A DNA stretch of 64,000 nt from Gammaproteobacteria bacterium (GTDB lineage: Bacteria; Pseudomonadota; Gammaproteobacteria; Enterobacterales; Alteromonadaceae): the NCBI GenBank assembly GCA_018222405.1, contig JAAFAI010000009.1:1-64000 (forward strand), in the 5' to 3' direction. The notes below the pieces were generated by a model that did not search any database, was not told the DNA's origin, and saw nothing but the letters and a program-made list of their open reading frames with translations. This document shows positions 1 to 64,000 of the stretch, piece by piece. The position numbers and the translations under genes were made by a program. Every line of letters begins with the position of its first letter. Position 1 is the stretch's first letter.

Positions 1-242
1 TTTTTCCAGTCGCTGCGTTTACCGAAAGACATACCGTGACGCTTGGTTTTACCCTTAACGTTAACAGTACGAACCGAGTCAACTTCAACCTCGAACAGTT
101 TCTCAACTGCTGCTTTGATTTCAGCTTTGTTCGCGTCTTTAGCTACTTTAAATACAACTGTGTTACCCGCTTCAGCAGCCATAGTAGACTTTTCTGAAAC
201 GTGTGGTGCTTTAAGCACTTTTAGTAGACGTTCTTCTTTCAT
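1..242 (-). CDS. rplW: 50S ribosomal protein L23 (partial)
   Basis: Large-subunit protein lying near the peptide exit tunnel. The minus-strand reading from the ATG at 242 gives [19 protein letters not shown] and continues as a recognisable L23, including the basic KTKRHG stretch, until the window edge cuts off its C-terminus. It overlaps the rplD stop by four bases (ATGA), which implies translational coupling inside the S10 operon. The start is fixed by this overlap and by the conserved N-terminus. Confidence 0.95.
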
Positions 243-844
243 GCTAACGCCTCCTCAAGTTGTTTCACTGCATCAGCAGTGATAAGTACTTTTTCAAATG
301 CAATCAGGCTGACCGGGTCGATACCAGCTACGTCACGTACATCAACCTTGTACAGGTTGCGTGCAGCAAGGAACAGGTTCTCTTCAACTTCCGGAGTAAC
401 GATTAATACATCGTTTAATTCCAGTTCGTTCAGCTTAGCAACCAGAGCTTTAGTCTTAGGTGTGTCAACACCGAACTTCTCAACCACTACCAGACGGTCT
501 TGGCGAACCAGTTCAGACAGGATGCTCTTAATCGCACCGCGATACATTTTCTTGTTAACTTTTTGATCAAAGTCACGAGGCTTGGCAGCAAATGCACGGC
601 CACCACCAACCCAGATTGGGCTGCGGATTGTACCTGCACGAGCACGACCAGTACCTTTTTGACGCCATGGCTTCTTACCACCACCACGTACTTCAGAACG
701 TGTCTTTTGTGCTTTAGTACCCTGACGAGCACCATTGCCGTAAGCTACAACGACCTGGTGAACCAGGGCTTCGTTGAATTCACGTCCAAAGGTCGCTTCG
801 GATACTTCAAGAGCGCTTTGCGCATCTTTCAATGTTAATTCCAT
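239..844 (-). CDS. rplD: 50S ribosomal protein L4
   Basis: Primary rRNA-binding protein of the large subunit and, in Gammaproteobacteria, the autogenous repressor of the S10 operon. The 201-residue product has the usual length. The loop typical of L4 ([18 protein letters not shown], about residues 53-70) is present; it reaches into the exit tunnel. The gene lies 18 bp after rplC and overlaps rplW by 4 bp. Identity is firm. Confidence 0.98.
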
Positions 845-862
845 CAGTTCAACTCCCAGACG

Positions 863-1501
863 TTACGCTTTAACAGCTGGCTTTACGACAACGTCGCCGC
901 CAGTTGCGCCAGGTACGGCACCTTTAACCAGGATCAGGCTGTTTTCTACGTCAATGCGTACAACTTCCAAAGACTGAGTGGTGACTTGCTTGTTACCAAG
1001 CTGGCCAGCCATTTTCTTACCTTTGAATACTTTACCTGGTGATTGGTTTTGACCAATTGAACCAGGTGCACGGTGAGACAATGAGTTACCGTGAGTAGCG
1101 CGTTGAGCAGAAAAGTTCCAACGCTTGATAGCGCCTGCGAAACCTTTACCTTTTGACGTACCAGTTACGTCAATTTTCTTGGTGTCGTTGAAGATTTCAA
1201 CAGTGATTTCACTGCCTACTTCGATGTCGGCACCTTCGTTATCTTCCAGGCGGAATTCCCAAAGACCACGGCCAGCTTCAACACCAGCTTTAGCAAAGTG
1301 ACCTGCTGAAGCTTTGTTTACGCGGTTCGCTTTTTTGGTACCTGCAGTAACTTGCAGTGCGCGATAACCGTCAGTTTCATCAGTGCGTAACTGAGTAACA
1401 CGGTTAGGGGTCGCTTCAATAACAGTCACAGGGATCGACGTGCCATCTTCAGTGAAGATGCGAGTCATACCCACTTTACGACCGACTAGACCAATCGCCA
1501 T
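863..1501 (-). CDS. rplC: 50S ribosomal protein L3
   Basis: Early-assembly large-subunit protein near the peptidyl-transferase centre. The 212-residue product starts [16 protein letters not shown], has the [14 protein letters not shown] stretch and the conserved [15 protein letters not shown] segment, where the Gln is the residue methylated by PrmB in E. coli. It sits between rpsJ and rplD in standard S10-operon order. An AGAGAGGG-like ribosome-binding site precedes the ATG at 1501. Confidence 0.98.
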
Positions 1502-1519
1502 TGTTATTACCCTCTCTTG

Positions 1520-2053
<534 letters not shown>

Positions 2054-2059
2054 GCGCGA

Positions 2060-2087
2060 ATTATACAGATTTAATCCAAACGTGCAA
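2060..2087 (-). promoter_or_regulatory. sigma-70 promoter of the S10 operon
   Basis: On the minus strand, -35 TTGCAC (2082-2087) and a perfect -10 TATAAT (2060-2065) are separated by 16 bp. A GC-rich discriminator (CGCGCCC) follows, as is usual for stringently controlled ribosomal promoters. Initiation is expected near 2053. Between this promoter and about 2270 I see no gene. Confidence 0.75.
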
Positions 2088-2272
2088 GTATCAATCAGCC
2101 AATATATGGAAATAACCGTGATACCTGGCAGTGAAGTACTTTCATACGCTTAAAAATCAGTGTTTCAGCGCTTTAGGTCAGTAACATCGCCGCTAATAAA
2201 CTCTTACAGTTAATTTGAACACAGTCTCTGGCGACATAAACGCAAGTTACCTAATTTTAATTTTTAAGCAAG

Positions 2273-2467
2273 ATTATTATACAAATACTCAATGAAGCAG
2301 ACTTAGACGCAGTGCAAGGGGGTTTAAGATCACTTGGTTGGACTTTACTTGGTATAGTAGGTCAAATGATTGTGGAGGAAGTCATTGATTCAGGCGCGCT
2401 GGAAAGCGGTGTTGAATCGACTGGCGGGCAAATGAATGATGATGCCCGCTCAAATATGTACAACTAA
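2273..2467 (+). pseudogene. double-glycine-leader peptide without a canonical start
   Basis: The frame from 2273 to the stop at 2465-2467 reads as a bacteriocin-type precursor. Its leader ends LNEADLDAVQGG, matching the classical pattern L(-12), D/E(-8), L(-7), V(-4), GG. The core of about 45 residues starts LRSLGWTLLGIVGQMIVEEV and is followed by a polar tail. No ATG, GTG or TTG lies in frame between the leader and the upstream stop at 2258-2260, only ATT/ATA codons at 2273-2281. Either a rare ATT start is used or the gene has decayed. A membrane protein with a strong ribosome-binding site follows 55 bp later, as an immunity gene might. No C39-peptidase ABC exporter is visible in the window. 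Confidence 0.5.
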
Positions 2468-2522
2468 ATATTCCTTGCGCGAGATCTGCCTGGCGTATCA
2501 ATTTTGTCTACAAGGAGACGTT

Positions 2523-2891
2523 ATGGCTATCCGTATGTATATAATAATAGCGATTGTAGTGTGCATTATTTTGGCTGTAGTCACTCAGTTACAACATCCT
2601 GAACATTTAAACACCTCAACGTTACCGGCCCTGTCAATATTTTATACTGCCGGACCAGGCTTCTTTTACACGTTGGGGGTATCACTTATCCCTCTTCTTC
2701 TGCGTGGGGACAACGTGAAACGTGTTAAGTTTTCAGCCTTCACTTGTCTTGGCTCATTTATTTACGCTGTACAGCATTTATATATAGCTCAGTCTTTTGA
2801 TTTAATTGCTATTTTAGCAATTGTGGTGGGGGGTATTATCGGTGTATCGACTGTATACAAACTTAATAAATTGGTTCAATTGTCAACATAA
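2523..2891 (+). CDS. small membrane protein, possible immunity protein
   Basis: I do not recognise the family. The 122-residue product from the ATG at 2523 begins MAIRMYIIIAIVVCIILAVV and has about three to four hydrophobic segments: near residues 5-20, 40-60, 75-90 and 95-112. The start is chosen because AAGGAG lies 6-7 bases upstream; an upstream extension to 2436 would lack this site. It follows a double-glycine peptide frame, which suggests an immunity role (inference). Its last five codons overlap the antisense strand of a thioesterase relic, so its C-terminus (KLVQLST) was probably created by a junction. Confidence 0.6.
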   Translation: MAIRMYIIIAIVVCIILAVVTQLQHPEHLNTSTLPALSIFYTAGPGFFYTLGVSLIPLLLRGDNVKRVKFSAFTCLGSFIYAVQHLYIAQSFDLIAILAIVVGGIIGVSTVYKLNKLVQLST

Positions 2892-3090
2892 GTCATCATC
2901 TCTTCCCGGCTCTGGTCTTGTACTGCCATCAGTTTTAACGCTGAGTCACGCTGACGCCTATCCTGCTCGGTTTACGTCACCCAGTTAGGTACGGATGAAG
3001 GTTTGCCATTTTCATCCATGGCGACCATCACTGCAATACAGTGAATACAGAATTTCCGTTTGCTGCTTTTCTGATCGCCAGCACGCTAGG
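2876..3090 (-). pseudogene. 3' relic of a duplicated acyl-CoA thioesterase gene
   Basis: On the minus strand this stretch aligns without gaps to the last ~70 codons of the intact thioesterase at 5238-5747, at roughly 80% nucleotide identity by eye. The conserved block HCIAVMVAMDENGK and the C-terminal TYVDN plus stop (2876-2878) are shared. An in-frame TAA at 2972-2974 interrupts it, and the 5' part of the gene is missing beyond about 3090. It is therefore a dead fragment. It overlaps the end of the membrane-protein gene at 2523-2891 on the other strand. Confidence 0.85.
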
Positions 3091-3216
3091 GGCATACATA
3101 GTTAATAAATAAAGTCGCGCTGAGTGAATAAAACTAATCTACCTTACATTAGGGCTCATTCCCAGACTTCATAGTCAGGCTGGTAAAGCCTTAAAATGCT
3201 TTCTACCAGCAAGGCT

Positions 3217-5127
3217 TTATTCTGTGCTCACCACCTGGTCTTTACCATTTGCCTTGGCCTGGTACATCAGGTTGTCTGCCCGCGCCAGGGTATGGGTAAC
3301 AGACTCCTGGTCTTTGGCATCCACCAGCCCTATGGAAAAGGCCACTTTTATATCAGGGTAAGCAGCGAGCGTTGCAGGTAATACCTTACATTCATCCATA
3401 AATTGCCTTAGGGCAACCGCCACTTCGTCGCAAGCGGCGGCCGGAAACACAAATAAGAACTCTTCCCCGCCAATCCGGCCAATGATGTCGGTATTGCGAA
3501 AATCACGCTTGATGCGTTCCCCGACATACTTAAGCACCCCGTCTCCAACCTGATGCCCATAGGTATCGTTGATATATTTAAAATCGTCCAGGTCTGCAAT
3601 AGCAACACTCAATGTTTGATTCTGTCTGACGGCCAGCTTTTTCTCACGCTCGAGTAACAAAAAGGTCTGACGACGATTATACAGCCCCGTGAGCTCATCA
3701 GTTTGAGCCAGTTTTTCCAGCTGTTGATGCTGACGTTTTATGCTGAAGTACATAAACACTATGGCAAAAAACAACACTACCAATACTGCAATAACCAGCG
3801 CGACAATAGTTTGGTCCCGCTTATTAATGGCCAGTTCGGCGGTTTGCCGGGCATTGGTTTCTGCCAGTAAACGGTTTTCATACTCTTTCTGATCCAGTTC
3901 GAAGCCGGCGCGTAACTGCTGAAACCTCTCTTCATCGGTTTCTTGCCGGCGCCTTAGCTCCTCTTGCCTGGTAGCCTGCAGCGTCTGGTAAGCAGCTGCG
4001 TAATCACCCGATTCTGCCTGCAATTTTGCTTTTAATGACAGAACCATCGATTTATGCAGAGTGATATCGTGTTCAGCGATTAGTGCTTCAAGTTGCTCTA
4101 TCACCTCAAAGGCTTGCTCGAGTAATGCATTCCGCTCAAGCCATTTGGCTTTAATTAGCAGTGTACCCACCAGCAGATGGACGTTGTTGCTCTGCCGGAA
4201 CGTGTCTATGGCCTCATCCAGCATCGGCATGAGCTGTGCAAGCTGTTCACTGCTGTGCTCCTCGTTGCTCGACAACAACACATCGAACAATGCCTGAGTT
4301 GTATATGCCTCCCCCTGTTTATCACCAATTTCTACAGATATGGCCATGCTTTCGTTGAAGTAATCTACCGCTTTATCAAGCTGATGAATTTTGCCGTAAG
4401 CGAGGCCCAGGCCATACAGTGAGTTAGACAACTCGACCTGATTATCGGTTTGCCGATAATAGCGGGCTGATTCTTCAAAATAGGGAATCGCCGAGCGCGA
4501 TTTTTCCTGCGCTTCGTATACCAGTGCGATAAAGGAAGCAATATGCGGAGCCACCGCATCCATACCACTTTCCTGCTGTTGCTTAGCGATTCGATACGCC
4601 TGAGTAAAATAGTCAAGCGCTTCTACCAGGTTTACGGTGGTCAGATTAATCGAGCCCAATGCAATTAATGCGTCAATCTGAATCGAAGGGTCCTGGTTTT
4701 TCATCGCCCAGGATAGGGCTTCATGGGCATAGTCAATGCCCGGGGAGGGGTCGGCCATGGTGTCATAAGCTCTGGCAACCTTTATATTGCAGGCCTGCAC
4801 CAGTTCTGCATCTTCAGTTTTAAGGGCCAGTAGCAGGGCTTCTTTGGCAGCCATCAAGGCTTCATCACCCAGAAATGAGGCGTAGTACGCATCACTAAGA
4901 ATGTAATGGAACTGGGCTTGTTCATGTACCGAAAGAGACGCATTCTTCAGCTTGTTCTCAATGGTGTTGATGACTTCAGTGGGATGGTGATTGATTTCAT
5001 CAAGCAGTGTTGCTTTGTCTTCAGGCCAGTCGATACCGCTGGCATTGGTGCTGACAATGAAAACCGTCAGTATTGCCAATATGCTCAGCAAAGGCTTGCT
5101 CTGGGAAACGAAACACTTAAACTTCAA
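3217..5127 (-). CDS. TPR-containing diguanylate cyclase
   Basis: Predicted c-di-GMP synthase with an extracytoplasmic sensor. The 636-residue product has a signal peptide (about 1-29), TPR-like helical repeats through about residue 370, a coiled-coil stretch rich in Glu/Gln/Arg, one membrane helix at about 441-462 and a C-terminal GGDEF domain. The active-site motif is GGEEF at 553-557, with an allosteric I-site RNTD (RxxD) exactly five residues before it, so product inhibition is likely. Periplasmic TPR-GGDEF proteins are common in Alteromonadales. The ligand is unknown. It lies between a relic and an intact copy of the same thioesterase gene. Confidence 0.9.
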   Translation of the reverse strand: MKFKCFVSQSKPLLSILAILTVFIVSTNASGIDWPEDKATLLDEINHHPTEVINTIENKLKNASLSVHEQAQFHYILSDAYYASFLGDEALMAAKEALLLALKTEDAELVQACNIKVARAYDTMADPSPGIDYAHEALSWAMKNQDPSIQIDALIALGSINLTTVNLVEALDYFTQAYRIAKQQQESGMDAVAPHIASFIALVYEAQEKSRSAIPYFEESARYYRQTDNQVELSNSLYGLGLAYGKIHQLDKAVDYFNESMAISVEIGDKQGEAYTTQALFDVLLSSNEEHSSEQLAQLMPMLDEAIDTFRQSNNVHLLVGTLLIKAKWLERNALLEQAFEVIEQLEALIAEHDITLHKSMVLSLKAKLQAESGDYAAAYQTLQATRQEELRRRQETDEERFQQLRAGFELDQKEYENRLLAETNARQTAELAINKRDQTIVALVIAVLVVLFFAIVFMYFSIKRQHQQLEKLAQTDELTGLYNRRQTFLLLEREKKLAVRQNQTLSVAIADLDDFKYINDTYGHQVGDGVLKYVGERIKRDFRNTDIIGRIGGEEFLFVFPAAACDEVAVALRQFMDECKVLPATLAAYPDIKVAFSIGLVDAKDQESVTHTLARADNLMYQAKANGKDQVVSTE

Positions 5128-5237
5128 ACTGTCCCAACCTGGCTGGTCATTTCGCCAGCATTAATAGTTCACGTGTTGAGCATGGCACAACGCCGGCCTG
5201 CGTCAACTCGTATCTGCGTCCTGTGCAATAGTCTACG

Positions 5238-5747
5238 TTAGTTATCCACGTAGGTCGTCATTTCTTCCCGGATCTGGTCGCGCATTGCCATAAGTTTTAA
5301 CGCCGAGTCGCGCTGACGCTTATCCTGCTCTGTTTTGGGTATCCAGTCTGGTACAGATGAAGGTTTCCCGTTTTCATCCATGGCGACCATCACTGCAATA
5401 CAATGAGTGCAGAGCTCCCGTTCACTGCTTTTAGGATCCCCCGCCCGCACCAGGATCCGAATATGCATCGAGCTTTTGCCGGTATAAATCACTTTGGCTT
5501 CAACCTCCACGATATTACCGACCAGAATAGGCTTAACAAAGTGCATGCCGCCAACATAAGCCGTAATGCAGTATTTCCCGCTCCAGCCGGCGGCACACCC
5601 ATAGGCACTTAAGTCGATCCACTTCATTACCGCACCGCCGTGCACTTTACCGCCAAAGTTGACATCCGCAGGCTCTGCCAGAAAGCGCAACGTTAATGAA
5701 CGCTCGGTACCAGGCATAAGTTCTTCTCTTGATTTAATTTTCACCAA
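5238..5747 (-). CDS. acyl-CoA thioesterase (hotdog fold)
   Basis: Cytosolic acyl-CoA hydrolase of the BACH/YciA-like hotdog family, releasing free fatty acid and CoA. The 169-residue product has the family stretch NFGGKVHGGAVMKWID (about residues 30-45) with the helix that follows the catalytic Asn/Asp region, and a second conserved segment FVKPILVGNIVEVEA. Length is typical for a single-hotdog enzyme. It is divergent from the DUF4153 gene with 51 bp between starts. A broken copy of its 3' end lies at 2876-3090. The preferred acyl chain cannot be told from sequence. Confidence 0.9.
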   Translation of the reverse strand: MVKIKSREELMPGTERSLTLRFLAEPADVNFGGKVHGGAVMKWIDLSAYGCAAGWSGKYCITAYVGGMHFVKPILVGNIVEVEAKVIYTGKSSMHIRILVRAGDPKSSERELCTHCIAVMVAMDENGKPSSVPDWIPKTEQDKRQRDSALKLMAMRDQIREEMTTYVDN

Positions 5748-5798
5748 TTCATAAAACTACTGTAGTTTAGTGAGTAAAACAATCAGGCGACGATATTT

Positions 5799-7550
5799 AT
5801 GGAAGAACTGCGCTATCCCACCCGGTTGATGCTACTTATTGCACTGCTACAGGGGCTCGCTCTGTTGCTATTACATCAGTCCATCGACTTTGAGTTCTGG
5901 CCGGCCACAGCGCCGCAGTGGCTATTTGCGGCTTATGCTCTGGTCATTATCGGGCCTGGCATGTATTTGTTGGGGGTTAACGACCGCAATAAGGTCAGGC
6001 TGGTTACCTACATCGCCCCTTTTGCCGCGCTTTGTGCACTGCTAGCCTTTTACACCGGTGGCCAGGCAATCCCTTCTTCTCCATCACGCCTCGACACCCT
6101 GCTCGCCCCCATGACATTTACTCTGGCTTTATTAACCTTTAAAGCGCTGATGTATGTGCAGGTGAGAACGGCTGATGAGCCCTTCGTTTATCCCCAGCTG
6201 TTTCATTACTCATGGCGCAACCTGCTCACTCTGGGTCTGGCTCTGGCGTTTACGCTGGTCACCTGGGGTGTTCTGATGTTGTGGGCCGGGTTGTTCTCAG
6301 TTATCAACATCGAATTTTTTGACCAACTGTTTCAACAAAAGTGGTTTTATTACCCGGCGCTTAATCTGGCTCTGGCACTGGGCGTAATTCTTATTCGCCG
6401 GCTCAGCGTTATTGTCGATACCATTAAACAGTTGCAGCAGGCACTACTTAAATACCTGTTGGTACTGCTGGTTTTCGTCTCGGTGATTTTCCTACTTGCC
6501 CTGCCGTTCACCGGGCTATCACCGCTATGGGAAGAAGGCCCTGGCAGTTATCTGATTTTATGGATGCAGGCCTGCCTGCTGTTTGCACTGAACAGTGTAT
6601 ATCAGGGGAATGCAGATGAACGCCCTTACTCACCTTTCGTACACCGGTTTATCTATCTCGGCATACTCTTGTTGCCAGTTTACAGCGGGCTGGTAATTTA
6701 TGGCCTGTCCCTAAGGGTGGAGCAGTATGGCTGGTCAGTAAGTCGTTACTGGGGGATGACAGTATGGATGTTTCTGGCGCTTTTTTCCCTTGGCTATGTG
6801 ACTTGTATAGCGCGCTATAGAGATGATTGGATTGCCGGACTCGGTCGCATAAATGTTGGCATGGGCTGGCTTCTAATGCTGGTACTTGTGTTGATAAACA
6901 GCCCGTTTGCAGACTTACGCAAACTAACCGCTGACAACCAGTTAACACGAATCGAATCGGGACAAACCGATCTGCAGGACATAGACATACCTTATTTTGC
7001 CAACCAACTTGCTTTACCCGGCTACCATGCCATTGAGCAACTTAAGCAAAGCTATGGCGACAACCACCCGACAGTTGCGCTAAGGCTTTCCCGAGCCTAC
7101 CAGGAAGATGCAATAGAACCTGAGCAGGACAAACTGATGGTGGTCAATAGCATTGAATGTCTCAACGACTGCGAAATACCCTCCGATCTCGCCGATGTTA
7201 TTTACGATAACCTGACCAAAAGCAACTACCTGCTGCGCCAGGCAAAGCATATTTACCTGCTGGCGGTCGACCCTGATGGCGATAACGAGACCGATTATCT
7301 GCTAATGCTGGAAACTAACTACCTGGTAGATGCCACGCTGTATATGCGCAGAAACAGTAATTGGTATGCGATAGATATTGAAGATTTGGGTCCGGCCGGC
7401 ACAGATAAAACGATGACTCTACGAGAGCATCTTCAGGCACTGGAAGTGAATTACAAACAACCACCGTACCGAATCATGCAAATCGGTGATTTTCACTTTA
7501 ACGTGACACTTAAAGAACAACTAAACTCATCGCCTGAGCAGAGTCAGTAA
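5799..7550 (+). CDS. DUF4153 polytopic membrane protein
   Basis: Inner-membrane protein of unknown function resembling the DUF4153 family. The 583-residue product begins with a membrane helix and has about ten to twelve hydrophobic segments up to roughly residue 365 (for example WRNLLTLGLALAFTLVTWG and the region at about 215-235). A soluble C-terminal part of about 200 residues follows, with an acidic stretch (DPDGDNETD). Nothing enzymatic is recognisable. It reads away from the thioesterase and is followed by a 158-bp AT-rich gap before the GspE-like gene. Confidence 0.7.
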   Translation: MEELRYPTRLMLLIALLQGLALLLLHQSIDFEFWPATAPQWLFAAYALVIIGPGMYLLGVNDRNKVRLVTYIAPFAALCALLAFYTGGQAIPSSPSRLDTLLAPMTFTLALLTFKALMYVQVRTADEPFVYPQLFHYSWRNLLTLGLALAFTLVTWGVLMLWAGLFSVINIEFFDQLFQQKWFYYPALNLALALGVILIRRLSVIVDTIKQLQQALLKYLLVLLVFVSVIFLLALPFTGLSPLWEEGPGSYLILWMQACLLFALNSVYQGNADERPYSPFVHRFIYLGILLLPVYSGLVIYGLSLRVEQYGWSVSRYWGMTVWMFLALFSLGYVTCIARYRDDWIAGLGRINVGMGWLLMLVLVLINSPFADLRKLTADNQLTRIESGQTDLQDIDIPYFANQLALPGYHAIEQLKQSYGDNHPTVALRLSRAYQEDAIEPEQDKLMVVNSIECLNDCEIPSDLADVIYDNLTKSNYLLRQAKHIYLLAVDPDGDNETDYLLMLETNYLVDATLYMRRNSNWYAIDIEDLGPAGTDKTMTLREHLQALEVNYKQPPYRIMQIGDFHFNVTLKEQLNSSPEQSQ

Positions 7551-7708
7551 TCGGCTCTGCCTGAACCAACTTATGCTACCTGCACCTTTTGCAGTATTGC
7601 TGCATTAGGTCAGAGGGTATAAGGTGATATATATTAATATTATACTTCGTCACAGTCAGATACTGTTTCCTGCCCTGTGAGTAACAGCTTACTAATTTGT
7701 AGTAGAAT

Positions 7709-9928
7709 ATGTCAGAGATAAATGAAAACCAGTTGGTGTTCGATAAAATCAACACAGTGCTTGAAAAAAAGCCGACGCTGTTAGATGCCTATAAAGAGCT
7801 AGAACCCCTTGTACTCGGTTTATTTGACGCACAACGCATGAGTATCTTTCAGCGTCGTCGTCAGCACCAGGATTTGGTTGCCCGGTTTAAAACCGGTAAA
7901 GAGACAATGGAAATCAAGGTGCCAATCAGCCCCTTGTCGATTGCCGGTTATGTTGCCTTGTCGCAACGTCCCTTAATTATCTCTGACCCCTATGATCAGG
8001 AAGAACTTGCCGCTATTCATCCGCGCCTGCGCTTTGCCGACCGGTTTGATAAAAGCAGCGATTTCAGAACCCGTAATATTCTGTGTGTTCCTATTCTGAA
8101 CGCCGGCGTTATCATGGGGGTTTTCCAGATTATCAATAAGAATAACGGGCCGTTCACCAACCGTGATATGGAGCTGGCGCAGCAGCTCAACGACATTCTT
8201 GGCACCAAATTTCGGTTTGAACTCGGTGGCACGCAAAACCCCTTCGATCTGCTACTGCACGAAAACCTGCTTAGTGAGAAAGCTCTCACGGAACTTCAGG
8301 AAACCAGCAGCGACATACGTCAGATGGTACAGCGGTTAATGTCGGAATACCGCATTAACGAAGGCAAGCTCGGCACCTCGTTGTCGATTCACTACCAGGT
8401 GCCATACATCGGCTTTGACCCGGAAAAATACCACGCCTACCAAAGTGAAAGTCGCCTGAATACGTCTTATCTCAAACGTAATTTCGTAGCCGTAATTGCC
8501 GACGCACATGACAAACCTATTGTGCTGATGGCAGAGCCGAATAATGCGTCATTGCTGATGGAAATAGAAAGTGCGCTGGGTATCGACAGCTACGACATCG
8601 CAGTAGGCCTGCCTAACCATATCCTGCAATACCTCGGTGACTCAGCAGGTGGCGGTGCCCCAGGCGAAATGAGTGAGATCCTTGATGAAATCGGCACTTC
8701 CGCCGAGGAATCTGAAGAAGGCGTTGATGAGCTTTCTGACGATGCGCCTGCGGTGGTTCGTTTGGTAAGCCGTATCTTACACGACGCCAAGCGCCTGAAT
8801 GCCTCAGATATTCACATCGACCCGGAAAAGAGCGGCCCGACCAGAGTGCGTATGCGGATCGATGGTGTTTGCCGTGATATCAACCAGGTTCCGGCTTCAC
8901 ACCACAGTGCGGTGATTGCGCGGATTAAAATTATGTCTAACCTGAACATCGCCGAAAAGCGCGTGCCGCAGGATGGTAAGCTGGCGTTCCGAATGAGCGG
9001 ACAGCTAGTGGAAGTGCGGGTTGCCACCATTCCAACGGTAGCCGGCGAAGGCGTGGTGATGCGGATCCTGGCATCTGGCGGTGCTATGCCCATGGGTAAA
9101 ATGAATGTTGCACCGGGCAATATGACCCGGCTTGAGGAAATGATCAAAAAACCTCACGGCATCTTATTGGTGGTTGGACCTACCGGTTCCGGTAAAACCA
9201 CTACCCTGCATGCCATCCTCGGCTACCTGAATACACCGGAAAAGAAAATCTGGACGGCAGAGGATCCGGTGGAAATTACCCAGCCTGGTTTACAGCAAGT
9301 GCAGGTAAGCCCGAAGATTGGCTTCACCTTTGCCAACGCACTCCGGGCATTTTTACGGGCCGACCCGGACATTATCCTGATTGGTGAGATGCGGGATAAA
9401 GAAACCGCGCACGCGGGTATCGAAGCCTCATTAACCGGTCACCTGGTTTTATCCACCCTGCACACCAACTCAGCGCCTGAAACGATTACCCGTTTACTCG
9501 ATTTAGGTCTGGATCCGGTTAACTTTTCCGACGCCTGTGTGGGCATACTCGCGCAGCGATTGATCAGAACCTTATGCAGCAGCTGTAAGGAAAAGCACCC
9601 GGTGTCAGAGACTGACATGGCCTTCATCAGACGGCAGTACGGCGAAGAGTATATCCACGAACTCAACCTACCTGATAACCTTGAAATCTTCCACGCCAAG
9701 GGCTGTGACGACTGCGGCGATACCGGCTATCGCGGCCGGACCGGCGTACATGAATTGCTGGGCATGACGCCAGCGCTTCGCTCGCTGGTTTACAAAGAGG
9801 CATCGGTTGCAGAAATGAAAGCTCAGGCCATGCAGGATGGTATGCGAACCCTTATTCAGGATGCCATCTACAAGGTAATAAAAGGCGATACAGATCTCGC
9901 TCAGGTACAAATTGTCGGGGGCGACTAA
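7709..9928 (+). CDS. GAF-domain GspE/PulE-type secretion ATPase
   Basis: Hexameric AAA+-like traffic ATPase of the GspE/PilB superfamily fused to an N-terminal GAF sensory domain. In the 739-residue product the first ~160 residues resemble GAF (CVPILNAGVIMGVFQIINK), followed by an N1/N2-like linker. The ATPase core has Walker A GPTGSGKTTT (about 490-499), an Asp-box/Walker B region (IILIGEMRD), the His-box (STLHTNSA) and a CxxC-CxxC zinc motif (CSSC, CDDC). No other type II secretion or type IV pilus gene is adjacent, so it may energise a system elsewhere or act as a regulator. The GAF fusion is the unusual feature. Confidence 0.85.
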   Translation: MSEINENQLVFDKINTVLEKKPTLLDAYKELEPLVLGLFDAQRMSIFQRRRQHQDLVARFKTGKETMEIKVPISPLSIAGYVALSQRPLIISDPYDQEELAAIHPRLRFADRFDKSSDFRTRNILCVPILNAGVIMGVFQIINKNNGPFTNRDMELAQQLNDILGTKFRFELGGTQNPFDLLLHENLLSEKALTELQETSSDIRQMVQRLMSEYRINEGKLGTSLSIHYQVPYIGFDPEKYHAYQSESRLNTSYLKRNFVAVIADAHDKPIVLMAEPNNASLLMEIESALGIDSYDIAVGLPNHILQYLGDSAGGGAPGEMSEILDEIGTSAEESEEGVDELSDDAPAVVRLVSRILHDAKRLNASDIHIDPEKSGPTRVRMRIDGVCRDINQVPASHHSAVIARIKIMSNLNIAEKRVPQDGKLAFRMSGQLVEVRVATIPTVAGEGVVMRILASGGAMPMGKMNVAPGNMTRLEEMIKKPHGILLVVGPTGSGKTTTLHAILGYLNTPEKKIWTAEDPVEITQPGLQQVQVSPKIGFTFANALRAFLRADPDIILIGEMRDKETAHAGIEASLTGHLVLSTLHTNSAPETITRLLDLGLDPVNFSDACVGILAQRLIRTLCSSCKEKHPVSETDMAFIRRQYGEEYIHELNLPDNLEIFHAKGCDDCGDTGYRGRTGVHELLGMTPALRSLVYKEASVAEMKAQAMQDGMRTLIQDAIYKVIKGDTDLAQVQIVGGD

Positions 9929-10079
9929 GCACGCCTCCCGGCGTTAATCGAAATAAATACTCTCATAACCACTTTTTCATTCACAGCGAGCAAGAGTGAG
10001 CGTAAAGTAATCAACACCGTGATGCCCATGGCATTAAATGGATGAATAGTCGAACATTTTAATATCAGGTTGTTGAACT

Positions 10080-11609
10080 GTGAAGCAGGGTATAGGGCGT
10101 TATAAATTCGTTTTTATCGGTGTACTGCTGATGATGTTATTCTCATCGCCCGGCTACGCTGACTGTCAGATTATTGCTCCACAAGCACAATCATTTCAGC
10201 AACCGCTGGATATCGGCCTTGGATTAAATGATATCCAGTTCAAGTGCCGTCTGGCCGATGCGCGGGTACTGAGTTTCCCGCTGGACGCACTGCAAAAACC
10301 GTCAGTTTATACTGCTCAGGATGTTGTTATCACGCCTTTGGCCAGTGCCAGAGCGGCTTACCTGTTACCGGAAGGCGTATACCAGTTTACCCTGACTGCT
10401 GAGTCAGACCATATCAGCAAAGTCAGTATGTCGCTTCGCGATCTCGGCACCTTTCAACGCGATAACAACCTGCACATTTTAACCATCAGCGCCTTTGGAG
10501 GATTTTGTATTGCGCTGTGTATTTATGTAGGAATACTTGGTCGTAGCCTGCGCAATGCTGGGTTTTACGCGTACAGCGGGTATATTCTTAGTGCCGGCTT
10601 CTTCTTTGTGCTACAAGAAGGAATTCTGCGCATAGTGTTCCCGGCGGTGCACTGGTTGCACAGCCACCAAATTAAAGCCATTTTCGCTGGCGCAACTGTT
10701 TATACTGCCCTGCGCTTCATTACCTTATTGCTCGATCTGCGCCTTATCCTAAAGCAATGGGAATACCAGATGATTATTTACAGCGGCATTACAGTGCTGG
10801 GATTGGGTTTTATAGCCGCACTGCCCATCGCACCTTTACACGCCATTGCCAACCAGTTAATGGGGCTGGTTACCCTGGTGGGTATGATTGCTGTCACACT
10901 GGCGACAACCTACGCTTTGTTACGTAAAGTACATGGTGCCGGTTGGGTGCTTATCGCTTTGCTGGTGCTGCTGGCTGCCATGGTATTCAGAGTTTATTTG
11001 CCTGATGTTAATGAGTTTCTGCACCGGTATGCGTTAATTATAGCGGTTACCGTGGAGGCCCTGTTATTGGCTATCGCCGCTTCGGAGCGTGTAAAGCGCC
11101 TGCAGTCAGATAAGATGCAGGCATATCTGGCAGCTTCAAGTGACCCGCTATGCCCGGTATTAAATCGTCGGGGCTGGGAAGAGTCAGCGCACAAAATGAT
11201 GACAACCCATAGTAAAGAGGGGGGGGTGTTGTTACTGCTGTTTATCGATTTAGATGATTTTAAACAGATCAACGACACCTACGGCCACCGGGTGGGTGAC
11301 CAGGCCTTAGTCATTCTGGCCAAAATTCTCAACAGTCAGTCGCGGGCTCAGGATATTGTTGGCCGGCTCGGCGGCGACGAGTTTGTGGTGATGAGCCATT
11401 GTCACAGTCGCAATGTTGCAGAACGGGTGAAAAAACGTATCGCTCAGCGCCTGGAAGATCTGATCATCAAAATTGATGAGCAGCATATCCCGCTATCGGC
11501 CAGTGTGGGTGCGCAAATTATTGATTCTCCGCACAATGACCTGTCGTTATTACTCCACGCTGCCGACATGCTGATGTACGAACAAAAGCATGCCGCAGTT
11601 AGCCTGTAG
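10080..11609 (+). CDS. 7TM-type diguanylate cyclase
   Basis: Membrane-bound GGDEF protein. The GTG at 10080 opens a 509-residue frame with a signal peptide (to about residue 27), a periplasmic domain of about 110 residues, then seven hydrophobic helices between about 140 and 335 (7TMR-DISM-like layout), and a C-terminal GGDEF domain. The motif GGDEF is intact and is preceded by the I-site RAQD at the correct five-residue distance. The FIDLDDFKQINDTYGH signature is present. The ribosome-binding site before the GTG is weak. The signal sensed is unknown. Confidence 0.85.
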   Translation: MKQGIGRYKFVFIGVLLMMLFSSPGYADCQIIAPQAQSFQQPLDIGLGLNDIQFKCRLADARVLSFPLDALQKPSVYTAQDVVITPLASARAAYLLPEGVYQFTLTAESDHISKVSMSLRDLGTFQRDNNLHILTISAFGGFCIALCIYVGILGRSLRNAGFYAYSGYILSAGFFFVLQEGILRIVFPAVHWLHSHQIKAIFAGATVYTALRFITLLLDLRLILKQWEYQMIIYSGITVLGLGFIAALPIAPLHAIANQLMGLVTLVGMIAVTLATTYALLRKVHGAGWVLIALLVLLAAMVFRVYLPDVNEFLHRYALIIAVTVEALLLAIAASERVKRLQSDKMQAYLAASSDPLCPVLNRRGWEESAHKMMTTHSKEGGVLLLLFIDLDDFKQINDTYGHRVGDQALVILAKILNSQSRAQDIVGRLGGDEFVVMSHCHSRNVAERVKKRIAQRLEDLIIKIDEQHIPLSASVGAQIIDSPHNDLSLLLHAADMLMYEQKHAAVSL

Positions 11610-11635
11610 CCGGTTTAGTTAATATTACCGGGAAA

Positions 11636-12391
11636 TTAGTCAACCAGCTTGATCTTACCGAACACGGAAGCGTCGATGTAACCAAGGTTGCGATCGCCAT
11701 TTACCGGTTCCACTGCGTGGGAACCCACAAAATGCTCACGCTCTTCACTGCCGTCATTGTCGCAATAGGCCAGCATAAAACCCAACACCTGCTCTGCTGA
11801 CAGGCTCAGCGGCGGTACCGGTTTATTATGATGAAAAGTGTCCGGATAGACTCTGAAGCTGACTTCCCAGGTTATTTGATAGGGTGACGTATCTTCACGG
11901 GTCCAGCGACTAGTGGCATGTTCGTTAAGCAAAACAAATTCCTGACCGCCATTACTCGTTGGGCCTATATCCACCACATTGCCATCCAGCGCGATGTGAT
12001 AGGCGAATGCGTTATAGGATTTTAAATGATTACCACCTGACGCGTCGGCATCAATAAAGATTTCAAGGCAATCATCATCCCAATAGGTCAGGAGCGGATT
12101 AGGGTGAGTATCGATCAATACATCGTCGATAATTTCTACCTGCAGATATAACTGTTCTTCGTCCCAAAGCATTTTAAAGCGGCCACTAAAGTCTGCCGGG
12201 ATAGGCATCGTGCCCACCATGAGGTGCTTAAGAGGGTGCCACTTTGCGTTATCCCAGGCTGCTTCGTCGGCTTTACCGTCGATAACTATCGGCGAGCCGG
12301 CTTTAGCCACTTCAGTAGGCGCGGCAAACACCTGGCTCGCGCCAATCATACATAACCATCCGGCCAGCATGATTTTATTAAGCTTTATCAT
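11636..12391 (-). CDS. secreted CBM9-like carbohydrate-binding protein
   Basis: Predicted periplasmic or secreted protein with a family 9 carbohydrate-binding-like domain (DOMON/CBM9 fold). From the ATG at 12391 it is 251 residues with a signal peptide ending ASQVFA. The start is preferred over an upstream in-frame codon at 12442 because AGGCGA lies just before it and the signal peptide begins there. Family-like features are IVIDGKADEAAWDNA near the mature N-terminus and YWDDDCLEIFIDAD with aromatic residues around it. The ligand is unknown. It lies in the same orientation as the PEP-CTERM-like gene but is separated from it by a terminator. Confidence 0.75.
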   Translation of the reverse strand: MIKLNKIMLAGWLCMIGASQVFAAPTEVAKAGSPIVIDGKADEAAWDNAKWHPLKHLMVGTMPIPADFSGRFKMLWDEEQLYLQVEIIDDVLIDTHPNPLLTYWDDDCLEIFIDADASGGNHLKSYNAFAYHIALDGNVVDIGPTSNGGQEFVLLNEHATSRWTREDTSPYQITWEVSFRVYPDTFHHNKPVPPLSLSAEQVLGFMLAYCDNDGSEEREHFVGSHAVEPVNGDRNLGYIDASVFGKIKLVD

Positions 12392-12483
12392 GATAAATCG
12401 CCTGTATTTTCGTTGTAATAAAAGCACGTAGTTTAACAACAAATTTACAATGGCGGCACTACTTAATGCTTTTCAGGCATAAA

Positions 12484-12508
12484 AAAGACCTGCATGAGCA
12501 GGCCTTTT
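12484..12508 (-). terminator. Rho-independent terminator of the PEP-CTERM-like gene
   Basis: On the minus strand the sequence AAAGGCCTGC-TCAT-GCAGGTCTTTTTT forms a 10-bp stem with one G-T pair and a run of T residues. It starts about 20 bases after the stop at 12529 and has the classical shape. Confidence 0.85.
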
Positions 12509-12528
12509 AGTTACGAACGAGTCGTGAT

Positions 12529-13284
12529 TTATGCAGAGCGACGGCGACGAGCCGCAAGCAGTGAACCACCAATAATCAGTAGCAGCGAGGCAGGCGCTGA
12601 AGCTGGTGTAGTTGGCGGAAGGCTGTCTTGATCTAACAGTGCATAACGAACCTGGCCGCCAGCAACCAGATATTCGCCAATACCGTTACCCCAGAACGAC
12701 ACCTGAGTAAACTCATCACTGTCATCGAAGGCAGCTACGAAAATTTCGTATACGTTACTTGCCGGATTAGTTTGTGATGGGAAAAGACCTTCAGCCCCCG
12801 TTGACGCAGAAGCCACTAAAATTGGCGCACCACCGTCGAATGAGATGAACAGGTCAGTCGTTGGATCGGTACAGCAAGTCGCCCAGTCACCTACTTCAAA
12901 ACCAACAGCGTTCACCGCGCTGTCGAAGGTGAAGGTAATGCCGCTACCAAAGTAATCCATTGGATTCGTACGTGGAAGTGAACCACCACCCGACGGATTG
13001 ATACCAATTGCAGTACCAGTTAATGAACCATAGGTTGTACCGGATGCAGAGCCGCCATCGTTTTGGGTGATAACGTAGTCACCACGGTCGATTGAAGCAC
13101 CTGATAAAATTGTATCCCAGATATCAACACCAACAGTCCCACCAGCACCCGTTACAGTGCTGTCGAAATCGGCTACGCCGTCAGTAATGCCATCGAATAC
13201 GGTTAGAATGGTTGCGTTGGCAGCAGTCGCAGATGCCAACAGTACACCGGCGAGACCGCCAGCAAACAGTTTCTTTGCTTTCAT
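12529..13284 (-). CDS. PEP-CTERM-like anchored surface protein
   Basis: Exported protein with a C-terminal sorting signal of the exosortase type. The 251-residue product has an N-terminal signal peptide (about 1-24), a Gly/Ser/Thr-rich beta-type body, and a C-terminus made of a short motif, a hydrophobic helix and an Arg cluster (SAPASLLLIIGGSLLAARRR). The canonical VPEP is replaced by S-A-P-A, a variant also known in Gammaproteobacteria. No exosortase gene is in this window. A CC pair at about 137-138 may be structural. Function is unknown; such proteins are often tied to biofilm or exopolysaccharide. Confidence 0.75.
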   Translation of the reverse strand: MKAKKLFAGGLAGVLLASATAANATILTVFDGITDGVADFDSTVTGAGGTVGVDIWDTILSGASIDRGDYVITQNDGGSASGTTYGSLTGTAIGINPSGGGSLPRTNPMDYFGSGITFTFDSAVNAVGFEVGDWATCCTDPTTDLFISFDGGAPILVASASTGAEGLFPSQTNPASNVYEIFVAAFDDSDEFTQVSFWGNGIGEYLVAGGQVRYALLDQDSLPPTTPASAPASLLLIIGGSLLAARRRRSA

Positions 13285-13417
13285 GTAAAAAATCCTTCTT
13301 CAATAAACGTCCGTAGTACCGCGCATTCTCTACGTTTTTATTTGCAGTAATTTAAGCGTGATTAAAAATTAAGCACACCTGAGGCGTTGGTAGCAAGGAA
13401 GGGGCCAGATCGTTCAA

Positions 13418-13439
13418 TATTCAAATAATCATTTGAATA
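13418..13439. promoter_or_regulatory. inverted repeat upstream of the PEP-CTERM-like gene
   Basis: TATTCAAAT-AATC-ATTTGAATA is a perfect 9-bp inverted repeat with a 4-bp centre, 134 bp upstream of the start at 13284 on the minus strand. It could be an operator; I do not recognise the regulator. The rest of the 286-bp gap to amtB shows only AT-rich sequence and the amtB hairpin. Confidence 0.35.
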
Positions 13440-13538
13440 ACTAACAATTTTTGGATTTGAGGACTTTTTGAGTAAATCTGCACACCGTCGATTTGTAAAA
13501 AAAAGCGACATTATACTTTAGTGCTATGTTACGAAGTT

Positions 13539-13564
13539 AACAGGGCTGCATTAGCAGCCCTGTT
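13539..13564 (-). terminator. hairpin after amtB
   Basis: AACAGGGCTGC-ATTA-GCAGCCCTGTT is a perfect 11-bp stem directly after the amtB stop at 13571. The T-run on the minus strand is poor, so it may act as a terminator or as a mRNA 3'-end stabiliser. Confidence 0.6.
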
Positions 13565-13570
13565 AGTGGA

Positions 13571-14854
13571 TCAGAGGTTGTATCCGCGCTCTTCGTGGCT
13601 GCTGATATCCAGCCCCTGCTGTTCCTGCTCTGCAGTCACCCGAATACCTTTAGTGAGCATGTCTACCAGTTTGAGCAGCACCAGGCTCACCACTGCGGTA
13701 TAAACAAACGTGGCAAAAATACCGACCATCTGTACGCCCAGTTGCTCGCCGATGGAGGTGTTATCGCCTCCGAATCCGTAGCCGCTGAAAATGCCCAGAT
13801 CGGGAGAGCAGAAAATACCCGCCAGAAAAGTACCCAGAATACCGCCGATACCATGCACCGGGAACACATCGAGCGAGTCGTCAATTTTCCACTTCTGTTT
13901 GATTAGATTAGTAAAGTAAAAACAAACGCAACCGGCGGTAAGGCCAATAACCAGGGCCGCTGCCGGACCAACATAGCCCGAAGCCGGGGTAATGGTTCCC
14001 AGCCCCGCCACCATGCCGGTAACGATACCCAGCACAGAAGGCTTACCGTATTTCAACCATTCGATTGTCATCCAGGCCAGTGAACCCGCCGCCGCTGAAA
14101 CATGAGTAACCAGCATCGCCATAGCAGCATCACCATTGGCAGCTACTGCGCTACCGCCGTTAAAGCCAAACCAGCCAACCCAAAGCATTCCCGCGCCGCC
14201 TACTGTCATTGTCAGATTATGTGGGATCATTGAGGCGCTGCCGTAGCCGTGGCGGTTTTTAATATACATAGCTGCCACCAATGCGCCGACACCTGCGGTA
14301 ATGTGCACCACCGTACCACCAGCGAAGTCCAGCAAGCCAATTTGCGCAAGCCAGCCGCCGCCCCATACCCAGTGACACACAGGCAGATAAACCAGCACCA
14401 GCCAGGCCAGGGAAAACACTAACACGGAAGAGAACTTCATACGCTCTGCAAACCCGCCCACCATCAGTGCGGGCGTGATGATGGCAAAAGTCATCTGAAA
14501 CATAAAAAACAGCGGTTCTGGGAGGGTACCGGATAACGAGGATTTATCGGTATTGGCTAAAAACATGTTGGAAAAATCGCCGATGAAGGCGTTACCTTCT
14601 CCAAATGCCAGGCTGTAACCGGCTATCAGCCAAATCAAAGACGCGCCACAGGCAATTGCAAAACATTGCATCAAAACCGAAAGTACGTTTTTGCTGCGCA
14701 CCAGGCCGCCGTAAAAAAACGACAGACCGGGCAGGGTCATAAATAAAACCAGAGCTGTAGCGGTTAGGATCCAGGCAGTGTCGCCAGTATCTGCACCGGA
14801 TTCAGCCAATGCAAAGCCCGGCATGAACGCCAGGCCGATAAGCCAGTTTCGCAT
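13571..14854 (-). CDS. amtB: ammonium transporter
   Basis: Inner-membrane trimeric ammonium channel of the Amt/Rh family. The 427-residue product has a cleavable signal sequence (MRNWLIGLAFMPGFALA), eleven predicted helices, and both pore histidines in the motifs VVHITAGVGAL and PVHGIGGILG. The signature DFAGGTVVHITAG is intact. It lies 33 bp downstream of a PII gene, the standard glnK-amtB arrangement in which the PII protein plugs the channel when nitrogen is plentiful. Confidence 0.97.
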   Translation of the reverse strand: MRNWLIGLAFMPGFALAESGADTGDTAWILTATALVLFMTLPGLSFFYGGLVRSKNVLSVLMQCFAIACGASLIWLIAGYSLAFGEGNAFIGDFSNMFLANTDKSSLSGTLPEPLFFMFQMTFAIITPALMVGGFAERMKFSSVLVFSLAWLVLVYLPVCHWVWGGGWLAQIGLLDFAGGTVVHITAGVGALVAAMYIKNRHGYGSASMIPHNLTMTVGGAGMLWVGWFGFNGGSAVAANGDAAMAMLVTHVSAAAGSLAWMTIEWLKYGKPSVLGIVTGMVAGLGTITPASGYVGPAAALVIGLTAGCVCFYFTNLIKQKWKIDDSLDVFPVHGIGGILGTFLAGIFCSPDLGIFSGYGFGGDNTSIGEQLGVQMVGIFATFVYTAVVSLVLLKLVDMLTKGIRVTAEQEQQGLDISSHEERGYNL

Positions 14855-14887
14855 AAGTGTGTCCTGTTGATTCTCAAATGTGTTGTA

Positions 14888-15229
<342 letters not shown>

Positions 15230-15467
15230 TCAGGGCTTCTTTCAGGGAAGGTGAATTTTATTTTCTCTGAACAGTAGTATTTTTACCACTTTTTTTAACA
15301 AAACCTTATTAGTCAAAAGTAGCGTTACCGGGCTTGCACAATCACAGTTTCGTCGCAATATATAGCGCTCAGGCACATTTCATTATCTAATTGCCGTAAC
15401 GAGATAAAGTCAGGATATAGTATCCTTAGTGCTCTGAAGCCCTGGTTTGAAAACAAAAAGGAGATGA

Positions 15468-15860
15468 ATGTATATGAAAAAATTGCTTACTGCGTTAGCT
15501 GTTATTTCTGCTGGTATGTTATCCGGATGTACGTCACTCCCCTCCGAACAGGAAATCAGTGATGCTGACTACGGCGCCTACCCTGATGATTACGAAAATA
15601 TCGTAAAAACCTACTATGGCTATCACCTTACTCATCCGAATTCTGCTGAGTACGGCAAAATAGAAAAGCCCAAACGTTACTGGCTGGGCAATGAACTGGA
15701 TAACGTGTATTACGGCTATCTTGTTTGTGCCACCCTCAATTATCGCAACATGGTGGGTAAAGATACCGGTTTTAACACACATGCTCTGCTGATTCATGAT
15801 GGCCTGGTGGTTAAATATGTGGAAGATGGCGAGTGGTGGGGCAAGCCCCTCTGTAACTGA
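15468..15860 (+). CDS. hypothetical lipoprotein
   Basis: The 130-residue product starts MYMKKLLTALAVISAGMLSGC, a lipoprotein signal peptide with lipobox LSGC, so the mature protein begins at Cys21 and is membrane-anchored. The body is acidic and rich in Tyr, with no recognised domain. AAAAAGGAG lies 4 bases before the ATG at 15468 and 10 before an in-frame ATG at 15474, so either start is possible. The next gene follows after 23 bp, suggesting co-transcription. Confidence 0.75.
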   Translation: MYMKKLLTALAVISAGMLSGCTSLPSEQEISDADYGAYPDDYENIVKTYYGYHLTHPNSAEYGKIEKPKRYWLGNELDNVYYGYLVCATLNYRNMVGKDTGFNTHALLIHDGLVVKYVEDGEWWGKPLCN

Positions 15861-15883
15861 GTCCCGGGGAGACAGTAGTCGTT

Positions 15884-16594
15884 ATGTGGTATCGCTGGTT
15901 GTTATTGCTACTGTTGTTATCCGCGAATACTCACGCAGCAAAGCAACTTAAATCGGCAGTCTCCGGCAACTTTCCCAACGGTCTGCATGCTCATTTTATC
16001 AAGTATATCAGTGAGCAGCTTAATGTGGAGGCGGACATCGCCCACATGCCCTACGCCCGACGATTAATTGAGCTGGATGACGGCAGTATCGATATGATGG
16101 TTGGAGTGTCTGGCACTGCCCCCATTGGTAGCCATACCATCCTGCTCAAGCCTGCCTACGATAACCTGAACATCGGACTCTTTGTACTCGCAGGCAATGA
16201 AAGCCTTTTTGCCAAAGCCGATGATATGCGCAAGCATTTACTCAGCCTGACCCGACACGCCAACAGTGATGCCATATTAAGCGAAATTCCTGCAGCGCAT
16301 ATTGTGCCAGCTCGTTCGTTGGAGCAGAAAATAGAGATGCTGTTAAAAGGCCGCATAGATGGCTTTCTGCATGTTACGCAAAGCACTGAATTACGCCTTA
16401 GGGAGCTTGGCTACACCAACAACATCACGCAAGCCGATTACCAGCCGCCTGAGGCCTATAAGCAGTACATTGCCGTCAATAATCGCTCGTGGCTTTATGC
16501 ACACAAAGCCGAGCTAGAGGCGATAATCGCCAACGGCATCGCCAATGGCGACTTTCAAACTATACGCCGTAAGTATTACGCAGAAGCGCATTAA
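15884..16594 (+). CDS. periplasmic solute-binding-like protein (family 3 type)
   Basis: Predicted periplasmic protein with the fold of amino-acid ABC-transporter binding proteins. The 236-residue product has a signal peptide (WLLLLLLLSANTHA) and family-like features: ADIAHMPYARRLIELDDGSIDMMVG near residues 50-75 and a C-terminal helix ending IRRKYYAEAH. There is no adjacent permease or ATPase, so it may be a stand-alone sensor or orphan binding protein. The ligand is unknown. Confidence 0.75.
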   Translation: MWYRWLLLLLLLSANTHAAKQLKSAVSGNFPNGLHAHFIKYISEQLNVEADIAHMPYARRLIELDDGSIDMMVGVSGTAPIGSHTILLKPAYDNLNIGLFVLAGNESLFAKADDMRKHLLSLTRHANSDAILSEIPAAHIVPARSLEQKIEMLLKGRIDGFLHVTQSTELRLRELGYTNNITQADYQPPEAYKQYIAVNNRSWLYAHKAELEAIIANGIANGDFQTIRRKYYAEAH

Positions 16595-16699
16595 ATCTGC
16601 CGCCATTTTACTGCTCACGGTTCGCTCGACTTCTTATCCTTTTGTAGTGTATATTTTTGTTTGTTGATAAAGGATTAATTAATAAAATAAGGAAATTCA

Positions 16700-17596
16700 A
16701 TGAAGTATGCTTTCTTGCTGATTTTGCTTCTTGCTCCCTCTCGCGCATTTTCTGGCGTTTCAGAATGGGTAGACTTTACGCTTCACAACGGCCATGTGTA
16801 CCTGCCCATTGTAGTTGAAGGTATAGAAACCCACGTGTTACTCGACTCCGGCTCTCAGGTGCATGCTATTAATAAAGCATTTGTCGGTAAACACAACCTC
16901 GACCTGGCCACCGGCGCAAAAATACGTGTTCAGGGCGTTCACGACACCGAAGACCGAACCACCTATAACAATGTTCAGGTTGGCCTGTTCGGTTCTGAGT
17001 TTGAGCTGGACAAGGTGGTAGAATTTAACCTGGGTCATCACAGCAGCGGCATGTTGCTGGGCGCGGGTTTTTTCAATCCGTTTATTATTCAGATCAACTA
17101 CCCCGAAAAGAAAATACGCCTACTCACCCGCGATAGCGTGGATATGAATAAAGCCTCCAATGTGAGATCCATGGACAATCGCGGTAACGGCATGCCCATC
17201 GCTGAGATAGGCATTAATGGCGAAAATTTCTGGTTTTTAGTGGATACCGGTAGCTCCAGCAGTATCTTTATGGAACGTCGCTTTGCCTCTCAGGCAGGCT
17301 TACTCGACAAAGTCGAAAGTTCTTCATCTTCCTCAGGCGTTAACAGTACCGGTATTCAGGACGTTGCTAATGCAGATACCGTAAGATTTGGCCCGTTCGA
17401 AATTGCCGATGTGAAAGTGAGCTTTCCGGCCCCGGGTGAAACTACGAACCTGGAAAGCCAGTTTTCTGAAACCCGAAGTCGTATTAAAGGCAAACGCATT
17501 GTCGGCATTATCGGCTACGGTTTATTCCAGCATTTTCTGCTCACCATGGATTATAAAACCGGCAAGATCCACGTATCACTGCCACCCGAAAAATAA
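16700..17596 (+). CDS. secreted retropepsin-like aspartic protease
   Basis: Predicted exported protein with two retropepsin-like halves. The 298-residue product has a signal peptide (to about residue 18). The first half carries HVLLDSGSQVHAI (Asp at about 49) and the second FWFLVDTGSSSSIF (Asp at about 181), each resembling the active-site D-S/T-G loop. A single chain with two such motifs could fold as a pseudo-dimer like pepsin. Ser-rich SSSSSSG follows the second motif. AAGGAA precedes the ATG. Substrate unknown; proteolysis is inferred from motifs only. Confidence 0.7.
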   Translation: MKYAFLLILLLAPSRAFSGVSEWVDFTLHNGHVYLPIVVEGIETHVLLDSGSQVHAINKAFVGKHNLDLATGAKIRVQGVHDTEDRTTYNNVQVGLFGSEFELDKVVEFNLGHHSSGMLLGAGFFNPFIIQINYPEKKIRLLTRDSVDMNKASNVRSMDNRGNGMPIAEIGINGENFWFLVDTGSSSSIFMERRFASQAGLLDKVESSSSSSGVNSTGIQDVANADTVRFGPFEIADVKVSFPAPGETTNLESQFSETRSRIKGKRIVGIIGYGLFQHFLLTMDYKTGKIHVSLPPEK

Positions 17597-17650
17597 TCAG
17601 GCTAACGCCGGGCCGCCCCGGCGCTATAGCACCTTAATGCTCAGTACCAA

Positions 17651-18313
17651 TTACCAGGGAAGCTGATCGCCATTACTGTGCCAGAATCCGCCGGAGTTTT
17701 CGCAGTTTAATTCATCCATACGTGCCAGCAACCCGGCCGCCGCCTCTTCCGGTTCGATAAGCCCGTTAAAGTTTACCATCTCGGTATTTACCCAACCCGG
17801 ATGCAATAAGGCCACCGCTATCCCTTGCTTAGCGAGATCAACAGCCAGCGACTTGCCAGCCGCATTGAGCGCCGTTTTTGACATCCGATAACCGTAACTA
17901 CCGCCTGAGTCATTGTCAGCGATTGAGCCCATCCGGCTGGTGACAAGACCAACCTTGCTACCTTCCTTCAGGTTTGCCTTCAAGGTTGCAACAACCCGTA
18001 GCGAGCCAATCGCGTTTACCTCAAGTTGCTTTCTAATCTGGTCGTAATTCAAATCATCCAGACTGTTTTTATGCATAATACCCGCGTTATTGATAAGCAC
18101 ATCGATGGTACTGCCGCCAAGCTGACTGTGCAATTTATCCAGGTCATCCTGCTGACTGACATCCACCTGATCAATCACTTCTGCGCCACTGCGCTGGAGC
18201 GCTTCAGATGAATTACGACAGACGCCAATAACGCTGTCGCCACGTTTTAGATACGCCTGCACAAGCGCCAGACCAATCCCACGGTTCGCACCGGTAATAA
18301 GAATAGTAGCCAA
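17651..18313 (-). CDS. short-chain dehydrogenase/reductase
   Basis: Classical SDR oxidoreductase with a Rossmann fold. The 220-residue product has the cofactor motif TGANRGIG at 7-14, the NNAG motif, a catalytic Ser in the SRMGS region and the YGYRMSK motif providing Tyr and Lys. Length is at the short end of the family, as in C-factor/sniffer-like SDRs. The Arg after TGAN and an Arg soon after strand 2 (CRNSS) suggest NADP(H). Substrate cannot be predicted. It is convergent with the retropepsin-like gene. Confidence 0.88.
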   Translation of the reverse strand: MATILITGANRGIGLALVQAYLKRGDSVIGVCRNSSEALQRSGAEVIDQVDVSQQDDLDKLHSQLGGSTIDVLINNAGIMHKNSLDDLNYDQIRKQLEVNAIGSLRVVATLKANLKEGSKVGLVTSRMGSIADNDSGGSYGYRMSKTALNAAGKSLAVDLAKQGIAVALLHPGWVNTEMVNFNGLIEPEEAAAGLLARMDELNCENSGGFWHSNGDQLPW

Positions 18314-18411
18314 AATAAGTCTCCAGGCTTTTGTTTGTATCTCCAGATACTAGGACATGGGGAGATTAAATGACTTTTAAAGGTGCAAACCTCTGACTGA
18401 TTACTCGGTAT

Positions 18412-21400
18412 TTACTTGTCGGGAAACTGATAGTCGCTAGGCAGTACTTTGTAAACCTGCTTGAAACAACGGCTGTAGTAGGCGCCGGAGCCAAACCCTA
18501 CTTCAAACGCTATCTGGGTTATCTGTAAACCTTGTTCCAGCATTGGCATGCTTTTCTCCAGCCGGTACTTTTTCAAAAACATCGTAAAGTTATCTGGTAA
18601 TAGTTTGGACAGGGTACGATTAAGTTGCCTGTCACTCATTGCCAGTAACGCCGAAGCACGACTACGGTTGAAACGCTCATCCTGATAATTCCTCTCTATT
18701 ACATCTAAGAATTTAACAATAAATTTTCGGTCTTTCTCATTGTCACACCGAGGCAAGATAGCTTTTACGTAAGCAGGTGTATTTTCGGCATCGTCATTAG
18801 CGCTTCTGCTAACGTTATGACGATGTGCAAGCCGCGAGTAGGTCAGGTTACTTTCAATTCTTGATATCAGTTCTTCACGCTCTACCGGCTTAACCAGGTA
18901 GTCATTAACTGACGCCTTAAAACTATTAAGTTTTGACGAATGATCACTGGCGGCGGTGAGTATCATCACCGGCAAATCGGCAAATGCATCCTGCTCTCTG
19001 AGCTTTGAGGTAAATACCACACCGGAAATATCAGTGATGTTTAACTCAGTGACTATCACATCAGGCTGCAAAACAGGGATAATTTCCAGTGCCTGCATAC
19101 CGCTTTGGGTCGAGTAACAATTAAAGTTTTCGCCCAGCAAATTAATGATATATTCGCAGGCCTCATGACTACGCTCGATAACAAGAACTACCGGTAAGTT
19201 ACTTTCCCGATACTGAGCAGACTGTTCTGCTACCTGCCTTTGTGTTCCATCATCAACCGTAAGGGCTTCCACTGTCAGCGCAGGGTTAAACGGCAAATGC
19301 ACCGAAACCTCAGTACCCAGACCCGGTTCACTTTTTAGTTCTAACCAGCCATCATTGGCCAGCGCCAGTGCGTTCGCCAGGTTCAGGCCGATACCAGTAT
19401 TATTACTACCATTATAATTCGACCCCATGGCAAACCGCGAAGTGACAAATTCAAGTTGCTGCTTAGCCATTCCCGGGCCATTGTCTTTGATACACACAAT
19501 TAACTTATCGGCATGGTGTATTGCCTTAATGCGCACCTGTCCGCCAGGCTGAGTATAAGAAATAGCATTAACCAGTAAATGGTTGAGCAGCGCTTCCAGT
19601 GAGTCCTGAATTAGCAATACGGGTGTTTTGATATCACAATCACAGCTGAGTATAAGTTGTTTTTTTAAGGCTTCCGGGCGCCATGTTTCGACCAGGAAAT
19701 CTAACGTATTAGCGATATTGTATCGCTGCAGCACCTGCCCGCTGATATGTTCAATTCGCTCCACCGCAGCGAGCTGGTCGGTAAGCACTCTGAGGCGGCC
19801 AGCATTATCGTAAACCACATCGAGCTTACCCCGGATATCCGCTGTTAATGGCCTTGCACGTAACTCTGTGAGCGGATTTAAGATTTGCATTAGCGGTGTT
19901 TTTATTTCATTAGCGAGATTACTGAAGATTTTTTCTTTTTTATTTAATAGCTCAGTAATCGATTGGTTACTTTCCAGTAACGCCGACTGTTTCTGTTCAA
20001 TAACTGCCGCCAACACCCGGCTTTTTTCGGCCATATGACGTTTGATAAGCACTACCACAAGCCAGATGGTCAGTGCTAAAGCCACCAGATACAGTAAGTA
20101 TGCCTGCCAGGTTAACCACATTGGCCGGGCAATAGTGAAGGGGTAACGACTAATGGGTTGTACAGCCTGACTTTTACTATCTACAACCCGAACCTGAAAA
20201 TCAAAAGCGCCAAAGCTCAGACCAGAGTAGGCCACTGTTCCCATATTCGCAGGCAACTCCTGCCACTCTTCATGAAAACCTTTAAGACGATATTCAAGCT
20301 TGTGCAAATGCGGATAAACATAGTCTGCCGAGGCAAACTCAAAAATCATTTCATCGGGCGCAGAGGCTAGTGTTTCAGAAAGTAGGCTTTTCGGGTCTGA
20401 CATTATCTTTTTATCATCGTTAATCAATTGTAGACTAAAAACACTGGCAACAGACTCGTACTTTCTTCTCCCTTGAACATAAGCAGCCAACTTGCCTGTA
20501 TCGACAAGATAACTCATCTGGTCACCAACTAGCACGAATTTAGAATCAGTAATGGGCATTAAACCCTGATGATTAAAATCTGTATCTATAACGCCATCAC
20601 TACGATCAAACTGGTAAGCAGACTCACCGTTTGTAAAAAAAAGTCCTTTATTGGTTGCAAGCCAATGATGACCTTCCCCGTCAATAAAACCATCCCGAAT
20701 AAAACGAGGTAGATTTAGCCCCGTGAATGCACCTTTAAACTGTCTTGAAGACAAATCGTATTGCTTTAGGCCGCCTCCCGATGTACATAAATAAATGATG
20801 TCATCTGTTGGATGTGAATACATGCAATAAACAAAGAATCTCTGCATATTGACTGCTTCGTGTTTTATCCAAACACCTATCTCCTCCATTGAATAAAGCC
20901 TGTTTTTCTGATCCAAAACTACGAGTGCATTATTTCTTTCAGTACTTATGAAACGAATGCCCTTGGGTGCATTCATGTAATGTTTTAACTCATTCATGCT
21001 TAGTTGAGCAAAACCAGCATGCGATTCAACTTCGTAGTAAATATAAGAATTGCCACCATTCTGAAAAACAATGGGCTTAAGCTTTCCACAGAAATTATCA
21101 GGATCTTTGACAGCTGTTACGACTTCCAAATCAACACCATCACTTTTCATTAATACACAGTCATCAGTAGAGAAAACTGAACCATCGGTTATAGCAATAG
21201 GTACTGTTTTAAAGTCAGAAAGTGGTGACTCAACTAGTTTTCCACTTATTAAATCAAGCTTAAACTGATGGTCGGACGATCCGACTAATGCAGATGAGTT
21301 AGTCACGGATTTCAACCACTCTATATCTTTTCGATAGGGAAAGTCTGTTTTGTGAAGATACTTTATCCCGGTATCATTAGCGTTGATTGTTAACAGGCCT

Positions 21401-22371
21401 AGTTGGCTCGAACCAACAATGATGGCCTCGTTCTCTAGCTCTGCAATAGCGCCAATTGTTTTTATTTGTTCTATCGAATATTTGGGCTGGCCCTGTTTTA
21501 GCTCTGAGATGATATTTTTTTCTTTGTCTAAATAGTACAGACCCGTCGCCGCAATCCATATTTGCCCAGCAGAGCTCACAAATATCTGGTCGACATCATT
21601 CAAGCTATAGCGCGTATCTTCAAAAGGATAATAAATTGCAGTACTGGCAAAGTCCCACTTGTAAACACCTCCCGGGCCTCCTACCAACAAATGGCCCTCG
21701 TACACTGACACCGATGTAACCGAGTTGAGCATGGGAAAGTACTTTTCTATAGAATAAAAAGAGGTTTTCTTTAAGACTGGTTCGTGAACAACAAGCCCGC
21801 TCGCCTCAGGAAAAACAAAACCAATATCAGGTAAATATTCAGCCCCGTAGATTCGCCTTAACCTGCCTGACTGATGATTTTTATCTATTATGGTATTCAA
21901 ACCTGTTTCAGTGTTATGGATGAGAATCTGATTAATCAGACTAATTCCCAGGAATTGCTCAGCGACAGCGACCGCCCAGGATGACTTTGTAAGTTCAGGT
22001 GGTAAAGGAGAGGTGCTTAAGGAGCGGTCGTTGGGTCTGAAGATAAACAGGCCTGAGCCAAACTGCGAGATCCAGATATTTCCTTCATTGTCTAAGGTCA
22101 GATCAGATATATAACCATCGGAAAGAACTGAGTTTTCGGGGGAGTAAAATGTAGAGGTTTCTCCAACCAGATCGAGGAATCCATTTTCAGCGCCGAGATA
22201 GAGATGATTATCTTGCGCGATAATGGCGCGGACTACACCACTTGAGTCACCATTGAATTTCGTTTTACCGACCCAGGAAGGCTCAACAGAGTAAGCATTG
22301 AAACTCCAGAGGATCAAAAAAAAGACAACGCCATAACAAGTCCTGATTTTAAGATTGTTTGTCCTAAACAT
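18412..22371 (-). CDS. hybrid two-component sensor/AraC regulator with lost phospho-acceptors
   Basis: One-protein regulator of the HTCS type, 1319 residues. The order is signal peptide (to about 29), beta-propeller-type sensor repeats (to about 680), Y_Y_Y-like domain (about 690-770), membrane helix (about 777-800), kinase core, receiver domain (about 1065-1180) and a C-terminal AraC-type HTH ending GFGSGAYYSRCFKQVY. The ATPase motifs DNGPGM and GIGLNLA are intact. The histidine of the H-box is Asn821 (NLANEIKTPL) and the receiver Asp is Glu1109 (IVTELNI). Both phospho-transfer sites are therefore missing, while the receiver Lys and Thr remain. It probably signals by conformation. A double-glycine peptide gene is divergent, 69 bp away. 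Confidence 0.9.
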   Translation of the reverse strand: MFRTNNLKIRTCYGVVFFLILWSFNAYSVEPSWVGKTKFNGDSSGVVRAIIAQDNHLYLGAENGFLDLVGETSTFYSPENSVLSDGYISDLTLDNEGNIWISQFGSGLFIFRPNDRSLSTSPLPPELTKSSWAVAVAEQFLGISLINQILIHNTETGLNTIIDKNHQSGRLRRIYGAEYLPDIGFVFPEASGLVVHEPVLKKTSFYSIEKYFPMLNSVTSVSVYEGHLLVGGPGGVYKWDFASTAIYYPFEDTRYSLNDVDQIFVSSAGQIWIAATGLYYLDKEKNIISELKQGQPKYSIEQIKTIGAIAELENEAIIVGSSQLGLLTINANDTGIKYLHKTDFPYRKDIEWLKSVTNSSALVGSSDHQFKLDLISGKLVESPLSDFKTVPIAITDGSVFSTDDCVLMKSDGVDLEVVTAVKDPDNFCGKLKPIVFQNGGNSYIYYEVESHAGFAQLSMNELKHYMNAPKGIRFISTERNNALVVLDQKNRLYSMEEIGVWIKHEAVNMQRFFVYCMYSHPTDDIIYLCTSGGGLKQYDLSSRQFKGAFTGLNLPRFIRDGFIDGEGHHWLATNKGLFFTNGESAYQFDRSDGVIDTDFNHQGLMPITDSKFVLVGDQMSYLVDTGKLAAYVQGRRKYESVASVFSLQLINDDKKIMSDPKSLLSETLASAPDEMIFEFASADYVYPHLHKLEYRLKGFHEEWQELPANMGTVAYSGLSFGAFDFQVRVVDSKSQAVQPISRYPFTIARPMWLTWQAYLLYLVALALTIWLVVVLIKRHMAEKSRVLAAVIEQKQSALLESNQSITELLNKKEKIFSNLANEIKTPLMQILNPLTELRARPLTADIRGKLDVVYDNAGRLRVLTDQLAAVERIEHISGQVLQRYNIANTLDFLVETWRPEALKKQLILSCDCDIKTPVLLIQDSLEALLNHLLVNAISYTQPGGQVRIKAIHHADKLIVCIKDNGPGMAKQQLEFVTSRFAMGSNYNGSNNTGIGLNLANALALANDGWLELKSEPGLGTEVSVHLPFNPALTVEALTVDDGTQRQVAEQSAQYRESNLPVVLVIERSHEACEYIINLLGENFNCYSTQSGMQALEIIPVLQPDVIVTELNITDISGVVFTSKLREQDAFADLPVMILTAASDHSSKLNSFKASVNDYLVKPVEREELISRIESNLTYSRLAHRHNVSRSANDDAENTPAYVKAILPRCDNEKDRKFIVKFLDVIERNYQDERFNRSRASALLAMSDRQLNRTLSKLLPDNFTMFLKKYRLEKSMPMLEQGLQITQIAFEVGFGSGAYYSRCFKQVYKVLPSDYQFPDK

Positions 22372-22440
22372 TCGCCCATCTCCGTATCTCTTTCCCTAGA
22401 TTTACTTCATGTAACTCTCTACAACAACGAGGACTTCATT

Positions 22441-22623
22441 GTGAATATAGTACAAAAATTATCCACTTTCGAGCTTTCAGAACAGGACTGTCTCTTGGTA
22501 CAGGGAGGTAGCCCATCTTTATCTGCTGACTGGAGTAGTATAGAAAAATTACCCTGCGGCCTGAGTGATAAAGTTGAAAAACCAGATCTGGACCTGGCTA
22601 TTTCGGTTAACACACAACCTTAG
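22441..22623 (+). CDS. double-glycine-leader peptide
   Basis: A 60-residue secreted-peptide candidate. The GTG start at 22441 has GAGG eight bases upstream. The leader MNIVQKLSTFELSEQDCLLVQGG fits the C39-peptidase pattern at the key positions: L(-12), S(-11), D(-8), V(-4), GG(-2,-1), with Cys in place of the usual Leu at -7. Cleavage would release a 37-residue core with one Cys and a Pro/Asp-rich tail. It is divergent from the degenerate HTCS gene (69-bp gap) and its end overlaps the 3' end of umuC by 17 bp. No processing exporter is in the window. Function unknown; a signal peptide for the HTCS is a hypothesis. Confidence 0.6.
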   Translation: MNIVQKLSTFELSEQDCLLVQGGSPSLSADWSSIEKLPCGLSDKVEKPDLDLAISVNTQP

Positions 22624-23863
22624 GCAAATGCCGCCAGTTAGTCGTGTATTGGGGTGACAGATATTCTCGTTTCATCCCCCATTCCGGGTGTATCCCTTTA
22701 GCCGCTGCGCCTATGGTCTGACTGCCGTAGCGGCTGTTTATTGCATCCATGCATTGCATGAGCTTGGGGTTGTGGTCGAGCTCGGCGAACATATCGCTCT
22801 GCTCATGGGCAGTTTCGATAATCTCTATCGCGCCAACGCCACACTTGTGTAATTTAATATTGGCTTTATAGAGCGCGTGACTGGCATTAGACGCAGCCTG
22901 AACCAGCGCTCTGGTATCGTTAGTTGGCTGCGCAAAGCGATGCTGAAGCGCCTTGTGGTATTGTTCTGTGTCAGCAAAGGGATTAGCGTGAGTAAATAAA
23001 GTGAGTAGCCATGTTTTGCTTTGCTGCCGACGTAACTTCTCAGCCACTTTTTCAGCATGCCAGCAAAGGCTTTCACGCAAAAACTGTTCGCTGGTAACCG
23101 GTTGCCCGAACGCTCGCGTTGAATATATTTGCTGTTTCTTTGCTCTTTCTTCATCCCACTTTATACACACAGTACCGTTGAGCTCTCTTACCGTTCTTTC
23201 CAGTTCAACTGAAAACTGTTTACGCAGCGCTTTAGGGTCGAATTGTGCAAGTTGCCAGGCGTTTACAATACCTTGCTCACGCAAACGGGCAGCAATACGC
23301 TTACCCACTCCCCAAATATCCTGCACATCCATTTGAAGTAGTACATGCTGACAGGCTTCCGGCGTATCGAGCACGGCAATACCAGACTTATCGCCAAGTT
23401 TCTTGCCTGCAAAGCTGGCAACTTTAGCCAGAGTGGGCGTTGCGCCTAAACCAACGCCGACCGGCAATCTGAGTTGCTGCCACACATCATCCTGTATGCG
23501 CTTAGCATATGTTCGCCAGTTTTCTGCAGGCCGCCAGGTATCAAAAAACAAGAAGCATTCGTCTATGGAGTAGATATGCTGGTCAGGAGCGTACTGCCCC
23601 ACGACCTGCATCATTTTATTCGATAAGTAATCATAAAGTTCATAGTTTGAAGAACGGATCACGGCATTATGCTGTGCCAGCAGTTTTTTAACCTTGTAGT
23701 AAGGGCCAAATTTTTTGACGCCCAATTGCTTGGCGAGCTCACATAATGCACAAATGCAGCCGTCGTTGTTGGTCAGCACAACAACTGGTCGCTGACGAAT
23801 GGCCGGGTCGAACACCTTCTCGGCCGACGCGTAAAAGCTATTGGCATCGACTAACGCATACAT
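22607..23863 (-). CDS. umuC: Y-family DNA polymerase, Pol V catalytic subunit
   Basis: Translesion DNA polymerase subunit working with processed UmuD. From the ATG at 23863 the product is 418 residues and begins MYALVDANSFYASAEK with the first catalytic Asp; the SIDECFLFF motif supplies the second Asp and Glu. The C-terminus LSPQYTTNWRHLP is typical of UmuC. AAGGTGG eight bases upstream favours this start over a GTG at 23875. It overlaps umuD by 13 bp, so the two are coupled. SOS control comes from the LexA box at 24294-24313. Confidence 0.95.
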   Translation of the reverse strand: MYALVDANSFYASAEKVFDPAIRQRPVVVLTNNDGCICALCELAKQLGVKKFGPYYKVKKLLAQHNAVIRSSNYELYDYLSNKMMQVVGQYAPDQHIYSIDECFLFFDTWRPAENWRTYAKRIQDDVWQQLRLPVGVGLGATPTLAKVASFAGKKLGDKSGIAVLDTPEACQHVLLQMDVQDIWGVGKRIAARLREQGIVNAWQLAQFDPKALRKQFSVELERTVRELNGTVCIKWDEERAKKQQIYSTRAFGQPVTSEQFLRESLCWHAEKVAEKLRRQQSKTWLLTLFTHANPFADTEQYHKALQHRFAQPTNDTRALVQAASNASHALYKANIKLHKCGVGAIEIIETAHEQSDMFAELDHNPKLMQCMDAINSRYGSQTIGAAAKGIHPEWGMKREYLSPQYTTNWRHLPKVVC

Positions 23864-24267
23864 TGGCTCAACCACCTTACATAGCGGTGCATACGCACCG
23901 AGCGCACCACTATGCCCTCAACCTCAAACAAATCACCGTCGCCCAGCGCATATGGCTTGTGATCAAGGCCGGGAGATAACAGCACCTGTGCTTTGCGATC
24001 GTAGAGTTTACAAACAAAGTTACCGTTTAAATTGGCCACTATCACATCCAGCGAAGTGGGATGCGCGGCGCGATCGACAATTAGCAGATCGCCGTCGAAT
24101 ATGCCTACGCCTGTCATCGAATCGCCCTGAGCCTGGCCAATAAACGTAGCGGTAGGATGTTCTATAAGTAGCTCGTCGAGATCCAGCGCCAGCTGTTTAT
24201 ATTCAGCCGCCGGCGACTCGAAACCACTGATGCCAGCTTGCGCTGCAACGGGTATAACCTGAAGCAT
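23851..24267 (-). CDS. umuD: Pol V accessory protein, LexA-like self-cleaving protease
   Basis: SOS mutagenesis protein that cuts itself on RecA filaments and joins UmuC as UmuD'2C. From the ATG at 24267 it is 138 residues. The Ser-Lys dyad is present (Ser50 in GDSMTG; Lys in FVCKLYD). The block GFESPAAEY aligns with the E. coli cleavage region, but the residue before the Gly is Ser14, not Cys or Ala, and the N-terminal arm is only about 14 residues rather than 24. An AGGTGG site 11 bases upstream supports the start; a GTG at 24282 is less likely. Confidence 0.92.
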   Translation of the reverse strand: MLQVIPVAAQAGISGFESPAAEYKQLALDLDELLIEHPTATFIGQAQGDSMTGVGIFDGDLLIVDRAAHPTSLDVIVANLNGNFVCKLYDRKAQVLLSPGLDHKPYALGDGDLFEVEGIVVRSVRMHRYVRWLSQCMR

Positions 24268-24293
24268 TGTTAACTTTACCACCTGTTAAAAAA

Positions 24294-24313
24294 TACTGTT
24301 TATTTATACAGTA
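24294..24313. promoter_or_regulatory. LexA (SOS) box shared by umuDC and yebG
   Basis: TACTGTTTATTTATACAGTA contains CTG-N10-CAG with an AT-rich centre and outer TA pairs, matching the gammaproteobacterial LexA consensus. It lies 27 bp before umuD and 47 bp before yebG, so one operator can repress both divergent transcripts. Confidence 0.93.
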
Positions 24314-24359
24314 AATTGCGATAGAGTGACAAGGAATTTCACAACAACGGAGTTACACA

Positions 24360-24647
24360 ATGGCTATCACAACACAATATGTGGTTTCTCATAAAGGGGT
24401 AGAAAAGTTGGTTACTACCGATAAAAAAGCAGCAGATCAATACGATAAGATGCTCGATGTGGCCGACAATCTGGCCGTTTACATTGAGGCGAAAGGCATC
24501 AAGCTCGACGAAGCGGTTGCTGAAGAGTTATCAATTATGCTGGCCAAAAACAAAGACAACCTGGCTAAGCTGCTCAAAGGCACCGATGCTGATACGCTGT
24601 TATCCAGCGAGAGCGCTGAAGTGGTAAAGCTAAAAGCCAACGGCTAG
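24360..24647 (+). CDS. yebG: DNA-damage-inducible protein YebG
   Basis: Small SOS protein of unknown biochemical role. The 95-residue product starts MAITTQYVVSHKGVEKLVTT and aligns to E. coli YebG through KKAADQYDKMLDVAD; length is the same as in E. coli. The LexA box at 24294-24313 lies upstream and is shared with divergent umuDC. AACGGAG precedes the ATG. Identification is good because both sequence and SOS context agree. Confidence 0.92.
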   Translation: MAITTQYVVSHKGVEKLVTTDKKAADQYDKMLDVADNLAVYIEAKGIKLDEAVAEELSIMLAKNKDNLAKLLKGTDADTLLSSESAEVVKLKANG

Positions 24648-24717
24648 GGCAATAAACGCCGTTGGAATGATATAGCAAGGCTGCCTGGCTCAGCGATGGT
24701 AAATGAGCCTGGTGGCG

Positions 24718-26304
24718 CTATTTGTTGCCAATTTCTTTTTCTATGTTGAAGCGCTTAATAACGCCATTAACCTCGGCGATGGTGGTATGCAGATGATCGC
24801 TCGCTTCCAGTGAACGCTCTGAACTGCGCTGGGTGTCGGCAGCACCATCGGCAATTTCGACAACCTGCTGATTGATATGCTCCGCTACAGCGCTTTGTTC
24901 TTCGACTGCAGCCGACATTTCAATGGTCATTTCAGAAATACCCTGCACCGCCACATTGATATCAGCCAGCGCCTGACGGGTGTCCTGCACAATACCTGCG
25001 CCGCGTTCAGCTGACTCCAGGCCGTTTTTCGACACCTTTACAGCCCGCTCACTGCGCGTAGCCAGTACCTGAATAATGTTGTGGATACGGTCTGTGGACT
25101 CCCGGGTTTTAGACGCCAGGGCTCGCACTTCGTCGGCAACCACAGCAAAGCCCCGTCCTTGCTCGCCCGCCCGGGCAGCTTCGATTGCGGCATTAAGCGC
25201 CAGCAAATTCGTTTGCTCGGCAATCGACGAGATAATGCTTGCCGCTTCACCGATATCACTGGTGCTCTGGTCTAGCTCGGTTACCGTAGCAGAAATAGTT
25301 TCCACTACCCCTTTTAACTCATCAATGGCTGCCGCCGCAGATTGCGCAGTCTGGTTACCGGTTTCCACGTTTCTGGCTGCTGAGCGGGCTGTATCGGCGT
25401 TTTGCTCCACCCGTTCCGCCACTTCCTGAATAGACTGGGACATCTGTGTCACTGCCGAAGCAATTTGTTGAGTCGCCTGGTTCTGTTGCACTACCGCGGT
25501 AGACGTAATGGCCGCCTGCTCGTGGGTGGTGGTAGCAATACGCTCGAGCGACGAAGCTGCGTCTTTTATGCGGGTTAATGCTGTACGACTGCGGGCCAGT
25601 TCGCAGCCAATCACCAGCTTAGCTCTTGCCGAGGCGCCAAAATCATCAAAGTAGGTTTGCGATACCACGGCGCTGTCGTAGGAATCCGGACTCAGGCTGA
25701 TTAGCTCTTCCCAACGCTTTTCACTTAAGGAGTGCTGCCAAACCGCCATTATGATAAGCACTGCAGCTGTCACCACTGTTGGCACCCAGCCGGCAAATAA
25801 ACCAAGAAAAATGAGCAACGGAATACCCGCCGCCCAAAACACACTTAGTTTTTTAAGCATATAAAGGTAAATTTCGCTCGACCTGGCCGCTGACTGACCA
25901 TTACGAATGCGCTCGTAGCGCGCGCTGGCGCGGGTAATTTCATGCTCGAGAGCCGGTACCCTGACTGACTCGTAGCCCACGATTTCGTTGTTCTCGTAAA
26001 CCGGAGTAACAAATGCAGACACCCAGTAATGGTCGCCGTTTTTACGCCGGTTTTTTACCAGCCCCATCCAGATCCGGCCGGCGTGCAGTGTCTGCCACAT
26101 TTCCTTGAACACGCCCTCCGGCATATCCGGATGGCGCACAAGATTATGGTTTTTATTTATCAGTTCCTCCCTGTCAAAACCGCTCACTTCCACAAAGGCG
26201 TCGTTACAATAGGTGATAATGCCGCGCTTGTCGGTAGATGAAATCAGCCGGTAGTGCTTAGGAAATTTGTATTCTTTTTGTGTAACTGGCTGGTTATTAC
26301 GCAT
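24718..26304 (-). CDS. Aer-like PAS methyl-accepting chemotaxis protein
   Basis: Inner-membrane chemoreceptor, probably for energy or redox taxis. The 528-residue product starts with a PAS domain (about 15-115) containing [16 protein letters not shown] and [17 protein letters not shown], as in Aer. A pair of hydrophobic helices follows at about 155-195, then a signalling domain with the hairpin tip [24 protein letters not shown] short PAS-proximal TM pair and no periplasmic domain fit Aer, in which PAS binds FAD. FAD binding here is inferred, not shown. Confidence 0.9.
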
Positions 26305-26527
26305 CGAGTATGAAGCTCCCTTCTTGCTCCTGACAAATAATAGCCGGGCTCACCCTATGTGAAGAATACAGACAAATGCAGGGTACCCAACTATCTCTAT
26401 CACTTAAAATAGACCATGAAATAAACAACCACCACTAAACAAGGGTGAAAATTCGAATGGCAGAATAGAAGTAAAACAACAGGATAGTAAAGCTGGCGGC
26501 CACTTACGAGCCGCCTTCGGCGAATGG

Positions 26528-27616
26528 TTAGGGTTTTGCGTTGTGAGAAATATTGTCCAGTAAAGTTGTTACCTCCTGGCTCGCAGCTTCCATTTCTCTT
26601 AGCAACTGTTCACACTCAGCATGGTTACCCGCAGCATGGGCCCTGATAGCATTAACCCCGGCTTTATGCACCGCAGCATGAGGCCTGTCCAGACGTTTGA
26701 ACGCATCGAGTTTAGCCATATCTGAAGTCGCATTACTGCTATACCATTTACCCAGGCGGCAGCTTGTGTGATTGGCAAAGTCATGTTCTGACTTGGAAGA
26801 GCGTCTGGTAAGTACAGCATAAACCTCAGATTTCCATACCACATGATCAAGCTTTACGGTTTGGATGAAAGTTTGCAAACTGGCAGAACGGATGGTGTTT
26901 TCCATTACATCACAGTGTTCAATCATGCCGGCATAATTATTATTAAGTAAGCTGATGCCGTCGGCTAACTTGCCATTATTGGTCTGCAGTTCACCAACAG
27001 AAGACACCGCCACCTGAGTGGATTGAATAATACTTTTTACCAGCTCAGATACTTCACTTGCCGATTTATTAGTCTCATTGGCCAATGAGCGTACTTCATC
27101 AGCTACCACACTGAATCCGCGTCCGGCATCTCCGGCACGAGCAGCTTCAATAGCGGCATTCAGGGCCAGCAGGTTGGTCTGATCCGAGATACTGGTAATC
27201 GTGGTCACAAACTTATTGATGTTATCCGCCGTTTCAGAAAGGCCTTCGATACTGTCACTCATGGCTGACATCATGGTATTCAGGCCACTCATGTCACTAA
27301 CGATTTGCTTTAATGACTCGCTGGATTCGGCAAACAGGCGATGGTTTTCGGTAATTTTATCAGTTTGCTCACTGATGTCCTCAAATGAAGAAAGCACCGT
27401 TTGGCGAATTCCTTCTACCTGATTTAACGAATCCAGCATGCTGTCGGTCAGGCCAGGCATATCAGATTCTTTGTTTTCGGCTTCAGCGAGTTGTGCCCTG
27501 AGGTCTCGATTCTCTTCTTCCAGTGCAGCTACCTGTGCCGCCAGCTGGGCGTTTTCTCTTTGCAAAACAGAAACTTTGCCCTGCTCCTGATCAAGGGTTG
27601 TGCGAAATACAAACAA
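26528..27616 (-). CDS. soluble chemoreceptor with CZB zinc-binding domain
   Basis: Cytoplasmic methyl-accepting protein, 362 residues, without membrane segments. A coiled coil at about 10-50 is followed by the signalling tip [23 protein letters not shown] and a C-terminal CZB domain (about 245-345) with the zinc ligands of that family: His in KLDHVVWK, Cys in [10 protein letters not shown] and His in [11 protein letters not shown] domains sense zinc or hypochlorous acid in other bacteria. The start is a TTG at 27616 with AGGAG eight bases upstream; no ATG lies near. It is not adjacent to che genes. Confidence 0.9.
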
Positions 27617-27708
27617 ATCAACGGCTCCTGAGGTAAACGTTAAAACCCCACCATAACTGGTGGTATTGCGCGATTCTAAGTGTTGGCTAACAATAGTCCA
27701 GTGATTTA

Positions 27709-28710
27709 CTACTCGGGACTGCTCGTCGTACCTCTGAGGATCAGTCGCGGGCTAAGAATATGCTGGTATTCATGACGGATATGACCGTATACCCGCTCAA
27801 GCACCCAGTGAGCCGCCATACTACCAATTTTTTGTACCGGATAATCAATGGTGGTTAGCCCCGGAGAAAGGTAGCTGGCAAAATCCACATTATCAAACCC
27901 GATCACCGATACGTCTTCCGGCACTCTGCGGCCCAGCTCGCGCAGCGCGATCATTGCGCCGGAGGCCATTTCATCGTTTGCACAGGCTACCGCAGTAAAT
28001 TTTGCGCCGCGGGCAACCAGTGCTCGAATCCCCTCAGTGCCGGATTTGGCCTGAAAGTTACCTTCGTAGGTAAGGTTGTCTGTGTATTCAACCCCCATGT
28101 CTGCAAGGGCCTGTTGGTGCCCGGTTAAACGGTTTTTACCATCGGCTTTAAATAGCGACCCGGCAATATAAGCGATCTGCGTGTGGCCAATGTCGAGGAG
28201 GTGCCGAGAGGCAAGATATCCGCCTTTTACGTTGTCCAGACTAATGCAATTATCACCGATCTCCTCAATAAAGCGGTTCACCACCACCAGTTCAACGCCC
28301 TGTTGGACCAGATTCACCAGATACTCGTCGCTAACGGCTTCCACATGCAAAATCAACGCATCGCAACGACGACTTAGCAGAGCATCAATTTGTTCTTTTT
28401 CAATCTGTGCGTCGGAGTGACCGGTAGCGATCAGCATGTGCTTCTTAGCCTGCCGTAGGGCCTGCTCTGTACCGCCCATCATCGCCCCAAAGAAAGAGCC
28501 ATGCAATTCCGGTACAACATACCCAATGGTATGAGTTTTATTGGATGCCAGTGAAGCTGCCACAACATTATGCCGGTAACCAAGCTCCGCCATTGCCGCC
28601 ATAACCAGTTCGCGGGTTTTTTCTTTTACCGTGCCGGTATTATTGATAACCCTGGATACGGTGGCAGATGATACACCAGCTTTTTCGCTGACTTGTTTTA
28701 TTGTGACCAT
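27709..28710 (-). CDS. LacI-family transcriptional regulator of beta-glucoside use
   Basis: DNA-binding repressor with a sugar-binding core. From the ATG at 28710 the product is 333 residues, starting [20 protein letters not shown], the LacI helix-turn-helix and hinge. The upstream in-frame start at 28764 would overlap the symporter gene and is rejected. It is third in the GH1-symporter-lacI operon, ten bases after the symporter stop. Three 14-bp palindromes of LacI type in the region (31510-31523, 32420-32433, 32576-32589) are its likely targets. The inducer is probably a beta-glucoside such as cellobiose (inference). Confidence 0.92.
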
Positions 28711-28720
28711 ATTAACTTCG

Positions 28721-30064
28721 CTATACGTTTTCCTGCTGGGGTTGCCGCGCAGTTTTAAGGGCATTGTGAATGTCGTCCACTTGCCGACTGTCCAGTTTAT
28801 ACCAACGCATCAACAACACTACCACTAAAGACATAGCAGCCGGTATTAAACAAAAAGACAAAGTAATACCGCGACTTACCCGCTCATCGATGTTGTTGGC
28901 TTCATAACCATAATAGGCCAGCGCCCAACCCGCCAGTGCACTGCCAAGGGCGATACCTAACTTAATAAAGAACACTATGGTGGAAAAGGTCATTGCGGTT
29001 AAGCGTGTACCAGTCTGCAGCTCGCCGTAGTCTGTCACATCACCCATTTTCGACCACAGTAATGGCGAGGTCATTTGCAGCACAAATCCCCACAAAAAGT
29101 GAATCGCCAAAGCCCCTGCCCACATGGTCGCAGGCAGGAAATAATTAACAATACACAACCCCGCACAAGAAAGCTGTAACACTTTGTATAACAGTACTTT
29201 ATCGCAGCGGCGGGTAAATGGATGAGCCGATGCAGCGCCCAGAATGCCGCCCACCATTGCCAGCGACACAAACAGCGTGACATCATCAGGGCGTTGCAAC
29301 ACATACTTCACGTAATAAATAGCCAGTGCATTGCGCAATACTATCCCGGTGAGCAGCACCATGCTGACAATACACAAAATTCGGCACTGGTCGTTATGCC
29401 ATACAGCCTTTAACTGCTCTCTTACCGGGGAGGGTGGCCCATCGGCCGGTAACACCCTTTCTCTGGTGCCTGCGAAACACAAGAGAAATAGCACCATGCC
29501 AACCAACCCCATAGTTAGCATGGTGAGCTGGTAACCGCGCGCATCATTGCCAGCCCCGAACCAATTGACCATTGGCAGTGTGCACAGCGACACAATGAGT
29601 CCCCCTAACATGGCAAACACAAAGCGATAAGACTGCACCGACACCCGCTCCAGCGGGTTCGCAGTAATAACGCCGCCAAGCGCAGAATAGGGGATATTAA
29701 TTGCGGTATACATCAACATTAACAGCACGTAGCTGGCAATGGCGTAGGTCAGTTTACCGTTATAGTCGGTATCAGGAGTAGTAAAAGCAAGCACACTGAT
29801 AAGCGCAAATGGCAGGGCCATCCAAAGCAAATAGGGTCGATAAGCACCCCACCGGGTGCGGGTTTTATCGGCCAGGGAACCCATCAGAGGATCGGTTACC
29901 GCATCGATCAATCGTACCAATAAAAAGATACTGCCAACAGTTGCTGGATTGAGCCCAACCACATCGGTGTAGTAGAAAGTAAGAAACAAAATGACCGTCT
30001 GAAAGACAAAGTTGCTTGCTGTATCGCCAAGCCCGTATGCAACTTTTTCTTTTACACTAATCAT
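28721..30064 (-). CDS. GPH-family sugar:cation symporter
   Basis: Inner-membrane transporter of the glycoside-pentoside-hexuronide family within MFS. The 447-residue product has twelve predicted helices and the family signatures GDTASNFVFQTVILFLTFYY at the N-terminus and DAVTDPLMGSLADKTRTRWG near residue 55. Placed between a GH1 beta-glucosidase and a LacI regulator, it most likely imports a beta-glucoside disaccharide with Na+ or H+. It starts 24 bp after the GH1 stop. Confidence 0.92.
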   Translation of the reverse strand: MISVKEKVAYGLGDTASNFVFQTVILFLTFYYTDVVGLNPATVGSIFLLVRLIDAVTDPLMGSLADKTRTRWGAYRPYLLWMALPFALISVLAFTTPDTDYNGKLTYAIASYVLLMLMYTAINIPYSALGGVITANPLERVSVQSYRFVFAMLGGLIVSLCTLPMVNWFGAGNDARGYQLTMLTMGLVGMVLFLLCFAGTRERVLPADGPPSPVREQLKAVWHNDQCRILCIVSMVLLTGIVLRNALAIYYVKYVLQRPDDVTLFVSLAMVGGILGAASAHPFTRRCDKVLLYKVLQLSCAGLCIVNYFLPATMWAGALAIHFLWGFVLQMTSPLLWSKMGDVTDYGELQTGTRLTAMTFSTIVFFIKLGIALGSALAGWALAYYGYEANNIDERVSRGITLSFCLIPAAMSLVVVLLMRWYKLDSRQVDDIHNALKTARQPQQENV

Positions 30065-30088
30065 TAAATGTCCAGACAGCTATGGAGT

Positions 30089-31423
30089 TTAGCGGCGTTG
30101 TTTAAGCCATTCACTGAGTTTCAGGGCACTTTGTTTAGGTAGCCGTTGCTGGGTTGCAAAATCCACATGCACTATGCCAAACCGCTTAAGATACCCTTCC
30201 GCCCATTCAAAATTATCCAGCAGACTCCACACAAAGTAACCTCTGATGTCCACGCCTTTTTCCATTGCTTCGGCAACAGCCTGCATGTGGTCCTGGAGAT
30301 AATTCATCCGCACTTTATCATGCACCTGACCGTCTTGTACCAGGTCATCTTCAGCCATTCCATTCTCGGTAATAAAAAGTGGCGGCAAATCATACTCATT
30401 ATGAAGCTGAAGCAATAAATCACACAAGCCTTGCGGATAAATTTCCCAGTTCATTGCAGTGACAGGTACGTTGTCATCAGGCGGCAGGATCTCAAAGTGA
30501 CCTCCCGGGCGGGCCTGCACCAGAGCCCGGGTATAATAGTTAACCCCGAGATACGCCATGGGCGCAGCAATTATTTCCAGGTCGCCCGGCTCAATTAATG
30601 GCTTTTCAGCCTCGGGTAATGTGTTCAGTAACGGCGGGTATTTACCCGTCAACACAGGGCTCACATACCAGTCGTTAAAATGGGCTTTGGCCAGCAAGGT
30701 AGCCTGCGTATCAGCCTCACTGTCAGTCGCCGGATAATAAGTTGTAAAATTAAGTACCAGGCCGCTTGGAATATGCGGGCAGACCTCGTTGAGCTCCTGA
30801 ATAGCTAATCCATGAGCAAGCAGAAGGTGATGAGCGGCCTTTTTACCGTACTGCTTACCGATTTTACCCGGCGCATGAACGCCTATTTCGTAACCAAGAA
30901 ATGCGCTGCAATAAGGCTCATTGAGCGTAGTGTAAGCACTTACTTTGTTGCCAAATGCCGTGGCAACAATACGGCTGTATTCCGCAAATGCGTAGGCCGT
31001 AGCGCGGTTAAGCCAGCCGCCCTTATCTTCCAGAAATTGCGGCAACTCCCAATGATAAAGCGTCACATACGCCTTCAGGCCACGTCGTTGCAATTCATCG
31101 AGTATTTTAAGATAAAAAGTCAGACCTTCCTGGTTAACACTGCCGTCAGCACAAATGATCCTTGGCCAACAAACGGAAAACCGGTAAGCATCAAAACCCA
31201 GTTCATCAATCAGCGCAATATCCTGTTGCCACAGATGATAATGATCGCAGGCCGTACGGCCATCGGAGTTGTCCTTTACTGCGCCGGGAACCTGGCAAAA
31301 TGTGTCCCATATACAGGGCTCGCGTAATTCGCTGGCGCCTTCGATCTGAAACGACGAAGTAGCCACCCCCACCGTAAAGTTCGGATCACTGAGCGCACTA
31401 CTGATTGAAAAACCTTTAATCAT
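30089..31423 (-). CDS. cytoplasmic GH1 beta-glucosidase
   Basis: Retaining glycoside hydrolase family 1 enzyme that splits beta-linked glucosides. From the ATG at 31423 it is 444 residues; AGGTG lies 11 bases upstream, and a GTG at 31438 is an alternative. The acid/base Glu is in TLNEP (about 169) and the nucleophile Glu in FITENG (about 358). N-terminal VGVATSSFQIEGA and C-terminal WSLLDNFEWAEGY are family signatures. No signal peptide is present, which fits hydrolysis after import by the downstream symporter. Confidence 0.95.
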   Translation of the reverse strand: MIKGFSISSALSDPNFTVGVATSSFQIEGASELREPCIWDTFCQVPGAVKDNSDGRTACDHYHLWQQDIALIDELGFDAYRFSVCWPRIICADGSVNQEGLTFYLKILDELQRRGLKAYVTLYHWELPQFLEDKGGWLNRATAYAFAEYSRIVATAFGNKVSAYTTLNEPYCSAFLGYEIGVHAPGKIGKQYGKKAAHHLLLAHGLAIQELNEVCPHIPSGLVLNFTTYYPATDSEADTQATLLAKAHFNDWYVSPVLTGKYPPLLNTLPEAEKPLIEPGDLEIIAAPMAYLGVNYYTRALVQARPGGHFEILPPDDNVPVTAMNWEIYPQGLCDLLLQLHNEYDLPPLFITENGMAEDDLVQDGQVHDKVRMNYLQDHMQAVAEAMEKGVDIRGYFVWSLLDNFEWAEGYLKRFGIVHVDFATQQRLPKQSALKLSEWLKQRR

Positions 31424-31509
31424 CTTACATTTACGCACCTAACGCAGTGATTAACGTCAGCTTGCGGCCACCTCTTTCAGAATAATACCGTCATAAATCA
31501 GGCTTCAAT

Positions 31510-31523
31510 TGTAAGCGCTTTCA
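31510..31523. promoter_or_regulatory. LacI-type operator 1 (GH1-symporter-lacI operon)
   Basis: TGTAAGCGCTTTCA is a near-perfect palindrome around the central CG, typical for LacI-family operators. It lies 87 bp before the GH1 ATG, just after the stop of the CPBP gene. Two closely related sites lie upstream of the GH3 gene. Confidence 0.85.
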
Positions 31524-31547
31524 TTTTTTATACAAGTTATTTACATT

Positions 31548-32255
31548 TTAATTCATGTCATTGCCGCGTCGCCGCTGCATGAAGATAGTCGCAGTGATAC
31601 TCAGAATCATTGTGCTCAGGCGCAGCAGGTTAGCGTACTGACTGCCAATAGCCGTGGTATCTACCTGCCAGATTACCCAACAAGCGTTCATCAGTATGTG
31701 CAGTGTGGCCACCAGCCAAAGGTTGTGTCGCCAGGCAACAAACAGCCACGCAAACCATAAACCACCAATGCCCGTAAACACGCTTGCCATCAGCGCCTCA
31801 GTAAACGTTGCGCCCTGAAACCAGTGCCCAATACCAAATAAAACGGCGTTCACCAGCGCTGCAGGTAACAATCGCCAACCTGCCACCTTAATCAACATAC
31901 CCACTAAAAAGCCTCGAAACATCAGTTCTTCCAAAAAGCCTGGTAAAAGCGCTTTCGTGACTAACATTGTGGGCGCAAACTGAGCGGGAGCGTCAGATAC
32001 AGCAAACCCTATCAGCATGGGCGAAACAAAAACCAGCCCCCACAGAACGCCCACTTCAGCGGAAGACGATAACCCGGTAATCGAGAACAAGCGTTTACCC
32101 AGCAGCGGCCAGCACGCAGCAATGGAAAGGATCCAAGTGATGTACGAAAATCCATAGTCCGGAAGATATTGCGACGGTATCCATTGCGAAAGATGTGTAA
32201 CGATATAAAAAGTGGCCAGAATAAATAGAGAATATGTCAGCTTCCGTGATGTCAT
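31548..32255 (-). CDS. CPBP/CAAX-type intramembrane metalloprotease
   Basis: Polytopic membrane protein of the CPBP (Abi/CAAX, Rce1-like) family. The 235-residue product has about seven to eight helices and the family motifs EELMFRG (EExxxR, about 109-114), FGIGH (FxxxH) and HILMN (HxxxN), which form the metal site in Rce1. The substrate is unknown; members act in bacteriocin immunity, peptide maturation or stress. It sits between the two arms of the beta-glucoside regulon on the same strand as the GH1 operon, without an obvious functional link. Confidence 0.85.
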   Translation of the reverse strand: MTSRKLTYSLFILATFYIVTHLSQWIPSQYLPDYGFSYITWILSIAACWPLLGKRLFSITGLSSSAEVGVLWGLVFVSPMLIGFAVSDAPAQFAPTMLVTKALLPGFLEELMFRGFLVGMLIKVAGWRLLPAALVNAVLFGIGHWFQGATFTEALMASVFTGIGGLWFAWLFVAWRHNLWLVATLHILMNACWVIWQVDTTAIGSQYANLLRLSTMILSITATIFMQRRRGNDMN

Positions 32256-32419
32256 AAAGGTGTCTGCCTGAAAGGATAAGTATCATGACAAAGCGTATAA
32301 CGCAGACCGCCACCTCACATGTGCCAAAAGTCACATAAACAAAATTACGTTATCAGGCAGCTGTTTTTGCTCACGGTTAACAGGCCGTAGGTTTCCGGCA
32401 AACACCATAACACCGACAA

Positions 32420-32433
32420 TGTAAACGCTTTCA
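32420..32433. promoter_or_regulatory. LacI-type operator 2
   Basis: TGTAAACGCTTTCA differs by one base from operator 1. It lies 260 bp before the GH3 start and 165 bp before the CPBP start. With operator 3, 156 bp away, it could support repression by looping. The rest of the 437-bp gap between 32256 and 32692 holds only AT-rich promoter-like sequence. Confidence 0.75.
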
Positions 32434-32575
32434 GTAAATTATTAAATACTGCCCTAAGATATTATTAATCAGGGTTAATCGGTTGCATTTAAGCCACAAT
32501 TTTCAAAATTACGGTGATTTATGCGCTTTCGCAACTTACAGAAAATACTTTCTGAGCTGTTTCCCTACAAGAAAA

Positions 32576-32589
32576 TGTAAGCGCTTGCA
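32576..32589. promoter_or_regulatory. LacI-type operator 3 overlapping the GH3 promoter
   Basis: TGTAAGCGCTTGCA is a near-perfect palindrome. It overlaps a candidate -35 (TTGCAT, 32585-32590), which is followed after 16 bp by a -10 (TATACT, 32607-32612). Repressor bound here would block RNA polymerase. The GH3 gene starts 80 bp after the -10. Confidence 0.85.
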
Positions 32590-32692
32590 TTTTTAGAATT
32601 TATACTTATACTCTCACAACAAATTATTAACATTCGTTCATTGGTTTCGCAGTGCTTAAGCATTCGCAGGGGTTATAATCCGGAGAATAATA

Positions 32693-35203
32693 ATGAAATC
32701 ATTTACTTTGTCAGTGGCTGCAGCAGCCATTGGGGTTGCAGCGTTAACCGCTTGCAGCACATCAGAAACTGACAGCCAGGCTGCCGATACGGTATCTGTT
32801 CCGGATTACTGGCCGCAAATTCAATCGCCTATCACTAATAAGCAAGCCGTTGAAGCCAAGGTTGAAGCGCTGCTGGCCGATATGACGGTAGAACAAAAGG
32901 TTGCGCAGCTTATCCAACCAGAGATTCGCGATGTAACGGTAGAAGATATGCGCCGCTACGGTTTTGGCTCTTACCTTAATGGTGGTGGTTCTTTTCCGGG
33001 TGCAAACAAACATGCTACCCCACAGGAATGGATCGATCTGGCCGAAGCCATGTACCAGGCATCTACAGATGACTCACTCGACGGCAGCAGCATCCCAACC
33101 ATGTGGGGCACCGACGCAGTGCATGGTCACAATAACGTGATTGGTGCCACACTGTTTCCGCACAATATTGGCCTGGGAGCCATGCGGGATACGACGTTAA
33201 TTGAAAAAATAGCCACCGCTACCGCCAAAGAAGTACGTGCCACCGGCATAGACTGGATTTTTGCTCCCACCGTTGCGGTTGTCCGCGATGATCGTTGGGG
33301 CCGCACCTACGAAAGTTACTCCGAAGATCCCGCCATTGTGGGTGAATATGCACGCGCCATCGTTACCGGCCTGCAAGGGGATATCAGCGACGGCAACATC
33401 GACGACCAGCATGTTATTTCAACCGTCAAACACTTTGTTGGCGATGGCGGTACCGATAAGGGTGATGATCAGGGTAATAATCTGGCCAGCGAAAAAGAGC
33501 TGTTCGACATTCATGCACAAGGCTACGTGCACGGCTTAAATGCCGGTTCACAATCTGTAATGGCATCTTTTAATAGCTGGCATGGCGAAAAAATACACGG
33601 TAGCAAATACTTACTAACTGACGTTCTGAAAGACAAAATGGGCTTTGACGGGTTTGTGGTAGGCGACTGGAACGGCCACGGCCAGATCCCGGGCTGCACT
33701 AACGATAACTGCCCGCAGGCATTACTGGCTGGTTTGGATGTTTATATGGCTCCGACTCCAACCTGGAAGCCTTTAATGGAAAACCTGATTGCTCAGGTGA
33801 ACAACGGTGAAATCCCCATGTCACGTCTTGATGATGCCGTTAGCCGGGTTCTGAGAGTTAAATTACGCGTTGGCCTGTTCGACCTGCCTTCACCGGCTAA
33901 TCGCAGCCTGTCTGGTGACATGTCGGTTATCGGTGCCGATGAGCACCGCGAAATCGCCCGAGAAGCCGTGCGTAAATCACTGGTTATGCTTAAAAATAAC
34001 CAACAACTGCTACCGCTTACGCCAGATAGTCGGGTACTGGTCGCTGGTGACGGCGCGCACAACATTGGTAAGCAATCCGGTGGCTGGACCATTACCTGGC
34101 AGGGCACCGGTAATGAAAACAGTGACTTCCCGGGTGCTACCTCTATTTACACCGGGATTGAGCAAGTCGTTGAGGCCGCCGGTGGTGAGGCTGAATTAAG
34201 CGTAGATGGCAGCTTCACAGAAAAGCCTGATGTGGCGATTGTAGTATTTGGTGAAACACCCTATGCCGAAGGTAACGGTGATATCGCCAATGTGGAGTAT
34301 CAGCGTGGCGACAAGCAGGACCTGGCGCTGCTGAAATCCCTTAAAGCGCAGGGTATCCCGGTAGTTTCGGTATTCATTACCGGTCGCCCGTTGTGGGTAA
34401 CGCCTGAACTAAACGCCTCCGATGCCTTTGTGGTTGCCTGGTTACCGGGCTCAGAAGGCGGCGGAGTAGCCGACGTGCTGTTTAGCAAACCCGATGGCTC
34501 GGTAAACTACCCAATGCACGGTAAACTGTCTTTCTCATGGCCTGCCGATCCATACCAGAATCCGGTCAATAAGGGCGATGGTAAACAACCGCTGTTTGCC
34601 TACGATTATGGCCTGACCTATGGCGATAACACAGATCTGCCACAACTCGATGAGTCTGTGAATAGCGCTGCCAACGTCGCCGGCGATACGGTAATCTTCC
34701 AACAAAGCGTACAACAGCCCTGGTCACTTATCGCCACCAGTGCCGGCAAGCAAGGCGCAATGAACAGTAACGTATTGAATGTTAACACCCTTAGCATCCG
34801 TACTGCCGACCGCCACGTGCAGGAAGATACCCTGCAGATTGAGCTGGGCAGCAGCGAAGACAGCATTCGCTTCTTCTCGCCCTTCCCGGAAGATCTGCTC
34901 GATCACGCAGTGCCCACCGGTGTACTGGCATTTGATTTCCAGGGTTCAGCAACAACCGGGATAACCGTTTCCATGTCTTGTGGTGAAGGCTGCGAGGCTA
35001 AACTTGCCCTGGATGACTTTACCACTGCTGACAGCGACTGGCAGAGCGTATCGATCCCATTGAGCTGCTTTGTTGATAAAGGCTTAAATCTGCGTGAGAT
35101 ATACGTGCCTATGGCACTCTCTGCCAAGGATGCTACCGAGTTTAAACTGTCAGATATCCGCTTTACCCGGGTAGAAACGCCTGTCGCCTGCCCTGGCTCC
35201 TGA
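32693..35203 (+). CDS. lipoprotein GH3 beta-glucosidase
   Basis: Exported glycoside hydrolase family 3 enzyme cutting beta-glucosides outside the inner membrane. The 836-residue product has a lipoprotein signal peptide with lipobox LTAC (Cys21), the N-terminal TIM barrel with KHFVGDGGTDKGDDQG, and the nucleophile Asp325 in GFVVGDWNGHG. The alpha/beta sandwich follows and a C-terminal domain of about 170 residues resembles ExoP-type beta-glucosidases. It complements the cytoplasmic GH1 enzyme. Expression is likely controlled by LacI operators 2 and 3. Confidence 0.95.
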   Translation: MKSFTLSVAAAAIGVAALTACSTSETDSQAADTVSVPDYWPQIQSPITNKQAVEAKVEALLADMTVEQKVAQLIQPEIRDVTVEDMRRYGFGSYLNGGGSFPGANKHATPQEWIDLAEAMYQASTDDSLDGSSIPTMWGTDAVHGHNNVIGATLFPHNIGLGAMRDTTLIEKIATATAKEVRATGIDWIFAPTVAVVRDDRWGRTYESYSEDPAIVGEYARAIVTGLQGDISDGNIDDQHVISTVKHFVGDGGTDKGDDQGNNLASEKELFDIHAQGYVHGLNAGSQSVMASFNSWHGEKIHGSKYLLTDVLKDKMGFDGFVVGDWNGHGQIPGCTNDNCPQALLAGLDVYMAPTPTWKPLMENLIAQVNNGEIPMSRLDDAVSRVLRVKLRVGLFDLPSPANRSLSGDMSVIGADEHREIAREAVRKSLVMLKNNQQLLPLTPDSRVLVAGDGAHNIGKQSGGWTITWQGTGNENSDFPGATSIYTGIEQVVEAAGGEAELSVDGSFTEKPDVAIVVFGETPYAEGNGDIANVEYQRGDKQDLALLKSLKAQGIPVVSVFITGRPLWVTPELNASDAFVVAWLPGSEGGGVADVLFSKPDGSVNYPMHGKLSFSWPADPYQNPVNKGDGKQPLFAYDYGLTYGDNTDLPQLDESVNSAANVAGDTVIFQQSVQQPWSLIATSAGKQGAMNSNVLNVNTLSIRTADRHVQEDTLQIELGSSEDSIRFFSPFPEDLLDHAVPTGVLAFDFQGSATTGITVSMSCGEGCEAKLALDDFTTADSDWQSVSIPLSCFVDKGLNLREIYVPMALSAKDATEFKLSDIRFTRVETPVACPGS

Positions 35204-35264
35204 GTGTGTGTGCCCTGTGGCCGGGACCATTTGATTGGCCCGGTCACCCTCCAGGGGCCATACG

Positions 35265-36209
35265 CTACTTAGTATTATCCCGGCAACGTTCTCCGGGCAT
35301 TTCAAATTCTATCGTTGTATGGTCCAGGTTAAAGGGTTCAAGCGCTGTGGCGATCCGGGCTTTTAATTCAATCAGAGCAGTCACATCAATGCGCTGCTCC
35401 AGCTCAAGATGTGCTGTAAGCACGTGACTGGCGCCATCCAGCGACCAGAAATGAACATGGTGCAAAGCACCTACGTGCTCAATCTCCTCTAATGAAGCTA
35501 AAATGGCGGCGCGCTTATCATTATCCGGGTTAACCTGAAGAAAGAGCTTCACCGTGTAAATAACATGCTTCACTACGTTAAACAGAATAAACAGGGTGAA
35601 GATTACCGACAACAGAGGATCCAGCACCGGCCAGTCAACAAACTGCAGCACGATAGCGACTATCAACACCGCCACCCAGCCAAGTAAATCCTCCAGCAGA
35701 TGCCAGTTGAGAACCTTCTCGTTTAAGGTGTCTCCACCGTGCAACTTGTAAGCGGCGAAGCCATTTGCCGCAATGCCTAAAATAGCCAGCATTATCATTC
35801 CTTCAGTCACCGGCATTTCAGGAGACCATAAACGTGGAATGGCTTCCGTTAGTACCCATACCGAGCCGACAACCAGGATCAAACCATTAATTAAAGCTCC
35901 CAGTAAGCTAAGGCGCTTAAACCCATAAGAATACTGTTCGGTAGCGTCGCGCTTACCTACTTTATTGAGATACCAGGCAAGGCCTATCGATAGGGAATCG
36001 CCCAAATCATGCACAGCATCGGCCATGATCGCCACACTATTAGTAAGCCAGCCGCCGACAAACTCGATAATGGTAAAAATAAAATTGAGCCAGAACGCCC
36101 AGCTGATTCTGTCTTCAGCGATATCATGGTGATGATGATGATGCTCGTGACCATGGTCATGAGCGTGAGAATGATGGTGGTGACCCTGCTCCTGGCCATG
36201 TTTGCTCAT
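35265..36209 (-). CDS. CDF-family zinc/cobalt exporter
   Basis: Cation diffusion facilitator (ZitB/CzcD type) that exports Zn2+ by proton antiport. From the ATG at 36209 it is 314 residues; a GTG at 36218 is possible. The N-terminus is a His-rich metal-binding tail (clusters of HHHH and HHHHHH). Six helices follow, with the transport-site motifs MADAVHDLGDS (helix 2) and HLLEDLLGW (helix 5), which give the H/D-x3-D pairs. A cytoplasmic C-terminal domain ends the protein. It is convergent with the GH3 gene. Confidence 0.92.
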   Translation of the reverse strand: MSKHGQEQGHHHHSHAHDHGHEHHHHHHDIAEDRISWAFWLNFIFTIIEFVGGWLTNSVAIMADAVHDLGDSLSIGLAWYLNKVGKRDATEQYSYGFKRLSLLGALINGLILVVGSVWVLTEAIPRLWSPEMPVTEGMIMLAILGIAANGFAAYKLHGGDTLNEKVLNWHLLEDLLGWVAVLIVAIVLQFVDWPVLDPLLSVIFTLFILFNVVKHVIYTVKLFLQVNPDNDKRAAILASLEEIEHVGALHHVHFWSLDGASHVLTAHLELEQRIDVTALIELKARIATALEPFNLDHTTIEFEMPGERCRDNTK

Positions 36210-36267
36210 AGTGGACACTCTGCAACGGTTTGAAATCTAATGAGCTATCAGCATAGCCATTACCCTG

Positions 36268-38001
36268 CTATCTGATCAATGGATTTATCGGCTCATAACG
36301 AAACGTCGTCGTTCTGATATCGGAATTCGGGCAGTCTGCGCGTAGCCCGTCGGCCCCTAAAAGTAACCAATCCTCTCTGTGTGCCCGCCCTACAGAGTGC
36401 CCTTTGGATAGGTCTAAACACAAAGATTCACGACTGGCGGGTAGCAGCAAACGTCCTGCAGGGTTCATCTTTAGCCACTGCCACGCAGCATATATCTCGG
36501 CGTCAGGCGGCGTATGATAACCAAAATGCACAACTGGCCGACGAGCAAATAGCATAAACTGCTCCCCGGTATCGAGCAGGGCAATTTCGCTATTGGCAGG
36601 CACACTGCTGTTTATTGCCTGCCATACTCCGGCTGGTGTGCGAATGGGGTTAAGTAAGCTGGCAAATCCCACACTGTAACTGCACCATACTACCAGCATA
36701 GTTACGCCCCAGGCCTGCCAGCCTGCTCTGCGGCGCACCACAAACAATGCTACCAATACCGCCAGCCCTGTGGTCAGAAACAGAACGCTGCCATCCAGTT
36801 CATAGCGTTGATTAAGTTTAGCAACAGGCCCGGTATCAACTAAACCCAATCCGCCTGAAATGAAAAAGCTGCTGCCAATCAGCAGAGGCAATCCCCATAG
36901 CGTACGGGACAACCACTTTTTGTCAGCGATGTGCGGCATAAAAGGTGCCATGGCCAACGCCAGCATCGGTAGCGCCGGCAGGATATAGACCCCACGCTTG
37001 CCCGGACTCATGCTAAAAAACACCAGCACCAGCAACACAAACCCCAGCGGCATCACAATACGTGCATCATTCTTTTTCCAGGCGCTGCGCCAGTGTGGCC
37101 ATTGCCAGGGTAATAACACCACCAGCGGTAGCCACGCCCAGGGCACTACGTTTACCACAAAGTACCAGAATGGCTTGATGTGGTGCCAGGAGTTGGCGTA
37201 TCGGGTGACTGTCTGCTTCATCAGGATATTGTCGCGATAAGCGTTATAGGCCGGATCTAACCTGCCATCCACAGCCAGCAGCATTGGCAGTAGCCACAGC
37301 AACAATGTTACCAGCATGGTCAGTACACCTGTTGCCCACCAACCCCAATGATATCGCTTCGGTAAAGTTTGCAGTGAGGTCTGGCGCCACAACACAAGAG
37401 CATAGGGCAGCAACATTAACAGGGGTAAAAAACCAACCCCTTTGGTCATAATACCCAAACCCATGGCCACACATCCTGCCAGCCACCAGGTAATATGCCC
37501 TGCCTGGCACAGCGTCGCACGCAGTAAGCCATAGCAGCCCAGCGTCACCCACATGCACACACTGGCGTCGATTTGCGCGCTTTTTGCCTGTAGAACAAAC
37601 TGCACACTGGCCAGCAGTATTCCGGCCGCCCACCAGGCTTCCCGGCTTCCCCACAAGCGGCGGCATATATCAAAAACCGCTAGCACGGTGACTGTGCCAG
37701 CGATGGCTGATGGTAATAAAAAGGCGATATACAGCGAGCCGGTAATAGCGTAAAAAATCGCGATAGACCACATAAATAATGGTGGTTTATCCGGATACAG
37801 TTCGTTTCCTCGCATCGGGAACAACCACTGTCCTGTTTCCACCATGTCTTTAGCAATTAGCGCAAAACGGGGTTCATCGGCGGGCCAGGGAGCCCGCAGC
37901 CCAATTCCCAGGGCGAGCAGTAAAAAGGTCAGTAAACCAAGCCAGATTAAATCTGAGCGCTGGTAGCGACTGACAGAAGGCAATAATAAATTCATAGTCA
38001 A
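36268..38001 (-). CDS. GT83/ArnT-like lipid-linked glycosyltransferase
   Basis: Polytopic inner-membrane transferase of the ArnT/PMT type that moves a sugar from undecaprenyl phosphate to lipid A or another envelope acceptor. The 577-residue product has about twelve helices. The first periplasmic loop carries the family signature PADEPRFALIAKDMVETGQW and YPDKPPLFMW. It is third in a GT2-VTT-GT83 operon, directly abutting the VTT gene. The donor sugar is unknown; arnA/arnB are not present here, so L-Ara4N is not demonstrated. Confidence 0.88.
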   Translation of the reverse strand: MTMNLLLPSVSRYQRSDLIWLGLLTFLLLALGIGLRAPWPADEPRFALIAKDMVETGQWLFPMRGNELYPDKPPLFMWSIAIFYAITGSLYIAFLLPSAIAGTVTVLAVFDICRRLWGSREAWWAAGILLASVQFVLQAKSAQIDASVCMWVTLGCYGLLRATLCQAGHITWWLAGCVAMGLGIMTKGVGFLPLLMLLPYALVLWRQTSLQTLPKRYHWGWWATGVLTMLVTLLLWLLPMLLAVDGRLDPAYNAYRDNILMKQTVTRYANSWHHIKPFWYFVVNVVPWAWLPLVVLLPWQWPHWRSAWKKNDARIVMPLGFVLLVLVFFSMSPGKRGVYILPALPMLALAMAPFMPHIADKKWLSRTLWGLPLLIGSSFFISGGLGLVDTGPVAKLNQRYELDGSVLFLTTGLAVLVALFVVRRRAGWQAWGVTMLVVWCSYSVGFASLLNPIRTPAGVWQAINSSVPANSEIALLDTGEQFMLFARRPVVHFGYHTPPDAEIYAAWQWLKMNPAGRLLLPASRESLCLDLSKGHSVGRAHREDWLLLGADGLRADCPNSDIRTTTFRYEPINPLIR

Positions 38002-38694
38002 TTAGCGCGTTGAAACAGTGCTGGCAGGTTGTTGCTGATACCAGCGATAGAGGTGTGCGCCAAGTAACACCGAACACACCAGTAAGCTCAGGCTAACGCT
38101 GATCTGCCACGAAGACATCTGTTCCATGCCCTGCCCCATAAGGGCGAAAGTTAGCATCTGCGGCACGTACCCCAACGCCGATGCGCTCACAAAAGCCCGG
38201 CCTTTAATGGTACTGGCACCCGCCACAATATTGGTGAGCGCATTACTGCCAATAGGCAGTAATCTTATTGCCAGGGTCGCGGTATAGGGTTTTCCTGCAA
38301 GCAGCGGATGGAGTTTTGCGATCACGCCGGGAAAGCGGCGCTTGACCCAAGCCTGGAAAAAGTAACGGGAAATCATAAAAGTCGTTGCACAGGCAATGGC
38401 TGCCATCGCGGTGGAAAGTAACGTGCCTGCTGTCACGCCCAGCAGGCCACCACCAATAAAAGCCACTATCTGACGAGGAAACCCCACCAGCATCAACAAC
38501 ACGCCGGTTACAACAAGCAATGGCCAACCAAGAATGCCCTGAGCGGTAAGCCACCGTTCAACAGCCTGCGGATCCGCGTATTCACCGAGGCTCGCCATTT
38601 TTACCAAACCGGCAATAACCAGACAGGCTATCAGCGGCTTTAACAGCGCACGTATACTCGCTTGCAAACGATTCATAGTACTGGTTTTAGGCAT
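38002..38694 (-). CDS. TVP38/TMEM64 (VTT) membrane protein
   Basis: Inner-membrane protein with a VTT/SNARE-associated Golgi domain, related to DedA. From the ATG at 38694, which overlaps the GT2 stop as TGATG, it is 230 residues with about six hydrophobic segments and the family motif GFPRQIVAFIGGGLLG. Some DedA/VTT proteins recycle undecaprenyl phosphate. Between a GT2 that would load a sugar on this carrier and an ArnT-like enzyme that would unload it, a role in flipping or recycling the carrier is plausible (inference). Confidence 0.85.
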   Translation of the reverse strand: MPKTSTMNRLQASIRALLKPLIACLVIAGLVKMASLGEYADPQAVERWLTAQGILGWPLLVVTGVLLMLVGFPRQIVAFIGGGLLGVTAGTLLSTAMAAIACATTFMISRYFFQAWVKRRFPGVIAKLHPLLAGKPYTATLAIRLLPIGSNALTNIVAGASTIKGRAFVSASALGYVPQMLTFALMGQGMEQMSSWQISVSLSLLVCSVLLGAHLYRWYQQQPASTVSTR

Positions 38695-39419
38695 CAATCG
38701 GTAACTTCCTGAGGATGAGGGCATTTCGCCCGCCTAAGTAACCATATAACACCGAATAAATCCACAATCCCCACGCCAAGCCGACTCAACATGGTGTAAT
38801 TGGAGGTTCCGCAGTGGCGGTCGCGGTGATTGACTTCCACCACAAAAACGCGTCCTTCAAGGCGCTTTACCAGCGCCGGCAGGAAACGATGCATATGATC
38901 GAAGTAAGGCAAAGATAAAAACGTGCTGCGCGGAATTAACTTTAAGCCGCAGCCGGTATCGGGCGTTTCATCGTGTAACAGGCGCTGGCGTACCCGATTG
39001 GCAATACGCGATTGCAGTCGCTTCCAGGCAGTATCCTTACGATTTTTGCGATAACCGGCAACACAAAAATCTGTTCCTATCGGCTGGCGTTCGGCGACCT
39101 CTATAAAACGCGGGATATCCGCCGGATCGTTCTGACCATCAGCGTCCAGAGTGATAATCCACTCATAGCGGGCGTAACGCACCCCGGTCATGATTGCGGT
39201 AGACTGCCCCATGGATTTTTCATGCTGTACTGCACGCAGGCAAACCGGCAATTCGTTGGCAAGTTCCCGTATTTCACTGAGCGTACCATCGGTGCTGCCG
39301 TCATCCACATAGATGATTTCAAACTCCACGTCCGTCGGCGTATGCTGAGCTAACTCAGTCACCAACGGCCGGATATTGCCCTGTTCATTTTTTGCCGGAA
39401 TCACAAAAGAAACGTTCAC
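38694..39419 (-). CDS. GT2 glycosyltransferase, dolichyl/undecaprenyl-phosphate sugar synthase type
   Basis: Family 2 glycosyltransferase of the DPM1/ArnC type, predicted to transfer a nucleotide-activated sugar to undecaprenyl phosphate at the inner face of the membrane. The 241-residue product has VIPAKNEQGNI at the start, the YVDDGSTDGT motif and the metal-binding TLDADGQNDP. C-terminal membrane helices of ArnC are absent, so it resembles short DPM1-like forms. The start is a GTG at 39419. A PmrA-like box lies 46-62 bp upstream. Confidence 0.88.
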   Translation of the reverse strand: MNVSFVIPAKNEQGNIRPLVTELAQHTPTDVEFEIIYVDDGSTDGTLSEIRELANELPVCLRAVQHEKSMGQSTAIMTGVRYARYEWIITLDADGQNDPADIPRFIEVAERQPIGTDFCVAGYRKNRKDTAWKRLQSRIANRVRQRLLHDETPDTGCGLKLIPRSTFLSLPYFDHMHRFLPALVKRLEGRVFVVEVNHRDRHCGTSNYTMLSRLGVGIVDLFGVIWLLRRAKCPHPQEVTD

Positions 39420-39464
39420 AACTCACCACATGTTATTGTTTTCACAATAAGCTACCTGAGTTTT

Positions 39465-39481
39465 CTTAAGACAACCTTAAG
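39465..39481 (-). promoter_or_regulatory. PmrA/BasR-like box before the GT2-VTT-GT83 operon
   Basis: Minus-strand CTTAAGGTTGTCTTAAG is CTTAAG-N5-CTTAAG, the PmrA half-site pattern (YTTAAK-N5-YTTAAK). The site is 46 bp upstream of the GT2 start. A weak -10-like TATTGT follows at a suitable distance. Known PmrA targets are lipid A modification genes such as arn and eptA, in keeping with this operon. No pmrAB genes are in the window. Confidence 0.65.
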
Positions 39482-39523
39482 CTTAGAAATAAGTAGTGGC
39501 GGTGACCAGGCCACAGCGGCTGA

Positions 39524-39826
39524 CTAAATAATGCCGCTATCAATGACCGGTGTAACCCAGTAGCGAATACGATGCTGTAACGATAACGCCGCCAGGGCGG
39601 CCGTTAAACTATCCAGATCTTTATGCTGCAGGCGAATATCAATACGGCACACCGAGCGATGCCCGGCGACCTGCTCACTCACCGTATAATTAGCGTGCTC
39701 CTTGCTGTAGCCTTCAATACCATGCATGGAGAACCCGCCAACAAACGGCTGGCACAATAAGCAATCCACCACGTTATCAACGGTCTCAGGATCCACAAAG
39801 CAGCTAAAAATGCATTGTTCAGTCAT
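39524..39826 (-). CDS. DUF3240 protein of RND metal-efflux operons
   Basis: Small cytosolic protein (100 residues) of the DUF3240 family, which is usually encoded next to CusA/CzcA pumps. It has a ferredoxin-like look similar to PII-type or CutA-like regulators and begins MTEQCIFSCFVDPETVDNVVD with Cys residues at 5, 9, 23 and 26 and an H-rich middle. It overlaps the pump gene by 8 bp, so the two are translationally coupled. A metal-sensing or adaptor role is suspected but unproven. Confidence 0.75.
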   Translation of the reverse strand: MTEQCIFSCFVDPETVDNVVDCLLCQPFVGGFSMHGIEGYSKEHANYTVSEQVAGHRSVCRIDIRLQHKDLDSLTAALAALSLQHRIRYWVTPVIDSGII

Positions 39827-42800
39827 GATGTTTGCGCTCCAGAGTGAAATACAGAATAGGCAGAATGATGAGTGTCACCAGGGTAGAAGAAAGCAGGCCG
39901 CCAATCACCACAATGGCCAGAGGCTTTTGGATTTCAGAGCCCGGACCGGTAGCAAAAGCCAGCGGCATTAAACCGAAAATAGCCGTGGTTGCTGTCATCA
40001 GGATAGGTCGCAGGCGGTCTTTTGCGCCCTGGATTATGTGCTCTTTAAAATCGCCCGCCAGCTTCGCTAACTGCTGAAAATGCGACAACATCACCACCCC
40101 ATTGAGTACCGCCACGCCAAGCAGCGCAATAAACCCTACTGAAGCGGGTACAGACAGGTATTCACCGGTAATCCATAGTGCGAACACCCCACCGACCAGC
40201 GCAAACGGGATATTGGCCAGGATCAGCAGCGCCAGTTTCAGCTCCTTTAGCTGGGTAAACAGAATAATCAGGATAACGCCCAGTACCAGCGGAATAATGG
40301 TCAGCAGGTTATTGGTTGCACGGATCTGATTTTCAAACTCGCCGCCATAGCTTACCGTGTAGCCAGTGGGTAAAGACACACTGTTATTTACCTCGGCTGC
40401 TACCTCTTCAACAAAAGACGCCAGGTCGCGATTTTCCACATTGGCACTCACCATCACATACCGTAAGGCATCTTCCCGCTCAATCACCGCAGGGCCTTCT
40501 ACCCGCTCAAGATCTGCCACCTGAGATAACGCCAGTAACGTGCCATCGGGTAGCTGGATTGGCAGGTTGGCCAGTTCAATATCGCTGCCAATTGCCGCGA
40601 CTCCCTCACGCTGGTTAGAAAACATCAGCGGCGTAACGATGCGGCCGTTGATGATGTCGGTAACCTGCACGCCGTTGACCTGCATTTGTAAATAGTCAGA
40701 CAGCCCGGTGAGCGACATATCAAACCTCAGCGCGATATCCATTTTCGGCTTAATGCGCAAATAGTCGCCGCCTTCCATCAGCGTTTTGTTAATGTCTACC
40801 GCGCCCTGCACACTTTCGGTTACTTTCGCGACCTCACTGGCCACATCAGTGAGGCGGGCAATGTCATCGCCAAAGATTTTGATGCTTACCATGCCGGTAC
40901 TGCCGGTAAGCATTTCGGATACGCGCATTTGAATCGGCTGAGTGAAACCGTAGTTAATACCGGGGAAGCCCTTTAAAACCTCACGTATTGCGTTTGCCAG
41001 TTCGGCCTTGGTGTCGAAGCGCCACCCATCAGTGGGGGCAAGCTGCATAAAGACATCGGTTTCATTCAGGCTCATGGGATCAAGCCCCAGTTCGTCCGAA
41101 CCGGTACGCGCCACAATTTGTTTAATCTCGGGGATCTCGGCGAGTAATGCCTCTTCAATTTGCTTATCCAGCGCTAAGGACGCTGTTAGCGACAACGTCG
41201 GAGATTTTTCCAGTTGCACAATCAGATCGCCCTCATCCAGGGTTGGCATAAAAGTTTTACCTAACTGTGTAAAGGCCAGCACGGTGAGCGCCAGGGTTAT
41301 CGCCATCGCAATAAACAGGGATTTCGGTACCGCAATGGCTTTTCGCAAAGCGCTTTCAAAGCCGTTTTGTAATGCTTGTAAATAACCCGGAAGTTGCTGT
41401 GGCGCTTTGCTTACAAAGAACGACGCCAGCACCGGAATAATGGTAAAAGCACTGATCAGCGCTACCGCCATAGCAAACATGATAGTCATAGCCACCGGGC
41501 TGAACAATTTGCCTTCGAGTCCGGTGAGGGTTAGCAGTGGCGTAAAGACCACCAGCACAATCAGCGTACCAGCGATAACCGGCGTGGCAACCGCCTTAGC
41601 AGAACGGTAAATCACATGCAGCCTTGGCAAAGGCACCCCACGAGAGAGCTGCGAAACGATATTTTCCACCACGACCACCGAGGCATCAACCAGCATGCCA
41701 ATGGCAATCACCAACCCGCCCAGGCTCATGAGGTTAGCGGTAAGATTGGTCACGCTCATAAGATAAAAGGTGATGAGCACTGCTACCGGGATAACACAGG
41801 CCACCACAAACGACGCGCCAATCTGACCAAGAAACACCGCCAGCAGTATTACAACAATCACAATTGCCTGCCCAAGCGCACTGGTGATGGTTCCCACCGC
41901 GGTATCGATCAGGTTTTTGCGGTTATAAAACACATTTACCTCGGTCCCTGCAGGTAAGCCGGGCTTAATGAGCGCAAGCTTTGCCTGTACCGCCTCCACC
42001 ACCTCAGCGGTATTACTGTTTTTGAGCGCGACAATCAACGCTTCGGTGGTTTCCTTACCGTCTTTAGTCACCCCACCATAGCGGGCCAGGCTGCCTACCG
42101 ACAACCGGCCAATGTCATCAAGCCTAATAGCGCTGCCTTCTTTAATTGCAACCACCCGTTCTGCCACGTCATCCAACTGAGTGAAACGCCCTTCGCTACG
42201 CACAATTAGTGTGTCATTGCCCACCTCTATGCGGCCAATGCTTCCATTGATATTAGACCGGGTAAGCGCGTCGGCCACGTCAGGCAGGGTGAGCCCCAAA
42301 GCACTCATCCGCTGCACATCCGGAGTGAACTGCACGGTTTTGGTATAGCCACCCAATACATTCACCTCTGCTACACCGGCAACGGTGCGCAGCGCCGGTC
42401 TGATTTGCCAGTCCAGTAAATGCTTGCGCTCCATCAGTGAAAGATTAGGATTTTCCAGGGTCAGCATAAACATTTCGCTAAGCGGCGTGCTCATTGGCGC
42501 AATACCGCCGTCTACCGTAGGCGGTAACTCGCTCCACAGATTATTCAGGCGCTCCGCCACCTGCTGGCGGGCCCAGTAAATGTCAGTACCTTCCACAAAA
42601 TCCAGGGTAATAGAGGTAATGGCGTATTTAGTGGTTGAACGCAGTACCGCTTTATCTGGGATCCCCAGCAATTCGGTTTCCAGTGGCTGGGTAATTTGCG
42701 CCTCAATTTCTTCGGCGGTCATGCCCGGCGCTTTAATAATCACGTTAACCTGAGTCGGGGAAATATCCGGAAACGCATCTACCGGTAGCTTCAACCACGC

Positions 42801-42887
42801 ACTTACCCCGGCTGTCAGGGCTACCGCGAACATCGCCAGCACGAAAATGCGCTGACTTAAAGAAAATTGGATCCAGCGGGCAATCAT
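39819..42887 (-). CDS. heavy-metal efflux RND pump (CusA/CzcA type)
   Basis: Inner-membrane proton-driven pump of the HME-RND family. The 1022-residue product has twelve helices: one at the N-terminus, two clusters of five to six, and two large periplasmic loops. It begins MIARWIQFSLSQRIFVLAMFA and has the TM4 signature AIGMLVDASVVVVEN, with the Asp of the proton relay, and DAFPDISPTQVNVI in the porter domain. The signature lies closer to CusA than to CzcA, but metal choice (Cu/Ag versus Zn/Co/Cd) cannot be decided by eye. It forms an operon with the adaptor and outer-membrane genes. Confidence 0.93.
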   Translation of the reverse strand: MIARWIQFSLSQRIFVLAMFAVALTAGVSAWLKLPVDAFPDISPTQVNVIIKAPGMTAEEIEAQITQPLETELLGIPDKAVLRSTTKYAITSITLDFVEGTDIYWARQQVAERLNNLWSELPPTVDGGIAPMSTPLSEMFMLTLENPNLSLMERKHLLDWQIRPALRTVAGVAEVNVLGGYTKTVQFTPDVQRMSALGLTLPDVADALTRSNINGSIGRIEVGNDTLIVRSEGRFTQLDDVAERVVAIKEGSAIRLDDIGRLSVGSLARYGGVTKDGKETTEALIVALKNSNTAEVVEAVQAKLALIKPGLPAGTEVNVFYNRKNLIDTAVGTITSALGQAIVIVVILLAVFLGQIGASFVVACVIPVAVLITFYLMSVTNLTANLMSLGGLVIAIGMLVDASVVVVENIVSQLSRGVPLPRLHVIYRSAKAVATPVIAGTLIVLVVFTPLLTLTGLEGKLFSPVAMTIMFAMAVALISAFTIIPVLASFFVSKAPQQLPGYLQALQNGFESALRKAIAVPKSLFIAMAITLALTVLAFTQLGKTFMPTLDEGDLIVQLEKSPTLSLTASLALDKQIEEALLAEIPEIKQIVARTGSDELGLDPMSLNETDVFMQLAPTDGWRFDTKAELANAIREVLKGFPGINYGFTQPIQMRVSEMLTGSTGMVSIKIFGDDIARLTDVASEVAKVTESVQGAVDINKTLMEGGDYLRIKPKMDIALRFDMSLTGLSDYLQMQVNGVQVTDIINGRIVTPLMFSNQREGVAAIGSDIELANLPIQLPDGTLLALSQVADLERVEGPAVIEREDALRYVMVSANVENRDLASFVEEVAAEVNNSVSLPTGYTVSYGGEFENQIRATNNLLTIIPLVLGVILIILFTQLKELKLALLILANIPFALVGGVFALWITGEYLSVPASVGFIALLGVAVLNGVVMLSHFQQLAKLAGDFKEHIIQGAKDRLRPILMTATTAIFGLMPLAFATGPGSEIQKPLAIVVIGGLLSSTLVTLIILPILYFTLERKHHD

Positions 42888-43913
42888 TTATTCGCCTCCC
42901 AGACCCAGCAAAATGCCTTGCACCGCACTCACTGACGAAGTGAGTACCTCGGTATTCTTAAGCTGTTCACTATCAGCAATCAGCAGCTGACCATCATGAC
43001 GGCCCAACACGGTGACCACCACCGGCACTAACTCAGCGCCCTCTTTAGCCAGGGCATAATACTCACCGTCAAAGAAGTAAACGCTTGAGGCAGGCACAGC
43101 AAGGCCCGCCTGTTCAATAACTGGCGTTACCATAACCGCATCAGCAAAATCCAGCGCACAGTCGGCGTTACCGGTAAGCGGAGCGCTCCACAACCGGCTG
43201 ACCAGCCCACTGCTTAAGCGCTCGCGATAGGCAACCTCCAAACGGCAAGCCCCCACTGTTAATGCTGAGGCCTTATCGGCAAGCTGTGATGGCAGCTGCA
43301 CTCTTAAGCGAAGAGTACTTCGTTCAATCACTTCACCATAGACAAACGCTTCGGTATCCAGTTGCTCTCCAGCCGGAATAAACACGCCGGCCACAGGCGA
43401 AGTCAATAACGCCGAATCGTCATCACTTGCCCGTTGTAGCAACTCTTCGGCATGCTCGAGATGGCCCAGTTCAAGCTTGCTGGCAAAGTAGTGATCGGTA
43501 ATCGCCTGCCAGGATTGTTGGTTGATGGACTTGCTGTTAAACAACGGCAGATTTTGCTGATAACGCTGTTCTGCCTGGCCGTAAATCTCCTTTTGGGCTC
43601 TAAGCATTTCATAGAAATGATGAACCTCACTGCCGGTCAGTTTAACCAGCGGGGTATTGGCCGCCACAGAGGCTTGTGGCGCTACCAGATACTGCTGTTG
43701 TAATACCCGAAACGGCAGTACCAGTTGATAGCCATTGCCCGGCAGATAGCTTACTTCACCGCTTACCGCGGGGGTTGGCACAGCAGGTACAATCTGCGGC
43801 GCTGCAAAATCCAGTGACAGGCGACCCAACGATTCAAGGGGGATCCGCTGGTTTTGTGCTATAGCAGTAGAGACTGTCAGCACTAACAAAAGAAAAGAGA
43901 AAAACGATTTCAT
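42888..43913 (-). CDS. periplasmic adaptor (membrane fusion) protein of RND pump
   Basis: Adaptor linking the RND pump to its outer-membrane channel. The 341-residue product has a signal peptide (to about residue 19) and the lipoyl/alpha-hairpin/beta-barrel order of HlyD-type proteins, with the helical hairpin at about 100-160 (EVHHFYEMLRAQKEIYGQAE). Sequence is divergent from CusB/CzcB. It abuts the pump gene and overlaps the channel gene by 4 bp (ATGA). Confidence 0.85.
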   Translation of the reverse strand: MKSFFSFLLLVLTVSTAIAQNQRIPLESLGRLSLDFAAPQIVPAVPTPAVSGEVSYLPGNGYQLVLPFRVLQQQYLVAPQASVAANTPLVKLTGSEVHHFYEMLRAQKEIYGQAEQRYQQNLPLFNSKSINQQSWQAITDHYFASKLELGHLEHAEELLQRASDDDSALLTSPVAGVFIPAGEQLDTEAFVYGEVIERSTLRLRVQLPSQLADKASALTVGACRLEVAYRERLSSGLVSRLWSAPLTGNADCALDFADAVMVTPVIEQAGLAVPASSVYFFDGEYYALAKEGAELVPVVVTVLGRHDGQLLIADSEQLKNTEVLTSSVSAVQGILLGLGGE

Positions 43914-45118
43914 AGCACTTGCCCTGCCAATTGATTAATTTGTGCAACCCGTTGTTGCTGAGAAAGTTTGAGCTGATCCAGTTGATAGGTGCGGTCGCGC
44001 TGCTCCAGCAACGATTGCAGCCAGTTGCTTTGCTCCAGCTCGCTGCTCTGCTTTAGCTGCGCCAGTTGTTCAACAATTTGTTCGCCGATGGCAACTTGCT
44101 GCTCGCCAATAGCAATTTGTTCTTCCAGCGAGGTCAGGCTGGCCATATTGGTGCTGACCTGCTGTTGCAACGTAATTCGCAGGTTCATCAGAGTTTGTGA
44201 AAGTGCCAGGTCGGTTTGCTGCCAGGCCTGCAGATCCTGCGGGTTGGCAGGCATCTCCAGGGCCAGCGGGATCCCTACCGCAATACCTACCTGATTTTCA
44301 TCGCCCATCACGCTCTGTAAGCGCCGCGCCACCAGCGCAACATCCCAGTTGCTCTGACTTTGCCGGCCATACTGATAAGCGGCTGCGGCATATTGCTTTT
44401 GCAAGCTCAGGAGTTTCAATTCGGGGTGGCTATTCAGTGCGCTGTCGAGACTAGCGGGTACCGATTCTGCCATGTTAGCAGGGAGTGTCCGCGCGCCGGT
44501 CAGCTCAGTGTAAGCTCGCATTGCACCTGCCAGTTCCGCTTTGGCGCCAACCAGTGCCTGCTGCACATCAAGTTGCTGCTGTTGCCACTGCAAATAGGCT
44601 AAGCGTGATAATTCACCGGCGTTAAACCGCTCGGTTAACTGAGTGCCCAGCCGGGACAGCCATACCTGTTTATCACTCAAGGCATTAACCTGCTGACGCG
44701 CCATGGCCGCCTCCCAGGCGCGCTGTCTTACCAGCCCGGAGATCAGCAAAGCCTGCTGGCGCTGCCGGGCAACCATGATGGCCTGATTGGTCTGCTCAAT
44801 CTGATCAAATAAATCCAGATTATCCGGGCGCTGGATTTGCACTCCGAGTCGCACTTCAATCTCATCGGTGCCGGTAGCCAGATTAGACTGTAACGCGGAG
44901 ACTTCCAGCGTCGGTGCGCCGATGAGCCAGCGACTCAGCGACGAAGTCTGATGAGCCATCCAGTCAGAGGAATAATTCTGCCCGACGCGCTGTTGAGCCT
45001 GCGCGCGTAGCGCCGCTAAATCAGCGACTTCTGAAGCCTGAAGATGTGCAGAGAAACAGCCACTCAGTATCAGAACAATACTTGTGGTTAAGAATACGAA
45101 AACACGTTGAAAATACAT
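43910..45118 (-). CDS. TolC-family outer-membrane channel of RND pump
   Basis: Outer-membrane efflux protein of the CusC/CzcC type. The 402-residue product has a signal peptide with a lipobox-like LSGC (Cys21), so it may be lipidated, and two long alpha-helical repeats rich in Gln and Leu with coiled-coil heptads. At 402 residues it is a little short for the family. It is first in the operon (channel, adaptor, pump, DUF3240). No clear metal-responsive operator was seen in the 100-bp upstream gap. Confidence 0.85.
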   Translation of the reverse strand: MYFQRVFVFLTTSIVLILSGCFSAHLQASEVADLAALRAQAQQRVGQNYSSDWMAHQTSSLSRWLIGAPTLEVSALQSNLATGTDEIEVRLGVQIQRPDNLDLFDQIEQTNQAIMVARQRQQALLISGLVRQRAWEAAMARQQVNALSDKQVWLSRLGTQLTERFNAGELSRLAYLQWQQQQLDVQQALVGAKAELAGAMRAYTELTGARTLPANMAESVPASLDSALNSHPELKLLSLQKQYAAAAYQYGRQSQSNWDVALVARRLQSVMGDENQVGIAVGIPLALEMPANPQDLQAWQQTDLALSQTLMNLRITLQQQVSTNMASLTSLEEQIAIGEQQVAIGEQIVEQLAQLKQSSELEQSNWLQSLLEQRDRTYQLDQLKLSQQQRVAQINQLAGQVL

Positions 45119-45218
45119 AGCAATTATCCCTGTAAGAGGGAGTCAACATGCCAGAATATGCCCCTCCCGCCTATCGGACATCTGGCCCATAAGAGCCTAA
45201 AACATTGATTTTATTTAT

Positions 45219-45662
45219 TTAGTGCAGATTCTGCGGCTGACTATAGCCATTCTGATAGGTCACAAGCACGCCATCAAGGTCAACACCCACCTGATCGCCG
45301 GCCTGCTTAAGTTCATGCTGACTAAGCCCCTGCTCCCAACGAGCGAGGGCCCACAAGTGCAAGACCCGGGTTCCGGTTCGGCAGATAGCATGGACCCGGC
45401 CTTTAGCGCCCAGTAGAATTCGACCGAATTTAGCGACATCCTGCGCACTGTAGTGACCACTGACTACTGGAACAAAGTAATATTCAAGGCCAGCCTCCCG
45501 AGCCCACACGCGTAAAATGGCATCCGGTACCTGATTTGGCTCTTCAAAGTCCGGGCGACCATTTATCAGCGTGGTAACGCCTGCCTCGGCGAGGGTATGA
45601 AAGTCGGCCTTAGTCAACGGACCCGAAACGCTAAAATGATGATTTATTGTGCGAATATTCAT
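45219..45662 (-). CDS. DUF442 (TIGR01244-like) sulfur-metabolism phosphatase-fold protein
   Basis: A 147-residue cytosolic protein of the DUF442/Blh-N family with a dual-specificity-phosphatase fold. It carries ICRTGTR at about 95-101, the C-x4-R loop typical of this family (C-R-S-G-T-R in relatives). Such proteins, alone or fused to persulfide dioxygenase, accompany sulfide-detoxification genes and may act as sulfur transferases. It overlaps the TauE gene by 4 bp and ends the pdo-tauE-DUF442 operon. Confidence 0.82.
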   Translation of the reverse strand: MNIRTINHHFSVSGPLTKADFHTLAEAGVTTLINGRPDFEEPNQVPDAILRVWAREAGLEYYFVPVVSGHYSAQDVAKFGRILLGAKGRVHAICRTGTRVLHLWALARWEQGLSQHELKQAGDQVGVDLDGVLVTYQNGYSQPQNLH

Positions 45663-46435
45663 ACCGATACCTCCACAAAGTACAGCGTGTATAGCGACGA
45701 GAGAAAGATAAAACTGCCCATTACAATTAACATCACGCCAAAGCCTTTTTTCAGCTGTTGCTGAGGTAATCGCCCACCAAGTCTTGCGCCAAGCAGGGAG
45801 CCGGCTGCGCCGATAAGTACCATTAGCGTGATAAGCTGAAAATCGAAGGGCAGCTCTCCAAGCTGGCTGAATAAATACACGTACTTGCCAAAGCCCACTA
45901 TCGACTGCATTACAATGATTGCCAGGCTGGTGCCCACGGCCTGGCGCATGGATACGCCACCAAGGGCCAGCAGTGCCGGGACAATTAAAAAGCCGCCGCC
46001 AACTCCCACTAACCCTGCAATCACGCCCACCACCACAGCCGCAGGAACCAGCTTTGCCAGAGACACCTCATTACTGGCAGCAACGTTTACGGGCCTAAGC
46101 ATAAAGCGGCTGGCAAGCAACATAATGACGGCAAATAACACTAGCTGCGCCAGACCACTGAAGTACTGGGAAAGTTGTGCCCCAAGATAAGTACCAACCA
46201 TACTCGGCAAGCCAAAACTGACCACCTTCTGCCACGCCACCAGACCAGCCCGTTGTTGGCGCCATACCCCTGCCAAGGCAATCCCCCCCACAATTAACAG
46301 GGATTCCGCAATCGCCACTTTAGGCGGGCGGTCAACCACATAAGTCAACAGCGGCACGGTGAGAATCGAACCACCAGAGCCGAGCAGGCCCAGACTCACG
46401 CCAATCACAATAGCGCCGATAAGGGTGAGCAACAT
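45659..46435 (-). CDS. TauE/SafE-family sulfur-anion exporter
   Basis: Inner-membrane protein of 258 residues with about eight helices in two repeats. It has LLGSGGSILTVPLLTYVV near the N-terminus and GVGGGFLIVPALLALGG in the second half, the duplicated family motif. In the operon with persulfide dioxygenase it probably exports sulfite made from persulfide. It starts two bases after the dioxygenase stop. A second TauE homologue lies at 58212-58967. Confidence 0.88.
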   Translation of the reverse strand: MLLTLIGAIVIGVSLGLLGSGGSILTVPLLTYVVDRPPKVAIAESLLIVGGIALAGVWRQQRAGLVAWQKVVSFGLPSMVGTYLGAQLSQYFSGLAQLVLFAVIMLLASRFMLRPVNVAASNEVSLAKLVPAAVVVGVIAGLVGVGGGFLIVPALLALGGVSMRQAVGTSLAIIVMQSIVGFGKYVYLFSQLGELPFDFQLITLMVLIGAAGSLLGARLGGRLPQQQLKKGFGVMLIVMGSFIFLSSLYTLYFVEVSV

Positions 46436-46437
46436 GA

Positions 46438-47307
46438 CTACGACTTAACCGTCAGGGGGATTTTCAGGTAACACTTGCCATTGTCTTCCGCTGGCGGCAT
46501 CTGCCCCGCTCTGACATTCACCTGAATCGCAGGCAACAGCAGTTTAGGCACCGCCAGCGTGGCATCACGGGCTTCACGCATGGCCACAAAATCGGCCTGG
46601 CTGACCCCGTCCCTAACATGAATATTGTTGCGACGTTGCTCAATCACCGAGGTTTCCCAGGCGAAGTGGTCCCGCGTAGGGCTTTTATAGTCATGCCCCA
46701 CGAACATCCGGGTAGCCTCAGGTAAGTCGAGAATTTTACGGATGGACTGATACAGGGTATGTGCACTGCCGTTAGGAAAGTCCGCCCGGGCTGTACCGTA
46801 ATCAGGCATAAACAAGGTGTCGCCGACGAACACCGCATCTTCTATGTAGTAAGACACACAGGCCGGGGTGTGACCGGGCGTATGCAACACTTCAATATCC
46901 AAGTGTCCCAGCGTAATCATTTCGCCGTCGACAAACAGCTGATCAAACTGACTGCCGTCGGTGGGAAACGTGCTTTCCAGGTTATAAATCGCTTTAAACG
47001 TCGATTGTACCCGCCGAATATGGTCGCCTACCCCAATCAGTCCGCCGAGCTTTTCCTTGATGTAAGGGGCGGCAGTGAGGTGGTCGGCATGGGCGTGGGT
47101 TTCCAGGATCCATTCGAGTGTTAAGCCATTTTTGTCAACGTAACTGACAACTTTGTCAGCAAACTCATGGGAGATCTGCCCGGCTGCGGCGTCGTAATCG
47201 AGTACCGGGTCGATAATTGCGCAGCTGTTGGTCGCACGGTCAGTTACCACGTAGGTCACGGTAAACGTGGGCTCATGGAAAAATGACGTGATCTGAATTT
47301 TGCTCAT
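46438..47307 (-). CDS. persulfide dioxygenase (ETHE1/Blh type)
   Basis: Metallo-beta-lactamase-fold non-haem iron enzyme oxidising glutathione persulfide to sulfite. From the ATG at 47307 it is 289 residues (MSKIQITSFFHEPTFTVTYVV); an upstream TTG at 47358 is rejected because it falls inside the promoter. Iron ligands are in THAHADH, HTPGHTPA and VFVGDTLF, and VGHDY is also present. It is first in the operon with TauE and DUF442 genes. A sigma-54-type promoter at 47354-47369 fits control by a FisR-like activator, with sqr and fisR about 9 kb away. Confidence 0.92.
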   Translation of the reverse strand: MSKIQITSFFHEPTFTVTYVVTDRATNSCAIIDPVLDYDAAAGQISHEFADKVVSYVDKNGLTLEWILETHAHADHLTAAPYIKEKLGGLIGVGDHIRRVQSTFKAIYNLESTFPTDGSQFDQLFVDGEMITLGHLDIEVLHTPGHTPACVSYYIEDAVFVGDTLFMPDYGTARADFPNGSAHTLYQSIRKILDLPEATRMFVGHDYKSPTRDHFAWETSVIEQRRNNIHVRDGVSQADFVAMREARDATLAVPKLLLPAIQVNVRAGQMPPAEDNGKCYLKIPLTVKS

Positions 47308-47319
47308 TTGCCGGCTCTC

Positions 47320-47354
47320 TGTATCAAAATTAATTAGGTCTTCAGTTTGATACA
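47320..47354. repeat. inverted repeat at the persulfide dioxygenase promoter
   Basis: TGTATCAAA (47320-47328) and TTTGATACA (47346-47354) form a perfect 9-bp inverted repeat with a 17-bp spacer spanning the predicted start site. It may be a repressor operator or chance; I do not recognise it. Confidence 0.35.
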
Positions 47355-47369
47355 GCAAAAGCTTTGCCA
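47354..47369 (-). promoter_or_regulatory. sigma-54-type promoter of persulfide dioxygenase operon
   Basis: Minus-strand TGGCAAAGCTTTTGCT has GG and GC separated by exactly 10 bases, with -24 TGGCA and -12 TTTGCT, a good match to TGGCACG-N4-TTGCW. Initiation would fall near 47342, 35 bp before the ATG. I see no TGTCA-N4-TGACA dyad upstream; TCAATTGA at 47424-47431 is the nearest palindrome. The remaining gap up to the YkgJ-type gene shows only AT-rich sequence. Confidence 0.65.
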
Positions 47370-47609
47370 GCTGGTCCGGGCGCTACCCATCACCACTTAC
47401 ATCTACGCCACGGAAAATCCTAATCAATTGATAAATATAGATTTATATTATTTATGATTTTTTAATTTTAATGGCATAATTCGCCAGATCCGTTGTTGAG
47501 CAGGTACCCTCTGCCGGCTTTAACAATGACGTTTTCCAACCCTTATGCGTTAGCTCGCAAACCCAGCTAATCACTGGTTGTTTTGCACATTGTGTGGAGC
47601 AGTTTTTGT

Positions 47610-47936
47610 ATGTTGTCTTGTGTGGATTGTGGTGCCTGTTGCGCCACGTTTCGGGTGTCTTTTTACTGGGCCGAGTCCGACCCGTTTGCCGGCGGTTCGG
47701 TACCGGCCGAACTGACTACTAAAATTTCGCCAAATCTGGTGTCAATGGCAGGCACTAATCAACCTAACCCAAGGTGTGTTGCCCTGACAGGCGAAATTGG
47801 TAAACAGGTGAGTTGCAGTATTTACGAACAACGCTCGTCAACCTGCCGGGAATTTGAGGCCGGTTCGGCCGATTGTTTAAAAGCCCGGCTAAAGCACGGG
47901 ATCACTGACGATGTTATCCCTATACGCGTTGCCTGA
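47610..47936 (+). CDS. YkgJ-family cysteine-cluster protein
   Basis: Small protein (108 residues from the ATG at 47610) with the Fe/Zn-binding cysteine-cluster pattern of the YkgJ/DUF UPF0153 family: [11 protein letters not shown] at the start, then [18 protein letters not shown] and a final Cys. Function is unknown. The ATG is favoured over a TTG at 47583 because the family starts with the CxxCGxCC motif; GGAG lies 11 bases upstream. It is divergent from the persulfide dioxygenase operon and convergent with cydC. Confidence 0.85.
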
Positions 47937-47941
47937 TGGGA

Positions 47942-49453
47942 TTAGCTGAGAGGACTTAGTACCAGCGTGTCTTTACATTGCAGCTCGGCCGGATACACGT
48001 GGCTGGCAATGATGATAAGGCGCGCTGCGGCTTCGCGTTGTAACAAGGCAACCAACTGGCTGACCGCAGCCCCATCGAGCCCCTCAAAAGGTTCATCCAG
48101 CAGCCACACCGGTGAGTGGATAAGCATTGCCCGCGCAATGCCTAAGCGCTTGCGCTCACCGCCGGATAATACGCGGCCACCGGGGCCGAGCCACTCGCCG
48201 AGGTCATTCAACCGGGCAAGGCCCACTTTGGCCAGTACATCATTAAGCTGCGTTGCAGAAAACTCCCGACCCAGGGTCAGATTATGCCTGAGCGTAGCGG
48301 CCAGGATCACCGGTTGCTGCTCCAGATATAGCCAGCCTTCAATCAGGCCATCATCCGGCACAACACCATCGCAAAGGCGCTGTCCATGGCAGGCTACCAA
48401 CCCGCTGATAGCCTGCAGTAACTGAGATTTGCCTGCGCCGCTTGGTCCGCCAACCAGGTAAAGACCGCAGGCATCAAATTCCGCCGTCACTTTTTGTTCG
48501 GGTAGGTTAACAGAACCAAAGTCGGTAAGTTTGAGCGTGTTGGAAAGTGGTACGGCATCTGTCAGCTGCAGAGGCTCTACCGGTAGTGTTTTAAGTGCCT
48601 GTTTGCCCTGCACATAACGGTTCAGCGCGGGCTGACCATTGAAGGAACGGCCCAGCCAGTCACCGGCGCTGAGCAACAGCATGGGCACCACCAGCAACAG
48701 CGGGTTGCCGCTGTCACCCTCAAGCTGAGTATGAATTGCCAGATAAATAATGATCAGCATCAACGCCCAGGCAAGCCCCTGAAACACCCACATACTCTGT
48801 AACGTAAGCCGCTGCTGACTCGTTTCAGTCTGCCATACCGTTTGCGCAGAAGGTAACTGCGCTAACTGCTCTTTTACTGTTTTTAAATGCCAGATAGCCA
48901 CACTTCTGAGTACCACATCGGATTGCTCCCTGAATTCGTGCTCCTGTAATATAAGCTCTTCAGATAAAGTAAGTCCTTGCATACATAGCGCCGCCATGAT
49001 CACCAGCCAGATAACGCCCAGCGCGATTGTCCAGCCTGCGAAAGGGATATCAAGCACCAGCAGTGTTACTGCGCTCACCACCAGCATAAGTACCGCAGAC
49101 GCCTGCTGAGATACCCAGCCGACCCACACCGCAGCGATGGCCTCGGTATGACTGGCCAGCGCTTCAACTTCTTCACTACGCTGGCGGATCTGCGCGGCAA
49201 ACAGCCGTTCAAACAATTGCACGCGTAGCAGCGAGGTGAGTTGTAATAAATGCTTGTGACCTACCCACATGTGGGCATAACCACTACCAATGCGTATTAG
49301 CGCCAGGGCTCTGATAACGACCGCTGGCAGCATGTAGTTAAAATTGACCGGGGCCACGGCGCAGGCGGCAATAAACCACGAAGAAACAATTAAAATCGCC
49401 AAGCCGGCACCGCCGTGCAGCACTGCCAGTAACACGGTAATAAAGGCTTTCAC
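47942..49453 (-). CDS. cydC: ABC exporter subunit CydC
   Basis: One half of the heterodimeric CydDC glutathione/cysteine exporter (recently also described as a haem transporter), needed to assemble cytochrome bd. The 503-residue product has six N-terminal helices and an ATPase with Walker A GGPSGAGKS, signature VLSGGERKRLG and Walker B WLLDEPFEGLD. It is slightly shorter than E. coli CydC. It overlaps cydD by 4 bp and is last in the cydABX-DC operon. Confidence 0.93.
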   Translation of the reverse strand: MKAFITVLLAVLHGGAGLAILIVSSWFIAACAVAPVNFNYMLPAVVIRALALIRIGSGYAHMWVGHKHLLQLTSLLRVQLFERLFAAQIRQRSEEVEALASHTEAIAAVWVGWVSQQASAVLMLVVSAVTLLVLDIPFAGWTIALGVIWLVIMAALCMQGLTLSEELILQEHEFREQSDVVLRSVAIWHLKTVKEQLAQLPSAQTVWQTETSQQRLTLQSMWVFQGLAWALMLIIIYLAIHTQLEGDSGNPLLLVVPMLLLSAGDWLGRSFNGQPALNRYVQGKQALKTLPVEPLQLTDAVPLSNTLKLTDFGSVNLPEQKVTAEFDACGLYLVGGPSGAGKSQLLQAISGLVACHGQRLCDGVVPDDGLIEGWLYLEQQPVILAATLRHNLTLGREFSATQLNDVLAKVGLARLNDLGEWLGPGGRVLSGGERKRLGIARAMLIHSPVWLLDEPFEGLDGAAVSQLVALLQREAAARLIIIASHVYPAELQCKDTLVLSPLS

Positions 49454-51078
49454 GATACTACCTCCCTACCCATTTGCTGCACACTGCGGTTTTCTACCTG
49501 CCAGGTTCGGTTAAACCAGTCATCCGGCAGCGTCTTATGGGAAACCCATAAGACGGTTCGCCCCTGCCCCAGGGTATAAATGAGCTGGCTAAGGCTGTGA
49601 TGCTGCGCCTCAGGCAGGTGCGCGGTGGGCTCATCGAGCAGCCACACCGGCGCATCAGACAATAACAAGCGCGCCAGAGCCAGCCGCTGCGCCTGTCCGC
49701 CGGAAATAGCAGGCACTTCAGCCAGCGGCGTGTCGAGCCCGGCCGGCAGCGAATCCAGCCATGCCTTAAGCTCTACTTCACTAAGCACCTGTTCCAGCCT
49801 GGCGGTGGTAAAAGTGCGCTGATAATTAAGATTTCCACGCAGGGTGGCGAGTAACAATACCGGATGCTGAGTGAGCATCGCCACCCGACAAGGCAGACGA
49901 TAATTCCCCGTCCGTTGACCAGCGAGGGCTTCCAGTAACAGGGTTTTACCACTGCCGGACGGACCGGTTACGGCCACCCAGTCACCAGGCAGCAGCGTTA
50001 AGGCCTGGCTGGCAAGCAGGTTATCAGCCAGTTGTAAGCTAAACTGCTGCGGCTGGGTTAGTTCGTTAGCCGGCTCATCGAGTTGCCCGGCATCCAGCGA
50101 CGCAAGCCAGTCACCGGCAGCATCCCGAGCGGCTTCAGCTTCAGCCTTCTGGTGATAAAACTGCCCCAGCGCTTTAAGTTCAGAAAACAGCAATGGCGCG
50201 GTAAGTAACAACCATAAGCCAGAATGCAGCGTAAGCTCGGGGCCTAACGAGAACTCGCCCAATAAACTAAAACCAATAAACACCGCAATTAAGGCAACGG
50301 CAATGGTCGAAAAGAAATCCAGTACGGTATTAGATAAAAACGCCACGCCAACCACTTTCATGGTGCGTTCATTCAGGTCGTCACTGGCTTGTTTTAATAT
50401 CTCTTGTTCAATCTGATGGGAGCGAAAACTGGCCAGTAACCCGAGCGCCGTGAGGCGATCAACAAACAGGCTGCCTAGCCGGGTGAGAGCGACAAAGTGT
50501 TTCCGCTGAAGTGCCGCAGCGCCCTTACCCACCAAAATCATAAACAGCGGAATAAGCGGCAATGTGATCAACAGGCTGCCACCCACCACCGGGTTAACCA
50601 CCAAAATAAACAGCAGCGCGAAAAAGGGCGTAAGCACCGCCACGTATTGTTGCACCTGATAGTCATAGCGCCAGTGAACCAGCGCGCTGATGTGTCTCGT
50701 CCATACCGATTGCCAGAAATAAGCCGAATGGGTGCTGACTAACGATGTTTGCTCTGCCACCAAACGCTCGGCAAAGCGTTTTTCAAGGCCCCTAAGTAAA
50801 TCGGATTTTGCCTGCAAGGTGCGACGATAAGCATCACCCTGCAGCAGCCAGGCCAGTATTAACGCAGCCGCCAGACCCAGCCAGTCACTCATATCCGGCT
50901 GCTGAGCCAGCACTACCCAAGTATGCATCATCGCGGCAAACAGCCAGTAGCCGGCAATTAAACATAACAGCCGGATGGTTTTTATGGCCACCAATAAAAA
51001 CAAGGTGCTGCGCGATGCAACACCCTGCTCGGTGACGGTGGCGTTAAACCACCGTGGAAGGGACTGGCTCTCTTTCAC
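49450..51078 (-). CDS. cydD: ABC exporter subunit CydD
   Basis: Partner of CydC. The 542-residue product begins at a GTG (51078) that shares a base with the cydX stop (TAGTG). Six helices precede an ATPase with Walker A TGPSGSGKT, signature ISGGQAQRLA and Walker B WLLDEPTAHLP. The Asp after the Walker B Glu of the D-loop is replaced (AHLP), as often in one half of asymmetric ABC heterodimers. In E. coli cydDC is a separate operon; here it follows cydABX directly. Confidence 0.93.
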   Translation of the reverse strand: MKESQSLPRWFNATVTEQGVASRSTLFLLVAIKTIRLLCLIAGYWLFAAMMHTWVVLAQQPDMSDWLGLAAALILAWLLQGDAYRRTLQAKSDLLRGLEKRFAERLVAEQTSLVSTHSAYFWQSVWTRHISALVHWRYDYQVQQYVAVLTPFFALLFILVVNPVVGGSLLITLPLIPLFMILVGKGAAALQRKHFVALTRLGSLFVDRLTALGLLASFRSHQIEQEILKQASDDLNERTMKVVGVAFLSNTVLDFFSTIAVALIAVFIGFSLLGEFSLGPELTLHSGLWLLLTAPLLFSELKALGQFYHQKAEAEAARDAAGDWLASLDAGQLDEPANELTQPQQFSLQLADNLLASQALTLLPGDWVAVTGPSGSGKTLLLEALAGQRTGNYRLPCRVAMLTQHPVLLLATLRGNLNYQRTFTTARLEQVLSEVELKAWLDSLPAGLDTPLAEVPAISGGQAQRLALARLLLSDAPVWLLDEPTAHLPEAQHHSLSQLIYTLGQGRTVLWVSHKTLPDDWFNRTWQVENRSVQQMGREVVS

Positions 51079-51197
51079 TACTGATCTTCTGGGTCTTCAG
51101 GGCGATCCAAATTCTCCGTCGATTCTAGCCACATGGCGTTGATAATGCCAAATGAACAAGCCAGTAACACGCCTAATATCCAGGTAAAATACCACAT
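51078..51197 (-). CDS. cydX: cytochrome bd small subunit CydX
   Basis: Single-helix subunit of 39 residues that stabilises cytochrome bd-I. The minus-strand reading MWYFTWILGVLLACSFGIIN matches the CydX/YbgT family, with conserved Trp, Gly and the later MWLE. AAGGAGAAC lies before the ATG at 51197, and the gene sits 12 bp after cydB. An acidic tail (DRPEDPED) ends the protein. It is too short for many gene finders. Confidence 0.93.
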   Translation of the reverse strand: MWYFTWILGVLLACSFGIINAMWLESTENLDRPEDPEDQ

Positions 51198-51209
51198 GTT
51201 CTGTTCTCC

Positions 51210-52346
51210 TTAATAAATCGCGTGAGATGAGTCTAGGTCGCTGTTTTTAATGCGACCGCGCATCACGTAGAAGCCGTAAGCGGTATAGCTTAAAACAATG
51301 GGTACAAACACACAGGCTACACCAAACATTATTTTCAGGGTCATTTCACTGGATGTTGCATCCCACACGGTTAAGCTTGCCACCGGCATAGTGGTGCTTG
51401 GCATCAGGAATGGGAACATCGAGAAACCCGCAGTCAGAATAATACCTGCCATCATCAGCGCGCTGCTCACAAACGCCCAGCCACCGCGGCCGGCTTTGGA
51501 GAAGAAAGCGCAGGCCACGCCCGCCCCAATGCCTAACAGAGGCGCCACCACCATCCAGGGATATTTGCTGTAATTAGCCATCCAGGCCCCGGCTTCAACC
51601 GCCACTTCTTTCTTGAGCGGGTTAGAAGTAGCCAGCGTATCCACGGCTGAAGTAACCACAAAGCCATCCAGTCCAAAGGCAACCCACAGGCCAGCCAGAA
51701 TAAACAGCACCACAGTTGCCAGTGACAGTACAACAGATACTGCCCGTGCCCGCACTTCAATAAAGCTGTCGGTTTTCATTTGCAGCCAGGTAGCGCCGTG
51801 ATTGAGGATCATTGCTACGGAAACCAAACCCGCTACCAGTGCAAATGGCGTAAGCAGGCCAAAAAACGAACCGGTATAGGTGGCTTTTAAATTGCCATCC
51901 AGCTCAAACGGTACGCCCAGCAACAGGTTACCAAAGGCCACGCCAAAGATTAACGCAGGCACGAAGCCAGACGTGAACAGCGCCCAGTCCCAGCTGGTAC
52001 GCCAGCGCTTATCTTCTAACTTACTGCGAAAATCAAAGCCCAACGGACGCATCCACAGAGCAATCAGCACCAGCGCCAGCGCCAGGTAAAAGCCCGAGAA
52101 AGCGGTAGCATAGATCATCGGCCAGGCTGCAAAAATAGCGCCGCCGGCGGTGATAAACCACACCTGATTACCGTCCCAGTGCGGACCCACCGTGTTAATC
52201 ATCACGCGGCGCTCGTCGTCGGTTTTACCAATCAGGGTGAGCAGTGCGCCAACCCCTAAATCAAATCCATCGGTGATGGCAAAGCCAATCAGCAGTACAC
52301 CAACCAGCACCCACCAAATTACTCGTAGTACTTCATAATCAATCAT
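51210..52346 (-). CDS. cydB: cytochrome bd ubiquinol oxidase subunit II
   Basis: Structural partner of CydA. The 378-residue product has nine predicted helices, starts MIDYEVLRVIWWVLVGVLLIGFA and keeps the family block GNQVWFITAGGAIFAAWP. Length matches E. coli CydB (379). It overlaps cydA by 4 bp. Confidence 0.97.
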   Translation of the reverse strand: MIDYEVLRVIWWVLVGVLLIGFAITDGFDLGVGALLTLIGKTDDERRVMINTVGPHWDGNQVWFITAGGAIFAAWPMIYATAFSGFYLALALVLIALWMRPLGFDFRSKLEDKRWRTSWDWALFTSGFVPALIFGVAFGNLLLGVPFELDGNLKATYTGSFFGLLTPFALVAGLVSVAMILNHGATWLQMKTDSFIEVRARAVSVVLSLATVVLFILAGLWVAFGLDGFVVTSAVDTLATSNPLKKEVAVEAGAWMANYSKYPWMVVAPLLGIGAGVACAFFSKAGRGGWAFVSSALMMAGIILTAGFSMFPFLMPSTTMPVASLTVWDATSSEMTLKIMFGVACVFVPIVLSYTAYGFYVMRGRIKNSDLDSSHAIY

Positions 52347-53917
52347 GCGTTTGCTCCTTGAGTACCCAGGCCAATAGCATCATCCAGTTTCTTGTCGTCT
52401 TCCGGTGGAACCGGCCCCATTTTGGCGTATTTCTTCATCAGGTAGAAGCCAATCACAAACATCGTTGCGTAGAACAAGGTGTAAGCCACCAGGGTAGTCA
52501 CAACGTCAGAAACAGACAGGTTAGACACGGCGGTATGTACTGGTAACACTTCGGCGATAGACCAGGGCTGACGGCCATACTCGGCAACAAACCAACCAGC
52601 TTCACAGGCAATCCACGGTAGTGGCAGCGACCATACCGCCGCTTTCAGCAACCAGCGCGGCTGAGTGATGCGGTGTTTAGTGCTGTAATAGAATGCCGCA
52701 ATAAACAGCGCCAGCATCAAAAAGCCTGCTACCACCATCAGGCGGAAAGAGTAAAACAATGGTGCTACCGGTGGGATGCTGTAATCCACCGCTTTTTCCA
52801 ACGCTTCTGGTGTAGGCTGAGTGATATCGTCAGTGAACGGTTCCAGCAACAGCGCATAGCCTAAGTCGTCTTTATTACGCTCAAACATTTCAAGTTCAGC
52901 GGGCGTTGCTGTGCCGTCTTTCACTTTTTCCAGCTGCTTCTGTGCCTGTACGCCTGACAAAATTCGCACCCGGTGAATCTCTTTGAGGTCTTTGATCCCC
53001 ATCACTTCTTCATCCAGTGAACGGGTAGCAATAATGCCCATGGCCCACGGGATCTGAATAGCGAAGTCCATTTTTTCTTCTTCGTCATTCGGAATGCCGA
53101 ACAAGGTAAAAGCTGCCGGCGCCGGGTGAGTTTCGTACTCAGCTTCCACAGCCGCCAGTTTCACTTTTTGCACGTCACCCAGCTCGTAACCGCTTTCGTC
53201 ACCTAAAACAATTACCGACAGGGTAGCCGCCAGACCAAAGCTGGCCGCAATCGCAAAAGAGCGACGGGCAAAGGCAATATGCTTATGCTTGAGCAGATAG
53301 TAACTGGAGATAGCCAGCACAAAAATGGCACCGGTGACATAGCCTGCAGAGACAGTGTGGACAAATTTAACCTGGGCTACCGGGTTAAAAATCACTTCGC
53401 TGAAGCTGGTCATTTCCATGCGCATAGAATCGGTATTGAAGCTTGCTCCCACCGGATACTGCATCCAGCCGTTGGCAATCAAAATCCACAGCGCAGAAAA
53501 GTTTGAGCCAATGGCCACCAGCCAGGTTGCCATTAAGTGCTTCACTTTGGACATTTTGTCCCAGCCGAAGAAGAACAATCCCACGAAGGTAGATTCTAAA
53601 AAGAACGCCATTAACCCTTCAATGGCCAACGGAGCGCCAAAGATGTCGCCCACGTAGTGAGAATAGTAAGACCAGTTCATGCCAAACTGGAACTCCATCG
53701 TTAATCCGGTAGCAACGCCGATGGCAAAGTTAATCCCGAACAACTTGCCCCAGAACTGGGTCATTTGTTTGTAGATTTCTTTACCGGTCATTACATATAC
53801 CGACTCCATAATGGCTAACAAAAACGTTAGCCCGAGGGTCAGCGGGACAAAGATAAAGTGGAACATTGCTGTTAAAGCAAATTGTAACCGCGATAGTTCT
53901 ATCAACGTATCGCTCAT
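52343..53917 (-). CDS. cydA: cytochrome bd ubiquinol oxidase subunit I
   Basis: Catalytic subunit of the high-affinity terminal oxidase, carrying haems b558, b595 and d. The 524-residue product has nine helices, with the haem ligands in MFHFIFVPLTLG (His19-type), VKFVHTVSAGY (His186-type) and FRLMVVAGF (Met393-type). A long Q-loop is present, as in E. coli. Cytochrome bd resists sulfide, nitric oxide and cyanide. A sigma-54-type promoter and TGTCA/TGACA dyads upstream suggest control by the neighbouring FisR-like activator. Confidence 0.97.
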   Translation of the reverse strand: MSDTLIELSRLQFALTAMFHFIFVPLTLGLTFLLAIMESVYVMTGKEIYKQMTQFWGKLFGINFAIGVATGLTMEFQFGMNWSYYSHYVGDIFGAPLAIEGLMAFFLESTFVGLFFFGWDKMSKVKHLMATWLVAIGSNFSALWILIANGWMQYPVGASFNTDSMRMEMTSFSEVIFNPVAQVKFVHTVSAGYVTGAIFVLAISSYYLLKHKHIAFARRSFAIAASFGLAATLSVIVLGDESGYELGDVQKVKLAAVEAEYETHPAPAAFTLFGIPNDEEEKMDFAIQIPWAMGIIATRSLDEEVMGIKDLKEIHRVRILSGVQAQKQLEKVKDGTATPAELEMFERNKDDLGYALLLEPFTDDITQPTPEALEKAVDYSIPPVAPLFYSFRLMVVAGFLMLALFIAAFYYSTKHRITQPRWLLKAAVWSLPLPWIACEAGWFVAEYGRQPWSIAEVLPVHTAVSNLSVSDVVTTLVAYTLFYATMFVIGFYLMKKYAKMGPVPPEDDKKLDDAIGLGTQGANA

Positions 53918-54059
53918 GGGACTCTCCTTTGATGTTTCTAAATACTAAACCGGGGTTGCCTGTAGCCTGGTCAGAGTTACCCATGCTACAGGTCTGAAAT
54001 AATTGCTACCTGAGAGGCCAACAGCCTCAGGCACTTTTTAACGCTTTATAAATTGCACT

Positions 54060-54077
54060 TTGCATAACTTGCGCCAA
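54060..54077 (-). promoter_or_regulatory. sigma-54-type promoter of cydABX-DC
   Basis: Minus-strand TTGGCGCAAGTTATGCAA has GG and GC exactly 10 bases apart: -24 TGGCGC (one mismatch to TGGCAC) and -12 ATGCA (one mismatch to TTGCA). Predicted initiation is near 54050, giving a leader of about 130 nt. Dyads typical of an enhancer site lie 94-144 bp further upstream. An FNR-like half-match TTGAT-N4-TTGAA is seen at 54099-54112 and could add oxygen control. Confidence 0.6.
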
Positions 54078-54170
54078 TCAGAAAAAAAATTTAAAATATT
54101 GATATAATTGAATTAATTTAAACTCATTAGCTCAACAGGTGGAAATCTTCTAAGCAGCGTGGCGCATGGT

Positions 54171-54204
54171 TGACATATTTGTCAGTAGTCTGTCAGAACT
54201 GACA
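54171..54204. promoter_or_regulatory. TGTCA/TGACA dyad cluster upstream of cydA
   Basis: Two dyads spaced by 20 bp, two helical turns: TGACA-N4-TGTCA (54171-54184) and TGTCA-GAAC-TGACA (54191-54204). The second has the same form as TGTCA-AATT-TGACA in front of fisR. A further palindrome, GGCGGTCAAATTTTGATCGCC-like with arms at 54247-54267, lies upstream. I propose enhancer sites for the FisR-like activator. Confidence 0.5.
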
Positions 54205-54300
54205 AGTCTCGTTTTCAGAGAAGTCGCATGAAGATACAGCAATGCTGGCGGTCAAATTTTGATCGCCATCAACTAACTGAAAAGGGAGTCGTTTGAGAGT

Positions 54301-54341
54301 ATCAGGGAGTGCCTGATCAGGGCAGCGGGCATACTGCCCGC
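54301..54341 (-). terminator. tandem hairpins between the sqr-cytochrome and cyd operons
   Basis: ATCAGG-GAGTG-CCTGAT (54301-54317) and GCGGGC-ATACT-GCCCGC (54325-54341) are perfect stems just after the stop of the cytochrome gene at 54369. The T-run is weak, so termination or mRNA protection are both possible. Confidence 0.45.
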
Positions 54342-54368
54342 AAGTTATTTTGGGGATCTGACAGAGCT

Positions 54369-54788
54369 TTACTGTATGGAGAAAGTGCGATGGCAGGCAT
54401 TGCACACGCGCATTAAATCCACCACATGCTGACGAACTTCTTCCTCGCTCGCGTCCGGGTTTTGAATTGCCTGCCAGTGAGGCCGCATGCTTTGCGCCAT
54501 AGCACGAAAAGCCGGCGGTATTTGCTGACCCAAACCTTTAGGGCGATTCGCCTGCTCGCGGGTTTGCAGGTTCGCGACACGCTGACGCAACTCCTCCCGC
54601 TTGCCCTCCAGCAGCAATTGCTGGGTATCGGTTAGCGCTTCAAGCATGTCGCGCATATGGCCCAGCACAAACGCTTTTTGCTTCTCGTTAAGCGTTACCG
54701 CCATACGCTCATCAGCGGCCAGCGCATTTGCCGCTGACCATGTCAGACAGAGTGCCACCAGCAACGCACTAAGAGAGCCCTTTGCCAT
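54369..54788 (-). CDS. periplasmic monohaem c-type cytochrome
   Basis: Exported protein of 139 residues with a signal peptide ending ANALAA and one haem-binding motif CNACH near the C-terminus (about 131-135), followed by RTFSIQ. Helix-rich composition and the C-terminal haem site resemble cytochrome c' or b562-like four-helix bundles. It is third in the sqr operon, one base after the upstream gene. A role in taking up electrons or binding a gas ligand during sulfide oxidation is possible but inferred. Confidence 0.75.
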   Translation of the reverse strand: MAKGSLSALLVALCLTWSAANALAADERMAVTLNEKQKAFVLGHMRDMLEALTDTQQLLLEGKREELRQRVANLQTREQANRPKGLGQQIPPAFRAMAQSMRPHWQAIQNPDASEEEVRQHVVDLMRVCNACHRTFSIQ

Positions 54789-54789
54789 G

Positions 54790-55362
54790 TTATTCTCCAG
54801 CCTGATAGGTCACCGTAAAAGCCCCGCGTAAATCTCCCGCGGCAAAGCCGGTTGCTTCATCTTCCGGGTATTGCTGGTTAATCGCTTCCCTGACTGGTTC
54901 CGCCAGCGATGCGCCATGACAGTTGAGGCATAAGCCGCCAGTCATAATTGGCGCCATAAAACGATATTTACCGGCTGCTTCATCAACATGAACGGTTGTC
55001 AGAGCGCCGGGATCCAGCCCCTCTTCCAGCCCTTTCACCATGGCCATCAGCGATGATTTCTCCCAGCTGTCTGCGCGGTTTTGCGGGTTACGTACTTTCA
55101 ACGCGGTACGCCCAACCTGCCAGCCATCAGTGCTTAACTCTGCCGCAATGGCCGGTGCGATGTCCTTACACACCTGCACACCATTAGGTGACCCACCGGC
55201 TTTTACCGCCTGCTGCAGGTTTTGTTTCAGCGTTTTGCCCAGTTGCATGGCCTTGTGCTTCGCCTGCGCTTTAAACTCTGCTTCGCTAAGCTGCCCGGCC
55301 TGAGCGGCCAGGGGAAGCAATAAGCACCCCATTAACACTGCTCTATTAGTGAGTCTGATCAT
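54790..55362 (-). CDS. DUF3365 (Tll0287-like) c-type haem protein
   Basis: Exported protein of 190 residues with a signal peptide (to about 22) and a DUF3365/Tll0287-like domain: VRNPQNRADSWE in the middle, then GGLCLNCHGA with a CxxCH haem site near residue 144, and DLRGAFTV at the end. Such domains are PAS-like haem sensors or cytochromes. It overlaps the sqr stop by 4 bp (ATGA) and is second in that operon. An electron-carrier or sensor role is open. Confidence 0.8.
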   Translation of the reverse strand: MIRLTNRAVLMGCLLLPLAAQAGQLSEAEFKAQAKHKAMQLGKTLKQNLQQAVKAGGSPNGVQVCKDIAPAIAAELSTDGWQVGRTALKVRNPQNRADSWEKSSLMAMVKGLEEGLDPGALTTVHVDEAAGKYRFMAPIMTGGLCLNCHGASLAEPVREAINQQYPEDEATGFAAGDLRGAFTVTYQAGE

Positions 55363-56642
55363 TTGTCATCCTGCTCCAGTCTTTCGATACCCAGTGCCTT
55401 CAAGACGTATTTCTCGTATACAGGTTCGCTGGTACCGGTTTTCATCTTACGCATGAAATACTTTTCAAAGGCAATCTTGGCCAGATGCACCCATTTACCC
55501 TTCTTAAACCAGGTAACATTACGCGGCGGAATTTGCGGCATGGCCACAAATGCAGCACCGGTGTCACCCATATCAGCCAAACAAATTGCATGCCAGGTGC
55601 CTTTTGTTGAAGGCGGTTTATCGTCCACAATGATGGATTTCATATTATGCGCAATGGCTGTCATCATGGTTTCAATCATGTAACCGGTTTTCGGCGTACC
55701 GGTTGGGACCGGTGTTGCCTCAACCGGCGGGATAGCCACGCATACACCACCCGAGAAGATATTAGGGTACCTAGGAGAACGCTGGAATTCATCGGTGATG
55801 ACAAACCCTTTGGGGTTACACAACCCTTCCACATTGGCCACCGCCGGAACGCCACCAAAAGGCGGGATCAGCATCGAATGATTGAACGGCTCCTCATAGG
55901 TAAATTCCACCTCACCTTTTCGATTGAGCTCAGACACATACATCATGCCCTCTTCAACCTTATCCACCTGCGCGTTGCAGATCCATTTGATGTTGCGGTT
56001 GCGCAGTTCTGATTCGAGCATTGATTTTGAGTCACCCACGCCGCCCAGCCCCAAGTGGCCGATGTAAGGTTCACTGGTCACAAAGGTCATGGGGACTTTG
56101 TGACGAATTTTGGCGTCGCGCAGCGCCTTATCCAGAATAAAGGCATATTCGTAGGCCGGGCCAAAACAACTGGCGCCCTGAAATGAGCCCACTACTACCG
56201 GGCCGGGATTCGCCACCAGCTTCTCAAAGTCGGCATAGCAATGTTCGGCATGATCCAATGTACAAACAGACTGAGTGAACCCTCCGGGGCCAGCCCCTTC
56301 AATTTGGTCAAAGGCCAGACGCGGGCCGGTAGCAATAATCAGATAGTCATAGTCGATGATTTCACCTTCGCTGGAGACCAGTTGATTGGCCTCAGCATCA
56401 ATTTTGTCGACCCGGGCACATTTAAACGCGATCTTCTTTTTGGCCAGGTATTTTTCAATAGGCATCGTGACTGCACCGGCTTCGCGCCACCCTACTGCGA
56501 CCCAGGGGTTGGAAGGTACAAACCTGAACTCTTCCCGCTCATTCACCACCATGACTTCATGGCCAGCCCCCAGCGCTTCTTTGACTTCATAAGCGGCTGG
56601 CATGCCGCCGGTTCCTGCACCTAACACCACTATTTTTGCCAT
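55359..56642 (-). CDS. sqr: sulfide:quinone oxidoreductase
   Basis: Membrane-associated flavoprotein that oxidises sulfide to sulfane sulfur and reduces quinone. From the ATG at 56642 it is 427 residues with the FAD-binding VLGAGTGGMPAA at the start. The three redox cysteines fall at 127 (SVCTL), 159 (GASCFGP) and 354 (AICLADMGD), close to 128/160/356 of the Acidithiobacillus enzyme, so it should be active. It leads an operon with two c-type haem proteins and is divergent from fisR. Electrons would enter the quinone pool used by cytochrome bd next door. Confidence 0.93.
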   Translation of the reverse strand: MAKIVVLGAGTGGMPAAYEVKEALGAGHEVMVVNEREEFRFVPSNPWVAVGWREAGAVTMPIEKYLAKKKIAFKCARVDKIDAEANQLVSSEGEIIDYDYLIIATGPRLAFDQIEGAGPGGFTQSVCTLDHAEHCYADFEKLVANPGPVVVGSFQGASCFGPAYEYAFILDKALRDAKIRHKVPMTFVTSEPYIGHLGLGGVGDSKSMLESELRNRNIKWICNAQVDKVEEGMMYVSELNRKGEVEFTYEEPFNHSMLIPPFGGVPAVANVEGLCNPKGFVITDEFQRSPRYPNIFSGGVCVAIPPVEATPVPTGTPKTGYMIETMMTAIAHNMKSIIVDDKPPSTKGTWHAICLADMGDTGAAFVAMPQIPPRNVTWFKKGKWVHLAKIAFEKYFMRKMKTGTSEPVYEKYVLKALGIERLEQDDK

Positions 56643-56752
56643 AATCATTCTCTTTTATCGTTATTGGCTCTGCTAGTCCTGCCACACTGGTGGCTAACAA
56701 ATCCGTTGAACAAGTCTTTCTGTTAACAAGGCTCCCTATTAACAAGTTGTTT

Positions 56753-56768
56753 ACCAATATTCGTGCCA
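56753..56768 (-). promoter_or_regulatory. sigma-54-like promoter of the sqr operon
   Basis: Minus-strand TGGCACGAATATTGGT has a perfect -24 (TGGCACG) with correct spacing, but the -12 reads TTGG instead of TTGC. Initiation would be near 56741. The dyad at 56856-56869 lies about 95 bp upstream. The -12 mismatch lowers confidence. Confidence 0.5.
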
Positions 56769-56855
56769 TTGTGGTGTAAACATAGTAGGATGATGTTTTA
56801 TATTAGATTTTTAATATATTTAACGGTAAAACGGCTTGTGAAGCACATTGAGCTG

Positions 56856-56869
56856 TGTCAAATTTGACA
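56856..56869. promoter_or_regulatory. perfect palindrome between sqr and fisR
   Basis: TGTCAAATTTGACA is a perfect 14-bp palindrome of form TGTCA-N4-TGACA, 49 bp before the fisR ATG and about 95 bp before the sqr sigma-54-like promoter. It is a candidate binding site of the FisR-like activator itself, serving sqr activation and possibly autoregulation. Confidence 0.6.
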
Positions 56870-56917
56870 ACCAAGCTCAGCTTTCAGCTGCCATATTTGT
56901 CTCAGGAGAAAGGGGTT

Positions 56918-58222
56918 ATGAACGCATCGCTTATTCAGTCAATGATTAACGCCATTGATAAACCAGCGATATTCATTACCAATGATTACGTTATTCAGGC
57001 GGTTAACGATGCCTATCGTGAAACTTATGATACCGAAGTTATCATTGGTAACAGCACCTGTTATGCTATATCCCACCACAACGATGCCCCCTGCGACCAG
57101 CGTGGTGAAGAATGTCCTTTAGCCCAGTGTCAGAAAACCAACCGGCCCAGCAGTGTGGTGCACATTCACAACACCAATGATGGCAAAACCTATTGCGATA
57201 TCTTAATGAAGCCGGTGCGTGATGAAGATGGTATGACCATAGGCTACCTGGAAATCCTCGATCGCATTAGCTACGCCGCTGCCGACTCGCAGAAGAACAA
57301 AATGATTGGCGGTTCAGACAACTTTAAACAAATGCTTAATCGCATTAACCGAGCTGCACAGTCGGAGATTGCGGTTTTACTGCAAGGCGAAACCGGCGCG
57401 GGTAAAGAGCTGGTCGCTCAGGCCGTTCACCAGTCCAGCCGCCGTAAAGACAAACCTTTTGTGGTAATTGAATGTACCGGATTAAACGAAAGCTTGTTTG
57501 AGTCTGAACTGTTTGGCTATGAAAAGGGCGCGTTTACCGGAGCAACTAACAGCAAGAAAGGCCTTATCGAAGTGGCCAACGGCGGCACCGTGTTCTTCGA
57601 CGAAATTGGTGACGTACCGCTTAATATGCAGGTTAAGCTGCTGCGCTTGCTGGAAACTCAGTGCTACCGCCCGGTTGGCGGCTTAAAACAAAAGAAGGCA
57701 GACTTTCGGCTGGTATGCGCTAGTCACAAAAACCTGCTGGCGATGGTGGAAAAAGGCGAGTTTCGTCAGGACTTGTATTTCCGTATTGCCGGCTTTCCTA
57801 TCTACCTGCCTGCATTACGCGAACGAAAATCGGATATTCCCCTGTTGTGTAAGCATTTCCTGTCGGGAAGTGAGCATCGACATAAGCACTTTAGCGAGCG
57901 GGCACTGCAAACCCTGTCGCAATACAGCTTTCCGGGCAACATCCGCGAACTAAAGAGTATTGTGGAACAGGCGGCACTGATGTCGAACGATGACGATATA
58001 CTGGTTAGTGATCTGCCGCCGCAGATCCTTGGGGTTGGCCCGGCCGAAACCCAGGCTATAGCGGAAGACATTATGCCGCTCGAGCAGGCCGAACAGGTGT
58101 ATCTGGAAAAAATCTGTAAGCACTTCGATGGTAGCCCGGATGAACTTGCCAATAAACTTGATGTAAGTACTCGCACACTCTACAGAAAGCTACAAAGATA
58201 CAATATTAAACTTAAAGGTTGA
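56918..58222 (+). CDS. fisR: FisR-like sigma-54-dependent sulfane-sulfur-sensing activator
   Basis: Enhancer-binding protein of 434 residues. The ATG at 56918 is chosen because AGGAG lies nine bases upstream; a GTG at 56855 would run through the palindrome. An N-terminal PAS domain (about 1-120) carries Cys48, Cys59 and Cys66, with the same 11- and 7-residue spacing as Cys53/64/71 of Cupriavidus FisR, which senses sulfane sulfur. The AAA+ domain has Walker A GETGAGKE (157) and the sigma-54 contact GAFTGA (204-209). A Fis-type HTH ([15 protein letters not shown]) ends it. It is divergent from sqr, supporting the identification. Confidence 0.85.
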
Positions 58223-58967
58223 TGATCCCCTGATACAACAGGCGCACCGCAAGCACCGATAAAATTAACTTAAAAGCCAGCTTAAACTTATCTGCAGGAA
58301 TGCGGTTAAGGAGTTTCAGGCCCAGCCAGGTACCAATCGCACCGCTGACAATCATAGCCACGACTAACGGCAGCCATTGCCAGAACGAAAACCCTACCAT
58401 GGTAAACACCACCGCTTTTAAACTGTGCTGAAAGGTCATGCAGTTAGCAAATGTGGAGGTATGGGTCATTTTGTTATAACCGTTGCGGTACACCACGGAA
58501 GCCACCATGGGCCCGCTGGCGCCAACAAACATGCTAAGAAAAGTGGTTAGCGCACCGGCAATGATGCGGCCCGGGCGCGACATCTCCCGCGGACTGGGTT
58601 TAAGCCCCCACACCATGAGCAGCAAAAAAACGGCAATGGCCAGCTGGATAATCGCCAATGGCAGTTGTACTACCACAAAGGAGGCGGCTATCGCCCCCAG
58701 GATAGTCCCTAAGGCAAAGTACTTAAACATCGCCCGATCGAGATATTTAAATGTCATTACCGCGCGGCTGGCATTAGAGCCCAGTTGCACGAGGCCATGC
58801 ACCGGAATTAACGCAGCAATGGGTATTACCGATGCCATCACCACCAGCAAAAGCATGCCGCCGCCCAATCCCATAGTACCGGTCACAAATGAAGTAAATC
58901 CTGCCAGTAAAATGAGTCCCAGCGCCGTATAAAGGTCCAGAACTCCGGCAGTTAACAGTGTTTCCAT
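58212..58967 (-). CDS. TauE/SafE-family exporter 2
   Basis: Inner-membrane protein of 251 residues from the ATG at 58967, with about eight helices and the family motif GTMGLGGGMLLLVVMASV. A second motif copy is GASGPMVASVVYRNG. It is convergent with fisR and overlaps its end by 11 bp. Its place beside the sulfide genes suggests export of sulfite or a related sulfur anion. The ribosome-binding site is weak and upstream alternative starts exist. Confidence 0.82.
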   Translation of the reverse strand: METLLTAGVLDLYTALGLILLAGFTSFVTGTMGLGGGMLLLVVMASVIPIAALIPVHGLVQLGSNASRAVMTFKYLDRAMFKYFALGTILGAIAASFVVVQLPLAIIQLAIAVFLLLMVWGLKPSPREMSRPGRIIAGALTTFLSMFVGASGPMVASVVYRNGYNKMTHTSTFANCMTFQHSLKAVVFTMVGFSFWQWLPLVVAMIVSGAIGTWLGLKLLNRIPADKFKLAFKLILSVLAVRLLYQGIINL

Positions 58968-59135
58968 CACAAACCACAAAGTCGCATTCAATCCTGACTA
59001 TGATTCTCACCAGGCCTGAAATACTTTGCAACCAAATAAACCGCTATTTCGTCTGATAAAACCTGTTTATGGCTCACATTCACTGGTAACTTAATCTTTC
59101 TTACATAACAACAACGACAGTAATTACTTAAAATC

Positions 59136-61304
59136 ATGAATAAAATGCTTCTTTCTCTGTCTGTTGCCACCGTGCTGCTTGCGGCCTGTAGCGACGACAA
59201 AACGCCAGAAAAACAAATAGAACCTGCAACGCCTATGAATTTATCGACATCTGTTACCCCACCGGTGGCGAAAAAAGAATCCTACGAATTAACTGCTCAC
59301 GGCGATACCCGGGTAGATGATTATTACTGGATGCGCGACGATTCACGCACTGATGCAGAAGTGCTGTCGCACCTGGAAAAAGAAAACAGCTACGCTGATG
59401 CCGTGCTTGCGCCGCTCGAAAAACAGACCGACTCACTTTATGAGGAAATGATCGCCCGCATCCCAAAGGACGACTCTTCTGTACCTTATAAAAAGAATGG
59501 CTACTGGTACCAGACGCACTATGTGGGCGACGGCGAATACCCTATTTACGTCCGCAAAAAACAAACGGACGGTGAAGAAACCGTATTACTCAACGGTAAT
59601 AAAATGGCCGAAGGCGAGAGCTACTTCAGCATAGGCTCCTTTGAAGCCAGCCCGAATAATGAGCTACTGGCCTACTCTGTGGATACAGTCAGCCGCCGCT
59701 TATACACCGTATACGTAAAAAACATTGCTACCGGAGAGGTGTATGCCGACACCCTGACCGACACCACTGGCCAGGTTTACTGGGCTAACGATAACCAGAC
59801 CCTGTATTACATCAAGCGTGATAAGCAAACCCTGCTGGGCTCGCAGGTTTTCCGCCATACTCTGGGGACTGATCAGGCCGATGACGAACTGGTTTATGAA
59901 GAAACCGACACGACTTTCTACACTTCATTAGGTAAAAGTAAGGACGGGGAAGTTATCTTCATTAATCACAGCAATACCGACATGTCTGGCGTAACGCTAA
60001 TTGATGCCAACAATGCTGAGGCCACCCCAACGCCATTTTATCCCATTGAGCCGGACCATGAGTATTCCATCGAAAAGCATGGCGACGAATATTACGTGTT
60101 AACCAACTGGCAGGCCGATAACTACCGCATTATGAAAGTCGCTGCTGATAGCACCCAGGACCGCAGCAGCTGGCAGGAAGTGGTAGCTCATAACCCTGAC
60201 ATTTATATCAGCAGCCTGGAAGTTCTGCAGGACTACCTGGTGTATAAAGCCAAAGAGAATGGCTATTTACGCCTTGAAGCCATGTCGCTGAAAGACGGCT
60301 CACTGCGCACCATCCCCACTGAAGATCCAATTTATACTGCAGGATTTACCGGCAATACCCAAAGTGACACTAATACTGTCAGAATTTACTATGCGTCGTT
60401 AACCACGCCGCCCAGTACCTTTGATATTGACCTGGAAACCCTGCAAAGCGAACTGAAAAAGCAAAACAAGGTTGGTGACGACTTTAATGCTGCGGACTAC
60501 CAGTCAGAACGCCTGATGATCACTGCTCGCGACGGTAAAAAAGTACCGGTTTCACTGGTTTATCGTAAATCGACCTTTAAAAAAGACGGTACTAACCCGC
60601 TCTTCCAGTACGGTTATGGCTCATACGGTTCAACCATGGACCCTACCTTTGTGTCGTCCTGGTTATCAATGCTGGACCGGGGCTTTGTGGTGGCCATTGC
60701 CCATATCCGTGGCAGCCAGATGCTCGGTACCCAGTGGTACGAAGACGGTAAAATGGGCAATAAAATGAACACCTTTACCGACTTTATTGATGTAACCAAA
60801 GGACTGATTGAACAAGGTTATGCCGACCCGAGTCGCGTATTTGCTGAAGGCGGCAGTGCCGGTGGCTTATTAATGGGCGCAGTGGCCAATATGGCACCTG
60901 AACTGTACACCGCAATAGCAGCCCACGTACCTTTTGTGGATGTGGTAACGACCATGAGTGATGCCAGTATTCCGCTAACTACCGGCGAGTACACGGAATG
61001 GGGTAACCCGGCCAATAAAGAAGAGTATGAGTATATGCTTTCCTACTCACCTTACGATCAGGTGAAAAAGCAGGATTATCCGCATATGTTTGTAACCACT
61101 GGCTTACATGACTCACAGGTTCAGTACTTCGAGCCGATGAAGTGGGTAGCCAAACTGCGGGACTACAAAACCGATGACAATCTGCTGCTATTCATTACCA
61201 ATATGGAAGCCGGCCATGGCGGTGCATCAGGGCGCTTCAAGCGTTATGAGCAACGGGCGAAGGAATATGCCTTTTTCTTCCACCTGGCAGGCATAGAGCT
61301 TTAA
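59136..61304 (+). CDS. lipoprotein oligopeptidase B (S9A family)
   Basis: Serine peptidase of the prolyl oligopeptidase family, OpB type, expected to cut short peptides after basic residues. The 722-residue product has a beta-propeller domain beginning after RVDDYYWMRDD and a C-terminal alpha/beta hydrolase with Ser574 in EGGSAGGLLMG, Asp in GLHDSQVQY and His in GHGGASGRF. Unusually it has a lipoprotein signal peptide (lipobox LAAC, Cys18), so it acts in the envelope; classical PtrB is cytosolic. Confidence 0.92.
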   Translation: MNKMLLSLSVATVLLAACSDDKTPEKQIEPATPMNLSTSVTPPVAKKESYELTAHGDTRVDDYYWMRDDSRTDAEVLSHLEKENSYADAVLAPLEKQTDSLYEEMIARIPKDDSSVPYKKNGYWYQTHYVGDGEYPIYVRKKQTDGEETVLLNGNKMAEGESYFSIGSFEASPNNELLAYSVDTVSRRLYTVYVKNIATGEVYADTLTDTTGQVYWANDNQTLYYIKRDKQTLLGSQVFRHTLGTDQADDELVYEETDTTFYTSLGKSKDGEVIFINHSNTDMSGVTLIDANNAEATPTPFYPIEPDHEYSIEKHGDEYYVLTNWQADNYRIMKVAADSTQDRSSWQEVVAHNPDIYISSLEVLQDYLVYKAKENGYLRLEAMSLKDGSLRTIPTEDPIYTAGFTGNTQSDTNTVRIYYASLTTPPSTFDIDLETLQSELKKQNKVGDDFNAADYQSERLMITARDGKKVPVSLVYRKSTFKKDGTNPLFQYGYGSYGSTMDPTFVSSWLSMLDRGFVVAIAHIRGSQMLGTQWYEDGKMGNKMNTFTDFIDVTKGLIEQGYADPSRVFAEGGSAGGLLMGAVANMAPELYTAIAAHVPFVDVVTTMSDASIPLTTGEYTEWGNPANKEEYEYMLSYSPYDQVKKQDYPHMFVTTGLHDSQVQYFEPMKWVAKLRDYKTDDNLLLFITNMEAGHGGASGRFKRYEQRAKEYAFFFHLAGIEL

Positions 61305-61308
61305 GTTA

Positions 61309-61341
61309 AAGGCCCGGTTAACACCATGTTAGCCGGGCTTA
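61309..61341. terminator. bidirectional terminator between oligopeptidase and cyclase genes
   Basis: GCCCGG-TTAAC-accat-GTTA-GCCGGGC forms a long stem followed by TTATT on the plus strand and AACTTAA on the other side. It lies between two convergent genes, 8 and 1 bases from their stops, and fits both. Confidence 0.75.
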
Positions 61342-62760
61342 TTATGGCTCTGCACAGTGCAAAGCCGTCTGATTTCGACCTTCCCGCTTAGCTTTCAGCA
61401 GTTGTCTGTCGGCTTCATCAAACGCTCTCTGAAATCCTTCACATTCATCTACCCTGGCAATTCCAAAACTACAGGACACAGCCAGTTCTGGTTCTGAAAA
61501 AGTAAGCTCTGCAATCCCCTGGCGTATCGTTTCAGCCACAGAGAACGCATTCTCTATGGAGGTTTGCGGCAGCAGCAACATAAATTCGTCACCGCCGAAG
61601 CGACCGAAGATATCACTGCTGCGAATTTTGTTGCGCACCAGGGTGGCCAGCTCACGAAGCACTTCATCACCAGCCAGATGGCCAAACCGGTCGTTGATTT
61701 GTTTAAACTTATCCACATCAAACAATATTAACGCTGTTTGGTGACCATAGCGTTTAGCATGTTTAAGATGTTGTTCAGTGAGCGCAATAAAGTGCTGCCG
61801 CATGACTGCTTTGGTCAGGAAATCGGTTTTAGCTTCAACATGTAGTTCGCGGTTATCTGCTACCAACGCAGGCACAGACATGGCAAAGTAAGCACTGCTG
61901 GCAATCACATTGATGGCCACCTGATAAATATAGGCTTGTTCAGAAACCCCCAGAATGCTTACCATCAGCGCCAGCAAGAAACTGAGCATTGCCAGACTAG
62001 CGGCCATCCGTATAGGCGACTCCGTAAAAACGATCCACATTTGTGGCAGGGTCAGAAAGAAAATCAGACAGGCGATTTCCGATGACTGATAGTGGTCGGC
62101 CAGTACTACGACCCCTACCATCAGCGCCCAACTAAATACCAGCTTGCCAGCAAAAGAACTAAAGCGACTCTCGGTTTTAGGCTGGAAATTGAGTGCAGAC
62201 AGCAATCCCCGGCGCGGATAGATGCGATTCACAATGCCGATAAAAACCGGCACCAGCACCAGGATCCCGGACATATCACCAATCCACCAGGCCAGACTGG
62301 TTGCTAAAAACGACTTCAGTTGCGGCCCACCAAATAATAACAGTACACCGGCGGTTGCCATAACCAGGCTGGAAGTAGCCACCGTCAGTAAAAACCGCAT
62401 CACCGGCGCATATAAATTATGGTGGCTTATCCGGTCAATCGAGCCGCGTAGCAAATTGGCACTCACGCCGTAGACCAGGCAATGCAGCAAGGCAAACTGA
62501 CTACCGGCAATCAGCAGTTGTTGCAGTGAGCGCTGGTCATTATATATCAGGCTTTCCCAACCGGTAGACAACACGCAGGCAATGAACATGGCCGGCAATG
62601 CGTGCCACCTGAGCAGCAGAAAACAGGTAAACGTAAAACCAGCCGGCGGGAACCAGATACTGGCATGGGGGGCATACTCAGTAAAAACGGACAAGCGCCA
62701 TAGCACCAGCCAGGTTAATACCAATAACGAATGTTTAAATACTGCAGTAATTTTTTCCAT
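61342..62760 (-). CDS. MASE1-domain diguanylate cyclase
   Basis: Integral-membrane c-di-GMP synthase. From the ATG at 62760 it is 472 residues; a GTG at 62772 is possible. The N-terminus is a MASE1 domain with about eight to nine helices (HASIWFPPAGFTFTCFLLL is a typical start). The C-terminal GGDEF domain has FDVDKFKQINDRFGHLAGD and an intact GGDEF, with the I-site RSSD five residues before. Its ligand is unknown. This is the third diguanylate cyclase in the window. Confidence 0.9.
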   Translation of the reverse strand: MEKITAVFKHSLLVLTWLVLWRLSVFTEYAPHASIWFPPAGFTFTCFLLLRWHALPAMFIACVLSTGWESLIYNDQRSLQQLLIAGSQFALLHCLVYGVSANLLRGSIDRISHHNLYAPVMRFLLTVATSSLVMATAGVLLLFGGPQLKSFLATSLAWWIGDMSGILVLVPVFIGIVNRIYPRRGLLSALNFQPKTESRFSSFAGKLVFSWALMVGVVVLADHYQSSEIACLIFFLTLPQMWIVFTESPIRMAASLAMLSFLLALMVSILGVSEQAYIYQVAINVIASSAYFAMSVPALVADNRELHVEAKTDFLTKAVMRQHFIALTEQHLKHAKRYGHQTALILFDVDKFKQINDRFGHLAGDEVLRELATLVRNKIRSSDIFGRFGGDEFMLLLPQTSIENAFSVAETIRQGIAELTFSEPELAVSCSFGIARVDECEGFQRAFDEADRQLLKAKREGRNQTALHCAEP

Positions 62761-62916
62761 TACTATTTGCACTGTTCGCCTTACCGCTCTAACACAGTGA
62801 TAAAACCATCAATATGTTTACTACAAAAATCACATACTAAAATAGTAATACAAATTTACCAGAGTACCTATCCACAGCACCGCTAATACGACTAATTAGC
62901 TACAAAGCCAGCCAGG

Positions 62917-64000
62917 TCAACAGCAATTCCTGCCAGAAAAGGCCTCGCTCCAGTCTTTCCATACCGGCGTCATGCCTACCTGTACAACCGCGTCTGCAAC
63001 CGCTTCGGGTGAGCGTTTATCATCGGTGCTGAACTGCTCAAGCGCTTCATCTTTGGCTGCATAGCCTCCCGGTTGCGTGCTGGATGCGGCGCTCAGACTG
63101 GTGATACCAAATGGCATCAGCTTGTCTCTGACACCAGCCGACTCACGGGTTGATAAACTGATCTCTACATCTGCATTCAGCAGCCGGTGTACGCAAATAA
63201 GCTGCAGTAACTGACGATTAGTCATATCCAGTGTACTTACCTTATCTCCCGCATGGGGTCTTAATCGTGGTACCGACAAGCTATAACGGCTGCGCCAGTA
63301 ACGGGATTGCAGATAGTCCAGATGCAGCATAGTAAAATAGCTATCCACACGCCAGTCGTTTAGTCCGATTAATACACCCAGGCCGATTTTGTCCATACCG
63401 GCTCGGGCCAATCGCTCAGGCGTCAGCAGGCGCCAGTCGAAATCCTGTTTATTGCCCCGCGTATGATATTCGGCATAGCGTCGTCGTTGATAAGTCTCCT
63501 GATATACCATCACTGCATCAACGCCCAGGGTTTTCAGTGTCTGGTAGTCACGTTCGGCCAGCGGCTGTACTTCCATCGCCACATAACTGAAGTGCGGTTT
63601 GATCAGCGGCAACACCCGGCGAAAATAGGCCATACCGACTTTACGTTCATGCTCCCCGGTCACCAGTAGTATGCTGTCAAACCCCATCGCTTTGATGGCC
63701 GCCACTTCTGAGTTTATTTCTGGTTCGGACAGGATTTTACGACGAATCGCATTACTCGCCGAGAAGCCGCAATAGGTACACTCATTGGCACACAGGTTTG
63801 ATAAATACAAAGGCACAAAAAACTGCATGGTATGACCAAACCGGCAACGGGTAAGTTGCCTGGCGCGGCTGGCTAATTCCGGCAGGTAGGACTCAGCGGC
63901 CGGCGACAACAACGCCGGCAGGTGCTGCAGGGTTAAGTGTCGCGCATTCAGGGCGACTTCCACCTCTGTAGCGGTACTGGCATAAATGCGCAGCCGAATG
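62917..64000 (-). CDS. thiH: 2-iminoacetate synthase ThiH (partial)
   Basis: Radical-SAM tyrosine lyase that makes dehydroglycine for the thiazole of thiamine. The frame remains open to the window edge: upstream of a GTG at 63963 it reads IRLRIYASTATEV, which aligns to the E. coli ThiH N-terminus, so the true start lies outside. The Fe-S motif CANECTYCGF is intact, as are LVTGEHERKVGM, VMVYQETY and STRESAGVRD. The C-terminus (VWKDWSEAFSGRNCC) is typical apart from a terminal CC. It probably ends a thi operon outside the window. Confidence 0.95.
   Translation of the reverse strand, partial: IRLRIYASTATEVEVALNARHLTLQHLPALLSPAAESYLPELASRARQLTRCRFGHTMQFFVPLYLSNLCANECTYCGFSASNAIRRKILSEPEINSEVAAIKAMGFDSILLVTGEHERKVGMAYFRRVLPLIKPHFSYVAMEVQPLAERDYQTLKTLGVDAVMVYQETYQRRRYAEYHTRGNKQDFDWRLLTPERLARAGMDKIGLGVLIGLNDWRVDSYFTMLHLDYLQSRYWRSRYSLSVPRLRPHAGDKVSTLDMTNRQLLQLICVHRLLNADVEISLSTRESAGVRDKLMPFGITSLSAASSTQPGGYAAKDEALEQFSTDDKRSPEAVADAVVQVGMTPVWKDWSEAFSGRNCC

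Follow-up and report, generated by a model that had tools for sequence, protein, structure and literature searches.

The cytochrome bd genes of an Alteromonas-like bacterium, cydABDC, are very likely members of a FisR regulon, in which sulfane sulfur would activate FisR and the genes would be induced from a sigma-54 promoter together with sqr, which encodes sulfide:quinone oxidoreductase. As predictions from the DNA, both the promoter and the link from FisR to cydA are strongly supported. An earlier note on this DNA had proposed a sigma-54 promoter upstream of cydA with dyads like those at sqr and fisR. The proposal is borne out by a conserved footprint, by the co-occurrence of the site with FisR, by the gene neighbourhood, by the presence of rpoN in the genome and by the sensor cysteines of FisR.

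The window is the whole stretch of DNA that was analysed, 64,000 nucleotides from an assembly of 4.96 Mb whose FisR is 98% identical to the FisR of Alteromonas oceani and A. alba. FNR and about 15 sigma-54 activators are encoded in the same genome. On the minus strand, leading away from the divergent fisR, the order of the genes is sqr, a Tll0287-like (DUF3365) gene, a small CxxCH gene, cydA, cydB and the cydDC-like genes, followed further along by pdo (persulfide dioxygenase-like), a TauE family gene and a phosphatase-like gene. The Tll0287-like and small CxxCH proteins are encoded at 54369-55362, between sqr and cydA, and DUF3365 relatives recur next to fisR in many loci. The genes central to the analysis are:

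56918-58222, plus strand: fisR, with PAS, sigma-54 activation and Fis-type HTH domains (Pfam; start ATG favoured over GTG 56855)
55359-56648, minus strand: sqr, sulfide:quinone oxidoreductase (PF07992; the top NCBIfam match is an SQR model, far under its cut-off)
52343-53917, minus strand: cydA, cytochrome bd subunit I (ATG at 53917; Pfam PF01654, E 3e-175)
51210-52346, minus strand: cydB (TIGR00203 above cut-off; PF02322)
49450-51078, minus strand: cydD-like ABC exporter gene, downstream of cydB (top NCBIfam match TIGR02857, CydD, under its cut-off)
47942-49453, minus strand: cydC-like ABC exporter gene (the top NCBIfam matches are CydC models, under cut-off)

Many relatives align only from about the favoured ATG at 56918. 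The open reading frame taken from the first start, GTG 56855, abuts or overlaps the dyad at 56856-56869. No known RNA elements were found in 53800-57000. The candidate regulatory sites of cydA and sqr are:

54060-54077, minus strand: predicted sigma-54 promoter (-24/-12) of cydA, TTGGCGCAAGTTATGCAA, GG-N10-GC (scoring, conservation)
54171-54184, unstranded: proximal FisR-type dyad TGACATATTTGTCA, candidate site (motif scan, conservation)
54191-54204, unstranded: distal FisR-type dyad TGTCAGAACTGACA, candidate site (motif scan, conservation)
56753-56768, minus strand: sigma-54-like promoter of sqr, TGGCACGAATATTGGT, in which the -12 element is GG, not GC
56856-56869, unstranded: FisR-type dyad TGTCAAATTTGACA, 87 bp upstream of the sqr promoter
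56889-56902, unstranded: second, weaker sqr dyad AGACAAATATGGCA (minus-strand reading), 33 bp from the first

Sigma-54 promoters have the form GG-N10-GC, close to TGGCACG-N4-TTGCW. The cydA string is of this form, and it lies on the minus strand exactly where a promoter with strict GG-N10-GC spacing had been read before; transcription is predicted to start near 54050, with an expected leader of about 130 nt. By itself, the sigma-54-like core is weak evidence. When scored with a hand-weighted form of this consensus, which is not a published matrix, an equal or better maximum was obtained in about 3% of 300 shuffles of its own 450-bp region, and the core string alone is therefore unconvincing; 19 16-mers of the whole window, the cydA core included, score at least as high as this core.

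The two cydA dyads are 20 bp apart from start to start, in agreement with the paired half-sites 20 bp apart of the earlier note, and lie 94-127 bp upstream of the promoter string. The note had given 94-144 bp, of which the lower figure holds and the upper is slightly too large. Its TGTCA-N4-TGACA palindrome near fisR is the dyad at 56856-56869, between sqr and fisR. The half-sites at cydA are indeed of the same kind as at sqr and fisR, and are better described as TGNCA-N4-TGNCA than as TGACA/TGTCA; cydA dyads in general have this form, and there are usually two, 19-21 bp apart. The 4.96-Mb genome contains TGTCA-N4-TGACA six times, including twice in the window, and the same pattern read backwards, as a control, five times. 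The cydA dyads were checked for an origin in a tandem repeat and no such repeat was found.

It is the combination of dyads and sigma-54 site that is convincing, because the complete architecture (two dyads 19-33 bp apart with a sigma-54 site, correctly ordered and spaced) is found at only two places in the 64 kb, sqr and cydA, and in none of 40 shuffles. The shuffles in this test, as in that of the 450-bp region, were order-1 Markov sequences. In the named loci of Alteromonas, Shewanella, Paraglaciecola and Bowmanella, the promoters that face sqr combine a strong -24 element (TGGCAC or TGGCAT) with a -12 element that, wherever a site was seen, reads TTGG or TTGT, not TTGC. The sqr dyads across the named loci are mostly 29-34 bp apart, with 22 bp in L015 and L025.

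Conservation of GG-N10-GC and of the dyads in relatives had been set as a test of the proposal, and across ten close-clade species the core is kept and the flanks are not. In this footprint 14 of 17 columns of the sigma-54 core are invariant, and the dyads have 43% and 64% invariant columns, compared with 6% of the flanks. In the genus, cydA of this type is present in 44 of 59 genomes, and no FisR-type match was found in any of the 15 genus genomes that are without it. FisR without a stop in the match is encoded in 34 of the 44 (the G056 match runs off its contig), and in all 34 fisR is near cydA on the same contig. The other ten cydA-bearing genomes are G039, with a broken fisR, G053, with a 49%-identical partial match at the edge of a contig, and eight that have only other sigma-54 activators.

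The genus scan covered 450 bp upstream of cydA, with a threshold score of 20 for the sigma-54 site. The dyad pair was found in 33/34 genomes with FisR, compared with 2/10 without intact FisR, and a sigma-54 score of at least 20 in 32/34 compared with 4/10. Both were present in order in 31/34 and 2/10, respectively (Fisher p 3.6e-5, uncorrected for kinship). The incomplete FisR-bearers are G014 and G033, which have the dyads and no GG-N10-GC over the threshold, and G009, which has one dyad. Where genus genomes have the architecture (33 of them), the cydA dyads are spaced by 19-21 bp, about two helical turns, and the promoter is 84-204 bp away. The architecture is kept without intact FisR in G048 (L154) and in G039 (L161, the broken fisR), which are natural tests of site decay versus use by something else; the nearest relatives of G048 on the CydA tree have FisR. 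In this tree (45 rows, with Alteromonas sp. a30 added) the genomes that have neither FisR nor the site fall into three groups; five changes are required for either trait, a number with which a phylogeny-aware sign test could not become significant.

The FisR protein has matches above cut-off to PF00158 (sigma-54 activation) and PF02954 (Fis-type HTH), and GAFTGA is present in the translation. Cys48, Cys59 and Cys66 are conserved in 102 of 102 distinct sequences, whether these are linked to cyd, to sqr or to neither. The third sensor cysteine of Cupriavidus FisR is C71. The FisR of Cupriavidus pinatubonensis JMP134 is alike in being a sigma-54 activator of sulfur genes and in the C53/C64 spacing of its cysteines (PMC8614764, PMC9774590, PMC12170894), as Cys48 and Cys59 are separated by the same 11 residues. 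According to the accessible text, C53 and C64 of the Cupriavidus protein form a tetrasulfide (PMC8614764) and three Cys are conserved (PMC9774590).

We infer that sulfide is the signal, and that cydA itself is induced. The cysteines are no proof of the signal, because the FisR of Acinetobacter baumannii mediates the sulfide response of its own operon without them. The alternative that survives best, which we consider unlikely, is that FisR and sigma-54 drive cydA while the PAS cysteines sense oxidants, nitric oxide, metals or general redox state. Cytochrome bd protects against many stresses, fisR lies beside cydAB without sqr in some lineages, and the A. baumannii protein, as far as the accessible text goes, works without these cysteines. 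Against this alternative, the 11-residue spacing of C53-C64 is kept in all 102 sequences, and sqr is within 8 kb of fisR in 45 of the 81 neighbourhoods counted, with cydA present as well in 16.

Gene order outside the window bears on a second alternative, that cydA is transcribed from the sqr promoter as the tail of an operon and the local site is a relic. Among 35 named FisR loci (L003-L037, some ended early by contig ends; they overlap in part with the genus genomes and are counted apart), 20 hold cydA at 60% identity or more. Upstream of it the sigma-54 score is at least 20 in 18/20 and the full architecture is found in 16/20, with a part missing in L027, L028, L031 and L032. In six loci (L027, L028, L029, L030, L034 and L035) fisR and cydA are directly divergent neighbours, without an intervening sqr. 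Read-through would agree with the common direction of sqr, the Tll0287-like gene and the small CxxCH gene, and with the absence of a minus-strand terminator from 53900-54400 by a simple scan. Against it, the sigma-54 site is kept in five of the loci without an intervening sqr (L027, L029, L030, L034 and L035) and, in a weaker form scoring 19.2, in L028; it is also kept where cydA is on another contig (L164). We regard read-through as highly unlikely.

The L164 case is that of Alteromonas sp. a30, whose cydA is carried by a contig (L164) other than that of fisR (L013) and retains both dyads and the promoter (TGCCATTAATGTCA, TGTCATTAATGGCA and TGGCACAGCTTATGCT). Genomes in which the two genes are unlinked cut both ways, with a30 for the FisR link to cydA and Shewanella and Paraglaciecola MAG_65 against it. 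Shewanella has FisR together with sqr or pdo, and neither a dyad pair nor a sigma-54 site over the threshold was found at its unlinked cydA in any of 8 distinct genomes (L167-L176 and L178, three of the genomes being reached twice), and the rule is therefore not general. Paraglaciecola MAG_65 (L166) encodes FisR and has no such architecture at its unlinked cydA.

The fisR-cydAB pairing recurs in other gammaproteobacterial families, with a less complete architecture. There were 57 class-level FisR matches outside the genus, and in the 40 neighbourhoods examined cydAB (at least 50% identity) is beside fisR in six (L197, L207, L209, L212, L215 and L225); a more distant cydA-like gene is beside fisR in L211 and L213. 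The region facing fisR has a sigma-54 score of at least 19 in five of the six, the exception being L212, and dyads are present as a pair in L207 and L225, singly in L197 and L209 and not at all in L212 and L215. In L197, L207, L212 and L225 an additional gene would fit in front of cydA. The one that separates fisR from cydAB in L225 (6864-7907) has a weak metallo-beta-lactamase match; that in L207 (6978-7604, minus strand) looked PDO-like by eye, a reading that was dropped as it has no Pfam match. Three of ten further FisR genomes from the same taxonomic order have cydA nearby, and the promoter and dyads are upstream of it in G315 and G228 and absent in G373. On the FisR tree (83 sequences) cyd linkage changes 10 times by parsimony, with at least 4 changes forced by well-supported branches, a count in which some linkage may be hidden by short contigs.

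Two further features upstream of cydA were absent from the earlier note, and were identified with consensus strings for IHF and FNR sites:

54092-54104, minus strand: IHF-like site, matching the consensus WATCAANNNNTTR, between the dyads and the promoter
54259-54272, unstranded: FNR box TTGATGGCGATCAA (minus-strand reading), the only perfect match in the window to the consensus TTGATNNNNATCAA

The IHF-like site is one of four perfect matches in the 64 kb, counting both strands. An IHF site between the activator sites and a sigma-54 promoter is common, though not universal, and a perfect match in this position was found in 5/10 of the close clade and is absent in most other genomes of the genus. 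The upstream region of cydA contains TTGAT-N4-ATCAA, the FNR consensus, and the FNR protein is encoded, which predicts FNR control. A perfect box was found in 4/10 close relatives and a near match in another three. Upstream of cydA, 42/44 genus genomes, FisR-bearing or not, match the consensus at 8 or more of its 10 positions, in a count made without a shuffle control, and FNR-like boxes are also found upstream of cydA in relatives that lack fisR.

In the note, sigma-54 control was contrasted with the usual ArcA/FNR control of cyd operons. The former is supported; that FNR has been replaced is not, given the perfect box, the FNR gene and the boxes in fisR-less relatives. Because the perfect FNR box and the IHF-like site are present, control by FisR and sigma-54 is probably added to FNR control and does not replace it, which we read as FNR control for low oxygen and FisR/sigma-54 control for sulfur. 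The same FNR evidence would suit a third alternative, even less credible than read-through, in which FNR, or a different sigma-70 activator, alone drives cydA and the sigma-54-like string and dyads have no action on it. This leaves the footprint, the match with fisR presence and the shared architecture at sqr unexplained, and a simple consensus scan of 53900-54400 gave no sigma-70-like promoter (0.7 expected). Least probable of all is a different sigma-54 activator at the dyads, such as NorR with nitric oxide as the signal: NorR sites have TGTCA/TGACA-like arms with one base fewer between them than in the cydA dyads, and the genome has its many sigma-54 activators to choose from, but NorR was dropped as the binder as none of 16 matches in the genome passes the cut-off of the NorR model (NF003451), and the same dyads occur at sqr and fisR and track FisR across the genus.

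FisR may have a third, intragenic enhancer at pdo, where the candidate sites are:

47354-47369, minus strand: sigma-54-like promoter of pdo, TGGCAAAGCTTTTGCT (motif scan, relatives)
47145-47158, unstranded: dyad inside the pdo coding sequence, candidate downstream enhancer (motif scan, codon conservation)
47124-47137, unstranded: second, weaker intragenic dyad, 21 bp further into the gene

No dyad was found upstream of pdo in the window, and the intragenic dyads are about 200 bp downstream of the sigma-54 site. Codons at the dyads have a mean identity of 0.91 (8 codons), compared with 0.46 elsewhere (53 codons), over positions with a conserved residue in five relatives, two of them close. The longest pdo reading frame (TTG 47358) overlaps the promoter, and the start is probably ATG 47307. 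The promoter and both intragenic dyads are present in six close named loci (L003, L004 and L006-L009), and L024 and L033 have the promoter with one or two dyads; neither promoter nor dyads were found at pdo of Shewanella L016 and L020. Caution is needed, because L023 has an intragenic dyad without a close promoter. Among 246 family genomes 122 had a pdo match, and the best 30 of these 122 were surveyed, some being genomes of the named loci. A promoter within 70 bp and an intragenic dyad were found in 3 of the 16 with FisR (G000, G017 and G344) and in 0 of the 14 without; G147 and G334 have the promoter and dyads upstream of pdo instead, and the other 11 FisR-bearers have neither arrangement.

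For cydA, we infer FisR binding, looping, the inducer and expression as follows. FisR would sit upstream of cydA on the two dyads, about two helical turns apart, and be modified by sulfane sulfur; its PAS domain has the cysteines that are joined by a polysulfide bridge in the Cupriavidus protein. Through a DNA loop, probably aided by IHF at 54092-54104, the ATPase of the modified FisR would act on sigma-54 RNA polymerase positioned at 54060-54077. Induction of cydA would coincide with that of sqr, cydABDC would form one transcript, and the upstream FNR site would add low-oxygen control. Electrons could then pass from sulfide through SQR, quinone and cytochrome bd to oxygen, via an oxidase that sulfide does not poison. 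A broader reading, which we put at a little under an even chance, is that FisR, besides regulating sulfide detoxification, is a respiratory switch that uses sigma-54 to install the whole SQR-quinone-cytochrome bd chain from sulfide to oxygen, that this coupling has repeatedly arisen or been kept in the Gammaproteobacteria, sometimes with cydAB facing fisR, and that pdo has its intragenic enhancer.

In E. coli, cydAB is under ArcA/FNR control, and the FNR box is a feature shared with the region described here. It differs in that the E. coli cydAB promoter is not known to have a sigma-54 element or enhancer. The FisR of C. pinatubonensis JMP134 reportedly targets sulfide-oxidising genes, going by the title of Li et al. 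2017, and cydAB as a target is new here as far as we found. In A. baumannii, fisR is likewise divergent from pdo-sqr-tauE, which FisR drives and which has a predicted sigma-54 promoter, and cydAB expression rises with sulfide (PMC7315123). Unlike the protein described here, this FisR is without the cysteines, and dependence of cydAB on it is not reported in the accessible text (PMC7315123). In a related gammaproteobacterium, Alishewanella sp. WH16-1, cytochrome bd also gives sulfide resistance, under CydE (GbsR-type), which differs from FisR in being a repressor released by sulfate, with no sigma-54 mentioned in the accessible part of the article (PMC6096048). The cioRAB genes of Chromobacterium violaceum similarly combine a bd oxidase guarding against sulfide with a dedicated regulator, the difference being repression by a MarR-family protein (PMC11837568).

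A study of Cupriavidus necator concerning rpoN and cydA2B2 (PMC10164946) was considered as prior art and rejected, as the mutation it describes upstream of cydA2B2 is predicted to create a sigma-70 promoter; its accessible text reports no sigma-54 control of cyd. In the literature searched only two articles mention both FisR and cydA (PMC7315123 and PMC8148161), and FisR control of cyd is not stated in their accessible text. No report of FisR or sigma-54 control of cyd was found in the literature searched, many subscription papers being outside the search.

Cytochrome bd keeps cells respiring in sulfide, and sulfide raises cydAB in several bacteria (PMC7315123). The sensor that links sulfide to cydAB is not given in the accessible literature examined, and the conserved FisR/sigma-54 architecture is a concrete link, easily tested in cultured marine bacteria. 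If the link is true, a terminal oxidase would be under an ATP-dependent, tightly gated type of promoter and, as predicted from the DNA, the cell could keep respiring while burning off toxic sulfide.
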